A stretch of 64,000 nt of DNA from Calditrichota bacterium (GCA_008501735.1 QQUF01000045.1:62001-126000), one strand, 5' to 3'. Positions 1 to 64,000 are shown, counted from the first letter of the stretch. Numbers and translations are program-made. Notes: a model not told the origin generated them from the letters alone.

Positions 1-616
1 GAGCTTCAAACTCCTTTTCAAGGTTTGAATCTGAGCTACTTTCACCTGCAATTTCCGCAGCTGCATCAGCTTGAGCTTCTTTGTCTTCGATTTTTCTTTC
101 AAATCTATCGAAGCCACCGAAAGCATCGCCACCAATTCCACTAACTGAAGCTGAGATTTCCTCTTTCGCTTTTGCCGCTCTAAAACGTGCAATTAGAGTA
201 TCACGTTTGATTTTTGCATCGTCTAACTTTTTCTTTAACTCGCGAAGTTGTTCTCTAAGCTGAGTTGCTGTGGTTTTAGCTTGCTCGTAACTTGGAAGTA
301 GATCATCAGCAGCTCTTTGGTAATTATTCTTCTTTTCAAGTGCTGCTTTTGCCAAATCGTCTCGGCTATTTTGGATTGCCAAAACAGCTTTTTGTTGCCA
401 CTCTTCTGCTAAGGTCAAATTTTGTTTGTATTGTCTTTCTAATCTTTTCTCATTTGCAACAGCAACCCCGACAGAATTTGTCGCTTTGCTAATTGCTTCT
501 TCCATTTCAATGACCATTTGTTTAATCATTTTTTCTGGATCTTCGGCTTGGTCAACTAAATTATTAATGTTTGCTTTAACTACATCTGAAATTCTATTAA
601 AAATGCTACGTGCCAT
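1..616 (-). CDS. pspA: PspA/IM30 family envelope-stress protein (3' end cut by window)
   Basis: The reverse strand reads an open frame from an ATG at 614-616 to the window edge, giving 205 residues with no stop. It begins MARSIFNRISDVVKANIN, followed by DQAEDPEKMIKQMV, the classic PspA/IM30/Vipp1 start. The rest is a long charged coiled coil, then a Gly-rich stretch near residue 175 and an acidic Ala/Glu-rich tail. PspA-family proteins are ESCRT-III-like and bind stressed inner membrane from the cytoplasm. The next upstream genes on the same strand encode a double-DUF350 membrane protein, a DUF4178 protein and FtsH, so this looks like the last member of a membrane-stress cluster. The C-terminus lies outside the window. 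Family assignment is secure; the gene symbol is by family only. Confidence 0.9.
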   Translation of the reverse strand, partial: MARSIFNRISDVVKANINNLVDQAEDPEKMIKQMVIEMEEAISKATNSVGVAVANEKRLERQYKQNLTLAEEWQQKAVLAIQNSRDDLAKAALEKKNNYQRAADDLLPSYEQAKTTATQLREQLRELKKKLDDAKIKRDTLIARFRAAKAKEEISASVSGIGGDAFGGFDRFERKIEDKEAQADAAAEIAGESSSDSNLEKEFEA

Positions 617-684
617 TTTATTTATCCTTTTTTTAGGTTTCCGTTAATTGAAGTTATTTCTCTTTACGAAAAAATTTTGAAAAG

Positions 685-1158
685 TTACGAAAAACTTGCG
701 TGAATTACCAAAGCAATTGTGATGTAAAAAGATGCTTCGAGTAAACCAACTGCTATATTTTTATCTTCAACAATTTCTTTATCAATTGAAAATGCCATTG
801 TTTTATTCAAAATGAATCTTCCTAACGAAAGAGCAATTAGCCCAATGATAAAATAAGAAACTGTCAAAATCATATCTTTTATAAAAATTGCTGCGAGACT
901 TTTATCCTCAGCATAAAAGTAACTATCTCCAGAAACAGTTGCGTGAATGATTATTCCAAGTGCAATGTAAAAACCAGCTTGTGTAACTCCTACTGCAACA
1001 TTATCATTTTCTGAAAGTTCGTGTTTTAAGTCGTAAGGAGTGATGAAGTCAAATACTTTACCTCCAATTATGAGAATCAAAATTCCCATTACAAAGTAAA
1101 TCACTGAATGAAGTATTCCATTTAGTAATTCAGGAAAGTTTGTTATTAATTCGCTCAT
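685..1158 (-). CDS. DUF350 membrane protein with two DUF350 units
   Basis: This 157-residue protein has four predicted membrane segments arranged as two similar halves. Each half contains the DUF350 signature: NVAVGVTQAGFYIALGIII around residues 53-71 and NIAVGLLEASFYITIALVI near 133-151. DUF350 (YjfL-type) proteins are inner-membrane proteins of unknown biochemical role that recur beside PspA homologues, as in the E. coli yjf operon. Here the gene lies between a DUF4178 gene (9 bp upstream) and pspA, all on the same strand, so a role in a membrane-stress module is likely. The second half lacks the Gly of the AG-FYI motif (AS instead). Confidence 0.85.
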   Translation of the reverse strand: MSELITNFPELLNGILHSVIYFVMGILILIIGGKVFDFITPYDLKHELSENDNVAVGVTQAGFYIALGIIIHATVSGDSYFYAEDKSLAAIFIKDMILTVSYFIIGLIALSLGRFILNKTMAFSIDKEIVEDKNIAVGLLEASFYITIALVIHASFS

Positions 1159-1167
1159 CTTTTGCTC

Positions 1168-1686
1168 CTATGAACCTGGTAAAATTTCAATTTCAAAATC
1201 TTTTACTGACTTACCAATCGAAACTGTCAATGAACCGCCTGCTTTTTCAATTGAAAGCATTTCGCCATCTTTTGCTTCAAAATCCCAATATTCTGTGCGA
1301 AATTGTGATTTTTTCCCACTTTCAATTGTTCTTGTAACATTTGCCATTCCGTGTTCAGTTTGATTGAAACTTTTTCCAGAATGAGAGAAAGTTGAACTAA
1401 TCGGCTCGTTTACGGGAATTATAATTTCTTCCCAAATTACTAATTCTAAACTATCATCTTCGACAACAGACAAAAATTTTTGATTTTCTTCTAAATCTTT
1501 AAACCCATAACTGTACCATTTAAAATCACCATCTTCATAAATGAAAGTCGCCGAGACAACATAATCTTCTCCGTAATAAGTCAAAATATCTCCGCAACGA
1601 ATGTTGAAAAAATTACGTTTTTCGATATCCGATTTACTTTCTTCAACTGGAAAAAGTGATTTTTTTAATTTACTAAAAAAGCTCAT
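1168..1686 (-). CDS. DUF4178 domain protein
   Basis: This 172-residue soluble protein has the DUF4178 layout: a short basic N-terminus, then a beta-rich domain with GDILTYYGEDYVV near residue 32, a conserved W-Y-S-Y-x-F-x-D-L segment near 57-66, and a later E-Y-W-D-F-E patch near 132. DUF4178 has no proven activity. Genomic surveys of PspA partners link it with DUF350 and PspA, which matches its neighbours here. Its stop is 9 bp from the DUF350 gene, and its ATG lies directly against the ftsH stop codon, so co-transcription with ftsH is likely. Confidence 0.75.
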   Translation of the reverse strand: MSFFSKLKKSLFPVEESKSDIEKRNFFNIRCGDILTYYGEDYVVSATFIYEDGDFKWYSYGFKDLEENQKFLSVVEDDSLELVIWEEIIIPVNEPISSTFSHSGKSFNQTEHGMANVTRTIESGKKSQFRTEYWDFEAKDGEMLSIEKAGGSLTVSIGKSVKDFEIEILPGS

Positions 1687-3621
1687 TTAACTTGCCTTTG
1701 CATCTTTTACTTCTTTTGGTTCTTCGCTGAAAGTATCAACTTTATTTGGATTTGGTCCTAAAATTTCAACTAAAGTATCTCTTTCAATAATTTCCTCTTT
1801 AAGCAACTTTTGAGCTAATTCTTCAAGTTTGTCTTTGTGTGTGTAAAGGACTTGTTTCGCTCTTTCGTAAGATTCGGTTATGATTTTTAAAATTTCTTCA
1901 TCAATAATTTGTGAAGTCTTTTCACTGTAATCTCTTGAAGCTGCTCCGTAACCGAGAAAATTATTTTGCTGTGATTCAGTCAATGAAATGTTTTCCAATT
2001 TCTTGCTCATTCCATAAACTTTAACAATGCTTTTGGCAATGTCAGTCGCTTTATTCAAATCGTCAGAAGCACCTGTTGAAATTGATTCAAAAATTATGTC
2101 TTCTGCTGCTCTTCCACCTAACAAAGCACAAATTCTGTCCAAAAGTTCTTCTTTTGAAAGCAAATATCTGTCTTCCAATGGCATTTGAATTGTGTAGCCT
2201 AAAGCTCCCATTCCTCTTGGAATTATTGAAACTTTGTGAACAGGGTCAGAAAATGGTAAAAAATATCCAACCAAAGCGTGTCCAGTTTCGTGGTAAGCGA
2301 CAATCTTTCTTTCTCGTGGATTTATCAATTTATTTTTCTTTTCAAGTCCTGCAATTACTCTTTCAATTGCATTTTGAAAGTCAATCATTTCAACTATTTC
2401 TTTGTCGTACCTTGCAGCAAGTAAAGATGCTTCGTTACAAATATTTGCAATTTCTGCTCCTGCAAAACCCGGAGTTTGTGCAGCTAAAGTTTTTGTATCA
2501 ATACTGTCGTCTAAAGGCATATTACCTGTGTGAACTTCAAAAATTTTGATTCTTCCTTGCAAATCAGGTCTGTCAAGCCCAACTTGTCTATCAAATCTTC
2601 CAGGTCTCAGAAGTGCTGGGTCAAGAACGTCAGGTCGATTTGTCGCACCGATTAACAAAACAGTTTTGTCAGTGTTAAATCCGTCCATTTCAACTAAAAG
2701 TTGGTTCAAAGTATTTTCACGTTCGTCATTTCCACCTTGCATAGAAGCTCTTGAACGGCTTCTTCCAATTGCATCAATTTCGTCAATAAAAACAATACAA
2801 GGCGATTTCTCTTTTGCCGTGTTGAACAAATCACGAACTCTTGAAGCTCCAACTCCAACAAACATTTCAACAAAATCCGAACCGCTCAAGCTAAAGAATG
2901 GAACTCCAGCTTCTCCTGCAAGTGCTTTTGCGAGTAAAGTTTTACCTGTTCCAGGAGGTCCGACAAGCAAAAAACCTTTTGGAATCTTTCCGCCGAGTTT
3001 CTGAAATTTTTTGGGATTTCTAAGAAATTCTACAACTTCTGTAACTTCTTCAATTACTTCGTCAATTCCTGCAACATCCTTAAAAGTTACTTTTAAGTTA
3101 TCGTTTTCATTGTAAAGTTTTGCTTTTGATTTCCCGACACTCAAAATTCCGCCTGATGAGCCACCTCCCATTTTCTTGAAAAAGAAACTCCACAAAACGA
3201 CAATTAAAATTAAAGAGAAAATCCAAGAAAAATTATTTTCAAACCAATTATTGTTAATTACTCTTTTGTACTCAACATTTTGTTTGTCAAGTTCTTCAAC
3301 AAGAGTTGGGTCGTTTATCAAAACAACTTTAAATTTTCGGCTTGGGTTTATTCTTTCTTCTTGAGCCATAAAGTTAAAAGGAGAAGGATTAGCATCTTGA
3401 AATTGAGGAGTTTCTTCACCAAATTCAGCTTTTCTGACTCCAATTATTACATCTTGAATAAATTTAACTTCTTGGACTCTTCCTTCTTTTAATTCGGCTT
3501 TAAATTGGTTGTAAGATAATTCGGGAACTCTCTCTTGTGGGAAAAATAGTAAGGGTAAAAGGACAAAAATCGCAGCAAAAATTGCAACATTAATCCAAAG
3601 GTAAGATTTTTTTTTATTCAT
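1687..3621 (-). CDS. ftsH: ATP-dependent zinc metalloprotease FtsH
   Basis: At 644 residues this is full length. A membrane segment at 11-27 and another at about 131-148 flank the periplasmic domain. The AAA+ module has Walker A GPPGTGKT at 221-228, a Walker B with DEIDAIGRSR, and the second region of homology ending RPGRFDRQV. The protease domain has the zinc site HETGH near 441-445. FtsH forms a membrane-anchored hexamer that extracts and degrades misfolded membrane proteins and selected soluble regulators. It is the first gene of a same-strand group with DUF4178, DUF350 and PspA genes. The linkage of a membrane protease with PspA suggests joint membrane quality control (inference). Confidence 0.98.
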   Translation of the reverse strand: MNKKKSYLWINVAIFAAIFVLLPLLFFPQERVPELSYNQFKAELKEGRVQEVKFIQDVIIGVRKAEFGEETPQFQDANPSPFNFMAQEERINPSRKFKVVLINDPTLVEELDKQNVEYKRVINNNWFENNFSWIFSLILIVVLWSFFFKKMGGGSSGGILSVGKSKAKLYNENDNLKVTFKDVAGIDEVIEEVTEVVEFLRNPKKFQKLGGKIPKGFLLVGPPGTGKTLLAKALAGEAGVPFFSLSGSDFVEMFVGVGASRVRDLFNTAKEKSPCIVFIDEIDAIGRSRSRASMQGGNDERENTLNQLLVEMDGFNTDKTVLLIGATNRPDVLDPALLRPGRFDRQVGLDRPDLQGRIKIFEVHTGNMPLDDSIDTKTLAAQTPGFAGAEIANICNEASLLAARYDKEIVEMIDFQNAIERVIAGLEKKNKLINPRERKIVAYHETGHALVGYFLPFSDPVHKVSIIPRGMGALGYTIQMPLEDRYLLSKEELLDRICALLGGRAAEDIIFESISTGASDDLNKATDIAKSIVKVYGMSKKLENISLTESQQNNFLGYGAASRDYSEKTSQIIDEEILKIITESYERAKQVLYTHKDKLEELAQKLLKEEIIERDTLVEILGPNPNKVDTFSEEPKEVKDAKAS

Positions 3622-3738
3622 TTATTTATACTTATTGTTAGTCAAAAATTAGATTCACCAAATTAACACTATCCAAAATGATTCTCAAGTAAAATCAAAG
3701 TTGAGTTTTACAAAGATTAGTTTTAATAGTTTCAAATT

Positions 3739-6700
3739 TTAGAACTTTCCCTTTTTCAATTTGATTTTGTGTTTTTGAATTAAGGTGTAAAGTTTCTTTC
3801 GGTCAATCCCCAGAGATTCTGCAGTTTTACTTTTGTTCAAACCATTTTTCTTGAGTTCAAAGATTATCACTTCTTTTTCAAAAACAGCCAATTTTCCTGT
3901 AAGGTTCAAGCCATTTTCCAAATCAGCTACAACGTTTGCGACTTTCTTTTCAAGCGGAATTTTATTCAATTCGCGATTTATATTAGAATTATCTGAAATT
4001 ATGTTGAACTTCTGAGACAGGTTTTTAATGTGCAAGGAATTGACAAACGAGTTATTTTCGACTTTCATTACAATTTTTGCAATCGTGTTTTCAAGCTCAC
4101 GAACATTACCTTTCCAATTTACTTTTTGCAAAACTTCTCTTGCTTCGTTTGTAAATCCCAAAATCTTTTTATTAGCCTTGTTCGCAAATTTACGCAACAG
4201 AAATTCTGCCAAAATAGGAATGTCCTCTACTCTTTCTTTCAAACTTGGAACGCGAATGTAAATTACATTTATTCTATGAAACAAATCTTCTCTGAACCTT
4301 CCTTTCCGAACTTCCTCTTCCAAATCTTTATGAGTTGCAACGACCAAACGAGAATTGATTTTAATCGCTTCTTCACCTCCAACTCGCCAAATTTCTTGAT
4401 TTTGGATTACTCTCAATAATTTAGCCTGAATTTCTAAAGACAATTCTGCAACTTCATCTAAGAAAATTGTTCCGTTTTGCGAAAGTTCAAACTTGCCTTT
4501 TTTCAGAGAACTTGCACCTGTAAACGAACCTTTTTCGTGTCCAAAAAGTTCACTCTCTGCTAAGTTTGGTGGAATCGAAGCACAATTTATTACAACAAAA
4601 TTATGCTTCGCTCTCTCGCTAATATTGTGTAAAGACTCAGCAACCAACTCTTTTCCTGTCCCACTTTGTCCGTGAATGTAAACAGTAAAATCGACTTCTG
4701 CCGCTTCTTCAATTTCTTTGTAAAGATTTAGCATTGCTTTGCTGTTTCCAACAAATTTTTCAAAGTGCCTACTACTGACAGATGAAATTTTTTCTACATC
4801 TTTGATTTTTTCTAAAACCAGTAAAATCAATTCAAAAACAAATTCAAATTTTTGCAAATCAACTTTTGAGAAAGATTTTGTTGAATTTTCATTTTTCCAA
4901 TTACATAAAATTTGACTACACTTTTTCTCTGAATCAAAAATTGGCATTAAAATTAAGTTTTCTTTAAAAATCGTTTTTTCGTTACGAATTGAATTTTGTA
5001 AATCTTCTTTTTCGACTCCAAAATTTGGATTCTGAAATCCTTCATTTTCAACAAGTATTTCACAAAAATCCGAACCTGTTTCATTTTTCAAGAACGCTAA
5101 AAGTTCGTTTAATGAAGTATGAGGGTTTAATAGTTCAATAAAATTTCTTAAAAGGTTTTTAACGTTAATCGATAAATTTTCAGAAGCGTTAAAATCATCA
5201 TTTTGAAAAACCTCTAATTTTTTCTTAACAAAAAAGTCAAACTCTTTGCTCAAAATTTCTTGAAAAAGATTTTCAGCTTTAGTTTTGTAATCAAGAATTT
5301 CCAGTTTTGTTGCAATCTCAAAACCATTTTCAAAGGAACTTTTTAACAATTGGTAAAGTTCAAAACAAAAGTTTGCAAAGTATTTTTTATTAGTGCTAAT
5401 TGCTGCTAAAGATTTTAATTCGCCAATTGCTTCCTCTTCGTTTCCTTGCAAATAACTTAGCCTTTGCTCCAAAATTCTCGCTTCGTTTAACTCGTCAAGA
5501 AAAGTGTAAACTTCGCAAATCTCTCTGGTCTTTTGGGTTTCATAATTCATTCCAAGCAAATTATTTTCGTCCAAATTAATTGCAATCATTTTCAAATTTG
5601 ATTGAACAAACTGCCTCAAGAAACCTAATTCGCTAAAAAGAAATTTCGCTTTTTCAAAATTCGCCAAAGCATCAACTTTTTCTTCTCCTTCGAGTTGGAG
5701 AATTCCTAAATCGAAAATCGAAGTTGCAAGGAACTGATAATTATTGACCTGCGTAGATTTTTCAATTGCCGTTTCTACGTAGCCTCTTGCTCTTTCTAAA
5801 TTATTTGCTTGGAAATTTATTTGAAAAAGATTGTCCAAAGTCTCGAAGTAAGTTCTTTCATCTTTTATCTCAACTCCCAAGAAAGCCTTTTCAAAGTAAC
5901 TTTCTGCTTCTTCAAATTTTCCTTTTGAAAAATTTATTTTCCCTAAAAAATTCAGCGGAATTGAACTTGGTTGAAATTCATTCAGACAATTCAAAAAGTA
6001 TTCTTCAGCTCTCTGAAAGTTATGAATTAGAAAATTCGTTTTGCCCAAAAGAAACAAAGAAGTAGCAATTGAATACCCGTCATTGACACTTTCCGAAACT
6101 TCCAAGCACTTTTCAAAAGCGTAAACTGCTTCCGAATATTTTTTCTGTTTCAAGTAAACCAAGCCAATATTTTTATAAAGTTCAAATTCGCTTTCTGAAT
6201 TTCTAAGTTTTTTCGCAAATTTGAAAGCAAGTTCAAGAACTTTTTCCGCACGAAAATAGTCTTGGACTTTAAAGTAAACCTCAAATTCTAGCATAAAAAT
6301 TTTAATCAAAAATTCTTCAGGAAGCCTTTTAGCCTGTCCTAAAATCTGCAAAACTTTAAAAATCGAAAATTCTTCAGAAGCAATTTCAACAGCATTTGAG
6401 TAAAACTCAAATGCCTTTTCATAATTTTTTGACTTATGGTAAAATCTTGCAATTTTGAGAATTTCTTCAAAATTTTCAGGGCTTTGCGATTCACTTACAA
6501 AAGCAATTTGCTCGCTTAATTCTATGATTTCTTCGTCTGCGAAAGATTTGTAAAAAATATTTTGGTAAAACTGCTGAACGAAAAAATATTTTCCTGTTTC
6601 AAGGTCAAAGTCAACGATTCCTAATTTTCTTGTTTCTTCAAGTTCGATAATAATTTCATCAATTTTCATATTCGTAAGTTCAGATAGAACAGAAACTTCA

Positions 6701-8418
6701 AATTTTTCATTAAAGATTGATGCAAGTTGTAAAACCGTTTGAGCAGTAATATTTATGTTTGATATTTTTTCAAAAAAGATTTCTTCCAAAGACTCAAAAT
6801 CCTTTGCTTCTGGATTTGCAAAACGAATTGTTTCACTTTCTGAAATTTTGATTTTTTCCGTTTCATAAAAATGCTTAAAAACTTCTATCGAGTTGGAAAT
6901 ATTACCTTTAGAGATTGAGAATATTTTTGATTGGACATTTTTGTTAATACTTAACGCAATTTTATCAATCATCGAGGAAAGAAAATCTTCACTCTGAATT
7001 TTATCCAAAGACGGAAAAAAAAGGACTTCAATTTTTTCAAGGTCAAAACCTCTTCTAAAAGAATTTTCATCAGAAGCGAAGTTCAAAACAATTTTCAAGT
7101 TATTTTGGCTAAAGAACTCTGCAAATTCTAAAAATAAATCTGAAGTTTTTTTATTAGTTAACTGAAATTCTTCGCAGTAAATCAGCAAATTCTCATTCGT
7201 CATTCCACAAAATTCTTCGATAAAATTGAAAATCGATTCTTTAAAATTTAAAATATTTTGGTTAATCGGATTTTGTGCAAGAAAATCTTGAATTGTCGGA
7301 ATTTTCAAAATTTCAGGCGAAATAAATTTCAGAGTTGTAAGGTATTTTCCAATCAAATCTTTTTGTTGTTTTTTACCGAAATCGCCAATTTTTGAAAACA
7401 TTTGGAAAATTATAGATTCAAATGGTTCAAAGTCATAAGAATTTTCTGAGCATTTAGTTTCAAAAATTAAATGCTCCTTTTGCAGAAGCTCAAATTTGCA
7501 ATTTTCCCAAAACTTAGACTTGCCAACTCCTTCGTCCCCTTTAATTAAAAGAACAGTTTTTTCACTTTCCATAAATTCCTCAAAGTTTAACTGCTCCGAA
7601 AATCTGTCAATGAACTTTGGGAAATTCAATTTGGAATTAAATTTGAACTGTGTTTCATTTTGAGATACTTTTTCCAAGTCTTCAATTAATTCAAAAATAC
7701 ACTGGTACCTATCTTTTGGATTTTTCTCCAAAAGTTTCAAAATTATTTTTTCAATATTCTTTGGAACTTGAACAGGCAATTCTTTTGGAATCTTGACTTT
7801 GCCTTTCAAATGCCCATTAATAATTTGTTTTGCAGAATTTCCATTAAAAGGAACTTCACCATAAAAAAGTTCAAAAGCAATCACTCCAAGTGAATAAAAG
7901 TCACTGCGAAAGTCCAATTTAACTTTTTCAAGACATTGTTCAGGCGATACGTATTTTACAGATTCTTTTTCGGTTAAATTACTCTTGTAATTTTGAAAAA
8001 AAGCAAAGTCAGTTAGTTTCACTTCACCATTTTCAGTTATAAAAATATTGTTAGGTCTTAGCTTTTGGTGGACAAATTTATAAGAATGTAAATCTCTTAA
8101 CCCAAAGCAAATTTGAATAATTTTATCTATTTTTTTATTTTTGGAATTAATTTCAGTGGACTCTAAAATTTTCTCACCATTCACAAATTCACGAATAATT
8201 CCCTTTTCTTCACCTTCTTCGTAGAAATCCAAAACTTTCGCTAAGTAATTTGACTCAATAGTTTTTTCTGAAAAGAAGCAAATTTTTGCGATTTTTATTT
8301 GAATTTCTTCTTCAAATTTTATTTTTTTTAGAATTCCTGAAGAGTGATTTTCAGTATTTTCTACTTTGAAAGTTAAATCTGAATTATTACTGATTTTTTC
8401 TAAAATCGACCATTTCAT
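3739..8418 (-). CDS. Pseudokinase-ATPase-TPR-sigma-54 activator fusion
   Basis: This 1559-residue regulator joins five modules. Residues 1-250 have a Ser/Thr-kinase fold, but the catalytic HRD is HQK (117-119), the KPxN lysine is Arg121, DFG is DFA (137-139) and no glycine loop is visible. Asn124, SPE (158-160) and the SDFYSLG helix remain, so it is probably a pseudokinase. An ATPase module follows with P-loop GDEGVGKS at 294-301. TPR-like helical repeats fill about 640-1050, and a GAF-like sensory region covers about 1110-1215. The sigma-54 AAA+ domain (about 1225-1450) has Walker A HGQSGTGKE, the loop GSFTGA (a common variant of GAFTGA) and Walker B GTIFLDE. A Fis-type helix-turn-helix ends the protein near 1520-1552. 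It should activate RNA polymerase with sigma-54. Target genes are unknown and the gene stands alone. Confidence 0.9.
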   Translation of the reverse strand: MKWSILEKISNNSDLTFKVENTENHSSGILKKIKFEEEIQIKIAKICFFSEKTIESNYLAKVLDFYEEGEEKGIIREFVNGEKILESTEINSKNKKIDKIIQICFGLRDLHSYKFVHQKLRPNNIFITENGEVKLTDFAFFQNYKSNLTEKESVKYVSPEQCLEKVKLDFRSDFYSLGVIAFELFYGEVPFNGNSAKQIINGHLKGKVKIPKELPVQVPKNIEKIILKLLEKNPKDRYQCIFELIEDLEKVSQNETQFKFNSKLNFPKFIDRFSEQLNFEEFMESEKTVLLIKGDEGVGKSKFWENCKFELLQKEHLIFETKCSENSYDFEPFESIIFQMFSKIGDFGKKQQKDLIGKYLTTLKFISPEILKIPTIQDFLAQNPINQNILNFKESIFNFIEEFCGMTNENLLIYCEEFQLTNKKTSDLFLEFAEFFSQNNLKIVLNFASDENSFRRGFDLEKIEVLFFPSLDKIQSEDFLSSMIDKIALSINKNVQSKIFSISKGNISNSIEVFKHFYETEKIKISESETIRFANPEAKDFESLEEIFFEKISNINITAQTVLQLASIFNEKFEVSVLSELTNMKIDEIIIELEETRKLGIVDFDLETGKYFFVQQFYQNIFYKSFADEEIIELSEQIAFVSESQSPENFEEILKIARFYHKSKNYEKAFEFYSNAVEIASEEFSIFKVLQILGQAKRLPEEFLIKIFMLEFEVYFKVQDYFRAEKVLELAFKFAKKLRNSESEFELYKNIGLVYLKQKKYSEAVYAFEKCLEVSESVNDGYSIATSLFLLGKTNFLIHNFQRAEEYFLNCLNEFQPSSIPLNFLGKINFSKGKFEEAESYFEKAFLGVEIKDERTYFETLDNLFQINFQANNLERARGYVETAIEKSTQVNNYQFLATSIFDLGILQLEGEEKVDALANFEKAKFLFSELGFLRQFVQSNLKMIAINLDENNLLGMNYETQKTREICEVYTFLDELNEARILEQRLSYLQGNEEEAIGELKSLAAISTNKKYFANFCFELYQLLKSSFENGFEIATKLEILDYKTKAENLFQEILSKEFDFFVKKKLEVFQNDDFNASENLSINVKNLLRNFIELLNPHTSLNELLAFLKNETGSDFCEILVENEGFQNPNFGVEKEDLQNSIRNEKTIFKENLILMPIFDSEKKCSQILCNWKNENSTKSFSKVDLQKFEFVFELILLVLEKIKDVEKISSVSSRHFEKFVGNSKAMLNLYKEIEEAAEVDFTVYIHGQSGTGKELVAESLHNISERAKHNFVVINCASIPPNLAESELFGHEKGSFTGASSLKKGKFELSQNGTIFLDEVAELSLEIQAKLLRVIQNQEIWRVGGEEAIKINSRLVVATHKDLEEEVRKGRFREDLFHRINVIYIRVPSLKERVEDIPILAEFLLRKFANKANKKILGFTNEAREVLQKVNWKGNVRELENTIAKIVMKVENNSFVNSLHIKNLSQKFNIISDNSNINRELNKIPLEKKVANVVADLENGLNLTGKLAVFEKEVIIFELKKNGLNKSKTAESLGIDRKKLYTLIQKHKIKLKKGKF

Positions 8419-8639
8419 TAAGCGTTAAATCCCTATTCTTACTAAACATTCTTACTAAGGGTTGAACTTAATGAATTAATGCAGATTTCCAAATTTTTGA
8501 AATTGATAATTTTGTTAGTAAGGCTTACCTTTAAGCATTGTAATTTTATAAAATGAAATATTCTAACTTTCTTAAGTGTCGAATATTTTAATTTAAATTG
8601 CATTATTTTATTTTGACTTAATGAAACGAAAGTTTGAAA

Positions 8640-9254
8640 ATGGACTCGCAATTTTTGACAATTCCTCTTTTTCCTTTAAACATAGTTTTGATGCCTGGAA
8701 TTTTATTCCCACTTCACATTTTTGAAGAACGTTACAAAAAAATGGTAAACGAATCTTTGGAAACAGGCGAAGAATTTGGAATTATTCTCTCTAAAAAAGA
8801 TGGGCAAAATGAAAGTATTGGTACCTTTGCTAAAGTTCAATTTTTACTTAAAACTCACAAAAATGGAGAAATGGACATTGTTGTAATTGGTTCTAAAAAA
8901 TTTGAACTACAAGCTTCTTACTACAAAGAAAATTTACTAATGGGTGATGTTGAAATAATTTCTGATAATAATTTTACAGATGAATTTACAATTACTGAAA
9001 CCTTAGGGCATTACAACAGAATTCAAAAATACTTTCACTTCGGAATTGAAACTGATTTATCAATGTTTCAAGATTTGAATCCTTTGTCTTATTTTCTCTC
9101 AACAAAAATTGGAATGCCTAATAAAATGCAACAAAGACTTTTAGAAATTCATTCAGAAAAAGAAAGATTAGAATTTATTTCTCAATACTGTTTAGATATT
9201 TTACCCAAAATTACAAATGAATCAGAACTTTACTTAAAAATGATAAGAAATTAA
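8640..9254 (+). CDS. Lon N-terminal (substrate-binding) domain protein
   Basis: The product has 204 residues from the ATG at 8640; a TTG two codons upstream (8634) is the alternative start. The N-terminal third matches the Lon N-terminal fold: LTIPLFPLNIVLMPG, then a P-L-H-I-F-E-E-R-Y motif and a GEEFGIIL strand. There is no ATPase or protease domain, so this is the stand-alone LonN type rather than a truncated Lon. Such proteins are thought to bind peptides or partner proteins; no reaction is known. The CpsB-like phosphatase gene begins 2 bp after its stop, so the two are almost surely co-transcribed. Confidence 0.85.
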   Translation: MDSQFLTIPLFPLNIVLMPGILFPLHIFEERYKKMVNESLETGEEFGIILSKKDGQNESIGTFAKVQFLLKTHKNGEMDIVVIGSKKFELQASYYKENLLMGDVEIISDNNFTDEFTITETLGHYNRIQKYFHFGIETDLSMFQDLNPLSYFLSTKIGMPNKMQQRLLEIHSEKERLEFISQYCLDILPKITNESELYLKMIRN

Positions 9255-9256
9255 AA

Positions 9257-10072
9257 ATGGTTGACTTACATAATCACGTAATTTTCGGAGTTGATGACGG
9301 CTCTAAATCTTTAGAACAATCAATTGCGATGTTAAGGCAGGCTGAGGAGCAAAATATTTCTGTAGTTTGCTGTACGCCTCACGTTCACGAAATCACAAAA
9401 GATGCTGAAATTGATGTTATGATTGAAAGAATTGAGATTCTAAGAAATGAAATCGTGAAAAATAAAATTAACATTGAGCTCGTCTTAGGCTGTGAAATTA
9501 TGTTTCACCCACGAATTTTAGAAACTGTCAAGAAATTTTGTGGAACTTACAACGATATGAAAAGCTACTGCCTCGTAGAATTTCCTGCATTTGATTTTCC
9601 TGATGTAACTGGTGAATTAGTATACGAATTGAATATGGAAGGAATTACGATGATAATTGCTCACCCTGAACGAAATGGTAGAATGGCTGCTAACTTAGAC
9701 GAATTATTCAATTTAGTAAAATACGGAGCTTTGTTACAAATGGACATTGGAAGCCTTTTGGGAGACTTTGGTTCTTCAACCAAAAAGGCTTGCGAAGAAA
9801 TCTTTTCTTACGACGCTTACAGTTTTGCAGCTTCTGATTCGCATAGTTTAGGGAAAAGATGTTTTTTAATGGATAAAGGCTACGAAGTAATTTCAAATCT
9901 AAAAAGCCCTGAAGTGGCTGATTTACTTTTAAAAACTAACCCAAGAAAGGTGATTGAAGGCATAAAAATTGATAATGACATAATTTGGCAAAATTTTGAA
10001 ACTCAAATGAATGCAAAATCACAAAACGGCTTTATGAGCAAAATTAAGAGAATCTTTGGCTCATTTAGCTAA
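9257..10072 (+). CDS. CpsB/YwqE-type PHP-domain tyrosine phosphatase
   Basis: This 271-residue protein starts with MVDLHNHVIFGVDDGS, the first metal-binding motif (D-x-H-x-H) of PHP phosphatases. CTPHVHE near residue 39 supplies further ligands, followed by a Glu in the LGCEIMF segment, AHPERN near 135 and ASDSH near 193. The set matches CpsB/CapC/YwqE manganese-dependent protein-tyrosine phosphatases, which dephosphorylate the BY-kinase controlling polysaccharide export. No Wzc-like kinase is present in this window. It follows the LonN gene by 2 bp and precedes a small Sm-like ORF. Confidence 0.92.
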   Translation: MVDLHNHVIFGVDDGSKSLEQSIAMLRQAEEQNISVVCCTPHVHEITKDAEIDVMIERIEILRNEIVKNKINIELVLGCEIMFHPRILETVKKFCGTYNDMKSYCLVEFPAFDFPDVTGELVYELNMEGITMIIAHPERNGRMAANLDELFNLVKYGALLQMDIGSLLGDFGSSTKKACEEIFSYDAYSFAASDSHSLGKRCFLMDKGYEVISNLKSPEVADLLLKTNPRKVIEGIKIDNDIIWQNFETQMNAKSQNGFMSKIKRIFGSFS

Positions 10073-10098
10073 ACTAACCTTTGGGAGGTGTTAGCAAA

Positions 10099-10323
10099 AT
10101 GGACGAAAAAACGATTTCCAAACTCAATATTTTGAGGTCATTAATTAATTTAGAAGTTAGAATTATTCTAACAAAAGATGGTAATGAGATTCAAGGAATC
10201 TTGAAAAGCGTTGAAGAACAAAAAATAATAATCAACAATGTTATTTTAGATGTTTACGACATCGAAACATTTTTTGTAATCAAAAAGCCTAACGAAACAA
10301 AACAAGGCGACAATCTTTTTTAA
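10099..10323 (+). CDS. Small putative Sm-like beta-barrel protein
   Basis: The start is set by a strong Shine-Dalgarno, GGGAGGTG at 10083-10090, eight bases before the ATG at 10099, giving 74 residues. After a short helix (SKLNILRSLINL) comes a five-strand pattern: EVRIILTKDG, EIQGILKSVEEQ, KIIINN, VILDVYDIETFFVI. The order V-x-L-x-D-G-x-x-x-x-G-x-L resembles the Sm1 motif of LSm/Hfq-type barrels, but the Hfq K-H signature is absent. RNA binding is only a possibility. It sits 26 bp after the PHP phosphatase and ends at a clear terminator, so it is the third gene of that operon. Confidence 0.6.
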   Translation: MDEKTISKLNILRSLINLEVRIILTKDGNEIQGILKSVEEQKIIINNVILDVYDIETFFVIKKPNETKQGDNLF

Positions 10324-10331
10324 ACAAAAAA

Positions 10332-10365
10332 AGCAGTTATAATTTAACTGCTCTTTTTGTTTTTA
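10332..10365. terminator. Bidirectional Rho-independent terminator
   Basis: The 8-bp arms AGCAGTTA (10332-10339) and TAACTGCT (10345-10352) enclose a 5-nt loop. A T-rich run follows on the plus side and an A-run precedes the stem, so the same hairpin can end the plus operon (stop at 10323) and the minus accB-accC operon (stop at 10363). Confidence 0.85.
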
Positions 10366-11706
10366 ATCTTTCATAATATCATTTCGTTCCAAAAACCCTG
10401 TATCGAAATTTCCAGAAATAAAATCTTCGTTCCGCATCATTCTTTCGTGAAATGGAATTGTTGTTGAAATTCCCTCAATTGTAAATTCACTCAAAGAACG
10501 TCTCATTCTAACAATTGCCTCTTCTCGGTTTTTACCCCAAGTAATTAATTTTGCAATCATCGAATCGTAGTAAGGTGGAACATTGTAACCTGCATAAGCG
10601 TGAGTATCAACTCGAACTCCAAGTCCTCCAGGAGCGTGATAAGAAGTTATTTTCCCAGGAGTTGGCATAAAATTCTTAAAAGGATTTTCAGCATTAATTC
10701 TGCATTCAATTGAATGGCCTCTTAACTTGTAACCTTGAACTTTATCAGAAATTTTTGCACCAGCAGCAATCATAATTTGAGATTTTACAACATCAACATT
10801 TGTAACCATTTCCGTAACAGGGTGCTCAACTTGCACTCTTGTGTTCATTTCCATAAAATAAAAATTATTGTCTTTATCAAGCAAAAATTCCATTGTTCCT
10901 GCTGAATAATAACCGACTGCTTTTGCACCTTTGACAGCTGCATCACCTATCTTTTTTCTTAATTCTTCACTGATTACAGGAGAAGGAGATTCTTCAATCA
11001 ATTTTTGGTGTCGTCTTTGAATTGAGCATTCACGTTCACCTAAGTGAATAATATTTCCGTGAATGTCTCCAAGAAGTTGAACTTCAATATGTCTTGGGTT
11101 CTCAACAAATTTTTCCATATAAAGTGCTGGGTCTCCAAAAGCTGCAACTGCTTCAGCACGAGCCATTGCAAATGCACTGTTCACATCTTTTTGGGAACGA
11201 ACAATTCTCATTCCTCTTCCACCACCACCTGAAGAAGCTTTTATGATTACAGGAAAACCAATTTCTTTAGCAATCTTTAAAGCGTGTTCTTCATCTTTTA
11301 AGACTCCGTCGCTTCCAGGGATTACAGGAACTCCAGCTTTTACCATTGTTTCTTTAGCTAAAGATTTGTTTCCCATTTTGCGAATTGTTGCTGGAGAAGG
11401 TCCGATAAACTTGATGTTGCAAGCCTCACAAATTTCTCCAAATTCCGCATTTTCAGATAAAAATCCATAACCAGGGTGAATTGCATCTGCATTTGTAATT
11501 TCCGCAGCACTAATAATTGTTGGAATTTTTAAATAACTTAAGTTACTCGGATTTGGTCCGATTCTTACAGCTTCGTCAGCGAATTTTACGTGAAGTGAAT
11601 CTTGGTCTGCATCAGAATAGACTGCAACAGATTCGTAGTCAAGTTCTTTACAAGCACGAATAATTCTTAAAGCTATTTCACCTCTATTGGCAATTAAAAT
11701 TTTCAA
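10363..11706 (-). CDS. accC: Acetyl-CoA carboxylase, biotin carboxylase subunit
   Basis: This 447-residue protein has the normal AccC length. The N-terminal domain begins [18 protein letters not shown]. The ATP-grasp domain has the glycine-rich loop [10 protein letters not shown] near 166-175, the catalytic region HIEVQLLGD and [11 protein letters not shown], and [14 protein letters not shown]. It carboxylates the biotin of BCCP with bicarbonate and ATP in the first step of fatty-acid synthesis. It lies 21 bp downstream of accB in the usual accBC order and shares a terminator with the convergent operon. Confidence 0.97.
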
Positions 11707-11727
11707 AAATAAATCTCCCCAAATTCC

Positions 11728-12240
11728 TTAAGCGTCAGGTTCTACTTTAAACATTACAAAACCATACTCAACAGGTTGAGCATTTTTTGCATTAATTTCA
11801 ACTAAAGTTCCCGAAATCTCAGATTCAATTTCGTTCATCAATTTCATCGCTTCAATTATACAAAGAACTTGTCCTTTTGAAATTTTGTCTCCGACCTTAA
11901 CATAAGGTCCTGCATCTGGAGAAGGTGATTCATAAAAAGTCCCGACCATTGGAGCAGTTATATCAATTAAGTTTGAAGGCTTTACTTTAGTTTCAACTGG
12001 TTTTTCAATGGCAGTTTGCTCATTTGTAGTTTGTGAAGGCATTGAAGCAACTGGTTGTTGAAAATTTTGTTGCCCCTGTGGAATAGGCATTTGAAAAAAT
12101 TGTGGTGAAGTGCTTTCAGAAATTATTTGTTCAGGTTTTTTAGTGATTCTGATTTTTAACTCTTTTTCTTCAACTTCAATTTCATTGACACCGCTTTTAT
12201 CAACAATGTTTATCAATTTTTCGATTAGTTTGACATCCAT
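11728..12240 (-). CDS. accB: Biotin carboxyl carrier protein of acetyl-CoA carboxylase
   Basis: This 170-residue protein has an N-terminal helical region (1-40), a flexible Gln/Pro/Ser-rich linker (about 42-90) and a C-terminal biotinyl domain. The domain contains the thumb-like TFYESPSPDAGPYVKVGD and the attachment motif EAMKLMNE with biotinyl Lys133. It carries carboxybiotin between AccC and the carboxyltransferase. It is the first gene of accB-accC. The genes for the carboxyltransferase subunits are not in this window. Confidence 0.97.
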   Translation of the reverse strand: MDVKLIEKLINIVDKSGVNEIEVEEKELKIRITKKPEQIISESTSPQFFQMPIPQGQQNFQQPVASMPSQTTNEQTAIEKPVETKVKPSNLIDITAPMVGTFYESPSPDAGPYVKVGDKISKGQVLCIIEAMKLMNEIESEISGTLVEINAKNAQPVEYGFVMFKVEPDA

Positions 12241-12353
12241 AGAAAAATTTATCTCCTGAATTTTTTAAAATACAAGTTTGTTTAAAATCTAATCCATAAA
12301 TAAACTGAAAATTTAGTAGAAAGCAAAAACTAAATTGTTTGATTTTCTAAACT

Positions 12354-13652
12354 TTAAGTTAAATCTGAGTTTTCATCATTTAATGGAACTTTTGTTACTT
12401 TTACTTTGCTTACTCTTCGGTTATCTACGTCAATAATTTTGAATTCAAAATTCTCAAAATTAATAACATCGCCTTTATTTGGAACACTTCCAGTGATGTC
12501 GTAAATCAAACCTCCTAAAGTCTCAAATTCTTCGTCTTCGGCAAAATTAGACTCCAAAACTTTGTTAGCATCTTCGATTTCAATTTTTGCGTTAAAAATG
12601 AAAGTGTTTTCGTCCACTTCTTCAAACAAAGAATCTTCGTTGTCATACTCGTCTTGGATTTCACCAACAATTTCTTCTATTACATCTTCCAAAGTTACCA
12701 AACCAGAAGTTCCGCCGTATTCGTCAACAACAATCGCCATATGAACTTTATCTTTTTTAAACTCCCGTAAAAGATCGTCAACCATTTTTGATTCAGGAAC
12801 AAAAGTCGCTGGTCGAACAATTTCGGAGATTTTAGTCTTATTATCGTTTCTGCCCATTAGTTGTAACAAATCTTTAGAATATAAGACACCTTTAATATTG
12901 TCAATTTTCTCTTCGTAAACAGGCATTCGGGAAAAACCATTCTCAAGAATAGCTTCAACAACTTGGGAAATCGTTGAACTCATTTCAACACAAACAATGT
13001 CAATTCTTGGAATCATAATTTCTTTAACAGTGGTTTCGCCAAGCCCAAAAATTGAATGGATCATTTCTCTTTCTTCATCTTCAAGGTTTTCACCTTGCTC
13101 TTGGTCAACTCCAACAATCACCTTCAAATCATCTTCTGAAATGTGTTTACGCCATAAACCAAAATCAAAATTATTACCAGCAAAACCTGTCAAAAGATTT
13201 ATTAATTCACTGAACGGAAGAATTGGGATTTGGAAGAAAATAATTGCAAATGATGTTTTTTCAGCAAAACTCATCGGGTCATTTAAAGCAATAATTTTTG
13301 GAATCAATTCACTTAAAATTGCTATCAAAATTGCTGATATAAATATCGTAGAAACTATTGGAATATAAGAGTTTAGTTCAAAACTTGTTGTAAGTTGCCA
13401 AACAAGAGAATAAAAAATTATAACAAAAGTAATGTTTGAAATAATTTTACCTGTTGTTAAAGCAACGTAAAGCCTTTGAGGGTCTTTGGCTAATTTTTCA
13501 ATTCTTTTAAATTTCTCATTTTTGTCGTTAGGGTTTTCTAAATCTTTCTCGTCAATTGCAAGAAACGCTGCTTCAGCTCCAGAAAAAATTGCTGAAATAA
13601 TTAGTAAAAGAATTAGTATTAAAACTTCTAAAAACGGGTGGTACTCGTCCAA
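12354..13652 (-). CDS. CNNM/CorC-HlyC family membrane protein (GldE-like)
   Basis: This 432-residue protein opens with a DUF21/CNNM membrane domain of about four helices (1-175) that includes ISAIFSGAEAAFLA. A CBS pair follows (about 205-330), beginning near VKEIMIPRIDIV, with AIVVDEYGGTSGLVTLEDVIEE closing the second CBS. The C-terminal CorC_HlyC domain (about 340-425) contains ETLGGLIYDITGSVP. Members are linked to Mg2+/Co2+ export, and in Bacteroidota a paralogue is GldE, needed for gliding and type IX secretion. Sequence alone does not decide between these roles. Confidence 0.88.
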   Translation of the reverse strand: MDEYHPFLEVLILILLLIISAIFSGAEAAFLAIDEKDLENPNDKNEKFKRIEKLAKDPQRLYVALTTGKIISNITFVIIFYSLVWQLTTSFELNSYIPIVSTIFISAILIAILSELIPKIIALNDPMSFAEKTSFAIIFFQIPILPFSELINLLTGFAGNNFDFGLWRKHISEDDLKVIVGVDQEQGENLEDEEREMIHSIFGLGETTVKEIMIPRIDIVCVEMSSTISQVVEAILENGFSRMPVYEEKIDNIKGVLYSKDLLQLMGRNDNKTKISEIVRPATFVPESKMVDDLLREFKKDKVHMAIVVDEYGGTSGLVTLEDVIEEIVGEIQDEYDNEDSLFEEVDENTFIFNAKIEIEDANKVLESNFAEDEEFETLGGLIYDITGSVPNKGDVINFENFEFKIIDVDNRRVSKVKVTKVPLNDENSDLT

Positions 13653-13701
13653 AGTCTAATTTTATCCGATATTTGGTTTAAGTTGGTTTGAAACTAAAAT
13701 T

Positions 13702-14154
13702 TTAATTCGTAGAGTCAAAGAAAATTCTATTTAAATAGAAATTTTCTTTTTCGTGCATTTCCTGTTTTAAATCGAAGTTAAAATCTTCGTAACCCAAAGT
13801 ATGCAATGTTCCGTGAGCAATGTAACGTAATAATTCGTGTTCGTGGGTTGCTCCAAAATTTTCAGCCTGAATTTTTGCTTCATCATTTGAAACATAAATT
13901 TCAGCTTCAATCGGTTCACCTTTTTCTTCCAAGTTAAAAGCAATTACATCTGTAAAATAATCGTGATTTAAGTAATTTTTATTAATTTCCAAAATCTTTG
14001 GATTTGAAACAATGATTACTGTTAATGACTGAATTTCCTTTTTTTCATTTTTTACAATTTCGTAAACTAAATCAATAATTTTTTCAGAATTCGTTGGAAC
14101 ATCTTTTGTCTCAAAATTCACAAAAATATTCATTTTAACAGAATTTATTGCCAT
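13702..14154 (-). CDS. ybeY: Endoribonuclease YbeY (rRNA maturation)
   Basis: The 150-residue product has YbeY features: the H-D-Y-F-T-D-V-I-A-F-N-L motif near 80 and the zinc site HGTLHTLGYED near 114-124. YbeY is a single-strand RNase in 16S rRNA 3'-end maturation and ribosome quality control. In proteobacterial YbeY the motif ends GYDH; here the third His is replaced, as in Bacteroidota homologues that read GYxD. The ATG at 14154 overlaps the stop of the upstream 71-residue ORF by 10 bases (coupled translation); a second Met at 14133 is possible. Confidence 0.92.
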   Translation of the reverse strand: MAINSVKMNIFVNFETKDVPTNSEKIIDLVYEIVKNEKKEIQSLTVIIVSNPKILEINKNYLNHDYFTDVIAFNLEEKGEPIEAEIYVSNDEAKIQAENFGATHEHELLRYIAHGTLHTLGYEDFNFDLKQEMHEKENFYLNRIFFDSTN

Positions 14155-14360
14155 TTAAAATGCCAAGCTTCATCGCCAACTTTCAACAAATATTCGCCTG
14201 TGTGTAAATTTTGGTAAATTGTATCAAAGTCTCTCACAGACTTAGTATCGAAAAATTCAGTTGAAGAATTTGCTTCTTCTGATTGTCTTAATTCTTTTGC
14301 ATTTTTGTATTTTTTGATATTATCCCCTATGTAAGGATAATATTTTATTTTGACTTTCAT
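14145..14360 (-). CDS. Small hypothetical protein upstream of ybeY
   Basis: This 71-residue charged protein overlaps the ybeY start by 10 bases, which supports it being real and translationally coupled. It begins with a basic beta-like strand (MKVKIKYYPYIG) and ends with YLLKVGDEAWHFKWQ. I recognise no family. No signal peptide or membrane segment is visible. Confidence 0.5.
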   Translation of the reverse strand: MKVKIKYYPYIGDNIKKYKNAKELRQSEEANSSTEFFDTKSVRDFDTIYQNLHTGEYLLKVGDEAWHFKWQ

Positions 14361-14416
14361 TTGCTTACTCTAATCTTGAGTTTAAATTTTATTTAGTAGT
14401 TAATGGAATAATTTAG

Positions 14417-14425
14417 TAAATTTGC
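14417..14425 (+). promoter_or_regulatory. Possible Bacteroidota -7 element upstream of nfu
   Basis: TAAATTTGC fits the Bacteroidota -7 consensus TAnnTTTG and lies about 50 bases before the nfu ATG. The same 12-mer TAAATTTGCAGA recurs ahead of the ABC-F gene at 22386. No good -33 TTG lies at the expected spacing here, so the call is weak. Confidence 0.25.
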
Positions 14426-14474
14426 AGATTAATTTCGTGTAAACTTTTAAGAAAAATTTAACAAAGGCTCAAAA

Positions 14475-15029
14475 ATGTCTATTAAAGTAAAAATGTACAC
14501 TGAGACAACTCCTAACCCAAATACTTTGAAATTTGTAACAAATCAGGTTTTGGTGGAAAGTGGAAGTGTAGATTTTCCGACACTCGAAAGTACAATCAGT
14601 TCTGAATTAGCACAAAAATTATACGACATCGACGGTGTTTTTGGTGTTTTCTTTTCAAATGACTTTGTAACTGTAACTAAAAATGGTGCTGATTGGAGTT
14701 CTTTAATTCCACAAGTTAAAGAAACAATCAAAACTCATCTTGAGGCTGGAAACCCTGTAATTTCTGACGAATCAATTATTGTAAAAGCTATTCAAGGTAG
14801 CACTGACATTGAAACAGAAATCATTAAAATTATTGATACCGAAATTCGTCCTGCTGTTGCAATGGACGGAGGTGACATTATTTTTCGTGGTTATTCAGAA
14901 GGAGTTGTTGCTCTTCAAATGCAAGGTTCTTGTTCTGGTTGCCCAAGTTCGACTGCAACTTTGAAGCAAGGAATTGAAAGAAGACTTAAGGAAGTAGTTC
15001 CTGAAGTTCAAGAAGTAATTGCAATTTAA
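14475..15029 (+). CDS. nfuA: Nfu-type iron-sulfur cluster carrier
   Basis: This 184-residue protein has an N-terminal Nfu_N (scaffold) domain (YTETTPNPNTLKF near 8-20) and a C-terminal NifU-like domain (about 110-184) with DGGDIIF and the cluster-binding pair Cys153-x-x-Cys156 in GSCSGCPSS. Nfu proteins carry 4Fe-4S clusters to target enzymes such as lipoyl synthase and aconitase. The domain order differs from E. coli NfuA, whose N-terminal domain is A-type, so the symbol is a family label only. It is followed by a strong terminator. Confidence 0.9.
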   Translation: MSIKVKMYTETTPNPNTLKFVTNQVLVESGSVDFPTLESTISSELAQKLYDIDGVFGVFFSNDFVTVTKNGADWSSLIPQVKETIKTHLEAGNPVISDESIIVKAIQGSTDIETEIIKIIDTEIRPAVAMDGGDIIFRGYSEGVVALQMQGSCSGCPSSTATLKQGIERRLKEVVPEVQEVIAI

Positions 15030-15071
15030 ATTAATTATTGTCTTCAATTTCTGATGACAATAAAATTTTAT

Positions 15072-15113
15072 AAAAGACCGCTTTTGATTAAAACCTTTTG
15101 CGGTCTTTTTTTG
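15072..15113 (+). terminator. Rho-independent terminator after nfu
   Basis: The arms AAAAGACCGC (15072-15081) and GCGGTCTTTT (15100-15109) form a 10-bp perfect stem with a long A/T-rich loop, followed by further Ts. It ends nfu and lies just ahead of the CoA-binding protein gene. Confidence 0.85.
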
Positions 15114-15125
15114 GAAAAAACTTAA

Positions 15126-15548
15126 ATGATTTGTGCAAACACCGAAGAAATCACCAAACTTTTAGCAAACTCAAAAACAATCGCACTCGTTGGAGCAAGT
15201 GAAAATCCTTCAAGAGCGAGTAACAGCATTGGTAAATTTTTAATAAATTTTGGCTACAAAGTTTTTGCTGTAAATCCAAACCTCGAAGAATTTCAAGGTG
15301 AAAAATGTTATAACTCACTTGACGAAATTCAAGAAAAGATTGACATTGTTGACGTTTTTAGAGACCCAAATTTCGTCTTGGAAATTAGTGAAGCAGCGAC
15401 AAGAATTAAGGCAAAATCCATTTGGTTTCAAGACGGCGTAATTAATTCGGAAGCTGCTGAGTTGGCTTTGAGTTCAGGTTTAACAGTCGTTCAAAACAGA
15501 TGTATTTACAGAGATATTTTAAATTTCGGAATTACACTCAAAAAGTAA
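15126..15548 (+). CDS. CoA-binding (YccU-like) Rossmann protein
   Basis: This 140-residue protein is a single CoA-binding Rossmann domain: TIALVGASENPSRASN near 18-33, GYKVFAVNP near 43-51, IDIVDVFRD near 76, SIWFQDG near 101 and VVQNRCI near 123. It matches the stand-alone YccU/CoA_binding_2 family. The ligand is probably CoA or an acyl-CoA; no reaction is known. It is the first gene of a plus-strand run that continues through the LpxH-like gene. Confidence 0.88.
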   Translation: MICANTEEITKLLANSKTIALVGASENPSRASNSIGKFLINFGYKVFAVNPNLEEFQGEKCYNSLDEIQEKIDIVDVFRDPNFVLEISEAATRIKAKSIWFQDGVINSEAAELALSSGLTVVQNRCIYRDILNFGITLKK

Positions 15549-15553
15549 ACTTT

Positions 15554-15892
15554 ATGCCTTCAAAAATAGTGAACTCAAATTTGTTACCCCTGTTCGATGA
15601 AATCACAAAGTGCGAAAAACTCATTTTTGCTTGTGGAACAAATGGAATTAGTGCAAACATTGTTGGAAAATTCAAGCTAAATTTCTTGCATTCAGAAGAC
15701 AGACTTGATTGTGAAGATGGAACAAATCACATTCACATTGATTGGGGAAACATACAGAAAATTGAAACAGGAAATTTTTATGGAGAAGGTGTTTTGACTT
15801 TTCAATCCGAAAAAAATGTGCTTTTCAAACTCTACAATCCGAATGGAAATTTTTCTGAGAAATTGAACCAATTAGCAATAGATTTTAAATAA
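15554..15892 (+). CDS. Hypothetical protein, beta-rich
   Basis: The most plausible start is the ATG at 15554 (112 residues), 5 bases after the stop of the CoA-binding gene. An in-frame upstream start would overlap that gene by about 50 bases. The sequence is alternating beta-strand-like: KLIFACGTNGISANIVG, then NHIHIDWGNIQKIET, VLTFQSEKNVLFKLYNPNG. The strand pattern faintly recalls HutX/ChuX-type heme proteins, but no diagnostic residue supports that. Function is unknown. Its TAA abuts the ATG of the next ORF. Confidence 0.6.
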   Translation: MPSKIVNSNLLPLFDEITKCEKLIFACGTNGISANIVGKFKLNFLHSEDRLDCEDGTNHIHIDWGNIQKIETGNFYGEGVLTFQSEKNVLFKLYNPNGNFSEKLNQLAIDFK

Positions 15893-16111
15893 ATGACTGG
15901 ATATAACAGAATAATTTCTCGATGCACTTCTTGTAACGACACAGGTTGTTTGAGTTTGTGCAGCAATGAATACTTTTGTAAACAATGCGAAAGCTGGTTC
16001 ACTTTGTGGTCATTTAATATTCAAGAAGCAATTTGCGAAGATTGTGAAATTGAAAACAAAAAACCAAAGGAAGAAAAATCAAAAAAATTCAACTGGAAAA
16101 AGCTACTTTAA
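15893..16111 (+). CDS. Small zinc-ribbon protein, possibly the N-terminus of a frameshifted fusion
   Basis: This 72-residue ORF starts directly on the preceding stop codon. It has eight cysteines in ribbon-like pairs: C11/C14, C19/C23, C29/C32 and C48/C51, then a lysine-rich tail. No known family is recognised. Its end overlaps the LpxH-like frame, which has no ATG, GTG or TTG start of its own. Seven As at 16081-16087 are read here as A-AAA-AAA, a potential -1 slippery heptamer, and a slip there would join this ribbon to the phosphatase. Confidence 0.6.
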   Translation: MTGYNRIISRCTSCNDTGCLSLCSNEYFCKQCESWFTLWSFNIQEAICEDCEIENKKPKEEKSKKFNWKKLL

Positions 16112-16881
16112 TCTCTGATGCTCATTTTGGCGAATTTTATACAATCGAAAATAAATTCGAATATTTCCAAGAGTTTACTAAAAATTTAGATACTGACGCT
16201 TTGGTAATTTTAGGAGATTTTTTTGACTTTTGGTATGAGTACAAACAAGTAATCCCAAAAAGACATTACAAGCTTCTACGAACAATGGAAACCTTAATTT
16301 CTAAAGGAACAAAGGTTTATTACCTTGCAGGAAATCACGACTTTTCTTTAGGCAATTTTTTGGAAGAAGAAATTGGTTTACAAACATTTGGCAAAGAATC
16401 TCAATTTGCATTACAAAGTGGAGACAGAAAAATTCTTTGTGTTCACGGAGATGAAGCAAATGCTAAACTGAAATACCAATTTGTAAAAAAAATGCTCAAA
16501 AACGATGTTTGTAATAAATTTTTCTCTTGGATTCACCCTGACATTGGAATTTATCTCGCTGACCAAATTTCAAGCAAAAATCGTTACTTACACGAATCCA
16601 AAAGTTTTCCTCAAGAATTTCCCGATGACTACGACTTTCGTCTAGTTTCCTTCGCAAATGATAATTTAAAAAATGGATTCGACGGAGTAATAGCAGGTCA
16701 TTATCACTTGCCAAGACTTTTAAGGTCATCAAATGGTTTTTACTTGAATTTAGGTGATTGGCGAAAGAAATTTACTTTCGGTGAAATCATAAACGGTGAA
16801 CCAAAATTATTCAAATGGAATGGTTCAATGAAAATTCAAATTGATGGTTACTCACTTCAAAATCCTGAAATTTTTAAGTAA
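16087..16881 (+). CDS. lpxH: LpxH-like UDP-2,3-diacylglucosamine diphosphatase (unusual start)
   Basis: The calcineurin-like phosphoesterase motifs are all present: SDAHFG, GDFFDFW, GNHDFS, VHGDEAN and AGHYHLPR, followed by NLGDWRKKFTFGE as in LpxH-type enzymes. LpxH removes UMP from UDP-2,3-diacylglucosamine in lipid A synthesis. The first catalytic motif, SDAHFG, is encoded at about 16111-16128, upstream of the first possible TTG start (16201), so a start there would destroy the enzyme. Between the last in-frame stop (16051) and the motif, only ATC, ATT (16087) and CTG (16093) codons could initiate. The listed start is the ATT. A -1 frameshift from the zinc-ribbon ORF, or a sequencing error in the A7 run, are the alternatives. 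Confidence 0.85.
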   Translation: MQLEKATLISDAHFGEFYTIENKFEYFQEFTKNLDTDALVILGDFFDFWYEYKQVIPKRHYKLLRTMETLISKGTKVYYLAGNHDFSLGNFLEEEIGLQTFGKESQFALQSGDRKILCVHGDEANAKLKYQFVKKMLKNDVCNKFFSWIHPDIGIYLADQISSKNRYLHESKSFPQEFPDDYDFRLVSFANDNLKNGFDGVIAGHYHLPRLLRSSNGFYLNLGDWRKKFTFGEIINGEPKLFKWNGSMKIQIDGYSLQNPEIFK

Positions 16882-16963
16882 AATTATTGAATTGATTAAT
16901 AAAGTATTAAAGGTTAGCTTTAAAGCTAAATTAATTTTTAAATAGGTTTAAACCTTATTTTTT

Positions 16964-18211
16964 ATGATTTTTCGATTTACAAATATTTTTATTCTCTTTC
17001 TTGCTCTCAACCTTTTAAGCTGTGCTAATGAAAAAGTAGATTATGCAAAAGCATCAATTTATAACCGACTTGGAAAACTCTACTTAGAATATGGAAGTCA
17101 AAAAGATGCAGTAGATTTTTTTAACAAAACAATTGAGACTAAAAGCGACTTTGCTGATGCTTACTACAATCTTGGTTCAATTTATATTAGTATGGATAGC
17201 GTAAACCAAGCACTCTTTTACTTAAATAAAACTGTCGAAATTGATTCAAACCACATTGATTCTTACTTTAAACTTGGTAAAATTTATCAAAATTATCTTG
17301 ATGATTTGGAAAAATCTGTTCAATCTTTTAATGAAGTGATTCAAATTAACCCAAATTTTGCAGAGGCTTACAATGCAATTGGTTACGCTTATTTTGATAA
17401 AAAATTTTATGAGAAAGCCGAAGAATATTATGCAAAAGCATTAAAAATTAAACCCGATTATGCTTATGGTTTTAACAATCTTGGTGAAGTGAACCTGAAA
17501 CTTGGCAGACCACAAAAGGCAATAGACTTTTTCAAAAAAGCATTTACACTTGACCCAAATTTAATTGTTGCCTATAACAATCTTGGAAAAGTTTATCAAA
17601 GTCAGATGAAATGGGGTGAAGCATTGATTCATCATCAATACGCTTTAAGCCTTGATACAAATTATTACCACGCAACCTTTGAGATTGCAAATGCAAATTT
17701 TGGAGATGGTAACATCAAAGAGGCAAAAAAATACTACAAAAAAACAATCAAACTCAATCCAAAATTTGATATGGCTTTTACAAGACTTGGAATGTGCTAC
17801 GTTAAAACCTTTAGAATCAAATCCAAAATTTTGGAAGAAGCAGTAAGATTACACAAACAAGCTATAAAATTAAATCCTAAAAACTTTGAAGCCTATAAAA
17901 ATCTAGGACTCACTTACTTAAAAAAAGGCGATGAAGAACTCGCATTAAATAGTTTCCAAAAAGCTATAAATGTGAAGGAAGATTATGCTATCCCTTACTA
18001 TCAAATCGGAATCATTTTCAAAGACAGAAGAAATTTTCATAAAGCAATTGAATATCTTGAGAAATCAGTTTATTACGACCCTGATTACGCACCATCTTAC
18101 GAAGCTTTAGGAGTTTCTTACAAAGAAATAGGTAAGTCAACAAAAGCGATTGAATACTTTAATCTTTACCAAAAAGCCGCAAATATTACTCCCGGAAACT
18201 TTAAGCATTAG
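16964..18211 (+). CDS. TPR-repeat lipoprotein
   Basis: The 415-residue product begins with a hydrophobic signal and a lipobox, ALNLLSC with Cys20 as the lipidation site. About ten to eleven tetratricopeptide repeats fill the rest, each with the A-Y-x-N-L-G-x-x-Y and A-I-x-x-F-x-K-A-I pattern. It is thus a membrane-anchored, periplasm-facing scaffold for protein-protein contacts. It has no catalytic domain. The partner is unknown. The DinB-like gene follows 8 bp downstream. Confidence 0.9.
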   Translation: MIFRFTNIFILFLALNLLSCANEKVDYAKASIYNRLGKLYLEYGSQKDAVDFFNKTIETKSDFADAYYNLGSIYISMDSVNQALFYLNKTVEIDSNHIDSYFKLGKIYQNYLDDLEKSVQSFNEVIQINPNFAEAYNAIGYAYFDKKFYEKAEEYYAKALKIKPDYAYGFNNLGEVNLKLGRPQKAIDFFKKAFTLDPNLIVAYNNLGKVYQSQMKWGEALIHHQYALSLDTNYYHATFEIANANFGDGNIKEAKKYYKKTIKLNPKFDMAFTRLGMCYVKTFRIKSKILEEAVRLHKQAIKLNPKNFEAYKNLGLTYLKKGDEELALNSFQKAINVKEDYAIPYYQIGIIFKDRRNFHKAIEYLEKSVYYDPDYAPSYEALGVSYKEIGKSTKAIEYFNLYQKAANITPGNFKH

Positions 18212-18219
18212 GATTTGAA

Positions 18220-18741
18220 ATGGAAATTGATTTGAATAAAGTCATTAAAGACTTCACACAAAATGTAAATACTCTGATGTGTCTTTTAGAAGGACTTTCT
18301 GAAGAGCAACTTCGTTGGAAGCCAAAAGAAAAATCTTGGTCAATTCTTGAAGTCGTTGGTCATTTTTTAGACGAAGAAAAATTGGATTTTAGACTAAGAA
18401 TTCAATCAACTTTTGAAAACCCAAACAAAAAATGGTACAGTTACGACCCAGAAGGTTTAGTTTATGCAAACAAGTACAACGAGCAAGATTTTGAAAAAAC
18501 ACTAAATGATTTCTTAGAAGAAAGAATGAAGTCTTTGACTTGGTTAAAGTCTTTAGAAAACCCAAATTGGGATTTGATTTACTCTTTGCACCCAGCAGGA
18601 AATTTCACAACAGGTGAACTACTCTGCTCTTGGCTCGCTCACGATTGGTTACATTTTGAGCAAATTCTAAAGCTCAAAGTTCTTTTCTTAAAAAATAACA
18701 ATCCAAAATATCCAATCCGCTACTCAGGTTTTAAAGAGTAA
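18220..18741 (+). CDS. DinB-like putative metalloenzyme
   Basis: This 173-residue four-helix protein belongs to the DinB/YfiT-like superfamily. The start has an AGGA sequence about 6 bases upstream. The conserved metal-binding histidines appear to be His48 (VVGHFLDEE) and His141/His145 (AHDWLHFEQI). The L-R-W-K-P-x-x-x-x-W-S-I-x-E motif near 31-44 is typical. Relatives include thiol S-transferases such as bacillithiol transferases; the substrate cannot be told from sequence. Confidence 0.82.
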   Translation: MEIDLNKVIKDFTQNVNTLMCLLEGLSEEQLRWKPKEKSWSILEVVGHFLDEEKLDFRLRIQSTFENPNKKWYSYDPEGLVYANKYNEQDFEKTLNDFLEERMKSLTWLKSLENPNWDLIYSLHPAGNFTTGELLCSWLAHDWLHFEQILKLKVLFLKNNNPKYPIRYSGFKE

Positions 18742-18745
18742 ATAT

Positions 18746-21148
18746 TTAAAACACTTTCGGAAATTTGCTTGGATTAGCCTCATTCATTAATTCGTAAGCG
18801 ACATCAAAAAGGTCTTCTGCACTTGGTTTTGTAAAATAATCTCCGTCAGTTCCATAAGCAGGTCGATTTGGTTTTGCACTCAAAGTTCTTGGTTCTGAAT
18901 CCAAATGGAAATATCCTTTTTGCTCCTCCAAAACTTTCTGCATCATAAAAGCAGTTGTTCCTCCCGGCATATCTTCATCGAAGAAAATTACTCGGTTTGT
19001 CTTTTTCAAAGATTCAACAATTTTATGCTCTAAGTCAAAAGGTAACAAAGTCTGCACGTCAATAATTTCAATTGAAATTCCGACTTCCTCCAAAAGTTTC
19101 GAGGCTTCGTCAGCAATCTTGCAACAAGCTCCGTAAGTAACAACCGTAACGTCTGTTCCTTCTTGCAAGGTTTCAGGAATCCCAAAAGCTAAAGTGAATT
19201 CGCCAATGTTGTCGGGCATTGTTTCTTTTGTTCTGTAACCATTCAAAACTTCAACTAAAATCGCTGGGTCGTCGCTTCTGAAAAGTGTATTATAGAATCC
19301 TGACGCTTGAGTCATATTTCTTGGAACTAAGACGTGAACACCACGAACTGCATTCAAAATCATTGCCATTGGAGAACCTGAGTGCCAAATCCCTTCTAAT
19401 CTGTGTCCCTTTGTTCTGACAATCAAAGGTGATTTTTGTCCACCTTTTGTTCTGTATTGCAAAGTTGCTAAGTCATCTGAAATTATTTGTAAAGCGTAAG
19501 GTAAGTAGTCTAAATATTGAATGTCAGCAATTGGTCTAAGTCCTCTCATCGCAGAGCCAATTCCTTGTCCAACAATCGAAGCCTCACGAATCCCTGTATC
19601 AGTTACCCGAAGAAGTCCGAATTTTTCTTGCAAAGTTTCAAAAGCTAAATTCACTCCACCCATTTGTCCGATGTCTTCACCAATTGCATAAATTCTCGAA
19701 TCTCTTTCCATATTTTTATCGAAACATTCTTTAATCAAAATTCTTCCGTCAACATTTTCTGAATTCTCAGAATATTTTGGAGAAGTGTTTTCGACTTTGA
19801 AAGGTGAGTTTTCAGAAATACTAAAATGGTGAGAAACGTATTTTTTCTCACTCTCGTTGTAATAGTTTTGTGAAAATTCAAGTAAATCTGTTCTTGCTTG
19901 AGAATCCAATTCTTTAGTTGCAATCAAAACTCGTTTTGTGGCTTTCAAAAGTTCTCTTCTGTAAGGTGATTGCATTGCATTTAGTTTTGTAACTTCTGAT
20001 TGAATTTTGTTTTTGATATTTTCGGCTATGTAAGGATTTTGAGCTACTTTTTCAATTTTCTCAACAAAAGTATTAAGCTCATTTTTGATTGGAGTAACGT
20101 ATTTTTTCCAAGCTGAATCTCTCACTTCTGCTACAAATTTTTTGTCTTCTTTTTCGATTGCTTCGATTTCAGACTCACTGACAATTTTGTTTTCAATAAT
20201 CCATTTCCGCATTTGAGCGATTCCGTCAAATTCTTTTTCCCAACCTAAACGGTCTTTTGTTTTGTATCGCTCGTGGCTTCCGCTTGTTGAATGCCCTTGA
20301 GGTTGAGTCAGTTCATAAATGTGAAAAATTGCAGGAGTGTGATTTTTGCGAATTTCTTCAATTCCGCTTTTGTAAGTCTGACAAAGGCTTGCATAATCCC
20401 AACCTTTTACGTGAAAAATCTTAAATCCTTTGTGGCTTTCCGTTTCTCGAAATCCTTCCAAAGCATCTGAAATTGATTCTTTAGTTGTCTGAAATTCGTT
20501 TCCGACACTGATTCCAAATCCGTCGTCCCAAACTGAAACTGCCATTGGAATTTGTAAAACTCCAGCAGCATTAATAGCTTCAAAGAAAATTCCTTCACTT
20601 GTACTTGCGTTTCCAATGGTTGTAAAAGTTACTTCGTTTCCATTTTTTGAAAATCCTTTTTGAGCATTTTTTAATTCAGGAATATCTCTGTAAAGTTTAC
20701 TTGCGTAAGCCAAACCAAGAGATTTTGCCATTTGTGCTGCTGTTGGGCTCAAGTCTGCTGCACAATTTTTCGACTTTGTCAAATCGTTAAAATTACCATT
20801 TTCATCTAAAAATCTTGTTGCAAAATGTCCGTTCATTTGCCTTCCCGCAGAAGCTGGGTCATTTTCAACATTTGTGTCTGCGTAAAGTTGTGCGAAAAAT
20901 TGTTCGTAAGTTGTCATTCCAGTTGCAAACATAAAAGTTTGGTCTCTGTAATAACCTGCACGAAAATCACCTTCCTTAAATGCGTGAGCCATTGCAACTT
21001 GAGGAATTTCTTTTCCATCTCCAAAAATCCCGAACTTAGCCTTACCCATAAAAACTTCTTTTCGGCTAACCAAACTAACTGTTCGACTTCTGAAAGCTGT
21101 TCTGTAATCTTCAATTATGATTTTTTTAGAATGTGGTAATTTTGGCAT
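18746..21148 (-). CDS. 2-oxoacid dehydrogenase E1, alpha-beta fusion
   Basis: In this 800-residue protein, residues 1-420 are an E1-alpha domain with the thiamine-diphosphate region TIGNASTSEGIFFEAIN near 177-193. Residues about 465-800 are an E1-beta/transketolase domain: IYAIGEDIGQMGG, VRTKGHRLEG, VTVVTYGACC. Such fused E1 proteins of Bacteroidota are annotated as branched-chain 2-oxoacid (2-oxoisovalerate) dehydrogenase E1. The enzyme decarboxylates the 2-oxoacid and passes the acyl group to lipoyl E2. lipB lies directly upstream on the same strand, matching the need for lipoylated E2, but E2 and E3 genes are not here. Pyruvate as substrate cannot be excluded. Confidence 0.88.
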   Translation of the reverse strand: MPKLPHSKKIIIEDYRTAFRSRTVSLVSRKEVFMGKAKFGIFGDGKEIPQVAMAHAFKEGDFRAGYYRDQTFMFATGMTTYEQFFAQLYADTNVENDPASAGRQMNGHFATRFLDENGNFNDLTKSKNCAADLSPTAAQMAKSLGLAYASKLYRDIPELKNAQKGFSKNGNEVTFTTIGNASTSEGIFFEAINAAGVLQIPMAVSVWDDGFGISVGNEFQTTKESISDALEGFRETESHKGFKIFHVKGWDYASLCQTYKSGIEEIRKNHTPAIFHIYELTQPQGHSTSGSHERYKTKDRLGWEKEFDGIAQMRKWIIENKIVSESEIEAIEKEDKKFVAEVRDSAWKKYVTPIKNELNTFVEKIEKVAQNPYIAENIKNKIQSEVTKLNAMQSPYRRELLKATKRVLIATKELDSQARTDLLEFSQNYYNESEKKYVSHHFSISENSPFKVENTSPKYSENSENVDGRILIKECFDKNMERDSRIYAIGEDIGQMGGVNLAFETLQEKFGLLRVTDTGIREASIVGQGIGSAMRGLRPIADIQYLDYLPYALQIISDDLATLQYRTKGGQKSPLIVRTKGHRLEGIWHSGSPMAMILNAVRGVHVLVPRNMTQASGFYNTLFRSDDPAILVEVLNGYRTKETMPDNIGEFTLAFGIPETLQEGTDVTVVTYGACCKIADEASKLLEEVGISIEIIDVQTLLPFDLEHKIVESLKKTNRVIFFDEDMPGGTTAFMMQKVLEEQKGYFHLDSEPRTLSAKPNRPAYGTDGDYFTKPSAEDLFDVAYELMNEANPSKFPKVF

Positions 21149-21180
21149 TTATTTTCCTCTGATAAAATATTTTTAAATCT

Positions 21181-21870
21181 TTAGTTTTCGTTTAGTGTAA
21201 AAATTTCTTCATTTTCCCCAAATTTAACTTCGGCATCGAAAATTTCACTGAATTTTTTAATTAAAATTGGCTCAACTTCTGCCCTTGAAATCGATTTCCC
21301 TAAAAGTTTTTCGATTGAAGTAACGGGTTTGTCAGTAATTCCACAAGGAATAATTTTTTGGAAATAACTTAAATCGCTATTTACGTTTAGTGCAAATCCG
21401 TGCATTGTAACCCATTTTTTTGTATTAATTCCCATCGCACAAACTTTCGCTCCTTTCACCCAAACGCCAGTTAACCCCTTAAGCCTTTCACCTTTAATTC
21501 CAAATTCTGAAAGTGTTTGAATTATCACTTCTTCCAAATCTCGAAGGTAAATGTGAAGGTCAGGTTTAAAATTATTCAAGTTCAAAATCGGATAGCCAAC
21601 AAGTTGTCCAGGTCCGTGATAAGTTATGTCTCCACCACGTTCGATTTTGAAAAATTTTGCTTGATTTTTTTGAAGCCCAAAATCATTTAAAAGCAAATTA
21701 GTTTCGCTTCCAGTTTTGCCAAGAGTAAAAGTGTGTGAATGCTCAAGTAAAAGTAAAGAATTGTTTAATTTTCCTTCAATAACTTCTGCTTGAAGAAATT
21801 TTTGCAAGTCCCAGATTTTTTCGTAATCTTCCAAACCTAAAGAATAAACTGTTACTTTTTTTGCATTCAA
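21181..21870 (-). CDS. lipB: Octanoyl-[acyl carrier protein]-protein transferase LipB
   Basis: This 229-residue protein has the LipB signature RGGDITYHGPGQLVGYPI near 78-95, the catalytic Lys142 in AKVCAMGI and catalytic Cys176 in IIPCGI. LipB transfers octanoyl from ACP to lipoyl domains. It lies between the E1-fusion gene (32 bp downstream) and the B12-binding gene (3 bp upstream), giving a small operon around 2-oxoacid metabolism. The lipoyl synthase lipA is not in the window. Confidence 0.97.
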   Translation of the reverse strand: MNAKKVTVYSLGLEDYEKIWDLQKFLQAEVIEGKLNNSLLLLEHSHTFTLGKTGSETNLLLNDFGLQKNQAKFFKIERGGDITYHGPGQLVGYPILNLNNFKPDLHIYLRDLEEVIIQTLSEFGIKGERLKGLTGVWVKGAKVCAMGINTKKWVTMHGFALNVNSDLSYFQKIIPCGITDKPVTSIEKLLGKSISRAEVEPILIKKFSEIFDAEVKFGENEEIFTLNEN

Positions 21871-21873
21871 AAT

Positions 21874-22281
21874 TTACTTTGACTTTCCCCAGTTTTCTAA
21901 AAATGAAATCACTTTTGTAGTTGGAGTTCCGGGAGTAAAAATTTCTCCAACTCCAATTTCTTTGAGGCTTTTTACATCTGCGTCAGGAATAATTCCACCG
22001 CCAAAAAGTAAAATTTCATCAGCCTCTTCATTTTTGAGAAGTTCTAAAATCTTTGGGAAAATCATATTGTGAGCACCCGAAAGAATCGAAAGTCCGATTG
22101 CATCAACGTCTTCTTGGATTGCGGCTGAGACAATCATTTCAGGAGTTTGGTGAAGTCCAGTGTAAATTACTTCCATTCCTGCATCACGCAAAGCATTTGC
22201 AATCACTTTTGCACCTCTATCGTGTCCGTCAAGTCCAGGTTTTGCAATTAAAACTCTAAGTTTTTTATCCAAATTTATCAC
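21874..22281 (-). CDS. Stand-alone cobalamin-binding domain (methylmalonyl-CoA mutase C-terminal type)
   Basis: This 135-residue protein is one B12-binding domain: [11 protein letters not shown] with His20 as lower cobalt ligand (D-x-H-x-x-G), then the S-x-L motif GLSILSGAH and the GG motif [10 protein letters not shown]. The sequence is very close to the C-terminal domain of methylmalonyl-CoA mutase. Separate small subunits of this size pair with a catalytic large subunit in some mutases; none is encoded here. Being coupled to lipB and E1, it fits branched-chain or propionate carbon flow (inference). Confidence 0.9.
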
Positions 22282-22360
22282 CGAAAATTAAAATTCTGAG
22301 TCGTTTTTGAGAAGCGGAAATTTATTCTTTTTTTACACTTTTTGCAAGACTTATTGAATG

Positions 22361-22394
22361 TTGCAAAAATGTTAGAATCAAAGATTAAATTTGC
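22361..22394 (+). promoter_or_regulatory. Candidate Bacteroidota-type promoter for the ABC-F gene
   Basis: A TTG at 22361-22363 lies 22 bases before TAAATTTGC (22386-22394), fitting the Bacteroidota primary-sigma pattern TTG-N17-23-TAnnTTTG. The start codon is about 90 bases downstream. The intervening leader holds AATTCTTAATT simple repeats (22405-22440). Confidence 0.4.
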
Positions 22395-22484
22395 AGAAAT
22401 CTAATAATTCTTAATTCTTAATTCCGAATTCTTAATTATTTAACTATTTTCCGCAAAATTTTAAATTAGAAAAAATATTAGAAA

Positions 22485-24395
22485 ATGATACAAGTTACAA
22501 ACCTAAGCCTCAACTACGGCTCAAAAGATATTTTCATAAATGCTTCACTTGGTATTAGAAACGGAGAAAGAATTGGTTTAATCGGTCCAAATGGGATTGG
22601 GAAAACAACATTTTTTAGAATCTTGAACGGCACAGTTGAAGCTCAAGGAAAAGTCGTAATTCCAAAAGATTACAGAATCGGTTACTTAGAACAAGAAGCT
22701 ATTGAAGTTCACGGAACTACTCTACTCGAAGAATCTTTAAACGCTTTTCCTGAACTTTTAGAAGCCCAAGCAAAAATCAAAAAATTGGAAAAAGAAATTG
22801 AAAACGACCCAATGAACGAAGAGTTAATCGAAGAATTTGGAGATTTACATCATTTTTTCGATGAACACGGTGGTTGGCAAATGGAAGCAAACGCTGGAAA
22901 AGTCCTAACAGGTTTAGGATTCAAAGCAAGTGAATTTGACCTTCCTGTCGAAAGTTTTTCAGGTGGTTGGCAAATGAGAATTGCTTTGGCAAAATTGCTA
23001 ATTCAAAGCCCGAATCTTCTGCTACTTGACGAACCTACAAACCACTTGGATTTGGACAGTATTTTTTGGTTTGAAAATTACCTTAAAAGCTATGAAGGAA
23101 GTGTAATTCTCATTTCTCACGACATTCGCTTTTTGAACAACGTAATTAATAAAACTGTGGAAATTACAAATCAGAGTTTTGTAGAATACACTGGAAATTA
23201 TGACGATTACGTAAGAATTAAATGGGAAAGAATTGAGCGTCAAGAACAACTTCAAACCACGCAACAAAAGAAAATTGACCGTCTTCAAAGTTTTGTTGAA
23301 AGGTTTCGTTACAAACAAAGCAAGGCAAAACAAGTTCAGAGTAAAATCAAATTTATCGAAAAAATGGACGTTGTCAAAGTTGACGATGCTTCTATCCAAA
23401 CTGCAAATTTCCGTTTCCCAACTCCTCACAGAAGTAGCCTTGAAATTGCAAATCTTGAAAAAGTTAAAAAAGTTTACGGCGATAAATTAATTTTTGAAAA
23501 TGTCAATTTTGATATTCGACGTGGCGATAAAATTGCTTTTGTCGGACCAAACGGAACAGGAAAGTCCACACTAAGTAGAATAATTTCCCAAAAAGAAGCA
23601 CCAACCGATGGAATTGCAAAATTTGGAACTTTGGTTCAAATGGACTTTTATTCTCAGCATTCAGCAGACGAGTTGACACACACGAACACGATTTTAGAAG
23701 AAATGGAAAACGAAACTACTTTGGAACACTATCCTCAACTTCGCAAGATTTTGGGAAATTTCCTATTTAGTGGCGATGACATTCAGAAGAAAATTGGAGT
23801 TCTTAGTGGTGGTGAAAAAAGTAGAGTTTGTTTGGCAAAAATGATGCTTCACACTTCAAATTTTCTGATTTTTGATGAGCCAACAAATCACTTGGACATT
23901 TACACAAAAGAAGTTTTGAAACAAGCCTTGAATGCTTTTGAAGGTGCTTTGTTGGTAATTTCTCACGACAGGGAATTTTTGAGCGGACTTGTCAACCGAG
24001 TAATTGAAATCGAAAACAAAACTTTAAAAGCTCACCTTTTGGATTTTGAAAGCTACTTAGAGAAAAAAGAAAAGGAAGTTTTGTCTTCTGGAACTGAAGG
24101 AGAAGGCAAAAAGACAAATGAAACCAAAGCCGAAAGAATCGCAAAACGTGAAGCAGAGAAAGACATCAAAAGAAAAAAAAGTAACCTTCAAAAGAAGATT
24201 AAAAAAATCGAAAAAGAAATTGAAACTAAAGAAGCTGAAATTGTAAAAATTGAATCAGAACTTGCAAAAAAAGAAGTTTACTTAAACAGAATCAAAGTCA
24301 AAGACTTAACCAAAACAATCGAAACTACAAAAAAAGAAATCGAAGAACTTTGGGTTACTTTAGATGCTTTGTTAGTTGATATGGAGGATTTTTAA
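22485..24395 (+). CDS. ABC-F family ATPase (translation factor type)
   Basis: The 636-residue protein has two ATP-binding cassettes and no membrane domain. Cassette 1 has Walker A GPNGIGKTT near 34, signature FSGGWQMRIALAK and LLLLDEPTNHLDL. Cassette 2 has GPNGTGKST, LSGGEKSRVCLAK and FDEPTNHLDI. A P-site-tractor-like linker (about 235-290) is rich in Arg/Lys/Gln, and a Lys/Glu coiled coil forms the tail (about 545-636), as in Uup/YheS-type members. ABC-F proteins act on the ribosome exit site or relieve stalling. Antibiotic resistance cannot be inferred. The gene is monocistronic. Confidence 0.93.
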   Translation: MIQVTNLSLNYGSKDIFINASLGIRNGERIGLIGPNGIGKTTFFRILNGTVEAQGKVVIPKDYRIGYLEQEAIEVHGTTLLEESLNAFPELLEAQAKIKKLEKEIENDPMNEELIEEFGDLHHFFDEHGGWQMEANAGKVLTGLGFKASEFDLPVESFSGGWQMRIALAKLLIQSPNLLLLDEPTNHLDLDSIFWFENYLKSYEGSVILISHDIRFLNNVINKTVEITNQSFVEYTGNYDDYVRIKWERIERQEQLQTTQQKKIDRLQSFVERFRYKQSKAKQVQSKIKFIEKMDVVKVDDASIQTANFRFPTPHRSSLEIANLEKVKKVYGDKLIFENVNFDIRRGDKIAFVGPNGTGKSTLSRIISQKEAPTDGIAKFGTLVQMDFYSQHSADELTHTNTILEEMENETTLEHYPQLRKILGNFLFSGDDIQKKIGVLSGGEKSRVCLAKMMLHTSNFLIFDEPTNHLDIYTKEVLKQALNAFEGALLVISHDREFLSGLVNRVIEIENKTLKAHLLDFESYLEKKEKEVLSSGTEGEGKKTNETKAERIAKREAEKDIKRKKSNLQKKIKKIEKEIETKEAEIVKIESELAKKEVYLNRIKVKDLTKTIETTKKEIEELWVTLDALLVDMEDF

Positions 24396-24404
24396 GGCGT
24401 TTTT

Positions 24405-24556
24405 GGTTTCCACAAGAGAAACTCTTACAAAGTGAGTTGTACATCTTGGTATCTTGTGATGTCTAGGGTTTCCACAAGAGAAACTCTTACAAAGTGAGTT
24501 GTACATCTTGGTATCTTGTGATGTCTAGGGTTTCCACAAGAGAAACCCTTACAAAG
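24405..24556. repeat. 62-bp tandem repeat, about 2.4 copies
   Basis: Two almost identical 62-bp units begin at 24405 and 24467, and a third partial, diverged copy begins at 24529. Each unit starts with the small hairpin GGTTTC-cacaaga-GAAAC and contains ACATC...GATGT. The CACAAG core matches the loop of the GGGCAACC palindromes nearby, so this may be a degenerate array of the same element family. No spacers, so not a CRISPR. Confidence 0.85.
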
Positions 24557-24600
24557 CACCTTTACATCTTTTCTCTTATGCTATATCACATACTGTGTAA

Positions 24601-24621
24601 GGGCAACCCTTGTGGTTGCCC
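24601..24621. repeat. REP palindrome, copy 1
   Basis: Perfect 8-bp arms GGGCAACC and GGTTGCCC enclose the 5-base loop CTTGT. It lies about 40 bp downstream of hsdR, so it could also act as an RNA 3' stabiliser. Two copies of the short string ACTTTGCCCTTTTG follow it. Confidence 0.85.
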
Positions 24622-24661
24622 TTCTGACTTTGCCCTTTTGACTTTGCCCTTTTGTTACCAC

Positions 24662-27091
24662 TTATGCAACTTTCCTATCGTACAAATGTCTTTGAAATTC
24701 TAAGAATAATGACCTAATGTTTGAGATTTCACCAAGTTTTTCTTTAGCATCTTCGATGGAATTGTATTTATTTTTAAGTAAAATCGGCAATTTATCTTGG
24801 TCTAACTCCTCAACACCAATTTCAACATACTTACTCAAGACAAAATCTATAAATTCTTTTTGTTTGTCATCAAGCAAAGCAAAAATCATAGCTTTTGCCC
24901 TTATAACTCTCTCTTCTCTTGTTATTGGTTTTATTTCACTGTTAAAAACATATTCCAAGACATCGAATAAATCACTTTTTTCCGCTTCGATTAAACTCTT
25001 AAGAGTTTCTAATTCAGTTATTCCAAATCCTGCTTCTTCCAATTTTTCAAGTAAGGTTTTCCTTGTTATCGGATTACTCCACAAAGTTCGTAATTCTTCT
25101 TCGTCTTTGAACAAATTCGGAAGTTCCCCAAATAAGTTATTCAAAAAGTCTTCGGCTGAAATCGGTCTTCCGTCTGCACTCCAAAATGAAGTTGAAGTAA
25201 TGTGCTGAATTTGTCTTTCTTTACCGTCTCGAAGTTTTATTTTTACCTTCCTAATACAAATGCAAGGAGTTAGTCCACATTTTTTACAAGGTTTTTTCGG
25301 GCAAATACAAGGTCGCTTCTCACAAACTTCACAAAGTTTTGGTTCAGCTTTTTCACAAATGCAAATTGTTTCACCACAATCTTCACAAGGTTCAGATTCA
25401 ATTGGTTCTCCGTCCCATTCTGGGTCAACAAAGTGATGATAAGCTCCGACAAAGTCGTAAATCGTGAAGTAGTCTTTTCCTTCAAATAATCTTGTTCCTC
25501 TTCCAATAATTTGTTTAAACTCGATCATTGTTTTGATTGGTCGGAGTAAAACAATATTCCGAATGTTTCTTGCATCAACTCCTGTGGAAAGTTTTTGTGA
25601 AGTCGTTAAAATTGTTGGAAGCGTTTTTTCGTTGTCCTGAAATTCACGTAAAAATTGTTCTCCAATTTCTTTGTCATTCGCTGTTACTCTAACACAGTAG
25701 TTAGCGGCTTTGCTTGATTTTAATTGATTTACAAAATCTCGTATTAATGCAGCGTGAGCTTGGTTTGCACAAAAAATAATCGCTTTTTCTTTTTGATTAA
25801 CCTGATTCAAAAGTATTTCAACTCGATTTTTCTCACGTTCTTTAATTTCAATTTTACGATTAAAATCTGCTTCCTCGTAAATTTTACCTTCTTCTACTTC
25901 ACCTTCAAGAACGTCGTCATCGTTTGTGTAAACGTATTCGTCAAGAGTCGTTTTAATTCTTTTGACTTTAAAAGGTGTTAGAAATCCATCGTTGATTCCT
26001 TCTTTAAGCGAGTAAGTATAAACTGCATCTCCAAAATATTTGTAAGTGTCAACATTTTCGCTTCTTTTTGGAGTCGCAGTTAAACCAAGTTGAACAGCAG
26101 GTGAAAAATAATCTAAAATTTGTCGCCAATTTCCTTCGTCATTCGCTCCACCTCTGTGGCATTCGTCAATAATTATGAAATCAAAAAAATCCTTTGGGTA
26201 ATCTCCAAAATAATATTTCGGGTTTCCGCTTTCGTCTTTGCCACTCATAAAAGTTTGGAAAATTGTAAAAAAGATGCTTCCGTTTGTCGGAACTTTCCCT
26301 CTTTTTTTTATTTCGTTTGGTCTGATTCGAATCATTGCATCTTCGGGGAAAGATGAAAATGAATTAAATGCTTGGTCTGCCAAAACATTTCTGTCCGCCA
26401 AGAATAAAATTCTTGGTTGTCTTTTTCCGTCTCGGTTCAAGTTCCAACGAGTTTGAAAAAGTTTCCAAGAAATCTGAAAAGCGATAGCTGTTTTACCTGT
26501 TCCTGTTGCAAGTGTAAGTAAAATTCTTTCTTGCCCTTTGGCAACTGCTTCAAGAGTTTTCCGAACTGCAATTTCTTGGTAAAACCTAAGTTTCCAAGTT
26601 CCGCTTTTATCTTCGAAAGGGACGTTTAAAAAAGTTTCAAGCCAATTTAAGTCTAAAGAACTTTTTGATTTCTCAAGTTCAGATTTTTTAGGAGTCGGAT
26701 AAGTTTTCTCCCAAAGTTCTTGAGGTGAGAAGAAATCTGAAACCAAACCTTCTTCGCCTGTTTCCATACAAATCTGGTAAATTTCTTTTCCATTTGTGGA
26801 ATATGTGTAACCTACATTTAATTTCTCTGCGTACTGTTTTGCTTGTGCAACTCCTTCGCCGACTTCCAAATTTTCACTTTTGGCTTCTACGACTGCAAGT
26901 TTGATTCCTTTGTAAACCAAAATGTAATCGGCAATCAATGGCTTTTTCCTTTTTCCACCAACTTGGATTCTCCCGTCTGTAATTTTACAAACATCTCTTT
27001 CACGAAGAATTTTGGAACCTTCGACAATTCCCCAACCACAAGATTTTAATTTTGGGTCGATTAATTCAGCTCTTGTTTCGGCTTCATTCAT
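24662..27091 (-). CDS. hsdR: Type I restriction enzyme subunit R (EcoEI/EcoAI type)
   Basis: In this 809-residue protein, the N-terminal nuclease domain has Asp55 ... Glu69-Ala-Lys71 (D...ExK). The translocase has Walker A TGTGKT near 196, motif II DECHRG, motif III LTATPKR and motif VI QIIGRGTR. A cysteine-rich insert with three C-x2-C...C-x-C units (about 593-640) precedes the EcoEI_R_C domain (HITSTSFWSADGRPIS onward). The subunit translocates DNA and cuts it when target sites are unmethylated. It is the last gene of hsdM-hsdS-RAYT-hsdR, and its ATG overlaps the stop of the RAYT gene by 8 bases. Confidence 0.95.
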   Translation of the reverse strand: MNEAETRAELIDPKLKSCGWGIVEGSKILRERDVCKITDGRIQVGGKRKKPLIADYILVYKGIKLAVVEAKSENLEVGEGVAQAKQYAEKLNVGYTYSTNGKEIYQICMETGEEGLVSDFFSPQELWEKTYPTPKKSELEKSKSSLDLNWLETFLNVPFEDKSGTWKLRFYQEIAVRKTLEAVAKGQERILLTLATGTGKTAIAFQISWKLFQTRWNLNRDGKRQPRILFLADRNVLADQAFNSFSSFPEDAMIRIRPNEIKKRGKVPTNGSIFFTIFQTFMSGKDESGNPKYYFGDYPKDFFDFIIIDECHRGGANDEGNWRQILDYFSPAVQLGLTATPKRSENVDTYKYFGDAVYTYSLKEGINDGFLTPFKVKRIKTTLDEYVYTNDDDVLEGEVEEGKIYEEADFNRKIEIKEREKNRVEILLNQVNQKEKAIIFCANQAHAALIRDFVNQLKSSKAANYCVRVTANDKEIGEQFLREFQDNEKTLPTILTTSQKLSTGVDARNIRNIVLLRPIKTMIEFKQIIGRGTRLFEGKDYFTIYDFVGAYHHFVDPEWDGEPIESEPCEDCGETICICEKAEPKLCEVCEKRPCICPKKPCKKCGLTPCICIRKVKIKLRDGKERQIQHITSTSFWSADGRPISAEDFLNNLFGELPNLFKDEEELRTLWSNPITRKTLLEKLEEAGFGITELETLKSLIEAEKSDLFDVLEYVFNSEIKPITREERVIRAKAMIFALLDDKQKEFIDFVLSKYVEIGVEELDQDKLPILLKNKYNSIEDAKEKLGEISNIRSLFLEFQRHLYDRKVA

Positions 27092-28043
27092 AATTATAAA
27101 ATCTATCCTCTTTCCAATTTTGTGGATTTCTTAAAATATATTCTGAAATTACTTCGAATGAATTTTGATTTCGGATAATATTTTCCCAATAATTTCGTTG
27201 CCATACTCTTCGGTCAAAAGGTTTCCAATTTTTATTTTCAACACCTTTAATGTATTCAACGGTTGTAATCGATTTAAATGCACCAATCATTTCACCAACC
27301 GTTTTGTTTTTTGGGGAAACCATTTTTTGGGAAATCGTTTTGACGTTGTTTTGGGCAACCACAAGGGTTGCCTTTACGTTGTTGTTTGATTCGGGTTTAT
27401 CGTTTGGGTCAACGTTTACGTTTGATTCGTTTTCCGTTTCATTTTCCGTTTCCGTTACGTTTTCCGTAGGGGCAAACCCTTGTGGTTGCCCTTTTCCCAT
27501 TGCGTTTTCATCATTTTTTGCATTTGCGTTGTTTTCAGAAATCGTTTCGATATTGTTTTGGGCAATCGTTTCGATATTGTTTTGGGCAATCGTTTCGATA
27601 TTGTTTTGGGCAACCACAAGGGTTGCCCTTACGTTGATGTTTGATTCGGGTTTATCGTTTGGGACAACGTTTACGTTTGATTCATTTTCCGTTTCCGTTA
27701 CGTTTCCCGTTTCCGTTTCGTTTTCCGTATGGGCAAACCCTTGTGGTTGCCCTTTTCCTGTTTCGTTTTCGTTTTTGATTTCTAAGATTGCGTGAAAATG
27801 GTTTGGCATAATTATAAATTCGTGCAAAATTGTATTTTTAAAACGTTCGGTAATTTTTAACCATTCAGATTCAATCATTAATCCTGCGTCATTTAAAATC
27901 ATTTTTCCATCTTCTATTTTTCCAAATAAATGCAATCTGTTTTGGCAACAAATTGTTATAAAATAAAATCCATTTTGTGAATAATCATAGCCTTTTAATC
28001 GAATTGACCTGCGATGATGAATATTTGGATTGTATTTTGACAT
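27084..28043 (-). CDS. REP-associated tyrosine transposase (RAYT) with a translated REP-rich insert
   Basis: This 319-residue protein is of the Y1/IS200-like RAYT class. Residues 1-90 hold the first half of the catalytic fold, with IIMPNHFHAI and the metal-binding His82-x-His84. Residues 242-319 hold the second half, with FDRRVWQRNYWENIIR (catalytic Tyr probably Tyr285) and EYILRNPQNW. RAYTs usually have about 150-220 residues. The extra length, about 92-240, is an Asn/Glu/Thr-rich repeat insert. In it GKGQPQGFA (96-104, 183-191) and ATLVVAQNN (140-148, 225-233) are translated REP palindromes, and NNIETIAQ repeats three times. RAYTs cut and join single-stranded REP DNA. The start lies 5 bp after hsdS and the stop overlaps hsdR. 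Confidence 0.92.
   Translation of the reverse strand: MSKYNPNIHHRRSIRLKGYDYSQNGFYFITICCQNRLHLFGKIEDGKMILNDAGLMIESEWLKITERFKNTILHEFIIMPNHFHAILEIKNENETGKGQPQGFAHTENETETGNVTETENESNVNVVPNDKPESNINVRATLVVAQNNIETIAQNNIETIAQNNIETISENNANAKNDENAMGKGQPQGFAPTENVTETENETENESNVNVDPNDKPESNNNVKATLVVAQNNVKTISQKMVSPKNKTVGEMIGAFKSITTVEYIKGVENKNWKPFDRRVWQRNYWENIIRNQNSFEVISEYILRNPQNWKEDRFYNYE
27353..27372. repeat. REP palindrome inside the RAYT gene, copy 2
   Basis: Palindrome GGGCAACC-acaag-GGTTGCC within the RAYT reading frame, translated on the minus strand as ATLVVAQ (residues about 225-231). It has the opposite orientation to copies 3 and 5. Confidence 0.85.
27470..27491. repeat. REP palindrome inside the RAYT gene, copy 3
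   Basis: Arms GGGCAAACC and GGTTGCCC around CTTGT, read on the minus strand as GQPQGFA (about 185-191). It has the one-base bulge (extra A) seen in many copies here. Confidence 0.85.
27541..27612. repeat. 24-bp tandem repeat, three copies, coding
   Basis: Three exact 24-bp units start at 27541, 27565 and 27589. On the minus strand they encode NNIETIAQ three times. The last unit runs into REP copy 4, so the unit probably arose by slippage from a REP flank. Confidence 0.9.
27608..27628. repeat. REP palindrome inside the RAYT gene, copy 4
   Basis: Perfect GGGCAACC / GGTTGCCC arms with ACAAG loop, read as ATLVVAQ (about 140-146) in the transposase. Paired with copy 5 it forms the second of two tandem coding units. 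Confidence 0.85.
27731..27752. repeat. REP palindrome inside the RAYT gene, copy 5
   Basis: GGGCAAACC / GGTTGCCC arms around CTTGT, read on the minus strand as GQPQGFA (about 98-104), at the N-terminal edge of the insert. Confidence 0.85.
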
Positions 28044-28048
28044 AAAAA

Positions 28049-29212
28049 TTATAACTCACCGTTAAAGGCTTTTTGTAAAATCGATTTTTTCAACTCTTCA
28101 AAATCTTCTATTTTTTTCTGATAAATTGATTCTAATTTTTTCGTCTCGGCTGAAAGAGATTCTAATTTTTCAACAATTTTTTGTTGCCTTTGGATTGAAG
28201 GACAATAAAATGAATATTTGAATAGATGATTTCGATTTACTTTTGGCATTCCTGCTCTTTGCGAACCTTCAATTGCATATTCAGTAAATTTTATTGTAAA
28301 AAACAAATAATATAAAAAACTTTGTGTAATTTCTTTATTTATTGGAGATAAAGGATAAATATCTGCACTACAAAGTCCCTCAAAGTCACATTTCACAATT
28401 TTCATTAAGTTTGGACGTATTTTACTATAAAGTACCATTCTTTCATCAAATAAAAACTTCCCTGAAATAATATTCTCTTCTTTTGCTGTTTTTAATTTTT
28501 TTATGGTTCCTTTTTTTGACTCAATATTACCAGCACCAATATGGAGGAAGTTTTGATATTGAGGTTTTTTAGGGTCTATTAACTTAGAAATTATTCTGCA
28601 AACTTCTCCCAACTTCTTCTCTTCCCAATCTCCACTTTTGTTTTCAAAAATTCCGTTTAGGTAGCTCTCGAAAAGCTCTTTGGCATTTTTCAGGTTTTGT
28701 TCGGCATTTGCTTTGGCTTTGTCAATTGCGGAAAAGACTTTGTCTAAAATCTCAACGATTCGCTTCTGCTCCGAAAGTGGCGGAATTAAAATAGGAAAAT
28801 TAAATATGTCATTTTTGCTAAATCCATTTTGAGCTGAACGAGATGCAACATTTTTTAAACGCTTTTGAAAATCAACAGAATTAAAATAAAAGTATAAATA
28901 TCTTTTATTCAATATTTCCTCATTTGGAATTGATTTCATGACTGCAACATTATATGCTCCTTTTTTTTCCACTAAAACTTTCCCCACTGAAGCTCCATAA
29001 CGACCCAATAAAATGTCACTTTCATTACAATATCTATTTTTTGTCGATTCTGGAATAAAAGTTAAGTGTTTATTACTTTTAAAATCTCTAATTTGTAAAA
29101 ACCTTACATAGTTTTCTCTTGGTTCATAAATGAACTCGCTTTTAGGAGGTTGTGAACCTCCTTGAAATTGGCAAACTTCACCTAATTTTTTTATCTCCCA
29201 ACCTTTTTTCAT
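28049..29212 (-). CDS. hsdS: Type I restriction enzyme specificity subunit
   Basis: The product has 387 residues from the ATG at 29212, whose ATGA overlaps the hsdM stop; the TTG at 29222-29224 is less likely. It contains two target-recognition domains, each followed by a conserved helix: PPLSEQKRIVEILDKVFSAID near 145-165 and CPSIQRQQKIVEKLESL near 340-356. The first domain opens with GWEIKKLGEVCQFQGG and the second with DWEEKKLGEVCRIISK. HsdS sets the bipartite DNA target of the methylase and restriction complexes. The recognised sequence cannot be predicted. The RAYT start follows 5 bp after its stop. Confidence 0.95.
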   Translation of the reverse strand: MKKGWEIKKLGEVCQFQGGSQPPKSEFIYEPRENYVRFLQIRDFKSNKHLTFIPESTKNRYCNESDILLGRYGASVGKVLVEKKGAYNVAVMKSIPNEEILNKRYLYFYFNSVDFQKRLKNVASRSAQNGFSKNDIFNFPILIPPLSEQKRIVEILDKVFSAIDKAKANAEQNLKNAKELFESYLNGIFENKSGDWEEKKLGEVCRIISKLIDPKKPQYQNFLHIGAGNIESKKGTIKKLKTAKEENIISGKFLFDERMVLYSKIRPNLMKIVKCDFEGLCSADIYPLSPINKEITQSFLYYLFFTIKFTEYAIEGSQRAGMPKVNRNHLFKYSFYCPSIQRQQKIVEKLESLSAETKKLESIYQKKIEDFEELKKSILQKAFNGEL

Positions 29213-30660
29213 ACCATTTCCCAAATCGAATTTAAAATTGTTTCGCTTTCTTTGTCTAATTCTGCCATTTCTTTAAGGATTTCTTTTGGTTCTCTTAAAG
29301 GTGCTTCTTCGGGAGTGTTAGGATTTTTAACCGAAAGGTCAAAAGTGCTTTGGTCAATGTCTTTGATTTTTACACTCCAAGAGTTTTCACTTTCGGCATT
29401 TGTTTTTTGCAGTTTAACAAATTCCGCCAAATCATTTTCATTCAAAGGATTTGTTTTCCCCAAGTTCCTTTCCAAGTTCAGTTGGTAAAACCAAACTTTC
29501 TTAGTCGGACTACCTTTTTCAAAAAACAAAACAATTGTTTTAACTCCTGCACCAGTGAAAGTTCCACCGGGCAAATCCAAAACAGTGTGTAAATTACAGT
29601 CTTCCAAAAGTTTTTTTCTAATTGAAACGGTTGCGTTGTCGGTGTTACTTAGAAAAGTGTTTTTTATTACAACTCCTGCTTTTCCGCCTGCTTTCAGAAT
29701 TTTTATAAAATGTTGCAAAAACAAAGAAGCGGTTTCGCCTGTTTTGATTGGAAAATTTTGCTGAACTTCTGCACGTTCTTTCCCACCAAAAGGAGGATTT
29801 GCCAAAATAACATCGTAACGGTCTTTCTCTTGAATGTCAGAAATATTTTCAGTTAGTGTGTTTGTGTGAACAATGTTTGGAGCTTCGATTCCGTGTAAAA
29901 TCAAATTCATAATTCCGATAACGTAAGCCAAAGACTTCTTTTCTTTGCCGTAAAAAGTCCTTTTTTGCAAAGTCTCGGAATCGACTGACGAAAGATTTTT
30001 GCTATTTTTGAGAAATTCAAAAGCTTCCACCAAAAATCCAGCAGAACCGACAGCACCGTCATAAATTGTATTTCCTATTTCGGGAGCAACAACTTTTACA
30101 ATTGTTTTAATGAGAGGTCTTGGAGTGTAATATTCTCCTCCATTTCGTCCTGCATTTCCCATATTTTTAATTTTGCTTTCATAAAGATGGCTCATTTCGT
30201 GCTTTTCTTTATGCGTTCTAAAACGAAGTTCGTCAATCAGGTTCACAACTTCACGAAGATTGTAACCGCTTTGCACTCTGTTTTTCAATTCACCAAAAAT
30301 CTCACCGATTTTGTATTCGATTGTGTCAGCATTTTCGGCATTAGTTTTAAACTTTTTCAAGTAAGGAAAAAGCTCGTTATTCACAAAATTAATTAGGTCA
30401 TCACCTGACAAAGCATTGTGGTCAATTTTTCCATTTTCGAGTTTCGGAGCCGCCCATTTTTCCCATTGAAATTCAGAGTCAATGAATTTTGTGTAAGTCT
30501 TTCCTGTTAGCTCCGCTTCATTAATTTTATCTTTTTCCAAATCGTCCAAATACTTTAGAAAAAGAATCCAAGAAGTCTGTTCGATGTAATCTAACTCGCT
30601 TCCACAACCTGCATCTTTGTGCAAAATGTCATCGATATTTTTAAAAGTCTGTTCAAACAT
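29209..30660 (-). CDS. hsdM: Type I restriction-modification DNA methyltransferase subunit
   Basis: This 483-residue N6-adenine methylase has the N-terminal HsdM_N helical domain (about 1-140), then GRNGGEYYTPRPLIK, the SAM site YDGAVGSAGFLVEAF and catalytic motif IV ANPPFGG near 294-300. With HsdS it methylates the host target. The gene starts the operon hsdM-hsdS-RAYT-hsdR, and three tandem palindromic repeats lie just upstream of its ATG. Motif I reads G-A-V-G-S-A-G where D-P-x-C-G-S-G is usual, so the first Asp-Pro-Ala/Thr-Cys pattern is altered. Confidence 0.95.
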   Translation of the reverse strand: MFEQTFKNIDDILHKDAGCGSELDYIEQTSWILFLKYLDDLEKDKINEAELTGKTYTKFIDSEFQWEKWAAPKLENGKIDHNALSGDDLINFVNNELFPYLKKFKTNAENADTIEYKIGEIFGELKNRVQSGYNLREVVNLIDELRFRTHKEKHEMSHLYESKIKNMGNAGRNGGEYYTPRPLIKTIVKVVAPEIGNTIYDGAVGSAGFLVEAFEFLKNSKNLSSVDSETLQKRTFYGKEKKSLAYVIGIMNLILHGIEAPNIVHTNTLTENISDIQEKDRYDVILANPPFGGKERAEVQQNFPIKTGETASLFLQHFIKILKAGGKAGVVIKNTFLSNTDNATVSIRKKLLEDCNLHTVLDLPGGTFTGAGVKTIVLFFEKGSPTKKVWFYQLNLERNLGKTNPLNENDLAEFVKLQKTNAESENSWSVKIKDIDQSTFDLSVKNPNTPEEAPLREPKEILKEMAELDKESETILNSIWEMV

Positions 30661-30671
30661 TAATTTTGTCC

Positions 30672-30766
30672 TTTTTTAAGAGGGAAACCACAAAGGTTTG
30701 CTTTTTTTTAAGAGGGAAACCACAAAGGTTTGCTTTTTTTTAAGAGGGAAACCACAAGGGTTTGCC
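30672..30766. repeat. Three tandem REP-like palindromes, 32-bp period, upstream of hsdM
   Basis: Units with AAGAGGGAAACC start at 30678, 30710 and 30742. Each contains GGGAAACC-acaaR-GGTTTGC, a weaker palindrome of the REP type, joined by T-runs. They lie 12-100 bp before the hsdM ATG, in the position of its promoter or leader. Confidence 0.85.
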
Positions 30767-30808
30767 CTTACTTTTTGCTTACACTTTGTAATTTGCACTT
30801 TTTTATTA

Positions 30809-30828
30809 GGTATCCACAAGGGTTACCC
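30809..30828. repeat. Degenerate REP palindrome
   Basis: GGTATCC-acaag-GGTTACCC keeps the ACAAG loop but has mismatches in the arms. It lies between hsdM and fic. Confidence 0.6.
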
Positions 30829-30896
30829 ATTACAACTACAACTTTACTTGCTTTGTAAGAATATTACATTTTCAGCACACTTTTACTTCTTTGTAT

Positions 30897-30918
30897 GGGC
30901 AAACCCTTGTGGTTGCCC
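30897..30918. repeat. REP palindrome between hsdM and fic
   Basis: GGGCAAACC / GGTTGCCC arms around CTTGT, the same form as coding copies 3 and 5. Apart from the REP copies, 30767-31012 holds no gene I can support. Confidence 0.85.
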
Positions 30919-30953
30919 CGAAAGCATAAAGCTACAAAATTATCCCTTTGTAC

Positions 30954-30974
30954 GGGCAAATCCTTGTGGTTGCC
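30954..30974. repeat. REP palindrome next to fic
   Basis: GGGCAAATCC-ttgt-GGTTGCC, one arm mutated. It lies about 40 bp past the fic stop on the minus strand, where a terminator-like RNA hairpin would be expected. Confidence 0.75.
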
Positions 30975-31012
30975 AAATTTATAAATATCTCAACTTCTGA
31001 GTATTTACATTC

Positions 31013-32086
31013 TTAATTCTTCTTCAAAATTTCAATCAATTCAATATTCACGTAAATCGTTTCTCTTCCAATTTTTTGCGATTCTAAAATCCCGATTTCT
31101 TCCAAAGTTTTCAAATACCTTGACGCTGCTTTTCTTTCAACTCCAAGTTTTTGGACTACGAACTCAATTTTGGAATACGGATTTTCAAACAGCAACTCAA
31201 TTAGTTCTTTTCGGTAAACTTTATTCGCTTCTGCTTGTGCAAGCTCAATTGTCTTTTCTAACAAAATTCTAATTGAATTTATCTTTTCAATTGTCCTAAG
31301 AGACGTTATTTCAACCGCTTTTAAAATGTATAAAATCCACTCTTCCCACTCATCTTCTTTGTTGACTTTGCTCAAAAGTTCGTAGTATTTGGCTTTGTTT
31401 TCATTAATGTAAGAGCTTAGATAAAGTATTGGATTGTCTAACATCTCGTTAATGATTAAATATAAAATGTTTAAGATTCTACCTGTTCTACCATTCCCAT
31501 CATAAAATAGGTGAATACTCTCAAATTGAAAATGTAAAATCGCTAAGTTAATCAGTGGAGACAAATCACTTTTCTGCAAATTAAAATGTTCTAAGAAATT
31601 TGAAAGTAAATCCAAGATTTCTTTTTTGTCTTGTGGCGGTGTGTAAACAACTTCTCCAGTTTTATCATTTTTCAACACAGTTCCCGCAACGCTTCTAATT
31701 CCTGCATCATTTTCGACAATTGTATTTTGTAATTTTTCAATATCGCTTAATCTCAAAAATCCTTGTTTTTGGATAATTTCATAACCTAAGAAAATTGCTT
31801 TTCTGTAGTTAATGACTTCTTTGATTTCTGTCGAATGATTGCTGTTTGTCGAAAGAGCCTTATAAAGTTCGTCTTGAGTTGTGATTATATTTTCAATTTC
31901 TGAACTGTCTTTTGCTTCTTGCAAAGCGACTGCATTAACTAGCATTGACTGATTCGGAATTGTTTTCGCAATTCCTTTTAACTCTCCCAAAACTTTTGAC
32001 GTTTTGCTTAATTGGCGTAAAATTTTAATCGTTTCGACTTCTTCACGCTTTGGAGGCAGTTTTTCTAATTTTTTGATGTGGTGCAT
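31013..32086 (-). CDS. Fic-domain protein with N-terminal inhibitory helix and winged helix
   Basis: The 357-residue protein has the Fic catalytic motif HLFYDGNGRTGR from His191, where Leu replaces the usual Pro (HPFx). An inhibitory motif S-x-x-x-E-N (Ser61...Glu65-Asn66, in SSEIEN) lies before the Fic core, making it a class II Fic with built-in autoinhibition. A winged helix-turn-helix (about 285-355) ends the protein. Fic enzymes AMP-ylate protein hydroxyls. The target is unknown, and no small antitoxin gene is adjacent, which fits self-inhibition. It sits beside the restriction operon but is separated from it by REP repeats. Confidence 0.92.
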   Translation of the reverse strand: MHHIKKLEKLPPKREEVETIKILRQLSKTSKVLGELKGIAKTIPNQSMLVNAVALQEAKDSSEIENIITTQDELYKALSTNSNHSTEIKEVINYRKAIFLGYEIIQKQGFLRLSDIEKLQNTIVENDAGIRSVAGTVLKNDKTGEVVYTPPQDKKEILDLLSNFLEHFNLQKSDLSPLINLAILHFQFESIHLFYDGNGRTGRILNILYLIINEMLDNPILYLSSYINENKAKYYELLSKVNKEDEWEEWILYILKAVEITSLRTIEKINSIRILLEKTIELAQAEANKVYRKELIELLFENPYSKIEFVVQKLGVERKAASRYLKTLEEIGILESQKIGRETIYVNIELIEILKKN

Positions 32087-32227
32087 TTTGTCGCATATTT
32101 ATTTAACGTGTACCAATTTTTACAAAAACGGTACGAGTAAAATACGACAGCAAGACCTTAAAACAAATTTTAAAATCAAAAATGATGTCTGTTAAGAAAA
32201 TTGAGAAATCTTTACAAACAAATGCAC

Positions 32228-32264
32228 CTCTGTAAAGAAAATCAATTTTTCTTTACAGAGTTTT
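32228..32264. other. Perfect 14-bp inverted repeat upstream of fic
   Basis: Arms CTCTGTAAAGAAAA (32228-32241) and TTTTCTTTACAGAG (32247-32260) with a 5-base loop, followed by TTTTC on the plus strand. No plus-strand gene ends here. It lies 140 bp upstream of the fic ATG and between fic and the GyrI-like gene, so it may be an operator or a terminator-like element. The rest of 32087-32345 holds only a REP copy. Confidence 0.6.
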
Positions 32265-32290
32265 CTAAGTAGCTTGGAAAATCTTCGTAC

Positions 32291-32312
32291 TGGCAAACCC
32301 TTGTGGTTGCCA
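32291..32312. repeat. REP palindrome between fic and the GyrI-like gene
   Basis: TGGCAAACC-cttgt-GGTTGCCA: a REP with both outer bases changed in a compensating way, keeping the stem. It is the last copy seen in the window. Confidence 0.75.
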
Positions 32313-32345
32313 TTAAAAGCTACAAATTGTCCAAAACCTAAAACT

Positions 32346-32798
32346 TTAAATAGCTATAAATATCTCAACTTCTGAGTCTGCACCCTTTTGTGAATTTTCT
32401 CCGTGAACTTCAAAGTCATAAGTGTATTTTCTGCCTAAGACTTCATCTTTTGCCCAAATTTCCATCCAAGTTTCAACGATTGAATTTGGCAACTCGCCTT
32501 TTGCTACAAACTTCGTAAAACTTCCACCTTCAAATTCTCTTCCAACAAAACCTTCAGGAATATTTTCTAATGAATTTACTTTGAGTCCAATTATTGAAGT
32601 GTATTTACCGTTGTAATCCGATTCGTAGTCAGTGTAAATAGAGTAAATCTCATCACTAATTTTATTCGGAATTTGTGAAGGAATACTTTCGCTAAAGAAT
32701 CTCATCCAAAGTCCACCTAAGTCAGTTGCTGATTTTCCATTTTCATTTGTAGTTTCAACTGAAATCCCGATAATTTTAAAGCTGTCAATTTTTTGCAT
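32346..32798 (-). CDS. GyrI-like / integron-type effector-binding domain protein
   Basis: The start is the ATG at 32798, with an AAGGTG Shine-Dalgarno six bases upstream; a TTG seven codons earlier is less likely. The 150-residue product has the two-fold GyrI/AraC effector-binding fold: IIGISVETTN, then IPNKISDEIYSIYTDYESDYNGKY and the typical FVAKGELPNSIVETWMEIW segment. It matches the integron-associated effector-binding group (Cass2-like), which binds small cationic ligands. There is no DNA-binding domain. It follows the DUF4032 gene by a few bases and is probably co-transcribed. Confidence 0.8.
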   Translation of the reverse strand: MQKIDSFKIIGISVETTNENGKSATDLGGLWMRFFSESIPSQIPNKISDEIYSIYTDYESDYNGKYTSIIGLKVNSLENIPEGFVGREFEGGSFTKFVAKGELPNSIVETWMEIWAKDEVLGRKYTYDFEVHGENSQKGADSEVEIFIAI

Positions 32799-32830
32799 TT
32801 TATTCACCTTAATTTTCAAAATTTATAAAT

Positions 32831-34057
32831 TTACTTTTTGCCTAAAATGCTTTGAATCGCATTTGTTAGAATTTTCAAAAGTTTTGGAGAAGTTTGTTGC
32901 TCACCAAAGTTATTGCAATAACTTTTCATTGCATTAATAAATCCGATGTCCTTTTCTGCTTTTTCTGAGAGGAAATATTTGTGTTGCATAATTTCAACAT
33001 AAAGGTCAGCAGCCGTTTCGTGAGGAAAAATCTCTAACAAATTTTCATTCCTAAAAATATCACAAATCGGCAAGAAGATATTTTCTAACCAATCTTGAGC
33101 AGCTTCTTTTAATGAAATTTCTTCTTCCGACTTTTGATTCAAATACCATTTATGTTCTCTAATATGTTTTAACAGATCTTCTGCATAATTTACATTTTTA
33201 AAATCACCAATAACTTTTTTGACATTAAGATTAGTGATTTTCTCAAAATCTTTTTCTGCTTCCTCGATTTCTATTAACATTTCATAATTTTCTAAGATGT
33301 AGGATTTCTCTTTCTCAACTTCACCAATGTCTTTCAAGATTCCTGAGGCTCTTAAGTCTTCAGCAAACCAATCAATGTATTCAAAGAAATGTTCTAAATC
33401 CATTTTACGAAGTGAGTCCGAAATTTGAATCGGAAATTCGATTGTTTCTGCATCTGCCAAAATAGCTTTCAAAACTGTCCTTTTACCAAGATTCGGAACG
33501 ACTTCTTTCCCAAAATGAATTAACAAATTTGCCAAAGAAGCATCACCCCAATAAATTCCTTTTGAATGAAGTTGAACAAATAATTTCACAGCAGCATCTA
33601 AGATTTTGAGTCTATTTTTATCGGTAAATTCTCGTTTGTAAAGATAAGAATCAGGTAGAACTTTTTCCGCCAAGACTGTAATTGCAAAACCAATTTCATT
33701 TTCAAAAACATTTATTCCGAAATCGCTTTCCTCAATTATTGGCTCTTCAAATTTTGTAACAACTCCCACAGGCTCTAAAGTTGGAATTCCTAAAGTGAAT
33801 AATTTTTGGTAATTTTGAATCTCTTTTTTCGCAACCCTTCTACTCATTTCTTTGATTGCAAATTTATACTTTCCGATTCTCACAAAAATTAGCCGATGTC
33901 GTGCAATTCCACTTTTGATATTTAGTTTATTTACCTTGTTTTTCTCCCACTTATCAAAATCTAAATTCCAAGGCAAAGAAGCAATTAATCTAAAAAATTC
34001 CTCCCTAACATCGATTTCGATACGAATATTTTTACTTGGTTTTAAACTATCTGACAA
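32831..34057 (-). CDS. DUF4032 / LPS-kinase-like protein
   Basis: This 408-residue protein has a kinase-like region with AIKEMSRRVAKKEIQNY (probable ATP lysine), a catalytic-loop equivalent GIYWGDASLANLLI (D-x-x-x-x-N) and ILADAETIEF in the DFG position. That is the DUF4032 layout, which resembles lipopolysaccharide kinases. The C-terminal third (about 290-405) is helical and acidic. Whether it phosphorylates a sugar, a lipid or a protein is not known. No signal peptide, so cytoplasmic. Confidence 0.82.
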   Translation of the reverse strand: MSDSLKPSKNIRIEIDVREEFFRLIASLPWNLDFDKWEKNKVNKLNIKSGIARHRLIFVRIGKYKFAIKEMSRRVAKKEIQNYQKLFTLGIPTLEPVGVVTKFEEPIIEESDFGINVFENEIGFAITVLAEKVLPDSYLYKREFTDKNRLKILDAAVKLFVQLHSKGIYWGDASLANLLIHFGKEVVPNLGKRTVLKAILADAETIEFPIQISDSLRKMDLEHFFEYIDWFAEDLRASGILKDIGEVEKEKSYILENYEMLIEIEEAEKDFEKITNLNVKKVIGDFKNVNYAEDLLKHIREHKWYLNQKSEEEISLKEAAQDWLENIFLPICDIFRNENLLEIFPHETAADLYVEIMQHKYFLSEKAEKDIGFINAMKSYCNNFGEQQTSPKLLKILTNAIQSILGKK

Positions 34058-34223
34058 TTGATTTCCTACTTTGAAATTATATTAAACAAGCTAAATTTTT
34101 AGAGTAATTAAAACATTAATCCCAGCTACACTATAAAAATTTCAAAAAGTTAATACAGAAATTCTTCTTTCTAAGTACATTCTAACAAGTTCTTGAAAAC
34201 TTCAATTTAATAAAGACAAAACG

Positions 34224-35012
34224 ATGAAAAAAATACTCCTAACTTCAATTTTTATAAATATTTTAACAATCACTTCGGTTTTTGCACAAACACAAAGTGG
34301 CTTTCGAATTCACGCAAATTACATTCCAAAAGGGATTTCTGATTTAAATGACAGACTGAAAAGTTTTGATGCAAATTGCACTGACTGCGAAACTTATAAA
34401 GCTACCGAAACTACAAACAACATCGAAATTAGTGCAGAAATTGTAAACCAATTTCACGATAATTTGACTGTCGGCGGTGGATTTGGTTTTATTCGTTCTG
34501 ATGAAGGTAAGTTTAAATTCTCAGATACTTTTGTAATAGAAGGAAGCAATGTAAATGGTGTTGGTAATTATAACTACTCAGTTCAGTCCTTGCCGGTTTT
34601 TGTAAATACTTACGCATTTTATCCTTTTGAGACTTTCAGACCTTACGTCGGAGTTGGAGTTGGTTACATTTTTGCTTGGGGTTTTGAAGACTTCAATATG
34701 GATTTTGGGGACAGAGGAAGCACAGAAGTAAACAATACTTACAATGGTCACGGTTTTGGTTTTCAACTTCAAACAGGAACAACAATTAAACTTTCTGATA
34801 CCTTTACTCTAAATCTCGGAATAAAATACAGAATCGCAAACATTACAAATTTAGATGGAAACTTGGATATTAACGATGACATTTCAGATGACTTTAAGAA
34901 TACTCTTGAATACACAAACATAATTGACAGATACGCAAGAACAAGTCCTTTAGACTTAGATTTAGGTGGTTTTGGAATTTCGATTGGAGTTTCTTTAGGT
35001 CAAGGAAACTAA
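34224..35012 (+). CDS. Outer-membrane beta-barrel protein
   Basis: The 262-residue product has a clear signal peptide (about 1-21, ending SVFAQ). The rest is alternating strands with aromatic girdles, including RPYVGVGVGYIFAWGFEDF and TFTLNLGIKYRIANI, like small OmpA/PorT-type eight-strand barrels. Asp/Asn-rich loops contain Cys-x-x-Cys (about 51-54). No enzymatic motif. It overlaps the convergent lpxB gene by 18 bases at the 3' ends. Confidence 0.8.
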   Translation: MKKILLTSIFINILTITSVFAQTQSGFRIHANYIPKGISDLNDRLKSFDANCTDCETYKATETTNNIEISAEIVNQFHDNLTVGGGFGFIRSDEGKFKFSDTFVIEGSNVNGVGNYNYSVQSLPVFVNTYAFYPFETFRPYVGVGVGYIFAWGFEDFNMDFGDRGSTEVNNTYNGHGFGFQLQTGTTIKLSDTFTLNLGIKYRIANITNLDGNLDINDDISDDFKNTLEYTNIIDRYARTSPLDLDLGGFGISIGVSLGQGN

Positions 35013-36026
35013 AAGTTCATTTGCTACAATTTTAAAAGGGTTTTGATTTCCAAGCAAATCAGCCAACTCATCTTTAACTAAAATTGAATTGCTTAAATTA
35101 ATTTCTTCAAGCGATTTTAAAACATTTTCAGTTGAGAAATCCTCACTCAAAAGTTCAGGAACAACCTTCTTTTTCAATAAAATATTTGGCAATGCCACAA
35201 AAGGGATTTTGAGAATATTTTTACCAATTTGAAAAGTGAGCCAATTTGGGTCGTAAACTACAACTTGCGGAATTCCCAAAAGTGCCGTTTCCAAAGTCGC
35301 AGTGCCAGAAGTTACAATTGCCTTTTTACTCCTTGCTAAAAGTTCAAGAGAATTCCCAAAATTGAGATTTTCTGTATTTGGATAAAACTCTTTCAAATGT
35401 TCCAAAGCTGAAATTTGAAATTTTACACTTTTTAGAATTTTTGTAATATCAAACTTATTGAAAAAGTTTTTTACTTCAGCTTCTCGACTACCTGCAAGAA
35501 TTAGTAAATCAATGTCTTTAGGTTTTGTTTTAAAATCTTCAACTAAAATTTTCGAAACGTTTCCACAGTAGAGGCTTTTCACATTTTCCTTTTTGAGAAT
35601 TTCATTTTCAAAAGGGAAAATCGAAAAAACACAATCTGTAAAATTTTTAAGTTGCTCTACTCTTTTGTAATTCCAAATCCAAAATTTCGGTGCGATAAAG
35701 TAAAAAACTTTAGAATTATTTTTTTTCAATGACTTTGCAAGAGGCAAATTGAATCCTGGGAAATCAATCAAAAGTGCATTTTCTATTCTTTCAGTTCTAA
35801 CAAGCTCAAGGATTTGCTTTTTGAAATTTAAAGCCTTTGCAATCCTGTTTGGTAAATTTCCAAATCCTATTTCTGAAAGACCATTTAAAAGTATTTTTGT
35901 CTGAACTTGCTCACTTAAGAAAGGAGAAACATAAAAAATATTGATTTTGTAGCCTATCAATTCGATGATTTTTTCTGCGTAAACGTGAGAAGAATATTCA
36001 CCTGCAACAATTAATAAAGATTTCAT
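34995..36026 (-). CDS. lpxB: Lipid-A-disaccharide synthase, divergent
   Basis: This 343-residue glycosyltransferase family 19 protein has DFPGFNL near 88, FYFIAPKFWIWNYKRV near 108-123, the LILAGSREAEV loop near 174 and the nucleotide-binding TSGTATLETALLGIPQVVVY near 238-257. LpxB condenses UDP-2,3-diacylglucosamine with lipid X. The usual N-terminal GExSGD motif is GEYSSHVYAE here, and the protein is about 40 residues shorter than E. coli LpxB. The LpxH-like enzyme that makes lipid X is at 16 kb in this window. Confidence 0.88.
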   Translation of the reverse strand: MKSLLIVAGEYSSHVYAEKIIELIGYKINIFYVSPFLSEQVQTKILLNGLSEIGFGNLPNRIAKALNFKKQILELVRTERIENALLIDFPGFNLPLAKSLKKNNSKVFYFIAPKFWIWNYKRVEQLKNFTDCVFSIFPFENEILKKENVKSLYCGNVSKILVEDFKTKPKDIDLLILAGSREAEVKNFFNKFDITKILKSVKFQISALEHLKEFYPNTENLNFGNSLELLARSKKAIVTSGTATLETALLGIPQVVVYDPNWLTFQIGKNILKIPFVALPNILLKKKVVPELLSEDFSTENVLKSLEEINLSNSILVKDELADLLGNQNPFKIVANELLVSLT

Positions 36027-36064
36027 TTTAAAATTACCAAAATCAAATTCCTAAAGTCTTAAAA

Positions 36065-36099
36065 CAAAAAAAGGTCGTTACTAAAAAGCAACGACCTTT
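36065..36099 (-). terminator. Rho-independent terminator after nuoK
   Basis: Arms AAAGGTCGTT (36070-36079) and AACGACCTTT (36090-36099) form a 10-bp stem. Read on the minus strand it is followed by TTTTTTGTTTT, 30 bp past the nuoK stop. Confidence 0.85.
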
Positions 36100-36128
36100 A
36101 AAACTAAAATATTTTCAAATTATTGAAA

Positions 36129-36431
36129 TTACATTTTCATCAAATTTAGTTCTTCAACGTTAATTGAATCATTTTTCTTGAAAATTGCAATTATTAAAGC
36201 CAAACCAACTGCGACCTCTGCTGCTGCAACAGCAATCACAAAGAACACCAAAATTTGTCCATCAAGATTTCCGTGCATTCTTGAAAATGTGATTAAACTT
36301 AAATTTATGGCGTTCAGCATAAGTTCAACAGACATAAAAATAACAAGTGCATTTTTACGAATCAAAACTCCTGCTACACCAATTGCAAAAAGAATTGCAC
36401 TTAAAAAAAGAAAAAGCGAAGTTGGAATCAT
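36129..36431 (-). CDS. nuoK: NADH-quinone oxidoreductase subunit K
   Basis: This 100-residue protein has three membrane helices and is full length. The proton-pathway glutamates are Glu36 ([11 protein letters not shown]) and Glu72 ([12 protein letters not shown]), at the same positions as in E. coli NuoK. It is part of the complex I membrane arm next to NuoJ and NuoN. Unusually it is alone: upstream is a divergent polysaccharide gene and downstream a terminator and lpxB. The other nuo genes are not in the window. Confidence 0.95.
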
Positions 36432-36512
36432 TTTTTAAATTACCTTTAATTTAAAATTCGGCGAAATTTAGTAACTTTTAGTACTAAATCAAAAAACTAA
36501 TCAAGAAATTTT

Positions 36513-38462
36513 ATGACCTCAAATTCTCCAAACTCAAAGCCCAAATTTTTATCAATTGAAAATTTACCAATTGTTTCAATAAATGCTTGTTTAATTTTGA
36601 CAATTCTTGTGATTGTCGTCGGAGCTAACGACCCAACAATCGCCAAACCAATTGTTTTCAAATCACTTTCATTACTTTCTGCTTCACTAATTTTTATTAC
36701 TTGTTTTTTTAAAGGTGAAGTAGTTCTACCAAACCAAAAAGTCCAAATTGCTCTAGGTTGTTTGGTGCTTTGTGTCTTTTACAGTTTTTTCAAATCGGAA
36801 CATAGTTTTTTTGCAAAAGAAGGAATTGAATTATTCTTTGCTCAAGTTTTGATTTTTTACTCAGGAATTTTTGTTGCTCAAAACAACCTTAATTCAATCC
36901 TAAAAACTTTAGCCTTTTTAGTTTGTCTAACTGTTTTTCTTGGAGTTTTATTTGCCACAGGAATTACTGGTATTTACTTAGCGAATAGTAAAGACTTTTT
37001 TATTTCGACTTTTGGAAACCCGAATTACTTTGCAGGTTTCTTAGTTTTAGCTTTACCCTTACTTTTCCTTTTTTTGGAAAAAAACGTTAAGGGTAAAAGA
37101 ATAAAACATTTTGCAATTTTTGCAATTTGTTGTGCTGTTTTGGGATTGATTTTAACAAAATCAAAAGGTGCTTTTTTTGCACTTGGAATTCAAGTTCTAC
37201 TCTACTTTTTACTTGCCTACTTTTCGAACTTTAAAAAACACATTCTCTTAACTTTATTTTTTCTTTGCGTAATATCCGCTCCCTTATTTTTAAAATTTAG
37301 CCCTGAAACTGAAATCCAAACTTTTGAATCTCGTAAAATAATCTGGAATTCAAGTCTTAACTCAATTCAAGACACTCCGTTTTTTGGCAAAGGTTACGGA
37401 ACTTTTCAAATATTTTTTCCAAAATTTAGAAGTCCCGATTATTGGCTAAAAAAGAGTGAAGACGTAGTTTTACACGCTCATAACGAATTTTTGGAGATAA
37501 TTTCAGAGATTGGCTTAATCGGATTCGTTTTTTGGAGTTGTTTGATTTTGCTAATTTTGTTCGGAGGCTTTTCTCAAGACAAAAATAAATCAGGACTTCT
37601 CTTAACATTGGTAATAATTGGCGGATTGGCAAATGCAGTCTTTAATGTTTCCTTAAGAACAATTCCAAATATTTTACTTTTTTATTTAAGTCTTGGAATT
37701 CTGCACGGAAGCCAAACCGACTTAATGAGAATAAAAATCAATCCTAATTCGTATTTTTTGCGATTAGGAATTCCAGCTTTAATTTTAATTTTTGCAAGTA
37801 TCAAAATTTTCAGTTCACTAAACACTGATTCTTCCAAAATCACCTCAGATTTATTCCTACAAAAGTCATATTTTATTCCAATTCAAAATTCCTCTGCCGT
37901 AAAAGTTGATTTTTTGGAGAAATCCATAAAAAATAACCCTTTCAATTTAAAAGCAATTTATGAGTTAGGGTTTACAAATTTGAAAATTAAAAACTATGTT
38001 GGTGCTTTAGATGCTTTTGAAAAATTAGAATTGATTTCTCCGAATTACCCAAAAGTTCAACTTCTCAAGGGCACTTGTTACATTGATTTAAAACTTCCTG
38101 AGAAGGCTGAGATTTCTACTCGAAATGCCTTAAAACAAAAATCGGGTTTTTGGGAATACTTGCAAATGATTCAAGTTTTTAGTTACGAAAATAAAAATGG
38201 TAAGATTATTAATACTCTACCTAAAGCAACAAAAACGACAATTGAAGAACTTTATTTACAAATAAAAAATGGTGAAAAGCAAAACAGACAAATTTCAAAT
38301 CAATTAGAAAACTACTTAGAATCAGAAATAAATTTGGTAGACCAAGACCTTTTAGAGAAACAAATTTTGCTAAATCATTTATTATTTTTAAGAGAGAAAA
38401 TCCCTCAATTCAGATTTAAAAACATAAGAGTATTAGAATTTCTTGAAAAAAATAAATTGTAG
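36513..38462 (+). CDS. O-antigen ligase/polymerase family protein with TPRs
   Basis: This 649-residue protein has about eleven hydrophobic helices in residues 20-435. The Wzy_C/O-antigen ligase loop includes GKGYGTFQIFFPKF and the conserved H-A-H-N-E-F-L-E-I (near 323-331). A C-terminal soluble part (about 470-640) carries TPR-like repeats, as in many WaaL/Wzy-like enzymes of Bacteroidota. It may ligate or polymerise surface glycan in the periplasm. No other glycan genes are adjacent. Ligase versus polymerase cannot be decided. Confidence 0.85.
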   Translation: MTSNSPNSKPKFLSIENLPIVSINACLILTILVIVVGANDPTIAKPIVFKSLSLLSASLIFITCFFKGEVVLPNQKVQIALGCLVLCVFYSFFKSEHSFFAKEGIELFFAQVLIFYSGIFVAQNNLNSILKTLAFLVCLTVFLGVLFATGITGIYLANSKDFFISTFGNPNYFAGFLVLALPLLFLFLEKNVKGKRIKHFAIFAICCAVLGLILTKSKGAFFALGIQVLLYFLLAYFSNFKKHILLTLFFLCVISAPLFLKFSPETEIQTFESRKIIWNSSLNSIQDTPFFGKGYGTFQIFFPKFRSPDYWLKKSEDVVLHAHNEFLEIISEIGLIGFVFWSCLILLILFGGFSQDKNKSGLLLTLVIIGGLANAVFNVSLRTIPNILLFYLSLGILHGSQTDLMRIKINPNSYFLRLGIPALILIFASIKIFSSLNTDSSKITSDLFLQKSYFIPIQNSSAVKVDFLEKSIKNNPFNLKAIYELGFTNLKIKNYVGALDAFEKLELISPNYPKVQLLKGTCYIDLKLPEKAEISTRNALKQKSGFWEYLQMIQVFSYENKNGKIINTLPKATKTTIEELYLQIKNGEKQNRQISNQLENYLESEINLVDQDLLEKQILLNHLLFLREKIPQFRFKNIRVLEFLEKNKL

Positions 38463-38571
38463 TAAAAACTTAATTCAAATTTAGCAATTTCTTTACTTGA
38501 CTTACTAAGTGAAAGAATGTTAGTTTGGGGCTTCATTTTTGAAGAATATTTTTTAATTTTTCGGAGGTATC

Positions 38572-41500
38572 GTGAAACAATATTTTACGATTTCTACATT
38601 TACTTTTCTTTTAGCTGCTTCCTTACAAGCACAAACACCCGACCATTTAGTCATTTCGGAAATTGCAGTTCAACCAACTGCAGGTGAGTTTATTGAAATT
38701 CACAATCCGACTTCGCAAACAATAAATTTGTCGAACTACTATTTAACTGATGCAACAAACTCTAGTTCAGGATTTTTTTATTACAATCTTCCTGATACAA
38801 GTTTAGCCGCAGGAACAGGCTCAAGTGATTTCGTTGCAAAATTTCCAAACGTTGACATTGCGGCAGGTGAATACAAAGTTATATCATTAAAACCTGCAAC
38901 AGATTTTAATACAACTTATGGAATGAATCCTGATTTTGAAATGCAAACAAGCAGTACAGCTGGAGTCGAATTAATGCTTCCTGGGTTTACTAATGGAACT
39001 GCTATTCAATCTAATGCAGGACTTTCAAATGGTGGTGAAATTGTTATTCTTTTCCATTGGGACGGAATGACTGACTTAGTTCAAGACGTTGATTACGTTG
39101 TTTGGGGCGATAAAGCCGAAGCAGTTGATAAAACCGGAATAAGCATTGACGGACCTGACGCAGATACAGATGCAACTACTTATGCAAATGACACAGAAGT
39201 TGCAAATCAAATTCCGATTAGTACTGACTCTCACGGACTTACAACTTCTTGGCAAAGGTTTTCAGATTCTTCTGAAATTAGCGAAACTCAAACTGGTGGA
39301 AACGGAATTACAGCTCACGACGAAACAAGTGAAGCACTTTCTGCTTCTTTTGGCGAAGGAGACCCAACTCCAAAATCCGTTTCAACAATCTCTCCTCCAG
39401 GAGCTGATGGTTCAGGAACTATAACTTTAACTCCTGAAACTGTTGAAACCTCTACTGCTACAACATTGGTTTTTACTTTGACTGGAACTGTTGGAGCACC
39501 AATTACAGAAGTTTCAATTGATTTACCTTCAACTTGGACTTTCGACGGAAACTCAAGTTCTGTCTCCTTAAACGGAACAGGAACTGTTGGAACAACTTCC
39601 GCAACTCAAGTTAATGTAACAGGAGCAAATATTTCAACTTCTGCTCCTTTGGAAATTTCGATTGCAAACTTGACTTCTGCAAGTTCTTCTGAAAATTCAA
39701 TCTTTACTGTAAAAACTGCTGGTTCAGGTGGAACTTTAACAGAAATTGCAGCACAACCTGCAGTTGCTGTCAATTTAGACCCAACCGCTCCAATTCCAAT
39801 TGCAGACATTCGTAACAATTTCTCTACTTACAACGGACAAACAGTAACTATTGAAGCTGTTGTAACTGTACCTTTTGGAATTTTGAGAGACGATAGAATT
39901 GATACTTACGCTCAAGATGAATCTGGTTTTGGAATTAATGTTTACAGAGGCTCAGAAGGCGGTGTAACTTTTTCAGAACTTTTTGTTAGAGGTAACAAAT
40001 TACAAATTCTTGGTAGAATTACAGAATTTAGTGGAACAGTCGAAATCGAATTACAACCAACTTCAACTGTAACTTTAATTAGTTCAGGAAATCCTTTACC
40101 AGAACCGAAAGTATTTACTCCTTCAGATCTTACAGCAAATATTGCGACTTACGAAGGAACTTGGGTTCAGTTAGTAGGTATTGTTGACGAAATTGCAGGA
40201 CCTTTTGGAGGTGGTTACTCAGTAACACTACACGGAAATCCTGCTTCAGAAGAATTTGACGCAAGAGTTTGGGAAACAAGTGGAATTGACCCAAATGCAA
40301 TTTTTACAGTTGGCGACACTGTTACTGTAAATGGAATTGCAGACCAATTTAACGGGGCTTTGCAAATTCCAATCGCAGACGCTTCTGATGTTACACTTGG
40401 AGGAGAATTTACAGAACCTCCAGTTGACCCAGTTTCAGACGGTGCAGGAATTGTAACAATTGAAAATGTTTTTCTTGATTTAGGTTTCAGTGGAGATTTA
40501 GAAATCTCTTTTGAAGGAGCTGGACCAGATACACTTGGAATTTCTCAAGTTCAAATTACAATTCCACAAGAAGTAACTTTTACAGATGCAACTCTTTCGG
40601 GAGATGCTTTTGTTGGATTGAATCCTCAAATTAATGGTCAAGAAATTTCAATATCAAATGCCCAACTTTCACAAGGAAAAACAGGAACCCTCAAACTAAT
40701 AGGAACAAGTTTCCCAAGCACAGACCAAGTAGTTTCATTTGAAACTAAAACAGCTCTTACAAATGGAACATTGACAACGACTGCTTCAAATCCTGTTTTT
40801 ATTCTTGGAAAAGGAAGTCCTAATGTAACAAATACTTTAGCAGAAATTCAAGACGATGAAGAATCTTTTGAAGGTGCAAATGTTACAATTGTTGGAGTGA
40901 TAACTTACGAACAAGGTTTGATTTCCTCCTTAGCAGAAACTTGGATTCAAGACGCAAGTGGAAGAGGTGTGAATGTCTTCGATTCACAAATCAACGGAAT
41001 CCAAAGAGGAACTGTTGTAACGATGTCTGGACAAATTGAAAATTACTTAAGTGGAACAGCTGGAAACAACGATTTAAAAACTACAGAAATTACAAACTTA
41101 ACTTCAGTTACTCAGCACGGTCAAATCGGTTCAATCGAACCAATGTTAAACCTTGCGACTTTCAACGATGTAACTGCTCAAAATGGACAGAATCATTTTT
41201 ATGAAGGAACAGCTTTTAAAACTAGATTTACAGTTCTAACTGTTCCAAGCACACCAATTGGTGGAGGTTACAACGTCCAAGTTGCTGATACTTTAGAAAG
41301 CGAACTTACAATCCGAATTTGGGAATCTACAGGAATTGTTCCTGCAAGTATTTTCGAAGTTGGAAAAGTTTACGACGGAATTTTGATGGTTGATGTTTTC
41401 AGAACTGACCCACAACTTATTCTTGGTTATGCTTCTGACGTTGAAGAATATGTAATTGATACAAGTGAATTTCCTGATTTTGGCTTAAGACTTAAATACA

Positions 41501-41796
41501 ATGGAGTCTTGCTCCACTCTTTAAGCCAAAAATTTGACATTGAATACCAAGTGCCTTCAAGAGGAAAAACAAAAATCCGAATTTTTGACCTAAAAGGTCG
41601 CTCAATCGCATCTTTAGTTGAATCAGAAGAAGGCGGAGAATCAAACATTTGGAAAACAGTTTCTTGGAAAGGAACAAATGACGGCGGCGAAAGACAGCCA
41701 ATGGGAGTTTACCTTTGCCATTACGTTTTCACTGATTTTGAAAATGGTAAGACTCATAAAAAAGTTATTCCACTTGTAATTGGTACTAAGTTTTAG
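38572..41796 (+). CDS. Secreted lamin-tail / OB-fold surface protein
   Basis: The start is a GTG with strong GGAGGT at 38563-38568. The 1074-residue product has a signal peptide (1-20, ending LQAQ), a lamin-tail domain (about 23-240: LVISEIAVQP, GEFIEIHNPTSQTINL) and a beta-sandwich (about 280-400). Two sets of OB-fold-like repeats follow (about 410-620 and 760-980), beginning TYNGQTVTIEAVVT and SFEGANVTIVGVIT. The C-terminal FlgD/type IX-like module (about 985-1074) contains IRIFDLKGRSIASL and GVYLCHYVF. Lamin-tail plus such OB domains often accompany extracellular nucleases; no nuclease domain is seen. It heads a plus-strand set of four envelope genes. Confidence 0.82.
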   Translation: MKQYFTISTFTFLLAASLQAQTPDHLVISEIAVQPTAGEFIEIHNPTSQTINLSNYYLTDATNSSSGFFYYNLPDTSLAAGTGSSDFVAKFPNVDIAAGEYKVISLKPATDFNTTYGMNPDFEMQTSSTAGVELMLPGFTNGTAIQSNAGLSNGGEIVILFHWDGMTDLVQDVDYVVWGDKAEAVDKTGISIDGPDADTDATTYANDTEVANQIPISTDSHGLTTSWQRFSDSSEISETQTGGNGITAHDETSEALSASFGEGDPTPKSVSTISPPGADGSGTITLTPETVETSTATTLVFTLTGTVGAPITEVSIDLPSTWTFDGNSSSVSLNGTGTVGTTSATQVNVTGANISTSAPLEISIANLTSASSSENSIFTVKTAGSGGTLTEIAAQPAVAVNLDPTAPIPIADIRNNFSTYNGQTVTIEAVVTVPFGILRDDRIDTYAQDESGFGINVYRGSEGGVTFSELFVRGNKLQILGRITEFSGTVEIELQPTSTVTLISSGNPLPEPKVFTPSDLTANIATYEGTWVQLVGIVDEIAGPFGGGYSVTLHGNPASEEFDARVWETSGIDPNAIFTVGDTVTVNGIADQFNGALQIPIADASDVTLGGEFTEPPVDPVSDGAGIVTIENVFLDLGFSGDLEISFEGAGPDTLGISQVQITIPQEVTFTDATLSGDAFVGLNPQINGQEISISNAQLSQGKTGTLKLIGTSFPSTDQVVSFETKTALTNGTLTTTASNPVFILGKGSPNVTNTLAEIQDDEESFEGANVTIVGVITYEQGLISSLAETWIQDASGRGVNVFDSQINGIQRGTVVTMSGQIENYLSGTAGNNDLKTTEITNLTSVTQHGQIGSIEPMLNLATFNDVTAQNGQNHFYEGTAFKTRFTVLTVPSTPIGGGYNVQVADTLESELTIRIWESTGIVPASIFEVGKVYDGILMVDVFRTDPQLILGYASDVEEYVIDTSEFPDFGLRLKYNGVLLHSLSQKFDIEYQVPSRGKTKIRIFDLKGRSIASLVESEEGGESNIWKTVSWKGTNDGGERQPMGVYLCHYVFTDFENGKTHKKVIPLVIGTKF

Positions 41797-41818
41797 AAAT
41801 TGAAAATTTGAGATAAAT

Positions 41819-42769
41819 ATGAAAAATAAGTTATTTTTTACATCTTTAATCGTCGCTTCCTTTTGTGGGAACGCTTTTGCAGCAGGCGGAACAGACCAAC
41901 TTTCTGTTAGTCCAAGAGCAAAAGCAATGGGTGACGCTTTTGTAGCACTTGCAAACGATGCTTTTGCAGTTCGTTACAATCCAGCAGGTTTAAGCCGTGT
42001 TGACGGATTTCTTGCAGGAATTTCTTACAACAAACCTTATGGTGAAAGTTTCCTAAAACATTTTTCAGGTTCTGTAACTCTTCCTTGGCACAGATTGTTC
42101 GGTTCTGAAAACAAGTTCGGAGTTTCGGCAATTTCTGCTGAATTTTTCACTGTTGATTACAACAATGGAAATTATAACAGTGTTGATAATGAACTTTGGA
42201 AAGAATCTGTGATTAGTTTTTCACACGGTGTGAAATTAATGGAAGATACGAACAGTAGTCTTAGTTTCGGTTTTTCAGCAAAATATTACAATCTTTCACT
42301 TGGAAAATCACTTCCAGATGCTGTTGGAAATCGTGAAGATTTGGGAAGCGGTGGAACTGTTGGAATTGACATTGGAGTTCAAGCAACTTTATGGCAACGT
42401 ACTTCTTTTGGTGGTTATTTGATGAATATCAACAGACCTTCTTTTGGTGAAGGGATTCACGAAGAAGACTTACCGAGAAAATTAGTTGTTGGTCTTGCTT
42501 ACGAGCCTTACGAACAAGTAATTACAACTTTGGATTTGGAACGTGAGCTTGGAAGAGATTCACAAGTTAAAACTGGGGTTGAATTTTGGGTTGTCGAAGA
42601 ACTTGCTTTAAGAGCAGGAATTAACTCAAATCCTAACACGCTTTTTGCAGGATTTGGACTAAGATTTAGAGGAGTAGAATTCGATTACTCTTTTAGTAAA
42701 CACCCTGTTTTAGATTTTACAAATCAATTCGGTTTGGCATTAGACTTAGACAAAATTCTTAAAAGATAA
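41819..42769 (+). CDS. PorV/PorQ-like outer-membrane beta-barrel
   Basis: The 316-residue product has a signal peptide (1-21) and the opening of the PorV/UPF0164 family: LSVSPRAKAMGDAFVALAND, then RYNPAGLSRVDG. The rest is a 14-strand-like barrel pattern ending DLDKILKR. PorV-type proteins are shuttles or anchors for type IX secreted cargo. It lies 22 bp after the lamin-tail protein gene, whose product has a sorting-type C-terminus, so cargo and partner may be encoded together. Confidence 0.85.
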   Translation: MKNKLFFTSLIVASFCGNAFAAGGTDQLSVSPRAKAMGDAFVALANDAFAVRYNPAGLSRVDGFLAGISYNKPYGESFLKHFSGSVTLPWHRLFGSENKFGVSAISAEFFTVDYNNGNYNSVDNELWKESVISFSHGVKLMEDTNSSLSFGFSAKYYNLSLGKSLPDAVGNREDLGSGGTVGIDIGVQATLWQRTSFGGYLMNINRPSFGEGIHEEDLPRKLVVGLAYEPYEQVITTLDLERELGRDSQVKTGVEFWVVEELALRAGINSNPNTLFAGFGLRFRGVEFDYSFSKHPVLDFTNQFGLALDLDKILKR

Positions 42770-42771
42770 AA

Positions 42772-45288
42772 ATGAGACAAATTAAAAAATATACTCTACT
42801 CTTTTTATTTTTCAGTTTCAGTTTTGGTTTTGCTAACGAAAATCTTTTGGATTTGAACAGAGCAACTTTAGAACAAATTGAATCTTTACCAATTCCTAAA
42901 GAATCTGCAAAAGAAATTTACGAATACATTACTTATAAAAAGTATCTTGATTCAGTTTATGAAATTCGTTACGTAAGCGGAATGACTCAAGAAACATTTG
43001 ATGAGTTGAAAGATTTAGTAAAAGTCGAACCTGTAGAATACGAAAATGAATACACAAAAAGATTAGTCGAGTTACAGTGGCTTGTTGAGCGTTATACAGA
43101 AGAAGATGGCTCAAGGCAAAATGATGAATATCTTGAACTTTTGCTTAAACCTACAAAGTTAAAAGATGCTCGTTATTCGGAATTGAATCGTTTGAGTGGA
43201 GTTTCTCCAATTGATGCAGCAGCTGTAATTAAGCACGTAGATAAAGGTATTAGAGTAAGAAACGTTAGAGATTTGAGAAACATCGATGGTCTTTCAAATT
43301 TTGGTTACAGAAATACTCGAAATTTTATTGATTTCAATGAAGAAGAAGACAATAAATTTCACTTGAGTTACAGAACAACAATTTCAAACTTGCCTTACTT
43401 TTCTGGTGATGACGAAGCTTCAACTGACATTATCGGTTCAACAAACAACTTAGACAGACCTCACGTTTTACACAAGCTCAGATTTTCAAAAGGAAATATG
43501 AAAAGTGGAGTTGCTTACCACAGACGTGCAGGAGAAGATGCAGGTTTTTCTGACGGACCAACTGTAAAATGGTATCACGGTTTTGAAAAAATCGGAAGCA
43601 AAGACTACGAATTAAGAAAACTCTACTTCGGAAATTACCACATTTCTTGGGGACAAGGTTTGGTAATGGAAAACACAGATTCATTTTCTTCAAGAAGCAC
43701 AGGTTTGGGTTTCAGAAAAAGAACTGACGGAGTTATCGGAGACTTAAGCTCAACTGACGAATTTGCTTTTCGAGGAATGGCTTTTGAAGGTTACATAAAA
43801 GATTTTAGAGTTTTAGGCTTTGCTTCACTTGACAAAAAAGATGCTGTTAATGATTCAAAACCCGGTTCAAATGCTTGGGACGGATATTTTATTTCTGACT
43901 CAAGAAATGACTTTCCATTCTATGACGACAACGGAATAATAATTTCAGACTCACTTGTTGTTGAAAAAGACCAAGTCAAAGAATTTACTTATGGTGGGCA
44001 AATTCAATACTCTTTCCAACCCGGAATGAATCTTGGACTCTCATTTTATGAAAGCCAATACAATAAAGAACTCACTCCAAGAATCGAAAACCTAATCCGA
44101 ACAAGCGAGCTTGACAGAGTAGAAACAATTGACAGTGAAATCAAAAATCGTTACGCTTCAAAAGACGCAAACACAGTTTTTGGTGAAAACACATCTTACA
44201 GAAGAATTGTTGGAACTGACTTTCAATACGTTAGAGGAAATTATTCTTTTCAAGGTGAAGTTGCTTCACTTTTGGATTACCGAAACACAAATTCATTTGA
44301 AGTTGACTCAACAAAAGCTCTTGGCTTCAAAGACAGTCCAAAAGCAGTTGTGCTGAGTGCTTACATCCAATACGACACTTTTAATTTCTTGGCTCTTTAC
44401 AGAAATTACGACAGAAGATTTGACAATCCTTACAACAGAGGTTTTGCAAACTACTCTGGTTTTAAAGGCACAATTGCCGAAGATGACTTTAGAGTTTTAA
44501 ATCCAAATATGCTTCTTTTACAAGAAAATTCTTACACTCCACAATCGGAAGAAGGAATGTTTTTTGCAACTCGTTACCAACCTTCAAGAAGATTCGTGGT
44601 TTCTTTAAATTATGACATTTGGACAAGAAAACCTGATTTTGCAGATAATTTTAGATTTGTTACAAACGTTGAGTTCAGACCAACTTTCAATTTAAGACTT
44701 CGATGGAGAAATAAACTTCAATCCAGAGATGGCTCAAATGCACTTTCTAAAAACGGATTTGATAACAACGAAAATATCTTTTCTGCAAGAATGTTTCTTT
44801 CTAAAAGAAATCAAATCGAACTTAGATATTTTATTTCTAGTATCAAATTCCGCTCTCGCCCAAGACTTTCTAACACAACTTTAACAGACAATCAAGGCGG
44901 TGGAAACTCAATCTTTGGAAATGTTGGCGATAATTCAGAAGTTCTTTCATTTGCAATCAATCATAACTTTTCTGAAAAACTTAAGCTCAAACTTTGGGCA
45001 GGAATTTATCGTGGATTCTTTTGGGCTTTTGAAGACACACACTTTGGAGTTTTTGATGGAAATGGAATTCGTTACAGAGCATTGTTAACAAGTGCAATTA
45101 CTCCAAATATTTCAATGAGATTACACTACATCGTTGACCACCAGCTCGAAATTCGTAACCACGAAGCAAGAGATTTTAACGCAATTGCTCCTGAAGGAGC
45201 TTCAAGTACAGGACCTGATTACTTTGGTGACAGAGTTGATAAAAGTCCTGAAAATGTATTTTTCCTACAATTTGATTATAATTTTTAA
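42772..45288 (+). CDS. Helix-hairpin-helix outer-membrane barrel protein
   Basis: This 838-residue protein has a signal peptide (1-20). A ComEA-like helix-hairpin-helix region follows, with LLDLNRATLEQIESLP near 24-40 and YEIRYVSGMTQETFDEL near 61-77. A second such pair is at about 138-190 (LSGVSPIDAAAVIKHV; NIDGLSNFGYRNTRNFID). The remaining 600 residues are aromatic-rich beta-strands ending FFLQFDYNF, a typical barrel C-terminus. HhH motifs bind the DNA backbone without sequence specificity. DNA binding at the surface or periplasm is possible but unproven. It starts 2 bp after the PorV-like gene. Confidence 0.82.
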   Translation: MRQIKKYTLLFLFFSFSFGFANENLLDLNRATLEQIESLPIPKESAKEIYEYITYKKYLDSVYEIRYVSGMTQETFDELKDLVKVEPVEYENEYTKRLVELQWLVERYTEEDGSRQNDEYLELLLKPTKLKDARYSELNRLSGVSPIDAAAVIKHVDKGIRVRNVRDLRNIDGLSNFGYRNTRNFIDFNEEEDNKFHLSYRTTISNLPYFSGDDEASTDIIGSTNNLDRPHVLHKLRFSKGNMKSGVAYHRRAGEDAGFSDGPTVKWYHGFEKIGSKDYELRKLYFGNYHISWGQGLVMENTDSFSSRSTGLGFRKRTDGVIGDLSSTDEFAFRGMAFEGYIKDFRVLGFASLDKKDAVNDSKPGSNAWDGYFISDSRNDFPFYDDNGIIISDSLVVEKDQVKEFTYGGQIQYSFQPGMNLGLSFYESQYNKELTPRIENLIRTSELDRVETIDSEIKNRYASKDANTVFGENTSYRRIVGTDFQYVRGNYSFQGEVASLLDYRNTNSFEVDSTKALGFKDSPKAVVLSAYIQYDTFNFLALYRNYDRRFDNPYNRGFANYSGFKGTIAEDDFRVLNPNMLLLQENSYTPQSEEGMFFATRYQPSRRFVVSLNYDIWTRKPDFADNFRFVTNVEFRPTFNLRLRWRNKLQSRDGSNALSKNGFDNNENIFSARMFLSKRNQIELRYFISSIKFRSRPRLSNTTLTDNQGGGNSIFGNVGDNSEVLSFAINHNFSEKLKLKLWAGIYRGFFWAFEDTHFGVFDGNGIRYRALLTSAITPNISMRLHYIVDHQLEIRNHEARDFNAIAPEGASSTGPDYFGDRVDKSPENVFFLQFDYNF

Positions 45289-45304
45289 TGGAGCGTTAGC
45301 TTAA

Positions 45305-46753
45305 ATGAAAAAACTCCTTACAACAATAAATTTAGTTTTAATAAGTTCTCAAGCATTTTCTTTCGGTTTTAATGACCAAGCTTACGGTTCAAAATTTGAA
45401 GGAATGAATGCACGGAATTTGTCTTTAGGTAAAACTTCAATTACTTCTGACTACTCTCCAAGTTCATTGATGAAAAATCCTGCATTACTTGGCAAAAGTA
45501 GCAATTTCAAATTTTCAGTTGGCAGTTACTTTACTGGAATCAACGAACGTCGTGCAATGCCAATTTATGACTCTTTCGACTCAAGAACTATTGAAACAAC
45601 CGTTGCAAAAAACGATGACATTTATTACAACCCATACTTTGCAATGAGTTACGGATTTTATCTTGATGCAATTGATAGCAAAATTGGTTTGGCAGTTGGT
45701 TACTTTCCTGCTTACTCTTTTGACTACAATTACACAGAAGACATTCGTAACAACGACCCTTTTTCGCTTAGCACAAGAGATGTAATTATTGCAAGAGCGA
45801 CAAGGAAAATGGAAGGCTCGATTGATGCCTTGTCTTTTGGGTTTTCAGAAACTTTTAGTAATATTTCGATTGGTGCTTCTTTAGCTCTTTACAAAATTGG
45901 TGGCAAAACTAAATACCTCGAAAGACTGCTTGACACAACAGGCGGCAAAAATATTAGTAACGACCAAATTATTGCTGTTACTGATTACGAAATTACTGTT
46001 ACTGACGAAATTAGCAATACTCCTTTTGGTTTAAATTTTGGTGCAAATTACGATTTAAACGAAAGATTTTCATTTGGAGCTTTTGTTCAAACTCCTGTAG
46101 AATTTAAATTTGAAAACAAGAAACTTGGCTTTAAAGATTCTGCAACTGGATTAGACACAACTTTTACGATTGAAGATTTAACAGACATTACTTCTTTACA
46201 AAATATTTCTATCGGTAGCGAATACTCTTACAAAACTCCTCTTTCAATGGGATTTGGAACGACTTTCAAACCAAGAAATGAGTTTAATGCAAAAGTTTAT
46301 TTCGACGTTGAAATGACAAAATGGAGTTCAATCAACACAGACACGACTTTTACAGGTGAATCTGAAAGAAACATTTACCGCTCAACAAATCTTTACAGAA
46401 CAGTTGACGAAGATTCTTTAATTGCTCCAGTGAATAAATTTGAAGACACTTGGGAGTTCAAACTCGGAGTTGAATACATTTTTGAAAATGGAGTTCCAAT
46501 TAGAATAGGTTTTGATTACTCACCAACTTATTATTTTGAGGACGTTATTTACACAAATGTTACTCTTGGAACAGGCTGGAATTTTGGAAACTTAACAGTT
46601 GATGTTGGAATGTCTCTTGGGCAAATCGAATATACTCAACCACATCTTTTCACTCCAACGCTTTACTACCAAAACCCAATTCAGCAGCAAGAAACTGTAA
46701 AAGTCAAAGAATCGCTTCTTAAAACAATGATTTCTGCAACTTACGAATTTTAA
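45305..46753 (+). CDS. FadL/OmpP1-like outer-membrane protein
   Basis: The 482-residue product has a signal peptide (about 1-19, ending QAFSFG). An N-terminal hatch-like segment reads GMNARNLSLGKTSIT and then PSSLMKNPALLGKSS, the pattern of OmpP1/FadL/TodX transporters. Long beta-strands follow, ending MISATYEF with the aromatic C-terminus recognised by Bam. It may import hydrophobic solutes. It is the fourth gene of the set and ends at a 13-bp-stem terminator. Confidence 0.82.
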   Translation: MKKLLTTINLVLISSQAFSFGFNDQAYGSKFEGMNARNLSLGKTSITSDYSPSSLMKNPALLGKSSNFKFSVGSYFTGINERRAMPIYDSFDSRTIETTVAKNDDIYYNPYFAMSYGFYLDAIDSKIGLAVGYFPAYSFDYNYTEDIRNNDPFSLSTRDVIIARATRKMEGSIDALSFGFSETFSNISIGASLALYKIGGKTKYLERLLDTTGGKNISNDQIIAVTDYEITVTDEISNTPFGLNFGANYDLNERFSFGAFVQTPVEFKFENKKLGFKDSATGLDTTFTIEDLTDITSLQNISIGSEYSYKTPLSMGFGTTFKPRNEFNAKVYFDVEMTKWSSINTDTTFTGESERNIYRSTNLYRTVDEDSLIAPVNKFEDTWEFKLGVEYIFENGVPIRIGFDYSPTYYFEDVIYTNVTLGTGWNFGNLTVDVGMSLGQIEYTQPHLFTPTLYYQNPIQQQETVKVKESLLKTMISATYEF

Positions 46754-46763
46754 GATTTATCTT

Positions 46764-46800
46764 ATCTATCAGATGGCTCAAATCCATCTGATAGATTTTC
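46764..46800 (+). terminator. Rho-independent terminator
   Basis: Perfect 13-bp arms ATCTATCAGATGG (46764-46776) and CCATCTGATAGAT (46784-46796) with a 7-base loop, followed by TTTCCC. It closes the four-gene envelope set. Nothing else is seen in 46800-46940. Confidence 0.85.
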
Positions 46801-46940
46801 CCTCCTTAAACTTTTCATTTCAACGAGTCAGTTTTCCAATCAACGAGGAAAATTGCTTTTCTAACGAGACCTAATTTTCTCAACCCACTTTTTTCATTAA
46901 AATTCCTGTGTATTTAAAAATAAACCAACAGGATAAAAAA

Positions 46941-47345
46941 ATGAAAACCTTTTTAATTTATTCAATCGCATTTTTTCAAGTAATTACTTTCTCTTTAATT
47001 TTCGACGTTAAAGTCTCTGAGACTTCAACACATTTTTATGAATTAGTTTTGAATGAAGAATTGATTAACGAAGAGTTGAAAGAAAACAGAATAACTCCTA
47101 AAATTGATATTTATGTGGGAAAACTTAAAAAAGGAAGTCAGTCTCTTTTAAAAGATGCAGAGTTTAACAAGGGCTTTCTTTCAGAATTAGTAAGAACCGG
47201 AAATGAAGTTTCAGAAGTAACAATTCTTGTCAAACACGAAAAAAGAATCCTCAAAAAAATATTAGTTCCAGCGATAGGAAACGGACAAATTTCAAAATTT
47301 GACATCTTTTCAAATACTTTATGGGTCTGTTTTTTGGACAAGTAA
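46941..47345 (+). CDS. Hypothetical secreted or membrane-anchored protein
   Basis: The best start is the ATG at 46941, with an AGGA sequence upstream, giving 134 residues. An earlier in-frame start at 46908 would put hydrophilic residues before the hydrophobic segment. Residues 1-22 (MKTFLIYSIAFFQVITFSLIF) are a signal or anchor. The rest is a mixed Lys/Glu-rich soluble domain with DIYVGKLKKGSQSLL and VTILVKHEKRILKKI. No family recognised. Confidence 0.55.
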   Translation: MKTFLIYSIAFFQVITFSLIFDVKVSETSTHFYELVLNEELINEELKENRITPKIDIYVGKLKKGSQSLLKDAEFNKGFLSELVRTGNEVSEVTILVKHEKRILKKILVPAIGNGQISKFDIFSNTLWVCFLDK

Positions 47346-47440
47346 ATTTCAATTTTTTCAGTTTGGATTTTCAATTTGTTTTCAAAATTGATTTAGGTTA
47401 ATTTTACTCAATTCTTAACTAACCTACTTTCGAGGACAAA

Positions 47441-48817
47441 ATGAAAAAAATCTACTCTTTTTTAACTCTTGCCTTTTTATGTTTTGGAGTTTATTCAAAC
47501 TCATTCGCTCTTCCAGGTGACACAACTTACGTTACAACATTCGACGAAGAATTTCACAATTGGGCTACACCTCACGACTCAGTTTTTGTTCTTCCAAGCA
47601 CAAGTGGAAAAATTTTTAGTAAAGTTACACTCTTTTACACAATTGCTTGCCCATACGCAACTCCTGGAGCAGAATGTGATCCTTGGGATAGAACAGGTTA
47701 CTTAGGTTTGTTCACAAATGACACAACTTACTACGAAGTTGCAAGAATTATTACACCTTACAGTATTAGTCAATCGCAATTTAATGGACCAGGTTCTTGT
47801 ACTTGGGAAATTGATGTTACTGATTACCAAACACTTTTGAGTGATTCACTAAAAATGAGAACCAAAATCGAATCTTGGATTGGTGGTGAAAGAGGCTGGA
47901 TTGTTACAACAGAATTTCAATTTATTGAAGCAGAAGTTGGTGAAGTAGTTAGCTTTCCTTACAAAGTCGAAAACCTCTGGCAGAATTATTCTGTAGTTTA
48001 CGGTGATCCAGCAGTTCCAATCGATAGCACTTTAGCTCCAATTGATGTAATGATTGATATAAATGCTGATTCTGTGAAAATGAGAGTTATGACAACAGGA
48101 CACGGACAAGGTGGTTACGACAATGCAGCAGAATTTTATAATTCTTCACACTACTTTTTTATGAATGGAAACATTAAGGCTCACAACTTTTGGCGAAGTA
48201 ATTGCCCTCAAAACACTTGTTCTCCTCAAGGTGGAAATTGGACTCCGGGAAGATTTGGTTGGTGTCCTGGAGACAAAGTTGATCCATTGGTTTGGGACGT
48301 TACAAGCTTAGTAACTCCTGGACAAACTGCAACTGCTGAATACAGACCTGACTTATTAGTCCCTTATGAAAATGTTTGTCGTCCAAATAATCCAAATTGT
48401 GTTACTGACCCAAATTTTTGCCCAGATTGTAACTACAATTCTACTGGTCATACTCAACCAATTTATTCAATTCAAAGCCAATTAGTGTTTTACCAAAATG
48501 TTACTGTTGTTGGAGTAGAAGAAAATTCAAATCCAAAGCCTGAAAATTTCATTTTACTTTCAAATTACCCGAACCCATTCAACCCAAGCACTACAATTAA
48601 TTATGAATTACAAATTATGAATTACGAATTTGGTTCAATTCAAATCTTTAATCTTTTAGGCGAAAAAGTTCGTGAGTTTGAAATTTCTAATTCCAAAGGT
48701 TCAGTAGTTTGGGACGGGACAAATTCTGACGGAAAACAAGTGAGTTCAGGAATTTATCTTTACACTTTGAAAGCAGGAAAATTCACTAAAAGCGAAAAGA
48801 TGTTACTTTTAAAATGA
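47441..48817 (+). CDS. PNGase F-like peptide-N-glycosidase with sorting domain
   Basis: The 458-residue product has a signal peptide (1-23). Residues about 28-350 match the two jelly-roll domains of PNGase F. By my alignment to the known enzyme, the catalytic acids Asp60, Glu118 and Glu206 correspond to Asp83 (CDPWDR), Glu144 (KIESWIGG) and Glu231 (DNAAEFYNSSH). The RFGWCPGDKV motif is near 271. The C-terminal 85 residues are a type IX-like domain (NYPNPFNPSTTIN ... SSGIYLYTL). PNGase F removes N-glycans from Asn. The start has GAGGA upstream. GNAT overlaps its stop by 4 bases. Confidence 0.88.
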   Translation: MKKIYSFLTLAFLCFGVYSNSFALPGDTTYVTTFDEEFHNWATPHDSVFVLPSTSGKIFSKVTLFYTIACPYATPGAECDPWDRTGYLGLFTNDTTYYEVARIITPYSISQSQFNGPGSCTWEIDVTDYQTLLSDSLKMRTKIESWIGGERGWIVTTEFQFIEAEVGEVVSFPYKVENLWQNYSVVYGDPAVPIDSTLAPIDVMIDINADSVKMRVMTTGHGQGGYDNAAEFYNSSHYFFMNGNIKAHNFWRSNCPQNTCSPQGGNWTPGRFGWCPGDKVDPLVWDVTSLVTPGQTATAEYRPDLLVPYENVCRPNNPNCVTDPNFCPDCNYNSTGHTQPIYSIQSQLVFYQNVTVVGVEENSNPKPENFILLSNYPNPFNPSTTINYELQIMNYEFGSIQIFNLLGEKVREFEISNSKGSVVWDGTNSDGKQVSSGIYLYTLKAGKFTKSEKMLLLK

Positions 48818-49317
48818 TTAGAAAATTGAATTTTGAAGACATTAATTCTTTTATAAAAATAAGATTAGAGAGCCTCAGAGTAAACCCTGAGGCTTTTTTA
48901 ACGACTTACGACGAAGACCATTGCCACGATTTAAAAGCAATTACAGAAAAGTTTGAACAACACAACGAAAATAATTTCATTCTGGGAAAATTCGTAGAAA
49001 ACGAGCTAGTTGGAATTGTAGGTTTGTTCAGAGAACAAAGAATTAAAACTTTGCATAAAGCAATGGTTTGGGGCGTTTTTATTAAAGAAGAATTTAGAGG
49101 GAAAGGCTACTCAAGAGATTTAATGGATGAATGTTTAAGACTTGCTAAAACCTTAGAAGGACTTGAATTAATTAATATTTCAGTGGTCTCAGAAAACCAA
49201 AGAGCCTTTAAACTTTACAAAAGTTTAGGTTTTGACGAATGGGGTTTTGAGAAAAATGCAATGAAACACAATGGAATTTATTACGACGAATATTTTTTAG
49301 TTATAAATTTATGGTAG
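48814..49317 (+). CDS. GNAT family N-acetyltransferase
   Basis: This 167-residue protein has the GNAT fold: MIRKLNFEDINSFIKIRLESL at the start, AMVWGVFIKEEFRGKGYSRDLMDE with the acetyl-CoA loop (R-G-K-G, near 92-97), and SVVSENQRAFKLYKSLGF near 128-145. It transfers an acyl group from acyl-CoA to an amine; the substrate is unknown. Its ATG overlaps the PNGase stop (ATGA). Confidence 0.9.
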   Translation: MIRKLNFEDINSFIKIRLESLRVNPEAFLTTYDEDHCHDLKAITEKFEQHNENNFILGKFVENELVGIVGLFREQRIKTLHKAMVWGVFIKEEFRGKGYSRDLMDECLRLAKTLEGLELINISVVSENQRAFKLYKSLGFDEWGFEKNAMKHNGIYYDEYFLVINLW

Positions 49318-49341
49318 AACTCAAATCGGAAAGGTAAAAAA

Positions 49342-49941
49342 ATGATTTTGGAAAAGGTAAACGAGAACCCTTTTGAACAATTTAAAATTTGGTACCAAGA
49401 AGCAAATAAAATTGAAACTGTTCCAATTATTGAAACAATGTGCCTTTCCACAATTGACGCAAACGGTTTCCCAGATTCAAGAGTTGTTTTGCTGAAAAGT
49501 TTTGACGAAGATGGATTTACTTTTTACACAAATTTGAACTCTGTTAAATGTAAACATTTAGAAAAAAATCCTTTTGCATCACTTTGTTTTCATTGGCAAA
49601 ACCTAAAAAGACAAGTTCGTATTCAAGGAAAAGTTTCACAAGTTCTTGACTCTATTGCTGATGAATATTTTGCAAGTCGTCCAAGAGGAAGTCAAATCGG
49701 AGCTTGGGCTTCTGAACAAAGTGAAGTTTTGGCGAGCCGTGAAATTCTTTTAAAAAAAGTAACTGATTTTGAGAAAAAATTTGAAAACCAAGAAATTCCA
49801 AGACCTGACTTCTGGTCAGGTTTCGTAGTTAAACCTTTTAAAATTGAATTTTGGCAAGACCAAGAAAACCGACTACACGACAGGTTCCAGTATTCTTTAC
49901 AAAATGATAATTCTTGGAAAATCGTGAGGTTAAACCCATAA
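49342..49941 (+). CDS. pdxH: Pyridoxamine 5'-phosphate oxidase
   Basis: The 199-residue protein matches PdxH along its length: SRVVLLKSFDEDGFTFYTN near 49-67, FHWQNLKRQVRIQG near 86-99, SRPRGSQIGAWASEQS near 115-130 and the C-terminal FWQDQENRLHDRFQY. It oxidises PNP or PMP to pyridoxal 5'-phosphate with FMN. It is followed immediately by the HAD phosphatase gene. Confidence 0.96.
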   Translation: MILEKVNENPFEQFKIWYQEANKIETVPIIETMCLSTIDANGFPDSRVVLLKSFDEDGFTFYTNLNSVKCKHLEKNPFASLCFHWQNLKRQVRIQGKVSQVLDSIADEYFASRPRGSQIGAWASEQSEVLASREILLKKVTDFEKKFENQEIPRPDFWSGFVVKPFKIEFWQDQENRLHDRFQYSLQNDNSWKIVRLNP

Positions 49942-49942
49942 G

Positions 49943-50578
49943 ATGCCAAAATTTGACTTAATAATCTTTGACCTTGACGGAACCTTGGTTGACTCTTCGC
50001 TTGACCTCGCAAACTCAACAAACCAAATGCTTTCTGAATTCGATTTACCGCTTCACTCTGTTGAAAAGATAAAATCTTTCATCGGAAACGGAGCAAAGAA
50101 GCTAATTGAAAGAAGCCTTCCAAAAGATTCTGAAATTTCAGTTGAAAAAGCACTGAACAGATTCCAAGAGGTTTATAAAGAAAAATGTTTGGAAAACACA
50201 AACTTCTTCCCACAAGTTAGAGAAACAATTTTACAAATTTCGGGAATTCCTTTAGGAGTTCTTTCAAACAAGCCTGACAAATTCACAAAAGAAATTATTC
50301 GTTCACTTGGACTTTTCGATAATTTTGATTTTGTTTATGGAGCAGATTATTTTGGGCTTCTTAAGCCGAATCCTGAATTGATTGAAAAGATAAAAGGCGA
50401 TGCAAAAAATATTCTTTATGTCGGTGACAGCATTGTTGATTTAACCTTTGCACAAAATTCTAAAGTCAGTTCGTGCATCGTAACTTACGGATTGGGGAAT
50501 TTGGAGGAAATCAGAAAACTTGAACCTGATTTTTTGATTGATGATTTTGAAGAACTGCTTAAAATCTTGGATTTGTAA
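49943..50578 (+). CDS. HAD-superfamily phosphatase (phosphoglycolate phosphatase-like)
   Basis: In this 211-residue protein, motif I is FDLDGTLVDSS with nucleophile Asp10 and Asp12. Motif II is in LGVLSNKPD near 95-103, motif III is the Lys in LLKPNPE near 134 and motif IV is VGDSIVDLTFA near 154. The alpha-helical cap (about 20-80) resembles Gph. Likely a phosphoglycolate or similar phosphatase. It begins 1 bp after the pdxH stop; co-transcription with pdxH could also suggest a B6-phosphate substrate. Confidence 0.88.
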   Translation: MPKFDLIIFDLDGTLVDSSLDLANSTNQMLSEFDLPLHSVEKIKSFIGNGAKKLIERSLPKDSEISVEKALNRFQEVYKEKCLENTNFFPQVRETILQISGIPLGVLSNKPDKFTKEIIRSLGLFDNFDFVYGADYFGLLKPNPELIEKIKGDAKNILYVGDSIVDLTFAQNSKVSSCIVTYGLGNLEEIRKLEPDFLIDDFEELLKILDL

Positions 50579-50604
50579 TTTTGCTTGAAGCATAAAACTG
50601 TTAA

Positions 50605-50646
50605 AACAAAAAATGCAGATTGTGTGGAGGGAAGCACAACCTGCAT
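50605..50646 (-). terminator. Terminator hairpin for the TPR/lipocalin-like gene
   Basis: Arms ATGCAGATTGTG (50613-50624) and CACAACCTGCAT (50635-50646) with one mismatch. Read on the minus strand the stem is followed by TTTTTTGTTTTA, so it ends the minus gene, whose stop is at 50747. Confidence 0.7.
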
Positions 50647-50746
50647 CAAAATAAGTAAATTCTTTAAACGGAGGAAATTTGTAAGTAAGTTAACCGACTC
50701 ATATTTCGGTTGAAATTTTACTTTGTTTCATTTTTTTTGAAAAAAA

Positions 50747-51700
50747 TTAATTTTTCAAAGCAGTTAAATTTAAGTCAACTTCATTAGACTTTTTAAGCCT
50801 GTTAAATTTCATTTTCATAGTTGTAACCCATTCTTTTTCGCCATCTTTCTTCTTGTCCATTTTCCAATCAAAAGAGTTCTCAGAAATATTTGAAAATGTT
50901 ATTCTTGAAGTAGTTTTCATTTTTTCATTTGTAGTAAAAAAAGTTCCAACTCCATCTTCTTCCCATTTTCCATTCCAAACTGTGAAACCTGTCATTCCAA
51001 GACTTCCTTGCCCAGTAATTTCCCATTCATTTGTATTGATGTTAAAAGTTCGCATATAAAGCCCACGTGAAGGAGCGGATTTTGATTCCCAGTAATCTAC
51101 AATTCCATTTCCATCAGCAAATTTTGCAGTTTTACAAGTGTCAGTCCAAGTAAACCATTTTCCTTCGCCTTGATTAAAACTTGATTCTGTTTGCCACTCT
51201 CCAAGGAAAAAATCGAATTGTTTTCCTTCGTTCATTGCAACCAATTTCATTTTTGCATTTTTTCTTTGAAATGATTTTTGTTGGTCTGTGAGTTCTGAAT
51301 CTTCAATCATTGCCAAAGCTTTTTTGTAATACTTTGTTGCACTTTTCTCATCACCCTCATTAAAGTAAGTTTCTGCTAAACTGTCATAAGTATTTGGAGA
51401 TTTTGGGAACTCCTCAATATTTAATTCAAAGATTCTTCGAGCCTCTTCTGCTTTACCTTCACCAAGTAATTTGTAACCTAAATTATTAAGTTCCCCTTCA
51501 CCGAAATAATATTTATCTGCCTTCTTCTTTTTCATCTTTTTATAAGTTTTAATTCCTGCTTCAACACCTTTATCAGAAATTGTTGAATAAATTACTTCGC
51601 CAATCCCGTCTTTTTTCTCTTTATCGCCAGCAAAGGCAAACGTAGAGACAAGTAAAATGTTAATCAAAACAACGCAAATCGCTTTAGTTAATGATTTCAT
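50747..51700 (-). CDS. Exported TPR protein with DUF1579/lipocalin-like domain
   Basis: The start is the ATG at 51700, with CAGGAG upstream (317 residues); a longer frame to 51760 would place 20 residues before the signal peptide. The signal (about 1-24) ends STFAFAGD. Two or three TPRs (about 65-150, including SPNTYDSLAETYFNEGDEKSATKYYKKA) precede a beta-rich domain (about 165-305) that begins FDFFLGEWQTESS and contains GLYMRTFNINTNEWEITGQG, like DUF1579 proteins. It is probably periplasmic. Function unknown. Confidence 0.75.
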   Translation of the reverse strand: MKSLTKAICVVLINILLVSTFAFAGDKEKKDGIGEVIYSTISDKGVEAGIKTYKKMKKKKADKYYFGEGELNNLGYKLLGEGKAEEARRIFELNIEEFPKSPNTYDSLAETYFNEGDEKSATKYYKKALAMIEDSELTDQQKSFQRKNAKMKLVAMNEGKQFDFFLGEWQTESSFNQGEGKWFTWTDTCKTAKFADGNGIVDYWESKSAPSRGLYMRTFNINTNEWEITGQGSLGMTGFTVWNGKWEEDGVGTFFTTNEKMKTTSRITFSNISENSFDWKMDKKKDGEKEWVTTMKMKFNRLKKSNEVDLNLTALKN

Positions 51701-51919
51701 TTTTAACTCCTGAAAATTTAGTTTAATGTGAAAATTAGTTACCAAAAAGAAGGAATCCACAAAAGTGAATTCCTTGCTACCCGTAAAAAAATAGTGCAGT
51801 CTAAGAATTCATTCAGTAATTCAAAAACTCGGTAAGAATATAAAAATGTGGATTTGGAAGTGGTAACAACGAGGTCTTAACTTTTAACACAAATGTCGCA
51901 AGTCAATAAAAAATGAGTT

Positions 51920-54118
51920 TTAATCATTAAAAACCCAGCGAATTCCCCAATGAGTTTGGTAAGGAAGTTCAGGATACCCTTTGACTTCAAAATAATTGAC
52001 ATTGCCAATATTTATGAAATTGTAGAAAAGCTCAAAGTCACTGATAATTGCACGAATGTTTGCATTCACAACAGAATTTAAAGGAGAACGTGAATTTGTG
52101 TTGAAGTAGGTTGCTGATTCAAAATCAAAACCTTGCCGTTTTCCTCTTGAAAAAGTTTCACCGCTTAAATTCACAAAAACTTTAAGATTGTCATTGAAAA
52201 ATTTGTCTTTGTAACCAATTTGCCATTTGAAAGTCAGGTCTGGAAAATTTATTTCGTCAGAAGCAAAAAAGTAATCAGCTCCAAATCCAAAATTAAATTT
52301 GTAAAACTCTGCATTTTCAAAAGCTAATTCGATTCCGCGATATTTTAATTCTTTTGTAGAATTTGAAACATTCACGGTTGTGGTTGTATCAGAAATTTCT
52401 GTGTAAACAATTGAATGCTTTACAATTGTGTCGAAATATTCGAGACGGGTCTTTTCAAAAAATAAATTTTTAAAATTTAAACTAGCCCAAATTTCATTGT
52501 TTTTTTCAGATTTCAAATTTTTATCTGAAAAAAATCTAAGTCCGTTAAATCGTAAATCTACCAAACTTGGATTTCTAAAATTATTCGCAGCAGCAGTTTC
52601 AATCCAAAAATCTTTAAAATCAAATGGAGTTGTTTTGATTAAAAAAATTGAGCCGCTATTTGAAAGAAATTTGTCAGATGCTTTGTAAAAATCTCTTCTA
52701 ATACTTCCATAAACTGAAAAGTTCTTGTTTAGTCTTGTCGAGTTCGCAAAGAAAATTCCGAAGTTTCCGCTTTTCGATTCAATTTGTGGAATTGAATCAT
52801 TTGGTACAAGGTCATAATTTTGCCACACAAGTTCACCATCAATTCCAATTTCAGAAGTAAAATGTTCAGTGTAGCCAAGCTCATTAATTTCAATACTTTC
52901 AGAAGTTCTTCCGCCAAATTTATTCACAGACATTTCAGTTCGAGAAATTGAGTTAAGACTTTCAACATCTTTTGCCAAAGTTCTGTCGCCATTGTAAAAC
53001 CACAAATCTCCTTTAAAGTCGTCATCTGTCGAGTGAAGGAACTTTCCTTCCGTTTTCAGATGAAAGTGATATTCTTCTTCAAAATTATCAAAATAATCTC
53101 CGCTACTAAATTTTGAGGAATAATCTGGTCTGCTATAAAATGTGTTATTGTTCAAATCCACCAAGAAAGGGTCTAAACTTTGCGGAATATTCAATTCGGT
53201 TTTGTTATAAAGCCCATAAAGTTTTAAGTACCAATCTTGGTTAAAATCGTAGAGTAAATTGATTGAAACTTTTTGTCCTTCGTAACTGCTTTTGGTTGAG
53301 TTATTAAACCCAAGTGTGTAACCTTTTGTCTTTTTGATTGTTCCAGAAGCACTTCCCCAAAGATTTCTTGCAATTCTTCCGCCTATTAAAAGGTCAACGT
53401 TTCGGTAACGATAGCCTCCTCTTTCCAATGCAATTTTCGACTTTGGTTTTAGTGGGTAATATTCTTTGGTAACAACATTTATCCAACCTGAAATAGCTCC
53501 TGAACCATAAAGTGCAGAGTTTCCGTGAGTTGAAAATTCGATTCTTTCAATTTCTGTAACTGGAATTTTGTTTAAGTCAGTCAAACCAGTTCCCAAAAGT
53601 GAAAATGGTATTCCGTTTAATAAGACTTTCGTGTGCTGAATTTTTCCGCCTTTTGAACGCAAACCAATATGCCTTCCGACTTCTCCCAATCCAATTGAAT
53701 TAAAACCGATTTCTTTATCTAAAATATCACCCAGAGTTTGGTAAAAAGAATTTTCGATTTCTTCTTTTGAAATTATTGAAACAAGAAGTGAATCTTTTCT
53801 TTTATAATTATTTCTAAAAAATATCTTTTGGAATCTTTCAGTTTCAAGCGAATCAATAACGACTTCAATTGTGTCTTCAACTACAATTTTTGCCGAGTCT
53901 TTTTTGGCTTGGTCTAACTGAACTAATTTTCTTAAAGAGTCTAACTTAGGTGATAATTTTTGCTCAACAGGAGGGTTTTTCAGTCTTTCATTTTGCTCTT
54001 TAACTAAAGCCCTTAAAGAATCTAATTTTGACATTGTTGTTGCAACTCTTAAAGAATCGTCTGCCTTCACAAAACTTGAAAAAGTTAAAAGAATTATTAG
54101 AATTAAAATATTTTTCAT
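51920..54118 (-). CDS. TonB-dependent outer-membrane receptor
   Basis: This 732-residue protein has a signal peptide (1-19). A Lys/Leu-rich helical stretch (about 20-75) precedes a plug domain (about 105-215) with LGDILDKEIGFNSIGLGE, LLNGIPFSLLGTGLTDLNKIP and SALYGSGAISGWINVVTKE. The barrel ends THWGIRWVFND. The receptor imports a ligand (siderophore, cobalamin or glycan) with TonB energy; the ligand is unknown. The N-terminal helix replaces the carboxypeptidase-like domain of SusC types. Its start overlaps the ispD stop by 4 bases. Confidence 0.92.
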   Translation of the reverse strand: MKNILILIILLTFSSFVKADDSLRVATTMSKLDSLRALVKEQNERLKNPPVEQKLSPKLDSLRKLVQLDQAKKDSAKIVVEDTIEVVIDSLETERFQKIFFRNNYKRKDSLLVSIISKEEIENSFYQTLGDILDKEIGFNSIGLGEVGRHIGLRSKGGKIQHTKVLLNGIPFSLLGTGLTDLNKIPVTEIERIEFSTHGNSALYGSGAISGWINVVTKEYYPLKPKSKIALERGGYRYRNVDLLIGGRIARNLWGSASGTIKKTKGYTLGFNNSTKSSYEGQKVSINLLYDFNQDWYLKLYGLYNKTELNIPQSLDPFLVDLNNNTFYSRPDYSSKFSSGDYFDNFEEEYHFHLKTEGKFLHSTDDDFKGDLWFYNGDRTLAKDVESLNSISRTEMSVNKFGGRTSESIEINELGYTEHFTSEIGIDGELVWQNYDLVPNDSIPQIESKSGNFGIFFANSTRLNKNFSVYGSIRRDFYKASDKFLSNSGSIFLIKTTPFDFKDFWIETAAANNFRNPSLVDLRFNGLRFFSDKNLKSEKNNEIWASLNFKNLFFEKTRLEYFDTIVKHSIVYTEISDTTTTVNVSNSTKELKYRGIELAFENAEFYKFNFGFGADYFFASDEINFPDLTFKWQIGYKDKFFNDNLKVFVNLSGETFSRGKRQGFDFESATYFNTNSRSPLNSVVNANIRAIISDFELFYNFINIGNVNYFEVKGYPELPYQTHWGIRWVFND

Positions 54119-54807
54119 TGTTCACTATTCATTGATAATTGTAAAAGTTTTTCAGCTAAAATCAAATCTTCAGGTGAAGTAATTTTGATGTTTGAGTAAC
54201 TTCCTTCAATAATTCCTATCTTTTGACTTGGGAAATATTTTTCGACTAAAGCTGACTCGTCTGTTGAGTAAAAATTTTGTTCTTTAGCTTTTCTTTCTGC
54301 TTCAAACAAAACTTCAAACCTAAATCCTTGAGGAGTCTGGACAGACCAAAGTTTTTCGCGATTTGGAGTTTCCTTGACTAATCCATTTTCACCAAATTTG
54401 ATTGTGTCTTTAACTTTCACAGCCAAAATTGCTCCACCAAGTTCTTGAGCCTTTTTGAATACTTCCAAAATTTCATTTTCATTAACAAAAGGTCTTACAC
54501 CGTCGTGAACTAATATAAAATCTTGATTTTTGCAGGCTTTAAGTCCATTAAAAACGGAATCTTGTCTTTCTTTACCGCCTTCAACAATTTTGAAATTTAT
54601 GAAGCTAATTTTAGACACAATTTGCTCAACCTCACTAAAACAATCTTTAGAAGTAGAAATGACGATTTCAGAAACTACTTTAATTTTTGAGAATTTCTCT
54701 AAAGTGTAAGCAAGAATCGGTTTTGAATTTATTTCTAAAAACTGTTTTGGTCTTGTTGAATTCATTCTTTTTCCAATTCCAGCAGCAGGAATAACTACAC
54801 TAAACAT
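54115..54807 (-). CDS. ispD: 2-C-methyl-D-erythritol 4-phosphate cytidylyltransferase
   Basis: The 230-residue protein has the nucleotide-binding motif VVIPAAGIGKRMNSTRPKQF near 4-23. ILVHDGVRPFV near 97 and SVQTPQGFRFEVL near 154 complete the IspD pattern, and the C-terminal segment has KITSPEDLILAEKLL. It makes CDP-methylerythritol in the MEP isoprenoid pathway. It is upstream of and overlaps the TonB receptor gene; a functional link is not evident. Confidence 0.96.
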   Translation of the reverse strand: MFSVVIPAAGIGKRMNSTRPKQFLEINSKPILAYTLEKFSKIKVVSEIVISTSKDCFSEVEQIVSKISFINFKIVEGGKERQDSVFNGLKACKNQDFILVHDGVRPFVNENEILEVFKKAQELGGAILAVKVKDTIKFGENGLVKETPNREKLWSVQTPQGFRFEVLFEAERKAKEQNFYSTDESALVEKYFPSQKIGIIEGSYSNIKITSPEDLILAEKLLQLSMNSEQ

Positions 54808-54869
54808 TAACTTTACAATCTACTTTTTTAAAATTAACTTTGGCAAATTTCGGTAAAGTTAATTAAAAA

Positions 54870-55340
54870 GTGAGCAAAGTTTTGGCAGAAATTATTTCAG
54901 AATTAAAATTGACAAATCTTGCAAAAGAAAACGAAACAGAAAACAATGGAAAGTTAGTTTTAACAAAAGACGGATTCATTGAATTAATCTTAGAGCAAAA
55001 TGCTTTTCATTCATTAGTAACACAAAGATTAGAAAATTTAGAGACAATAAAAAAACGTGCAAAAAATCCTGGTGGAAGTTGGTTTAGAAAAATTTTGGTT
55101 AATCTTTTAGCAAAAGCAGTGAACGAAGAAGAAGTAAAAGAGCAAGTTGAAGGAATTCAAAAAAAGCATAAAATTCAAGAAATTAAAATTTTTACGGAAA
55201 CTATCAAAAAGAAAGAATACTTAACTCTTCTCTGGGGCGAAGCAAGAGGACAGAAATTCCATTTTAAAGAAAATCAATTTGATAAAAATGAAATAGAAGA
55301 TTTCCAAAAATCGCTCAAAACCCTTATCGAACCAAAATAA
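54870..55340 (+). CDS. Hypothetical protein
   Basis: This 156-residue protein starts at GTG (54870); no strong Shine-Dalgarno is visible. The sequence is charged and mostly helical, with LVLTKDGFIELILEQN near 30 and NPGGSWFRKILVNLLAKAV near 68-86, then KIQEIKIFTETIKKKEYLTLLWGEARG. No signal peptide or known family recognised. It is divergent from ispD and followed by about 230 bp without a gene (55341-55573), which probably holds the promoter of the next gene. Confidence 0.65.
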   Translation: MSKVLAEIISELKLTNLAKENETENNGKLVLTKDGFIELILEQNAFHSLVTQRLENLETIKKRAKNPGGSWFRKILVNLLAKAVNEEEVKEQVEGIQKKHKIQEIKIFTETIKKKEYLTLLWGEARGQKFHFKENQFDKNEIEDFQKSLKTLIEPK

Positions 55341-55573
55341 CCTTTTACCGACAAAAGTCATCCGTTTGCCTTGGAAATTCCTTCACTCATAGAAAACTCA
55401 CTCAAGAATGAACTAAAACCTATAAAAAGAACAAAACAGTTCTTAAATTAAATTCAATCTTTGTGATAAGTTTTTACAAAATTTAATGTTACAAAAAATA
55501 ATTTTTTGTTAAATTCACGTCCACAAAGAAAGGCTATGTAAAACATAAACCTTTTATTCTCGCGAGGTAGTAA

Positions 55574-58500
55574 ATGAAAAAAATCAAGTTAATGCTTACT
55601 TGTCTTGTTGTATTCTTTACAATAAGTTCTTCTTTTGGGCAAAATATTGGAATTTCATCCGTTACATTGGATAAGTTCACGTATGACCCAAACGAAACTA
55701 TGAACGTTTCAATTACGGTCATAAATAATGAGCTAACTCCACAATCCTTTGATTTGGACTTCAACAATGACGGAGTAACTGGTACTTTCGCTTCGGAAAC
55801 CCAAACAGCTTCAAGTACAGTTACTTACAATTACAGTTTATCAGCTGTTTCACCAGTTTCATCTACGCCAAAATCACTTTTAGTAACTGTGAGTACTTCA
55901 GGAGCTATTGGAGTTGATACGTATTTTCACACAGCAGAATTAAAAATTGATTCTTTAATATTTTCTGGTAATAATAATGCTGTTTGTGCAGGACAACAAA
56001 TAAACACGATATTGGTTTTTGTATTTAATTCAGGAAGTGAATTTGTAGAAAATGCTTCCAATGCACTAGGGACAGCTACAATAAATGTAAATGGAATTGA
56101 TTATTCCTCATTACAAACAAACTTAGTTCCAGGTACAAATGTTTTTGTAATCAATAATGCGATTGCTCCCCCAACAACCTCTTCTACTCCTTTTAATGTA
56201 GCTGGAAGTGTAACCTTAGACAATGATACAGAGTTCAACACTGCCGATAACACAAATAATTTAGCATTGAATTTTGGCTACAAATTAGTCCTTGATAATG
56301 TTGTAGTAACTCCTGACCCAAGTAATGCTGGAGACCCAATTGATTTTTTAATTACTTTAAAAAACATCGGCGGAACAACAAGTCTTAGCTTAGGTCCTGT
56401 TTTTGTAAATAACAATGGAACTAATACAACATTGCTAAATTATGGTGCAATAGCACCTGACGGGCTAACTACTCTAACAATTTCAGATGTTTCAAATGGA
56501 ACGAATCCACTTACTGCTCCAGTGCCTTTTGATGTCATTTTTAGACCATCAATTTGTACCGCTATAAACGATACTGTAAGTGGAAACACATACAACAACC
56601 AAGCTGATTTGGAAGTTCTAAGCACAACAGTTACTTCTGCGACACCAAATTGTCCCGGTTCTGCGATGACAGTTGATGTTCAAGTTAGGAATAATGGAGG
56701 AGTTAACGCTGATGGAGATGTTCAACTTTTCAGTTCTGACCCAACATTAACACAAAGTTTTACAGGTCTTACTCCCGGAGATACAACAACAATTGCCTTT
56801 AATACTACTTCCTACAACAGCGGAGGTTCTGCTCCTTTTTCAATTACAGTTGCAAATAATTTGACAGCAACTGCTACACTCACAAGCGGAACTGAAGGAA
56901 ACACAGCAAATAACTCTGCTTCTACTTCTTACTATCACAAAGCAAACTTTAGAGTTGATGCTCTTTCAGTAAACAAATTCACTAATTGCCCTAATGACCC
57001 TATGAGTTTTGACGCAATTGTTGCAAATGTTGGTGGAACGACAGGAAACGGAACTGTTTTCGTTGACGTTGACGGAGACGGAAGCAATGACGCAAGTGCT
57101 ACTTTTACTGGTTTAGCTCCAAACAATGTTACGATTGTTACTGTTAATGCTTTTTCACCTTCTGTTTACAATCCTTCACCAGCAGTTTTCACAGCGAAAT
57201 CAAGTGCTTTAGTAACAAGCGACACTGATTGCGGATTTAATTTAAACACAATCACTCCCGCAACAGCAAACCACGAACACAACGCTTACATTAACGAAGT
57301 CCAAATTACAGGAGTTAATTTTACAACAAATCCAGAAGTTGGAAATCAAACAACTTTGGAAGTAACACTTTACAACAATGGCTGTAATCCTGCTTTGGGA
57401 TTTTTAAACGTTGATTGGTTTAGTGCTAACGTTTGTGAAAGCAATGTAAATTTTGGACCAATTCCTTTTGAAGGTTCACAAACAATTTTTATTAACGACC
57501 CAAATTTTGCTTACAACGAATCTTATATTTTGGAAGTTGTCGCAAACTTAACAAGCGGTGCAGATGAAGTAACTGGAAACAACGCAGCGGCTCTTGGTTA
57601 CACTGTGAATTCAGGAATTTTGCCGACTTTCTCAACATTTTTAGGCTCAATTTGGGACGATTTCGGAACAAAAGTAGCTGTTGACAAATGGGGTTATTCT
57701 TACGTTGGAGGAAAAACAAGCTCTACGGCTTTTCCAGTAACTTCAGGAGCTTATGACAACAACAACACAGGCGGAGAAGCATTCCTATCAAAATTAGAAA
57801 CTAAAGGCGATGCACTTTGTTACTCAACTTATCTTGGTGGAAGTAGTTATGACGAAATTAGAGGTGTAACTGTTGATCAATTCGGAAATGCTTATGTTGG
57901 AGGACACACAGCTTCAAATGATTTTCCTACTACACTGACTTCACTAAGCCAAACTTATAATAACGCTGGTGATTTATTTGTAACAAAATTTAACACTTAT
58001 GGAAGTGCTTTACTCTACTCTACTTACTTAGGCGGAAATTCAATTGAGCAATTAGACGACATTTCTGTTAACACTTCTGGTAACGCAACTGTAACAGGTT
58101 TTACAGATTCAAATGATTTATTAGTAACTGGTGGGGCTTTCCAAACTTCTACAAATGGAAACACTGACGGTTTTGTTTTCAAATTCGACTCAATTGGCGA
58201 CGCTGTTTTTGGAACTTACTTTGGAACAACTAACGACGACTTCGGTTCTTCGGTTTTTGTTGAAGATTCAAGTGGAGACGTTTACGTTGGTGGACATACT
58301 TTTGCTCACGATTTCCCGATTTCTGCTGGAGCTTTACAAGACGAATACAACGAACTTGGCGATGGACTTGCTTTAAAATTCAATGACTCTGGAACTTCAT
58401 TGCTTTACGCAACTTACCTTGGTGGAAGTTTTAACGACCATATTTGGGGAATTCAAGTTGACGCGAATGGAAATCTTTTTGCTGGTGGAATGACAGAAGC

Positions 58501-61500
58501 TACAGATTTCCCAACAACTCCAACTGCTTACGACACGACTTACAACGGTGGTGTTAGAGATGCTTTTGTTGCAAAAATTAATCAAACAGGTTCAAACTTA
58601 GATTTCTCAACTTACGTTGGTGGCAATAATGACGATTACGGTTATGATCTAGGAATTGACTCTGACGGAAATTCTTTTATCTCTGGTTACACTTACTCAG
58701 GTAATTTCCCCCTTTCTGCATCAACTTTCGATGCAACTTGGAACGGAAACAGAGATGCTTTCTTTAGCAAACTCTCTCCAAATGGAGGTCATCTTTACTA
58801 TTCTACTTATTTAGGTGGAAGTCAAATTGACCAAATTAATGGAGTTGTGATTGATAAAATTGGTGATGCAATTGTGAGTGGAACAACTTATTCACAAAAC
58901 TACCCAGTTCAAGGCGGTTCTTTTGACATTACTTATAATGGACACAGTGAAGCATTTGCTAAGAAATTCAGTTTCCAACCTGATGCAGGTAATTTAACTC
59001 TTTCAAATCTTTCTGTAACTTACAATTATGGAAGTTGCCCAACTGATGCAATTTCATTTAACGCTCAAGTTACTAATAATGGCTCAATTTCAGAAGATGG
59101 CTTAGTTGAATTAGATGTTGACGGAGATGGAACTTTCGATTTATCTCAATCTTTTTCTGGATTAAATGCAGGAAATTCCACAAATCTAATTTTCAATACA
59201 ACTTCACCTGATACAACTGGACCTTTTACTCCTATTGCATTTGTAACTCTATTAAGTGGAAATGATTCAAACATAGCTGACAATTCGAATACTTCAACTT
59301 ACGACCATACAAATAGTGCAAATGATATTGCAATTACATCTTTTGGTTGGAACTTTAATCCACAAGTTAATGATATTGCTGAATTAAGCGTTTTAATTTC
59401 AAATAAAACTTGTAATGATGCAATTGGAACATTAACAATTGATTGGTTTAATGATGGCTCTAATGTTGAGACAGTCCCTTATGGAACTTTAGAAGCACAA
59501 GAGACTGAAATTCTTTCATTTACTACTCCAATATTTGGAACGACTGGAAGTTTTACACTTGCACTAAATCTAGCTCTCACAAATGCTTCTGATGATGTAT
59601 TAGGAAATAACATAGCAACTTTAGTTTACACTGTTGACCCAGCAGGAACAACTGCAAATTCTGATGAATACATCACTTACTTGGGTGCTGACTTTGACGA
59701 CTTTGCTCACGCAATTGATGTTGATGACAATGGTTATGCTTATATTGGTGGAATGACAAAATCTGCTCTTTTCCCAACAACACCTGGAGCTTATGATATT
59801 GTTAATAATGGTGGTGAAGCTTATATCTCTAAATTAGACTATTTTGGAAGTTCTTTAATTTTCTCAACTTTCTATGGTGGAACAGCACAAGAGATTGTAA
59901 CTGATTTAGTGGTAAATGATACAAACGGTGAAATTCACATAATCGGAAACACGAACTCAACTGATTTACCAACAACAGCTTTTGCAGGCGACCAAACTTA
60001 CAATGGCGGCGGGGATGCCTTTGTTGCAAAATTTAATAATTATGGAAGCTCTTTACTATACTCTACTTACTTAGGTGGAAACAGTATTGATGAAGGTTGG
60101 GGACTTACAGTTGATAATTCAGGAAATGCTCACGTAACAGGTAGCACTTGGTCAAACACTTTCTCGGTTACTGGAACAGCCTATAAGTTAGCAACAAACA
60201 GTTCAGTTGACGCTTTCATCACTTCTTTAGATGGTAACGGAAATTTTGTTTACTCAACTTACTTTGGTGGTTCAGCTGACGATTATGGAAGAGGAATTGA
60301 TGTAGATGCAAGTGGAAATCTTTATGTTGGTGGGCACACTCATTCTTACAATTTTGAAGTAACTCCAAACGCTTTCCAAACTGAATACCAGCAACAAAGT
60401 GAAGCATTTGTAACAAAATTAGACCCTGCAACTAACACTTTACACTATTCTACTTTAATCGGCGGAAATCATAACGATTATGTCTGGAGAGTCGAACTTG
60501 TCAGTAATGACGAATTAGTAGTTGCTGGAAACACAGGCTCAACAATTTTTCCAACAACTGAAGGAGCTGCTGACACAACTTACAACGGTTGGTACAGCGA
60601 TGTTTTTGTTGCAAGATTAACTGCTGATGGAAGCAACTTAATTTACAACACTTACATTGGTGGTGGAAAAAATGACCTTTGTTACGGAATGGACGTTGAC
60701 ACAGATGAAAATGTTTATGTTTCTGGTTATCACCTTTCAGGAGATTATCCAACAACTACTGATGCTTTAGATGACACTTTCAACGGTGAAAGAGATATTT
60801 TCTTTACAAAGTTAAATTCAACAGGAAGTGCAGTTCTTTACTCTACTTACATTGGAACTGAAAAAGATGAACAATCTTGGGCATTAGCTGTTGACCAAAC
60901 TGGAGCTGCTTACATTGCTGGTGAAGCAACAACTGGAATTCCAACAACTCTTGGAGCTTACCAACAAACTTGGAATGGTTACAAAGATTCTTTTGTAGCA
61001 AAATTCGATTTCCAAGACTCTCAAGACTTAGAGGTTACTTTAGTAAATATAACTTCTCCATCTTTCAACTGTCCAACTGAAACAATTACTGTTGACGTTA
61101 CTGTTACTAATCTTGGTGGTTTCCCAGAAGACGGAATTCTTTCTGTTGACACTGACGGAAATGGTTCTTTCGATAAGAAACAAACTTTTACAAACTTGAG
61201 TGGAAGTCAAATTTTTAGCTTTTCAGGTGTTTCCCCTTCTCCAGCCTCAACTGGTTTTAAAACAGTAACTGCGACTGTTACTCCTTTAACTGGCAAAGAC
61301 CCAAATGCTGGAAATAACACTGGAACCGATACTTTCCAACACGACACAGCTAACAATGACATTGCAATCACTTCAATTTCTTTCCAAAATTCTCCACTCG
61401 TTGCAGTAAAATCTAAACTTGACGTTACTATCACAAATTTAGAATGTAACGATGCAAGTGGAACTTTGACAATTGATTGGTTCGATGACGGAACTCAAAT

Positions 61501-62599
61501 TACTACTTTGCCTTTTGGTCCAATTACTTCTGTTGATGATACAACAATCACTTTTAACTCTCCTGTTTGGGGAAGTGCTGGAAATTTCACTTTAAATGCT
61601 GTTGCAAACCTTACAAGTGCAGTTGACTTAAACTTAGCTAATAACGATGTTGATGCAAACTTCTCTGTAACTTTTGCTTCTGGTGATTTGATTGCTGGCG
61701 ATTCTTTTGAATCAGCTGCTGGAAACTGGAACATTTCAAATTCTGACCAAACAGTTGGTTGGGCAAATGCTTCAACTCCAAAGAATGTTCTTGGAGTTAC
61801 AATTCCTTCAAGCGGAAATGGTTACTTGAAATATTCAAATGGTTCAAACTACGACAGTCAAAACAACACTGCAAACAACGGAACTGCGACTTCAAACTTT
61901 ACTGTTGATTTAACCAACTTATCTGACCCACACTTAGTCTTTGATTATGTTTACGAGACTGAGACAAGTGCAAATTCTTACGACCAAAGATGGGTTGAAG
62001 TAAGTAATGATGATTTTGCAACTACTGTTCACAGTGAACAATTAACAAACGACTTGATGGGAATTTGGAACAAAAGATTTATCCAACTTGACCCAACTTG
62101 GGGAACTGTTAAAGTTAGATTCAAATTTGACACAGTTGACGGAGCTTCAAATAATTTTGCAGGTTGGTTCATTGACGATTTAGGCATTTATTCTGTAACT
62201 TGTCCAGACCCACAACAACCTGTAGTAATTACTGAAATCAAGCAAAGTGGCGATAACATTCGACTTTCTTGGACTGAATCTCCACAAGCTGACAATTACA
62301 GAGTTTACTTTGACACAGTTTTGAACGGACAAATTAACTTCGTAGATGTTGGAACTAATTTAACTTGGACTCACATTGACGCTTTAGCTAACAACACAAA
62401 TTACTACTACTCTGTTGTTGCATCTTGTGGAACTAACTTGAGTTCACCAATCACTTCGACAACAACTAAAGGAAGTTCTAAAACTTTCAAAGCTAAGACT
62501 AAAGAATCTGTAAAAATCTTTGACTCGTCATTACAAGAAACGACTCAAAGTAGAACTAAGCAAAGCAAAAGTGCTCAGAGAAACAGAGTCAATAAATAA
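55574..62599 (+). CDS. Giant secreted protein with SBBP beta-propeller repeats and CARDB-like domains
   Basis: The 2341-residue product starts with GAGGT upstream and a signal peptide (1-23, ending SSFGQ). CARDB-like Ig domains (about 25-680) lead to a first SBBP block (about 682-1134). Two more CARDB-like domains follow, then a second SBBP block (about 1355-1815), two CARDB-like domains, a MAM-like sandwich (about 2035-2205) and an Fn3 domain (about 2210-2290). SBBP units repeat the pattern YSTYLGG...D...V...GNAYVGG. The end is a basic tail (SRTKQSKSAQRNRVNK) and no type IX sorting domain is visible. It is probably a surface adhesin or structural protein. No catalytic motif is seen. Confidence 0.88.
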   Translation: MKKIKLMLTCLVVFFTISSSFGQNIGISSVTLDKFTYDPNETMNVSITVINNELTPQSFDLDFNNDGVTGTFASETQTASSTVTYNYSLSAVSPVSSTPKSLLVTVSTSGAIGVDTYFHTAELKIDSLIFSGNNNAVCAGQQINTILVFVFNSGSEFVENASNALGTATINVNGIDYSSLQTNLVPGTNVFVINNAIAPPTTSSTPFNVAGSVTLDNDTEFNTADNTNNLALNFGYKLVLDNVVVTPDPSNAGDPIDFLITLKNIGGTTSLSLGPVFVNNNGTNTTLLNYGAIAPDGLTTLTISDVSNGTNPLTAPVPFDVIFRPSICTAINDTVSGNTYNNQADLEVLSTTVTSATPNCPGSAMTVDVQVRNNGGVNADGDVQLFSSDPTLTQSFTGLTPGDTTTIAFNTTSYNSGGSAPFSITVANNLTATATLTSGTEGNTANNSASTSYYHKANFRVDALSVNKFTNCPNDPMSFDAIVANVGGTTGNGTVFVDVDGDGSNDASATFTGLAPNNVTIVTVNAFSPSVYNPSPAVFTAKSSALVTSDTDCGFNLNTITPATANHEHNAYINEVQITGVNFTTNPEVGNQTTLEVTLYNNGCNPALGFLNVDWFSANVCESNVNFGPIPFEGSQTIFINDPNFAYNESYILEVVANLTSGADEVTGNNAAALGYTVNSGILPTFSTFLGSIWDDFGTKVAVDKWGYSYVGGKTSSTAFPVTSGAYDNNNTGGEAFLSKLETKGDALCYSTYLGGSSYDEIRGVTVDQFGNAYVGGHTASNDFPTTLTSLSQTYNNAGDLFVTKFNTYGSALLYSTYLGGNSIEQLDDISVNTSGNATVTGFTDSNDLLVTGGAFQTSTNGNTDGFVFKFDSIGDAVFGTYFGTTNDDFGSSVFVEDSSGDVYVGGHTFAHDFPISAGALQDEYNELGDGLALKFNDSGTSLLYATYLGGSFNDHIWGIQVDANGNLFAGGMTEATDFPTTPTAYDTTYNGGVRDAFVAKINQTGSNLDFSTYVGGNNDDYGYDLGIDSDGNSFISGYTYSGNFPLSASTFDATWNGNRDAFFSKLSPNGGHLYYSTYLGGSQIDQINGVVIDKIGDAIVSGTTYSQNYPVQGGSFDITYNGHSEAFAKKFSFQPDAGNLTLSNLSVTYNYGSCPTDAISFNAQVTNNGSISEDGLVELDVDGDGTFDLSQSFSGLNAGNSTNLIFNTTSPDTTGPFTPIAFVTLLSGNDSNIADNSNTSTYDHTNSANDIAITSFGWNFNPQVNDIAELSVLISNKTCNDAIGTLTIDWFNDGSNVETVPYGTLEAQETEILSFTTPIFGTTGSFTLALNLALTNASDDVLGNNIATLVYTVDPAGTTANSDEYITYLGADFDDFAHAIDVDDNGYAYIGGMTKSALFPTTPGAYDIVNNGGEAYISKLDYFGSSLIFSTFYGGTAQEIVTDLVVNDTNGEIHIIGNTNSTDLPTTAFAGDQTYNGGGDAFVAKFNNYGSSLLYSTYLGGNSIDEGWGLTVDNSGNAHVTGSTWSNTFSVTGTAYKLATNSSVDAFITSLDGNGNFVYSTYFGGSADDYGRGIDVDASGNLYVGGHTHSYNFEVTPNAFQTEYQQQSEAFVTKLDPATNTLHYSTLIGGNHNDYVWRVELVSNDELVVAGNTGSTIFPTTEGAADTTYNGWYSDVFVARLTADGSNLIYNTYIGGGKNDLCYGMDVDTDENVYVSGYHLSGDYPTTTDALDDTFNGERDIFFTKLNSTGSAVLYSTYIGTEKDEQSWALAVDQTGAAYIAGEATTGIPTTLGAYQQTWNGYKDSFVAKFDFQDSQDLEVTLVNITSPSFNCPTETITVDVTVTNLGGFPEDGILSVDTDGNGSFDKKQTFTNLSGSQIFSFSGVSPSPASTGFKTVTATVTPLTGKDPNAGNNTGTDTFQHDTANNDIAITSISFQNSPLVAVKSKLDVTITNLECNDASGTLTIDWFDDGTQITTLPFGPITSVDDTTITFNSPVWGSAGNFTLNAVANLTSAVDLNLANNDVDANFSVTFASGDLIAGDSFESAAGNWNISNSDQTVGWANASTPKNVLGVTIPSSGNGYLKYSNGSNYDSQNNTANNGTATSNFTVDLTNLSDPHLVFDYVYETETSANSYDQRWVEVSNDDFATTVHSEQLTNDLMGIWNKRFIQLDPTWGTVKVRFKFDTVDGASNNFAGWFIDDLGIYSVTCPDPQQPVVITEIKQSGDNIRLSWTESPQADNYRVYFDTVLNGQINFVDVGTNLTWTHIDALANNTNYYYSVVASCGTNLSSPITSTTTKGSSKTFKAKTKESVKIFDSSLQETTQSRTKQSKSAQRNRVNK

Positions 62600-62625
62600 A
62601 ACTTAAATTTTTACAACCTCATTTT

Positions 62626-62660
62626 AAAAGCCTCGATTTTGTCGGGGCTTTTTTTGTTTT
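62626..62660 (+). terminator. Rho-independent terminator
   Basis: Arms AAAAGCCTCGA (62626-62636) and TCGGGGCTTTT (62642-62652) with one G-T pair, followed by T-rich DNA; it ends the giant gene. The remaining 62660-62947 is AT-rich and holds no gene I can support. Confidence 0.85.
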
Positions 62661-62947
62661 AAAGAGAATAATTTTTTCGTTACTTTATTTTTTTAAAGCG
62701 TAGTTCATTTACATTGGCTCATTTTGTTCCATTTTAGATACACTTTCCCCCACAAATCACTGTATTCCAAAGAGTTAAAGACTAAAAAAATTTTAAAAAA
62801 ATCTTCTCAAAGAACAAAATTAAATTTTTATTTGAGCCATAACAATTTCACAAATCACTGTTTTAATTCAGCTTATCAAAACTCAATTAATTGGCATAAT
62901 TTTTTATTCACTAAAAACAAAACAATCTAACAAGAAGGAAAATGAAA

Positions 62948-63835
62948 ATGAAAAAACTGATTCTAACAGGAGTTTTTTCTTCCATTGTGCTTGTCGGTTC
63001 TTTAGCCGCTCAAGAACAAAAACCAAATTGGAAAACAGGCGGAAGCTACGGTGCAAACTTTAGCCAAGTTGGACTAAAAGATTGGTCTGGCGGAGGCGAA
63101 AGTTCAATGTCACTTTCTTTATTCACTGACTACTTTGCAAATTACAGAAAAGGCAAATACAGTTGGGATAATGAACTGGAACTTGCTTATGGTTTGACAA
63201 AACAAGGAGATGAAAAAAACTCCGTTCGTAAATCTGATGACAAAATTGCTTTTACAACAAAAGCAGGACGTGATTTTGTTGAGTTTTGGCAATACACTGC
63301 TCTTGCAGAATTCAAGACTCAATTCGCAAAAGGTTACAAATATGACGTTGACTCTGATGGAGATGGAGTAGCAGATATTGACAAAGTTCAGTCGTCAGAA
63401 TTTTTAGCACCTGCTTATTTAACAGTTGCACTTGGTATTGAGTACAAACCAAACGATAACTTTTTTGTATTTATCTCACCACTTTCAAGTAAGTCAACTT
63501 TTGTTCTTGACGATAAACTTTCTGATGCTGGAGCTTACGGAGTTAATCCTGGCGACAGTAGAAGAAGCGAAGTTGGTGCGTATTTAAATGCAATGTACAA
63601 AAGAGCTTTAATGGAAAATGTAAAATTTCAGACAAAGCTAAACTTGTTCAACAATTACAAAGATCCATTTCTTGACATTAGTTGGCAAACACAACTTTTG
63701 ATGAAAGTGAATGAGTACATTTCTGCAAGTTTTTCAACTCATCTAATTTATGACGATGATATTAAGGACAAAGATGGAGATACGGCTTTACAATTCAAAG
63801 AAGTTTTAGCAGTCGGAATCCTCTACAATTTTTAG
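62948..63835 (+). CDS. DUF3078 outer-membrane-associated protein
   Basis: The AAGAAGGAA at 62932-62940 favours the ATG at 62948 (295 residues); an ATG two codons earlier is possible. The signal peptide (about 1-20) ends GSLAAQ. Residues about 25-295 follow the DUF3078 pattern common in Bacteroidota: NWKTGGSYGANFSQVGLKDWSGGGESSMS, then KYSWDNELELAYGLTKQGD and a C-terminal LQFKEVLAVGILYNF. A beta-barrel or surface protein of unknown role. An Asp-rich loop (DVDSDGDGVADID) near 138-150 may bind calcium. Confidence 0.88.
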   Translation: MKKLILTGVFSSIVLVGSLAAQEQKPNWKTGGSYGANFSQVGLKDWSGGGESSMSLSLFTDYFANYRKGKYSWDNELELAYGLTKQGDEKNSVRKSDDKIAFTTKAGRDFVEFWQYTALAEFKTQFAKGYKYDVDSDGDGVADIDKVQSSEFLAPAYLTVALGIEYKPNDNFFVFISPLSSKSTFVLDDKLSDAGAYGVNPGDSRRSEVGAYLNAMYKRALMENVKFQTKLNLFNNYKDPFLDISWQTQLLMKVNEYISASFSTHLIYDDDIKDKDGDTALQFKEVLAVGILYNF

Positions 63836-63880
63836 AAAAAGAATACTTTAATTGATCTTTAGTAGGAGTTTATTAAAGTT

Positions 63881-63920
63881 GCCTGTGTGGTTAATTTTGC
63901 GACACAGGCTCTCTTTTTAA
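63881..63920 (+). terminator. Rho-independent terminator
   Basis: Arms GCCTGTGT (63881-63888) and ACACAGGC (63902-63909), then TCTCTTTTT. It ends the DUF3078 gene just before the last, cut-off gene. Confidence 0.8.
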
Positions 63921-63943
63921 CAAATTAATTTTTTAGGAAAAAA

Positions 63944-64000
63944 ATGGATAATATTAACTCAATAATGGAAACCGTAACAAATTTAGCAATCGAGTACGGT
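63944..64000 (+). CDS. 5' end of a gene cut by the window edge
   Basis: An ATG at 63944, with TTTTAGGAAA upstream, opens a frame of 19 codons to the window end (MDNINSIMETVTNLAIEYG). Such a start is seen in some small mechanosensitive-channel (MscS-type) proteins, but too little is present to assign it. Confidence 0.5.
   Translation, partial: MDNINSIMETVTNLAIEYG

Follow-up and report, generated by a model that had tools for sequence, protein, structure and literature searches.

The closest described relatives of the gene considered here are the RAYTs of group 4, or TnpA-Y1 subclass 2.4, in which REPs are present inside the tnpA-REP genes themselves, between the HuH motif and the tyrosine, and leave the reading frame undisrupted (Quentin et al. 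2018, PMC6006769). These internal REPs have been viewed as a peripheral extension that probably has little effect on activity (PMC6006769), and REPs inside unrelated genes had been described before that study (PMC3733652). A second point of reference is E. coli TnpA-REP (PDB 4er8; subclass 2.2), which has in common with our protein the HUH/Y1 fold and the W-Q-x4-E...R guide region, and whose hairpin-with-foot substrate the two enzymes would presumably share.

The RAYT examined here is encoded in a stretch of 64,000 nucleotides from a Calditrichota bacterium (GCA_008501735.1, QQUF01000045.1:62001-126000), hereafter called the window. It shares with subclass 2.4 the NHFH and WQ motifs, a variable insertion between strand beta3 and helix alphaC, frame-keeping internal REPs and a patchy distribution of its kind over phyla (PMC6006769). 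It differs in having YILRNP instead of YIxNNP, a loop about three times the median length and four internal REPs. Whereas subclass 2.4 genes are flanked by REPs with a GT[AG]G foot, the window has further copies of this gene's own REP nearby but with few canonical GTAG feet, and no REP directly at the ends of the gene, because hsdS and hsdR abut it. The window RAYT is an extreme member of a published kind, and the central observation is already in print (PMC6006769). What is added here is a measured enrichment of the internal REPs, their frame preference, a link between internal and adjacent REPs, and a case for inheritance over fresh insertion. Comparisons were made with 80 related loci from many phyla, 67 of which had a measurable loop, giving 68 with that of the window; these loci were chosen by similarity to the window protein, so the numbers apply to the part of the family around it and not to RAYTs at large.

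The RAYT gene and its protein

The gene, its neighbours and the main parts of the protein are as follows.

29209..30660, minus strand: hsdM, type I methyltransferase (PADLOC MTase_I, 5e-164)
28049..29224, minus strand: hsdS, type I specificity subunit, ending 5 nt before the RAYT start (PADLOC Specificity_I, 7e-85)
27084..28043, minus strand: RAYT (TnpA-REP) gene, an open frame of 319 aa without stops
24662..27091, minus strand: hsdR, type I restriction subunit, its start overlapping the RAYT stop by 8 nt (PADLOC REase_I, 2e-131)
27315..27773, minus strand: variable loop between strand beta3 and helix alphaC, about residues 91-243, from the alignment; low confidence, mostly unstructured in the AlphaFold model
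RAYT residues, from alignment columns: HUH motif H82-x-H84 (H82-F83-H84); guide motif W281-Q282...R291; catalytic Y302

Judged by its sequence, the window protein is a HUH single-strand transposase of the IS200/IS605 superfamily and belongs to RAYT group 4 / TnpA-Y1 subclass 2.4. It scores 23.5 bits with Pfam Y1_Tnp, just above the cut-off of 23, and 4e-16 with NCBIfam REP_Tyr_transpos, under that model's cut-off of 80 bits, the latter match falling in two stretches with the loop between them. The sole PDB match of a profile built from 64 relatives was 4er8, the E. coli enzyme (1.1e-6). In the alignment with relatives H82, H84, Y302 and N306 are invariant and W281 and Q282 are present in 90% or more of the proteins, and the HUH motif (NHFH, residues 81-84) fits the NH[IFV]H form of the group. 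The first-pass annotation had placed the HUH correctly at residues 82-84 but had put the tyrosine near residue 285; that residue is ruled out as catalytic by the alignment, in which the invariant tyrosine is Y302 of YIxxNP.

Two positions depart from the consensus. In the guide motif W281, Q282, E and R are kept, but H101 (E. coli numbering) is replaced by N, the only N among the 68 sequences scored. In the Y motif, YILRNP, Y302, N306 and P307 are kept, with R at the fourth position as opposed to the N of the YIxNNP subclass consensus, a position that is variable in the compared set (N in 37 of 68). In the AlphaFold model, block means of pLDDT are 37-54 across residues 101-240 as against 83-98 in residues 21-90 and 241-319, and modelled in this way the loop seems to lack structure and to lie off the folded core. 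All of the model's best fold matches are IS200/IS605 transposases; none reaches E 0.001, for which dilution of the score by the loop is the probable reason.

REPs and repeats inside the loop

27727..27752, plus strand: in-gene REP, foot GTAT, read GQPQGFAHT on the gene strand
27608..27632, minus strand: in-gene REP, foot GTAA, read VRATLVVAQ
27466..27491, plus strand: in-gene REP, canonical foot GTAG, read GQPQGFAPT
27353..27377, minus strand: in-gene REP, foot GTAA, read VKATLVVAQ
27600..27758, minus strand: duplicated REP-pair unit, copy 1, residues 96-148 (direct repeats D1 and D3, 88% identical)
27345..27497, minus strand: duplicated REP-pair unit, copy 2, residues 183-233
27534..27605, minus strand: three tandem 24-nt units mid-loop, NNIETIAQ, NNIETIAQ and NNIETISE

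Much of the earlier description of this region holds. An insert of about 150 residues does separate the catalytic halves; four in-frame REP palindromes, read twice as GKGQPQGFA and twice as ATLVVAQNN, are present at the sequence level; the NNIETIAQ repeat, said to occur three times, is found as three 24-nt units (NNIETIAQ/NNIETISE); and the whole GKGQPQGFA-to-ATLVVAQNN unit is indeed duplicated. The four palindromes lie in frame between the HUH motif and the catalytic tyrosine, have perfectly complementary 17-nt arms and share the core GGGCAACCACAAGGGTT(T)GCC, with two copies in each orientation. A one-base difference in one arm between the orientations results in the two readings, GQPQGFA and ATLVVAQ. 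Folding of the palindromes as single-stranded DNA beats that of shuffled sequences (z -1.9 to -4.0).

At 507 nt the window loop is the longest of the 68 (median 154.5, next longest 423), owing to duplication of the REP-pair unit and triplication of the 24-nt unit. The two copies of the unit differ by three synonymous and six non-synonymous substitutions, two of the latter falling in REP feet, so the duplication is not fresh.

REP copies outside the gene

A scan of the whole genome (4.14 Mb) for the REP core, allowing up to 3 mismatches, gave 9 matches, whereas a reversed-pattern control gave 0, so the palindromes are not a product of chance; looser patterns added related variants, mostly on the RAYT contig. 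The claim that the RAYT carries in-frame copies of its own REP family stands, and the same REP is also found outside the gene. E. coli, whose TnpA-REP is without the loop insertion, has very many REPs, whereas the window genome has about a dozen copies, almost all of which share a single contig and one of which has a GTAG foot. The copies and arrays in the window are listed here.

24405..24590, minus strand: tandem 62-nt units, two of them identical, with the related REP variant GTAAGRGTTTCTCTTGTGGAAACC, directly after an ABC-type ATPase gene (22485-24395)
24597..24621, plus strand: intergenic REP directly downstream of hsdR
30665..30771, minus strand: degenerate REP array directly upstream of hsdM
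30893..30918, plus strand: intergenic REP, foot GTAT
30950..30974, plus strand: intergenic REP, foot GTAC
32287..32311, plus strand: intergenic REP, foot GTAC

The nearest outside copy is 2.46 kb from the RAYT gene, and it is the restriction operon, not the RAYT gene, that is bordered by REPs (24597-24621 after hsdR and 30665-30974 before hsdM, plus 32287-32311). Nearly all copies of the family in the 4.1-Mb genome fall in a stretch of about 70 kb that includes the RAYT (contig C24, 22-94 kb), a clustering that suggests local spread. The 22-nt REP core also occurs, without mismatch, on two IMG/VR viral contigs (among L121, L122 and L123).

The in-gene REPs of the window resemble the palindromic elements of Rickettsia, and other REPs reported inside genes (PMC3733652), in being palindromes translated in frame. 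The Rickettsia elements, however, sit in many unrelated genes, and the proposal that this REP family might be similarly tolerated in genes did not fare well: within the window no copy lies inside any gene besides the RAYT, and all non-RAYT copies are intergenic.

The feet of the family are mostly GTAA, GTAT or GTAC. Alongside the replacement of H101 by N in the enzyme, most feet have A, T or C as their fourth base in place of the canonical G, a departure that extends beyond the window REPs to copies on contigs C39, C32 and C18. Taken together, the H101N change and the GTAN feet possibly reflect a relaxed or changed guide. A co-evolved guide change is left as an observation, as some relatives vary their feet too (GTTG, GTCG). 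With N at H101, R in the Y motif and feet mostly GTAN, not GTAG, the present activity of the RAYT is uncertain.

A rival reading takes the locus for a pseudogene in decay, or for an artefact of assembly, with slippage unchecked. The longest loop of the 68, the degenerate feet (one GTAG in roughly a dozen copies), the replacement of H101, the R of the Y motif and the small number of REPs genome-wide would all fit such an explanation, but it is difficult to reconcile with a frame of 319 aa without stops, 160 residues of which have a pLDDT of 70 or more, with intact catalytic HUH, WQ and Y residues, with the tight coupling of the gene to hsdS and hsdR, and with the same architecture in independent assemblies. 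We consider decay or artefact unlikely.

Internal REPs across related RAYTs

The first-pass annotation had treated the gene as an oddity, split by its palindromes. Loop REPs are in fact the normal, published state of the subclass (PMC6006769), and a foot (GTRGGG or its complement) was found in 54 of the 68 loops and a hairpin stem in 48, with no recognisable foot in the remaining 14. Across the 68 genes the loop has 8.9 feet and 19.6 stems per kb; the corresponding densities in the halves of the core are 0.3 and 0.9 for feet and 1.4 and 2.8 for stems. Loop feet number 103, where 11 are expected after shuffling. Of 57 forward feet, 48 share a single reading frame (GTA GGG, VGA). The loops are also related to their surroundings: 4.9% of loop 14-mers are found again in the DNA flanking their own gene as against 1.0% for each core half, the sharing is seen in 27 of the 68 loci, and the nearest outside copy is mostly less than 90 nt from the gene. 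Each gene consequently tends to carry its own REP type both inside and beside it.

Comparison with homologues likewise led us to reject the reading of the insert as unique to this gene, for relatives carry REPs in the same loop. The window REP sequence itself is present as one forward/reverse pair in the nearest relatives (L041-L045 and L047), and the 1-nt arm asymmetry of the window REPs is seen in L044 and others. Some relatives have also expanded this region, L041 by a tandem expansion between its two REPs and L064 by three tandem REP pairs inside the gene. In a first sample of RAYTs from other genomes different translated palindromes occupy the same place (VGAGLVPA..., ATTRVAPT, VGATRRVAPT, LPYAPT), and the architecture of a RAYT with loop REPs recurs in independent assemblies.

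These comparisons bear on whether the REP pair was recently inserted into an uninterrupted RAYT gene by its own enzyme, the frame surviving by luck. Mobilisation of REPs is attributed to RAYTs, and intragenic REPs have been reported (PMC3733652), but six near relatives carry the same pair at the corresponding site, REPs of other sequence are there in most of the subclass, and the two unit copies in the window have diverged. A recent insertion is very unlikely.

The same data could be taken as a sign of self-control, in which the RAYT would bind the single-stranded hairpins of its own gene, or its transcript, and so limit its expression, or in which the internal REPs would serve as a master copy for new REPs. 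The persistence of internal REPs in most of the 68 genes across phyla, with a sequence that changes in step with the adjacent REPs, and the holding of the forward foot in one reading frame favour this idea. It is weakened by the 14 loops without a recognisable foot, by the fact that six of the nine substitutions between the unit copies change the protein, two of them in REP feet, and by L041 and L043, which keep the peptide APT but have lost the GTAG foot, so that an inherited protein sequence would fit equally. Conservation of internal REPs across the subclass may fit a function, yet common descent and a tolerant loop would explain it equally well, and we regard self-control as rather unlikely.

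Origin of the window loop

The reading that we prefer, and hold to be highly probable, is of a group 4 RAYT with an inherited REP pair, a loop that has grown by repeat duplication, and local REP substrates. A forward/reverse REP pair was most likely present in the loop of the common ancestor with the nearest relatives and was then inherited, inheritance being preferred to repeated insertion on the basis of position, sequence and frame, with a RAYT tree that is poorly resolved. Slippage or unequal recombination between the inverted and direct repeats seen in the loop would then have doubled the REP-pair unit and tripled the 24-nt unit. The protein is expected to tolerate this growth and to function, the loop appearing unstructured and outside the folded core. 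By analogy with E. coli TnpA-REP, REPs inside and outside the gene may act as single-stranded hairpin substrates, and the local spread of the small number of outside copies is probably the work of the window RAYT.

Association with type I restriction genes

The window RAYT gene sits inside a type I restriction operon, with hsdS on one side and hsdR on the other, and hsd genes are near the RAYT in about 15 of the 80 relatives, all on the RAYT strand except for one distant hit. By Pfam, restriction genes are the commonest RAYT neighbours (Methylase_S in 5 of 61 cases upstream and 4 of 63 downstream). Against an expectation of 0.42 loci, derived from the density of HsdM_N (99 hits in about 180 Mb, 50 of the relatives' genomes), hsdM was seen beside the RAYT at 12 loci, or 8 after collapsing close relatives, and the hsd label needs at least 9 changes on the poorly resolved RAYT tree. 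The loci combining a RAYT with restriction genes (window 24662-30660, L041, L060, L065, L069, L075, L076, L077, L080, L084, L086, L087 and L111) have several gene orders, on the same strand (M-S-RAYT, R-RAYT-S-M and S-RAYT-R). A second, independent RAYT set, drawn from 17 other genomes, contained no RAYT on a contig with an HsdM_N hit; the association is therefore not universal, and it may be a feature of the nearer clades. We regard it as no more than a lead suggested by gene neighbourhood; literature searches combining RAYTs with restriction-modification gave no relevant result.

Among the 80 related loci, 53 of 62 RAYTs directly follow a gene on their own strand; in 28 of these the distance is no more than about 100 nt, and the two genes often overlap. 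A Fic-family gene (31013-32086, PADLOC SoFic) is found beside the window restriction operon; in the L111 operon, too, the RAYT is followed by a Fic gene.

Meaning for the RAYT family

What is special in the window RAYT is its degree, with the longest loop and four REPs, and its setting in a restriction operon. A bolder proposal, in which we place little confidence, is that the internal REPs of subclass 2.4 would be a conserved cis element evolving with the enzyme and the flanking REPs, and that these RAYTs would be repeated partners of type I restriction systems, enzyme and hairpins affecting hsd expression or reshuffling. If upheld in larger samples, the siting of RAYTs in type I restriction operons, which was not found in the literature searched, would be a lead on their function for the host. 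The RAYT genes of subclass 2.4 are natural cases of genes that hold copies of the presumed DNA substrate of their own enzyme, and the window locus is an extreme one, whose small number of REPs should keep experiments easy to interpret. Should the internal REPs prove functional, they would offer a handle on the role of RAYTs for their hosts and on the matching of RAYTs to REPs.
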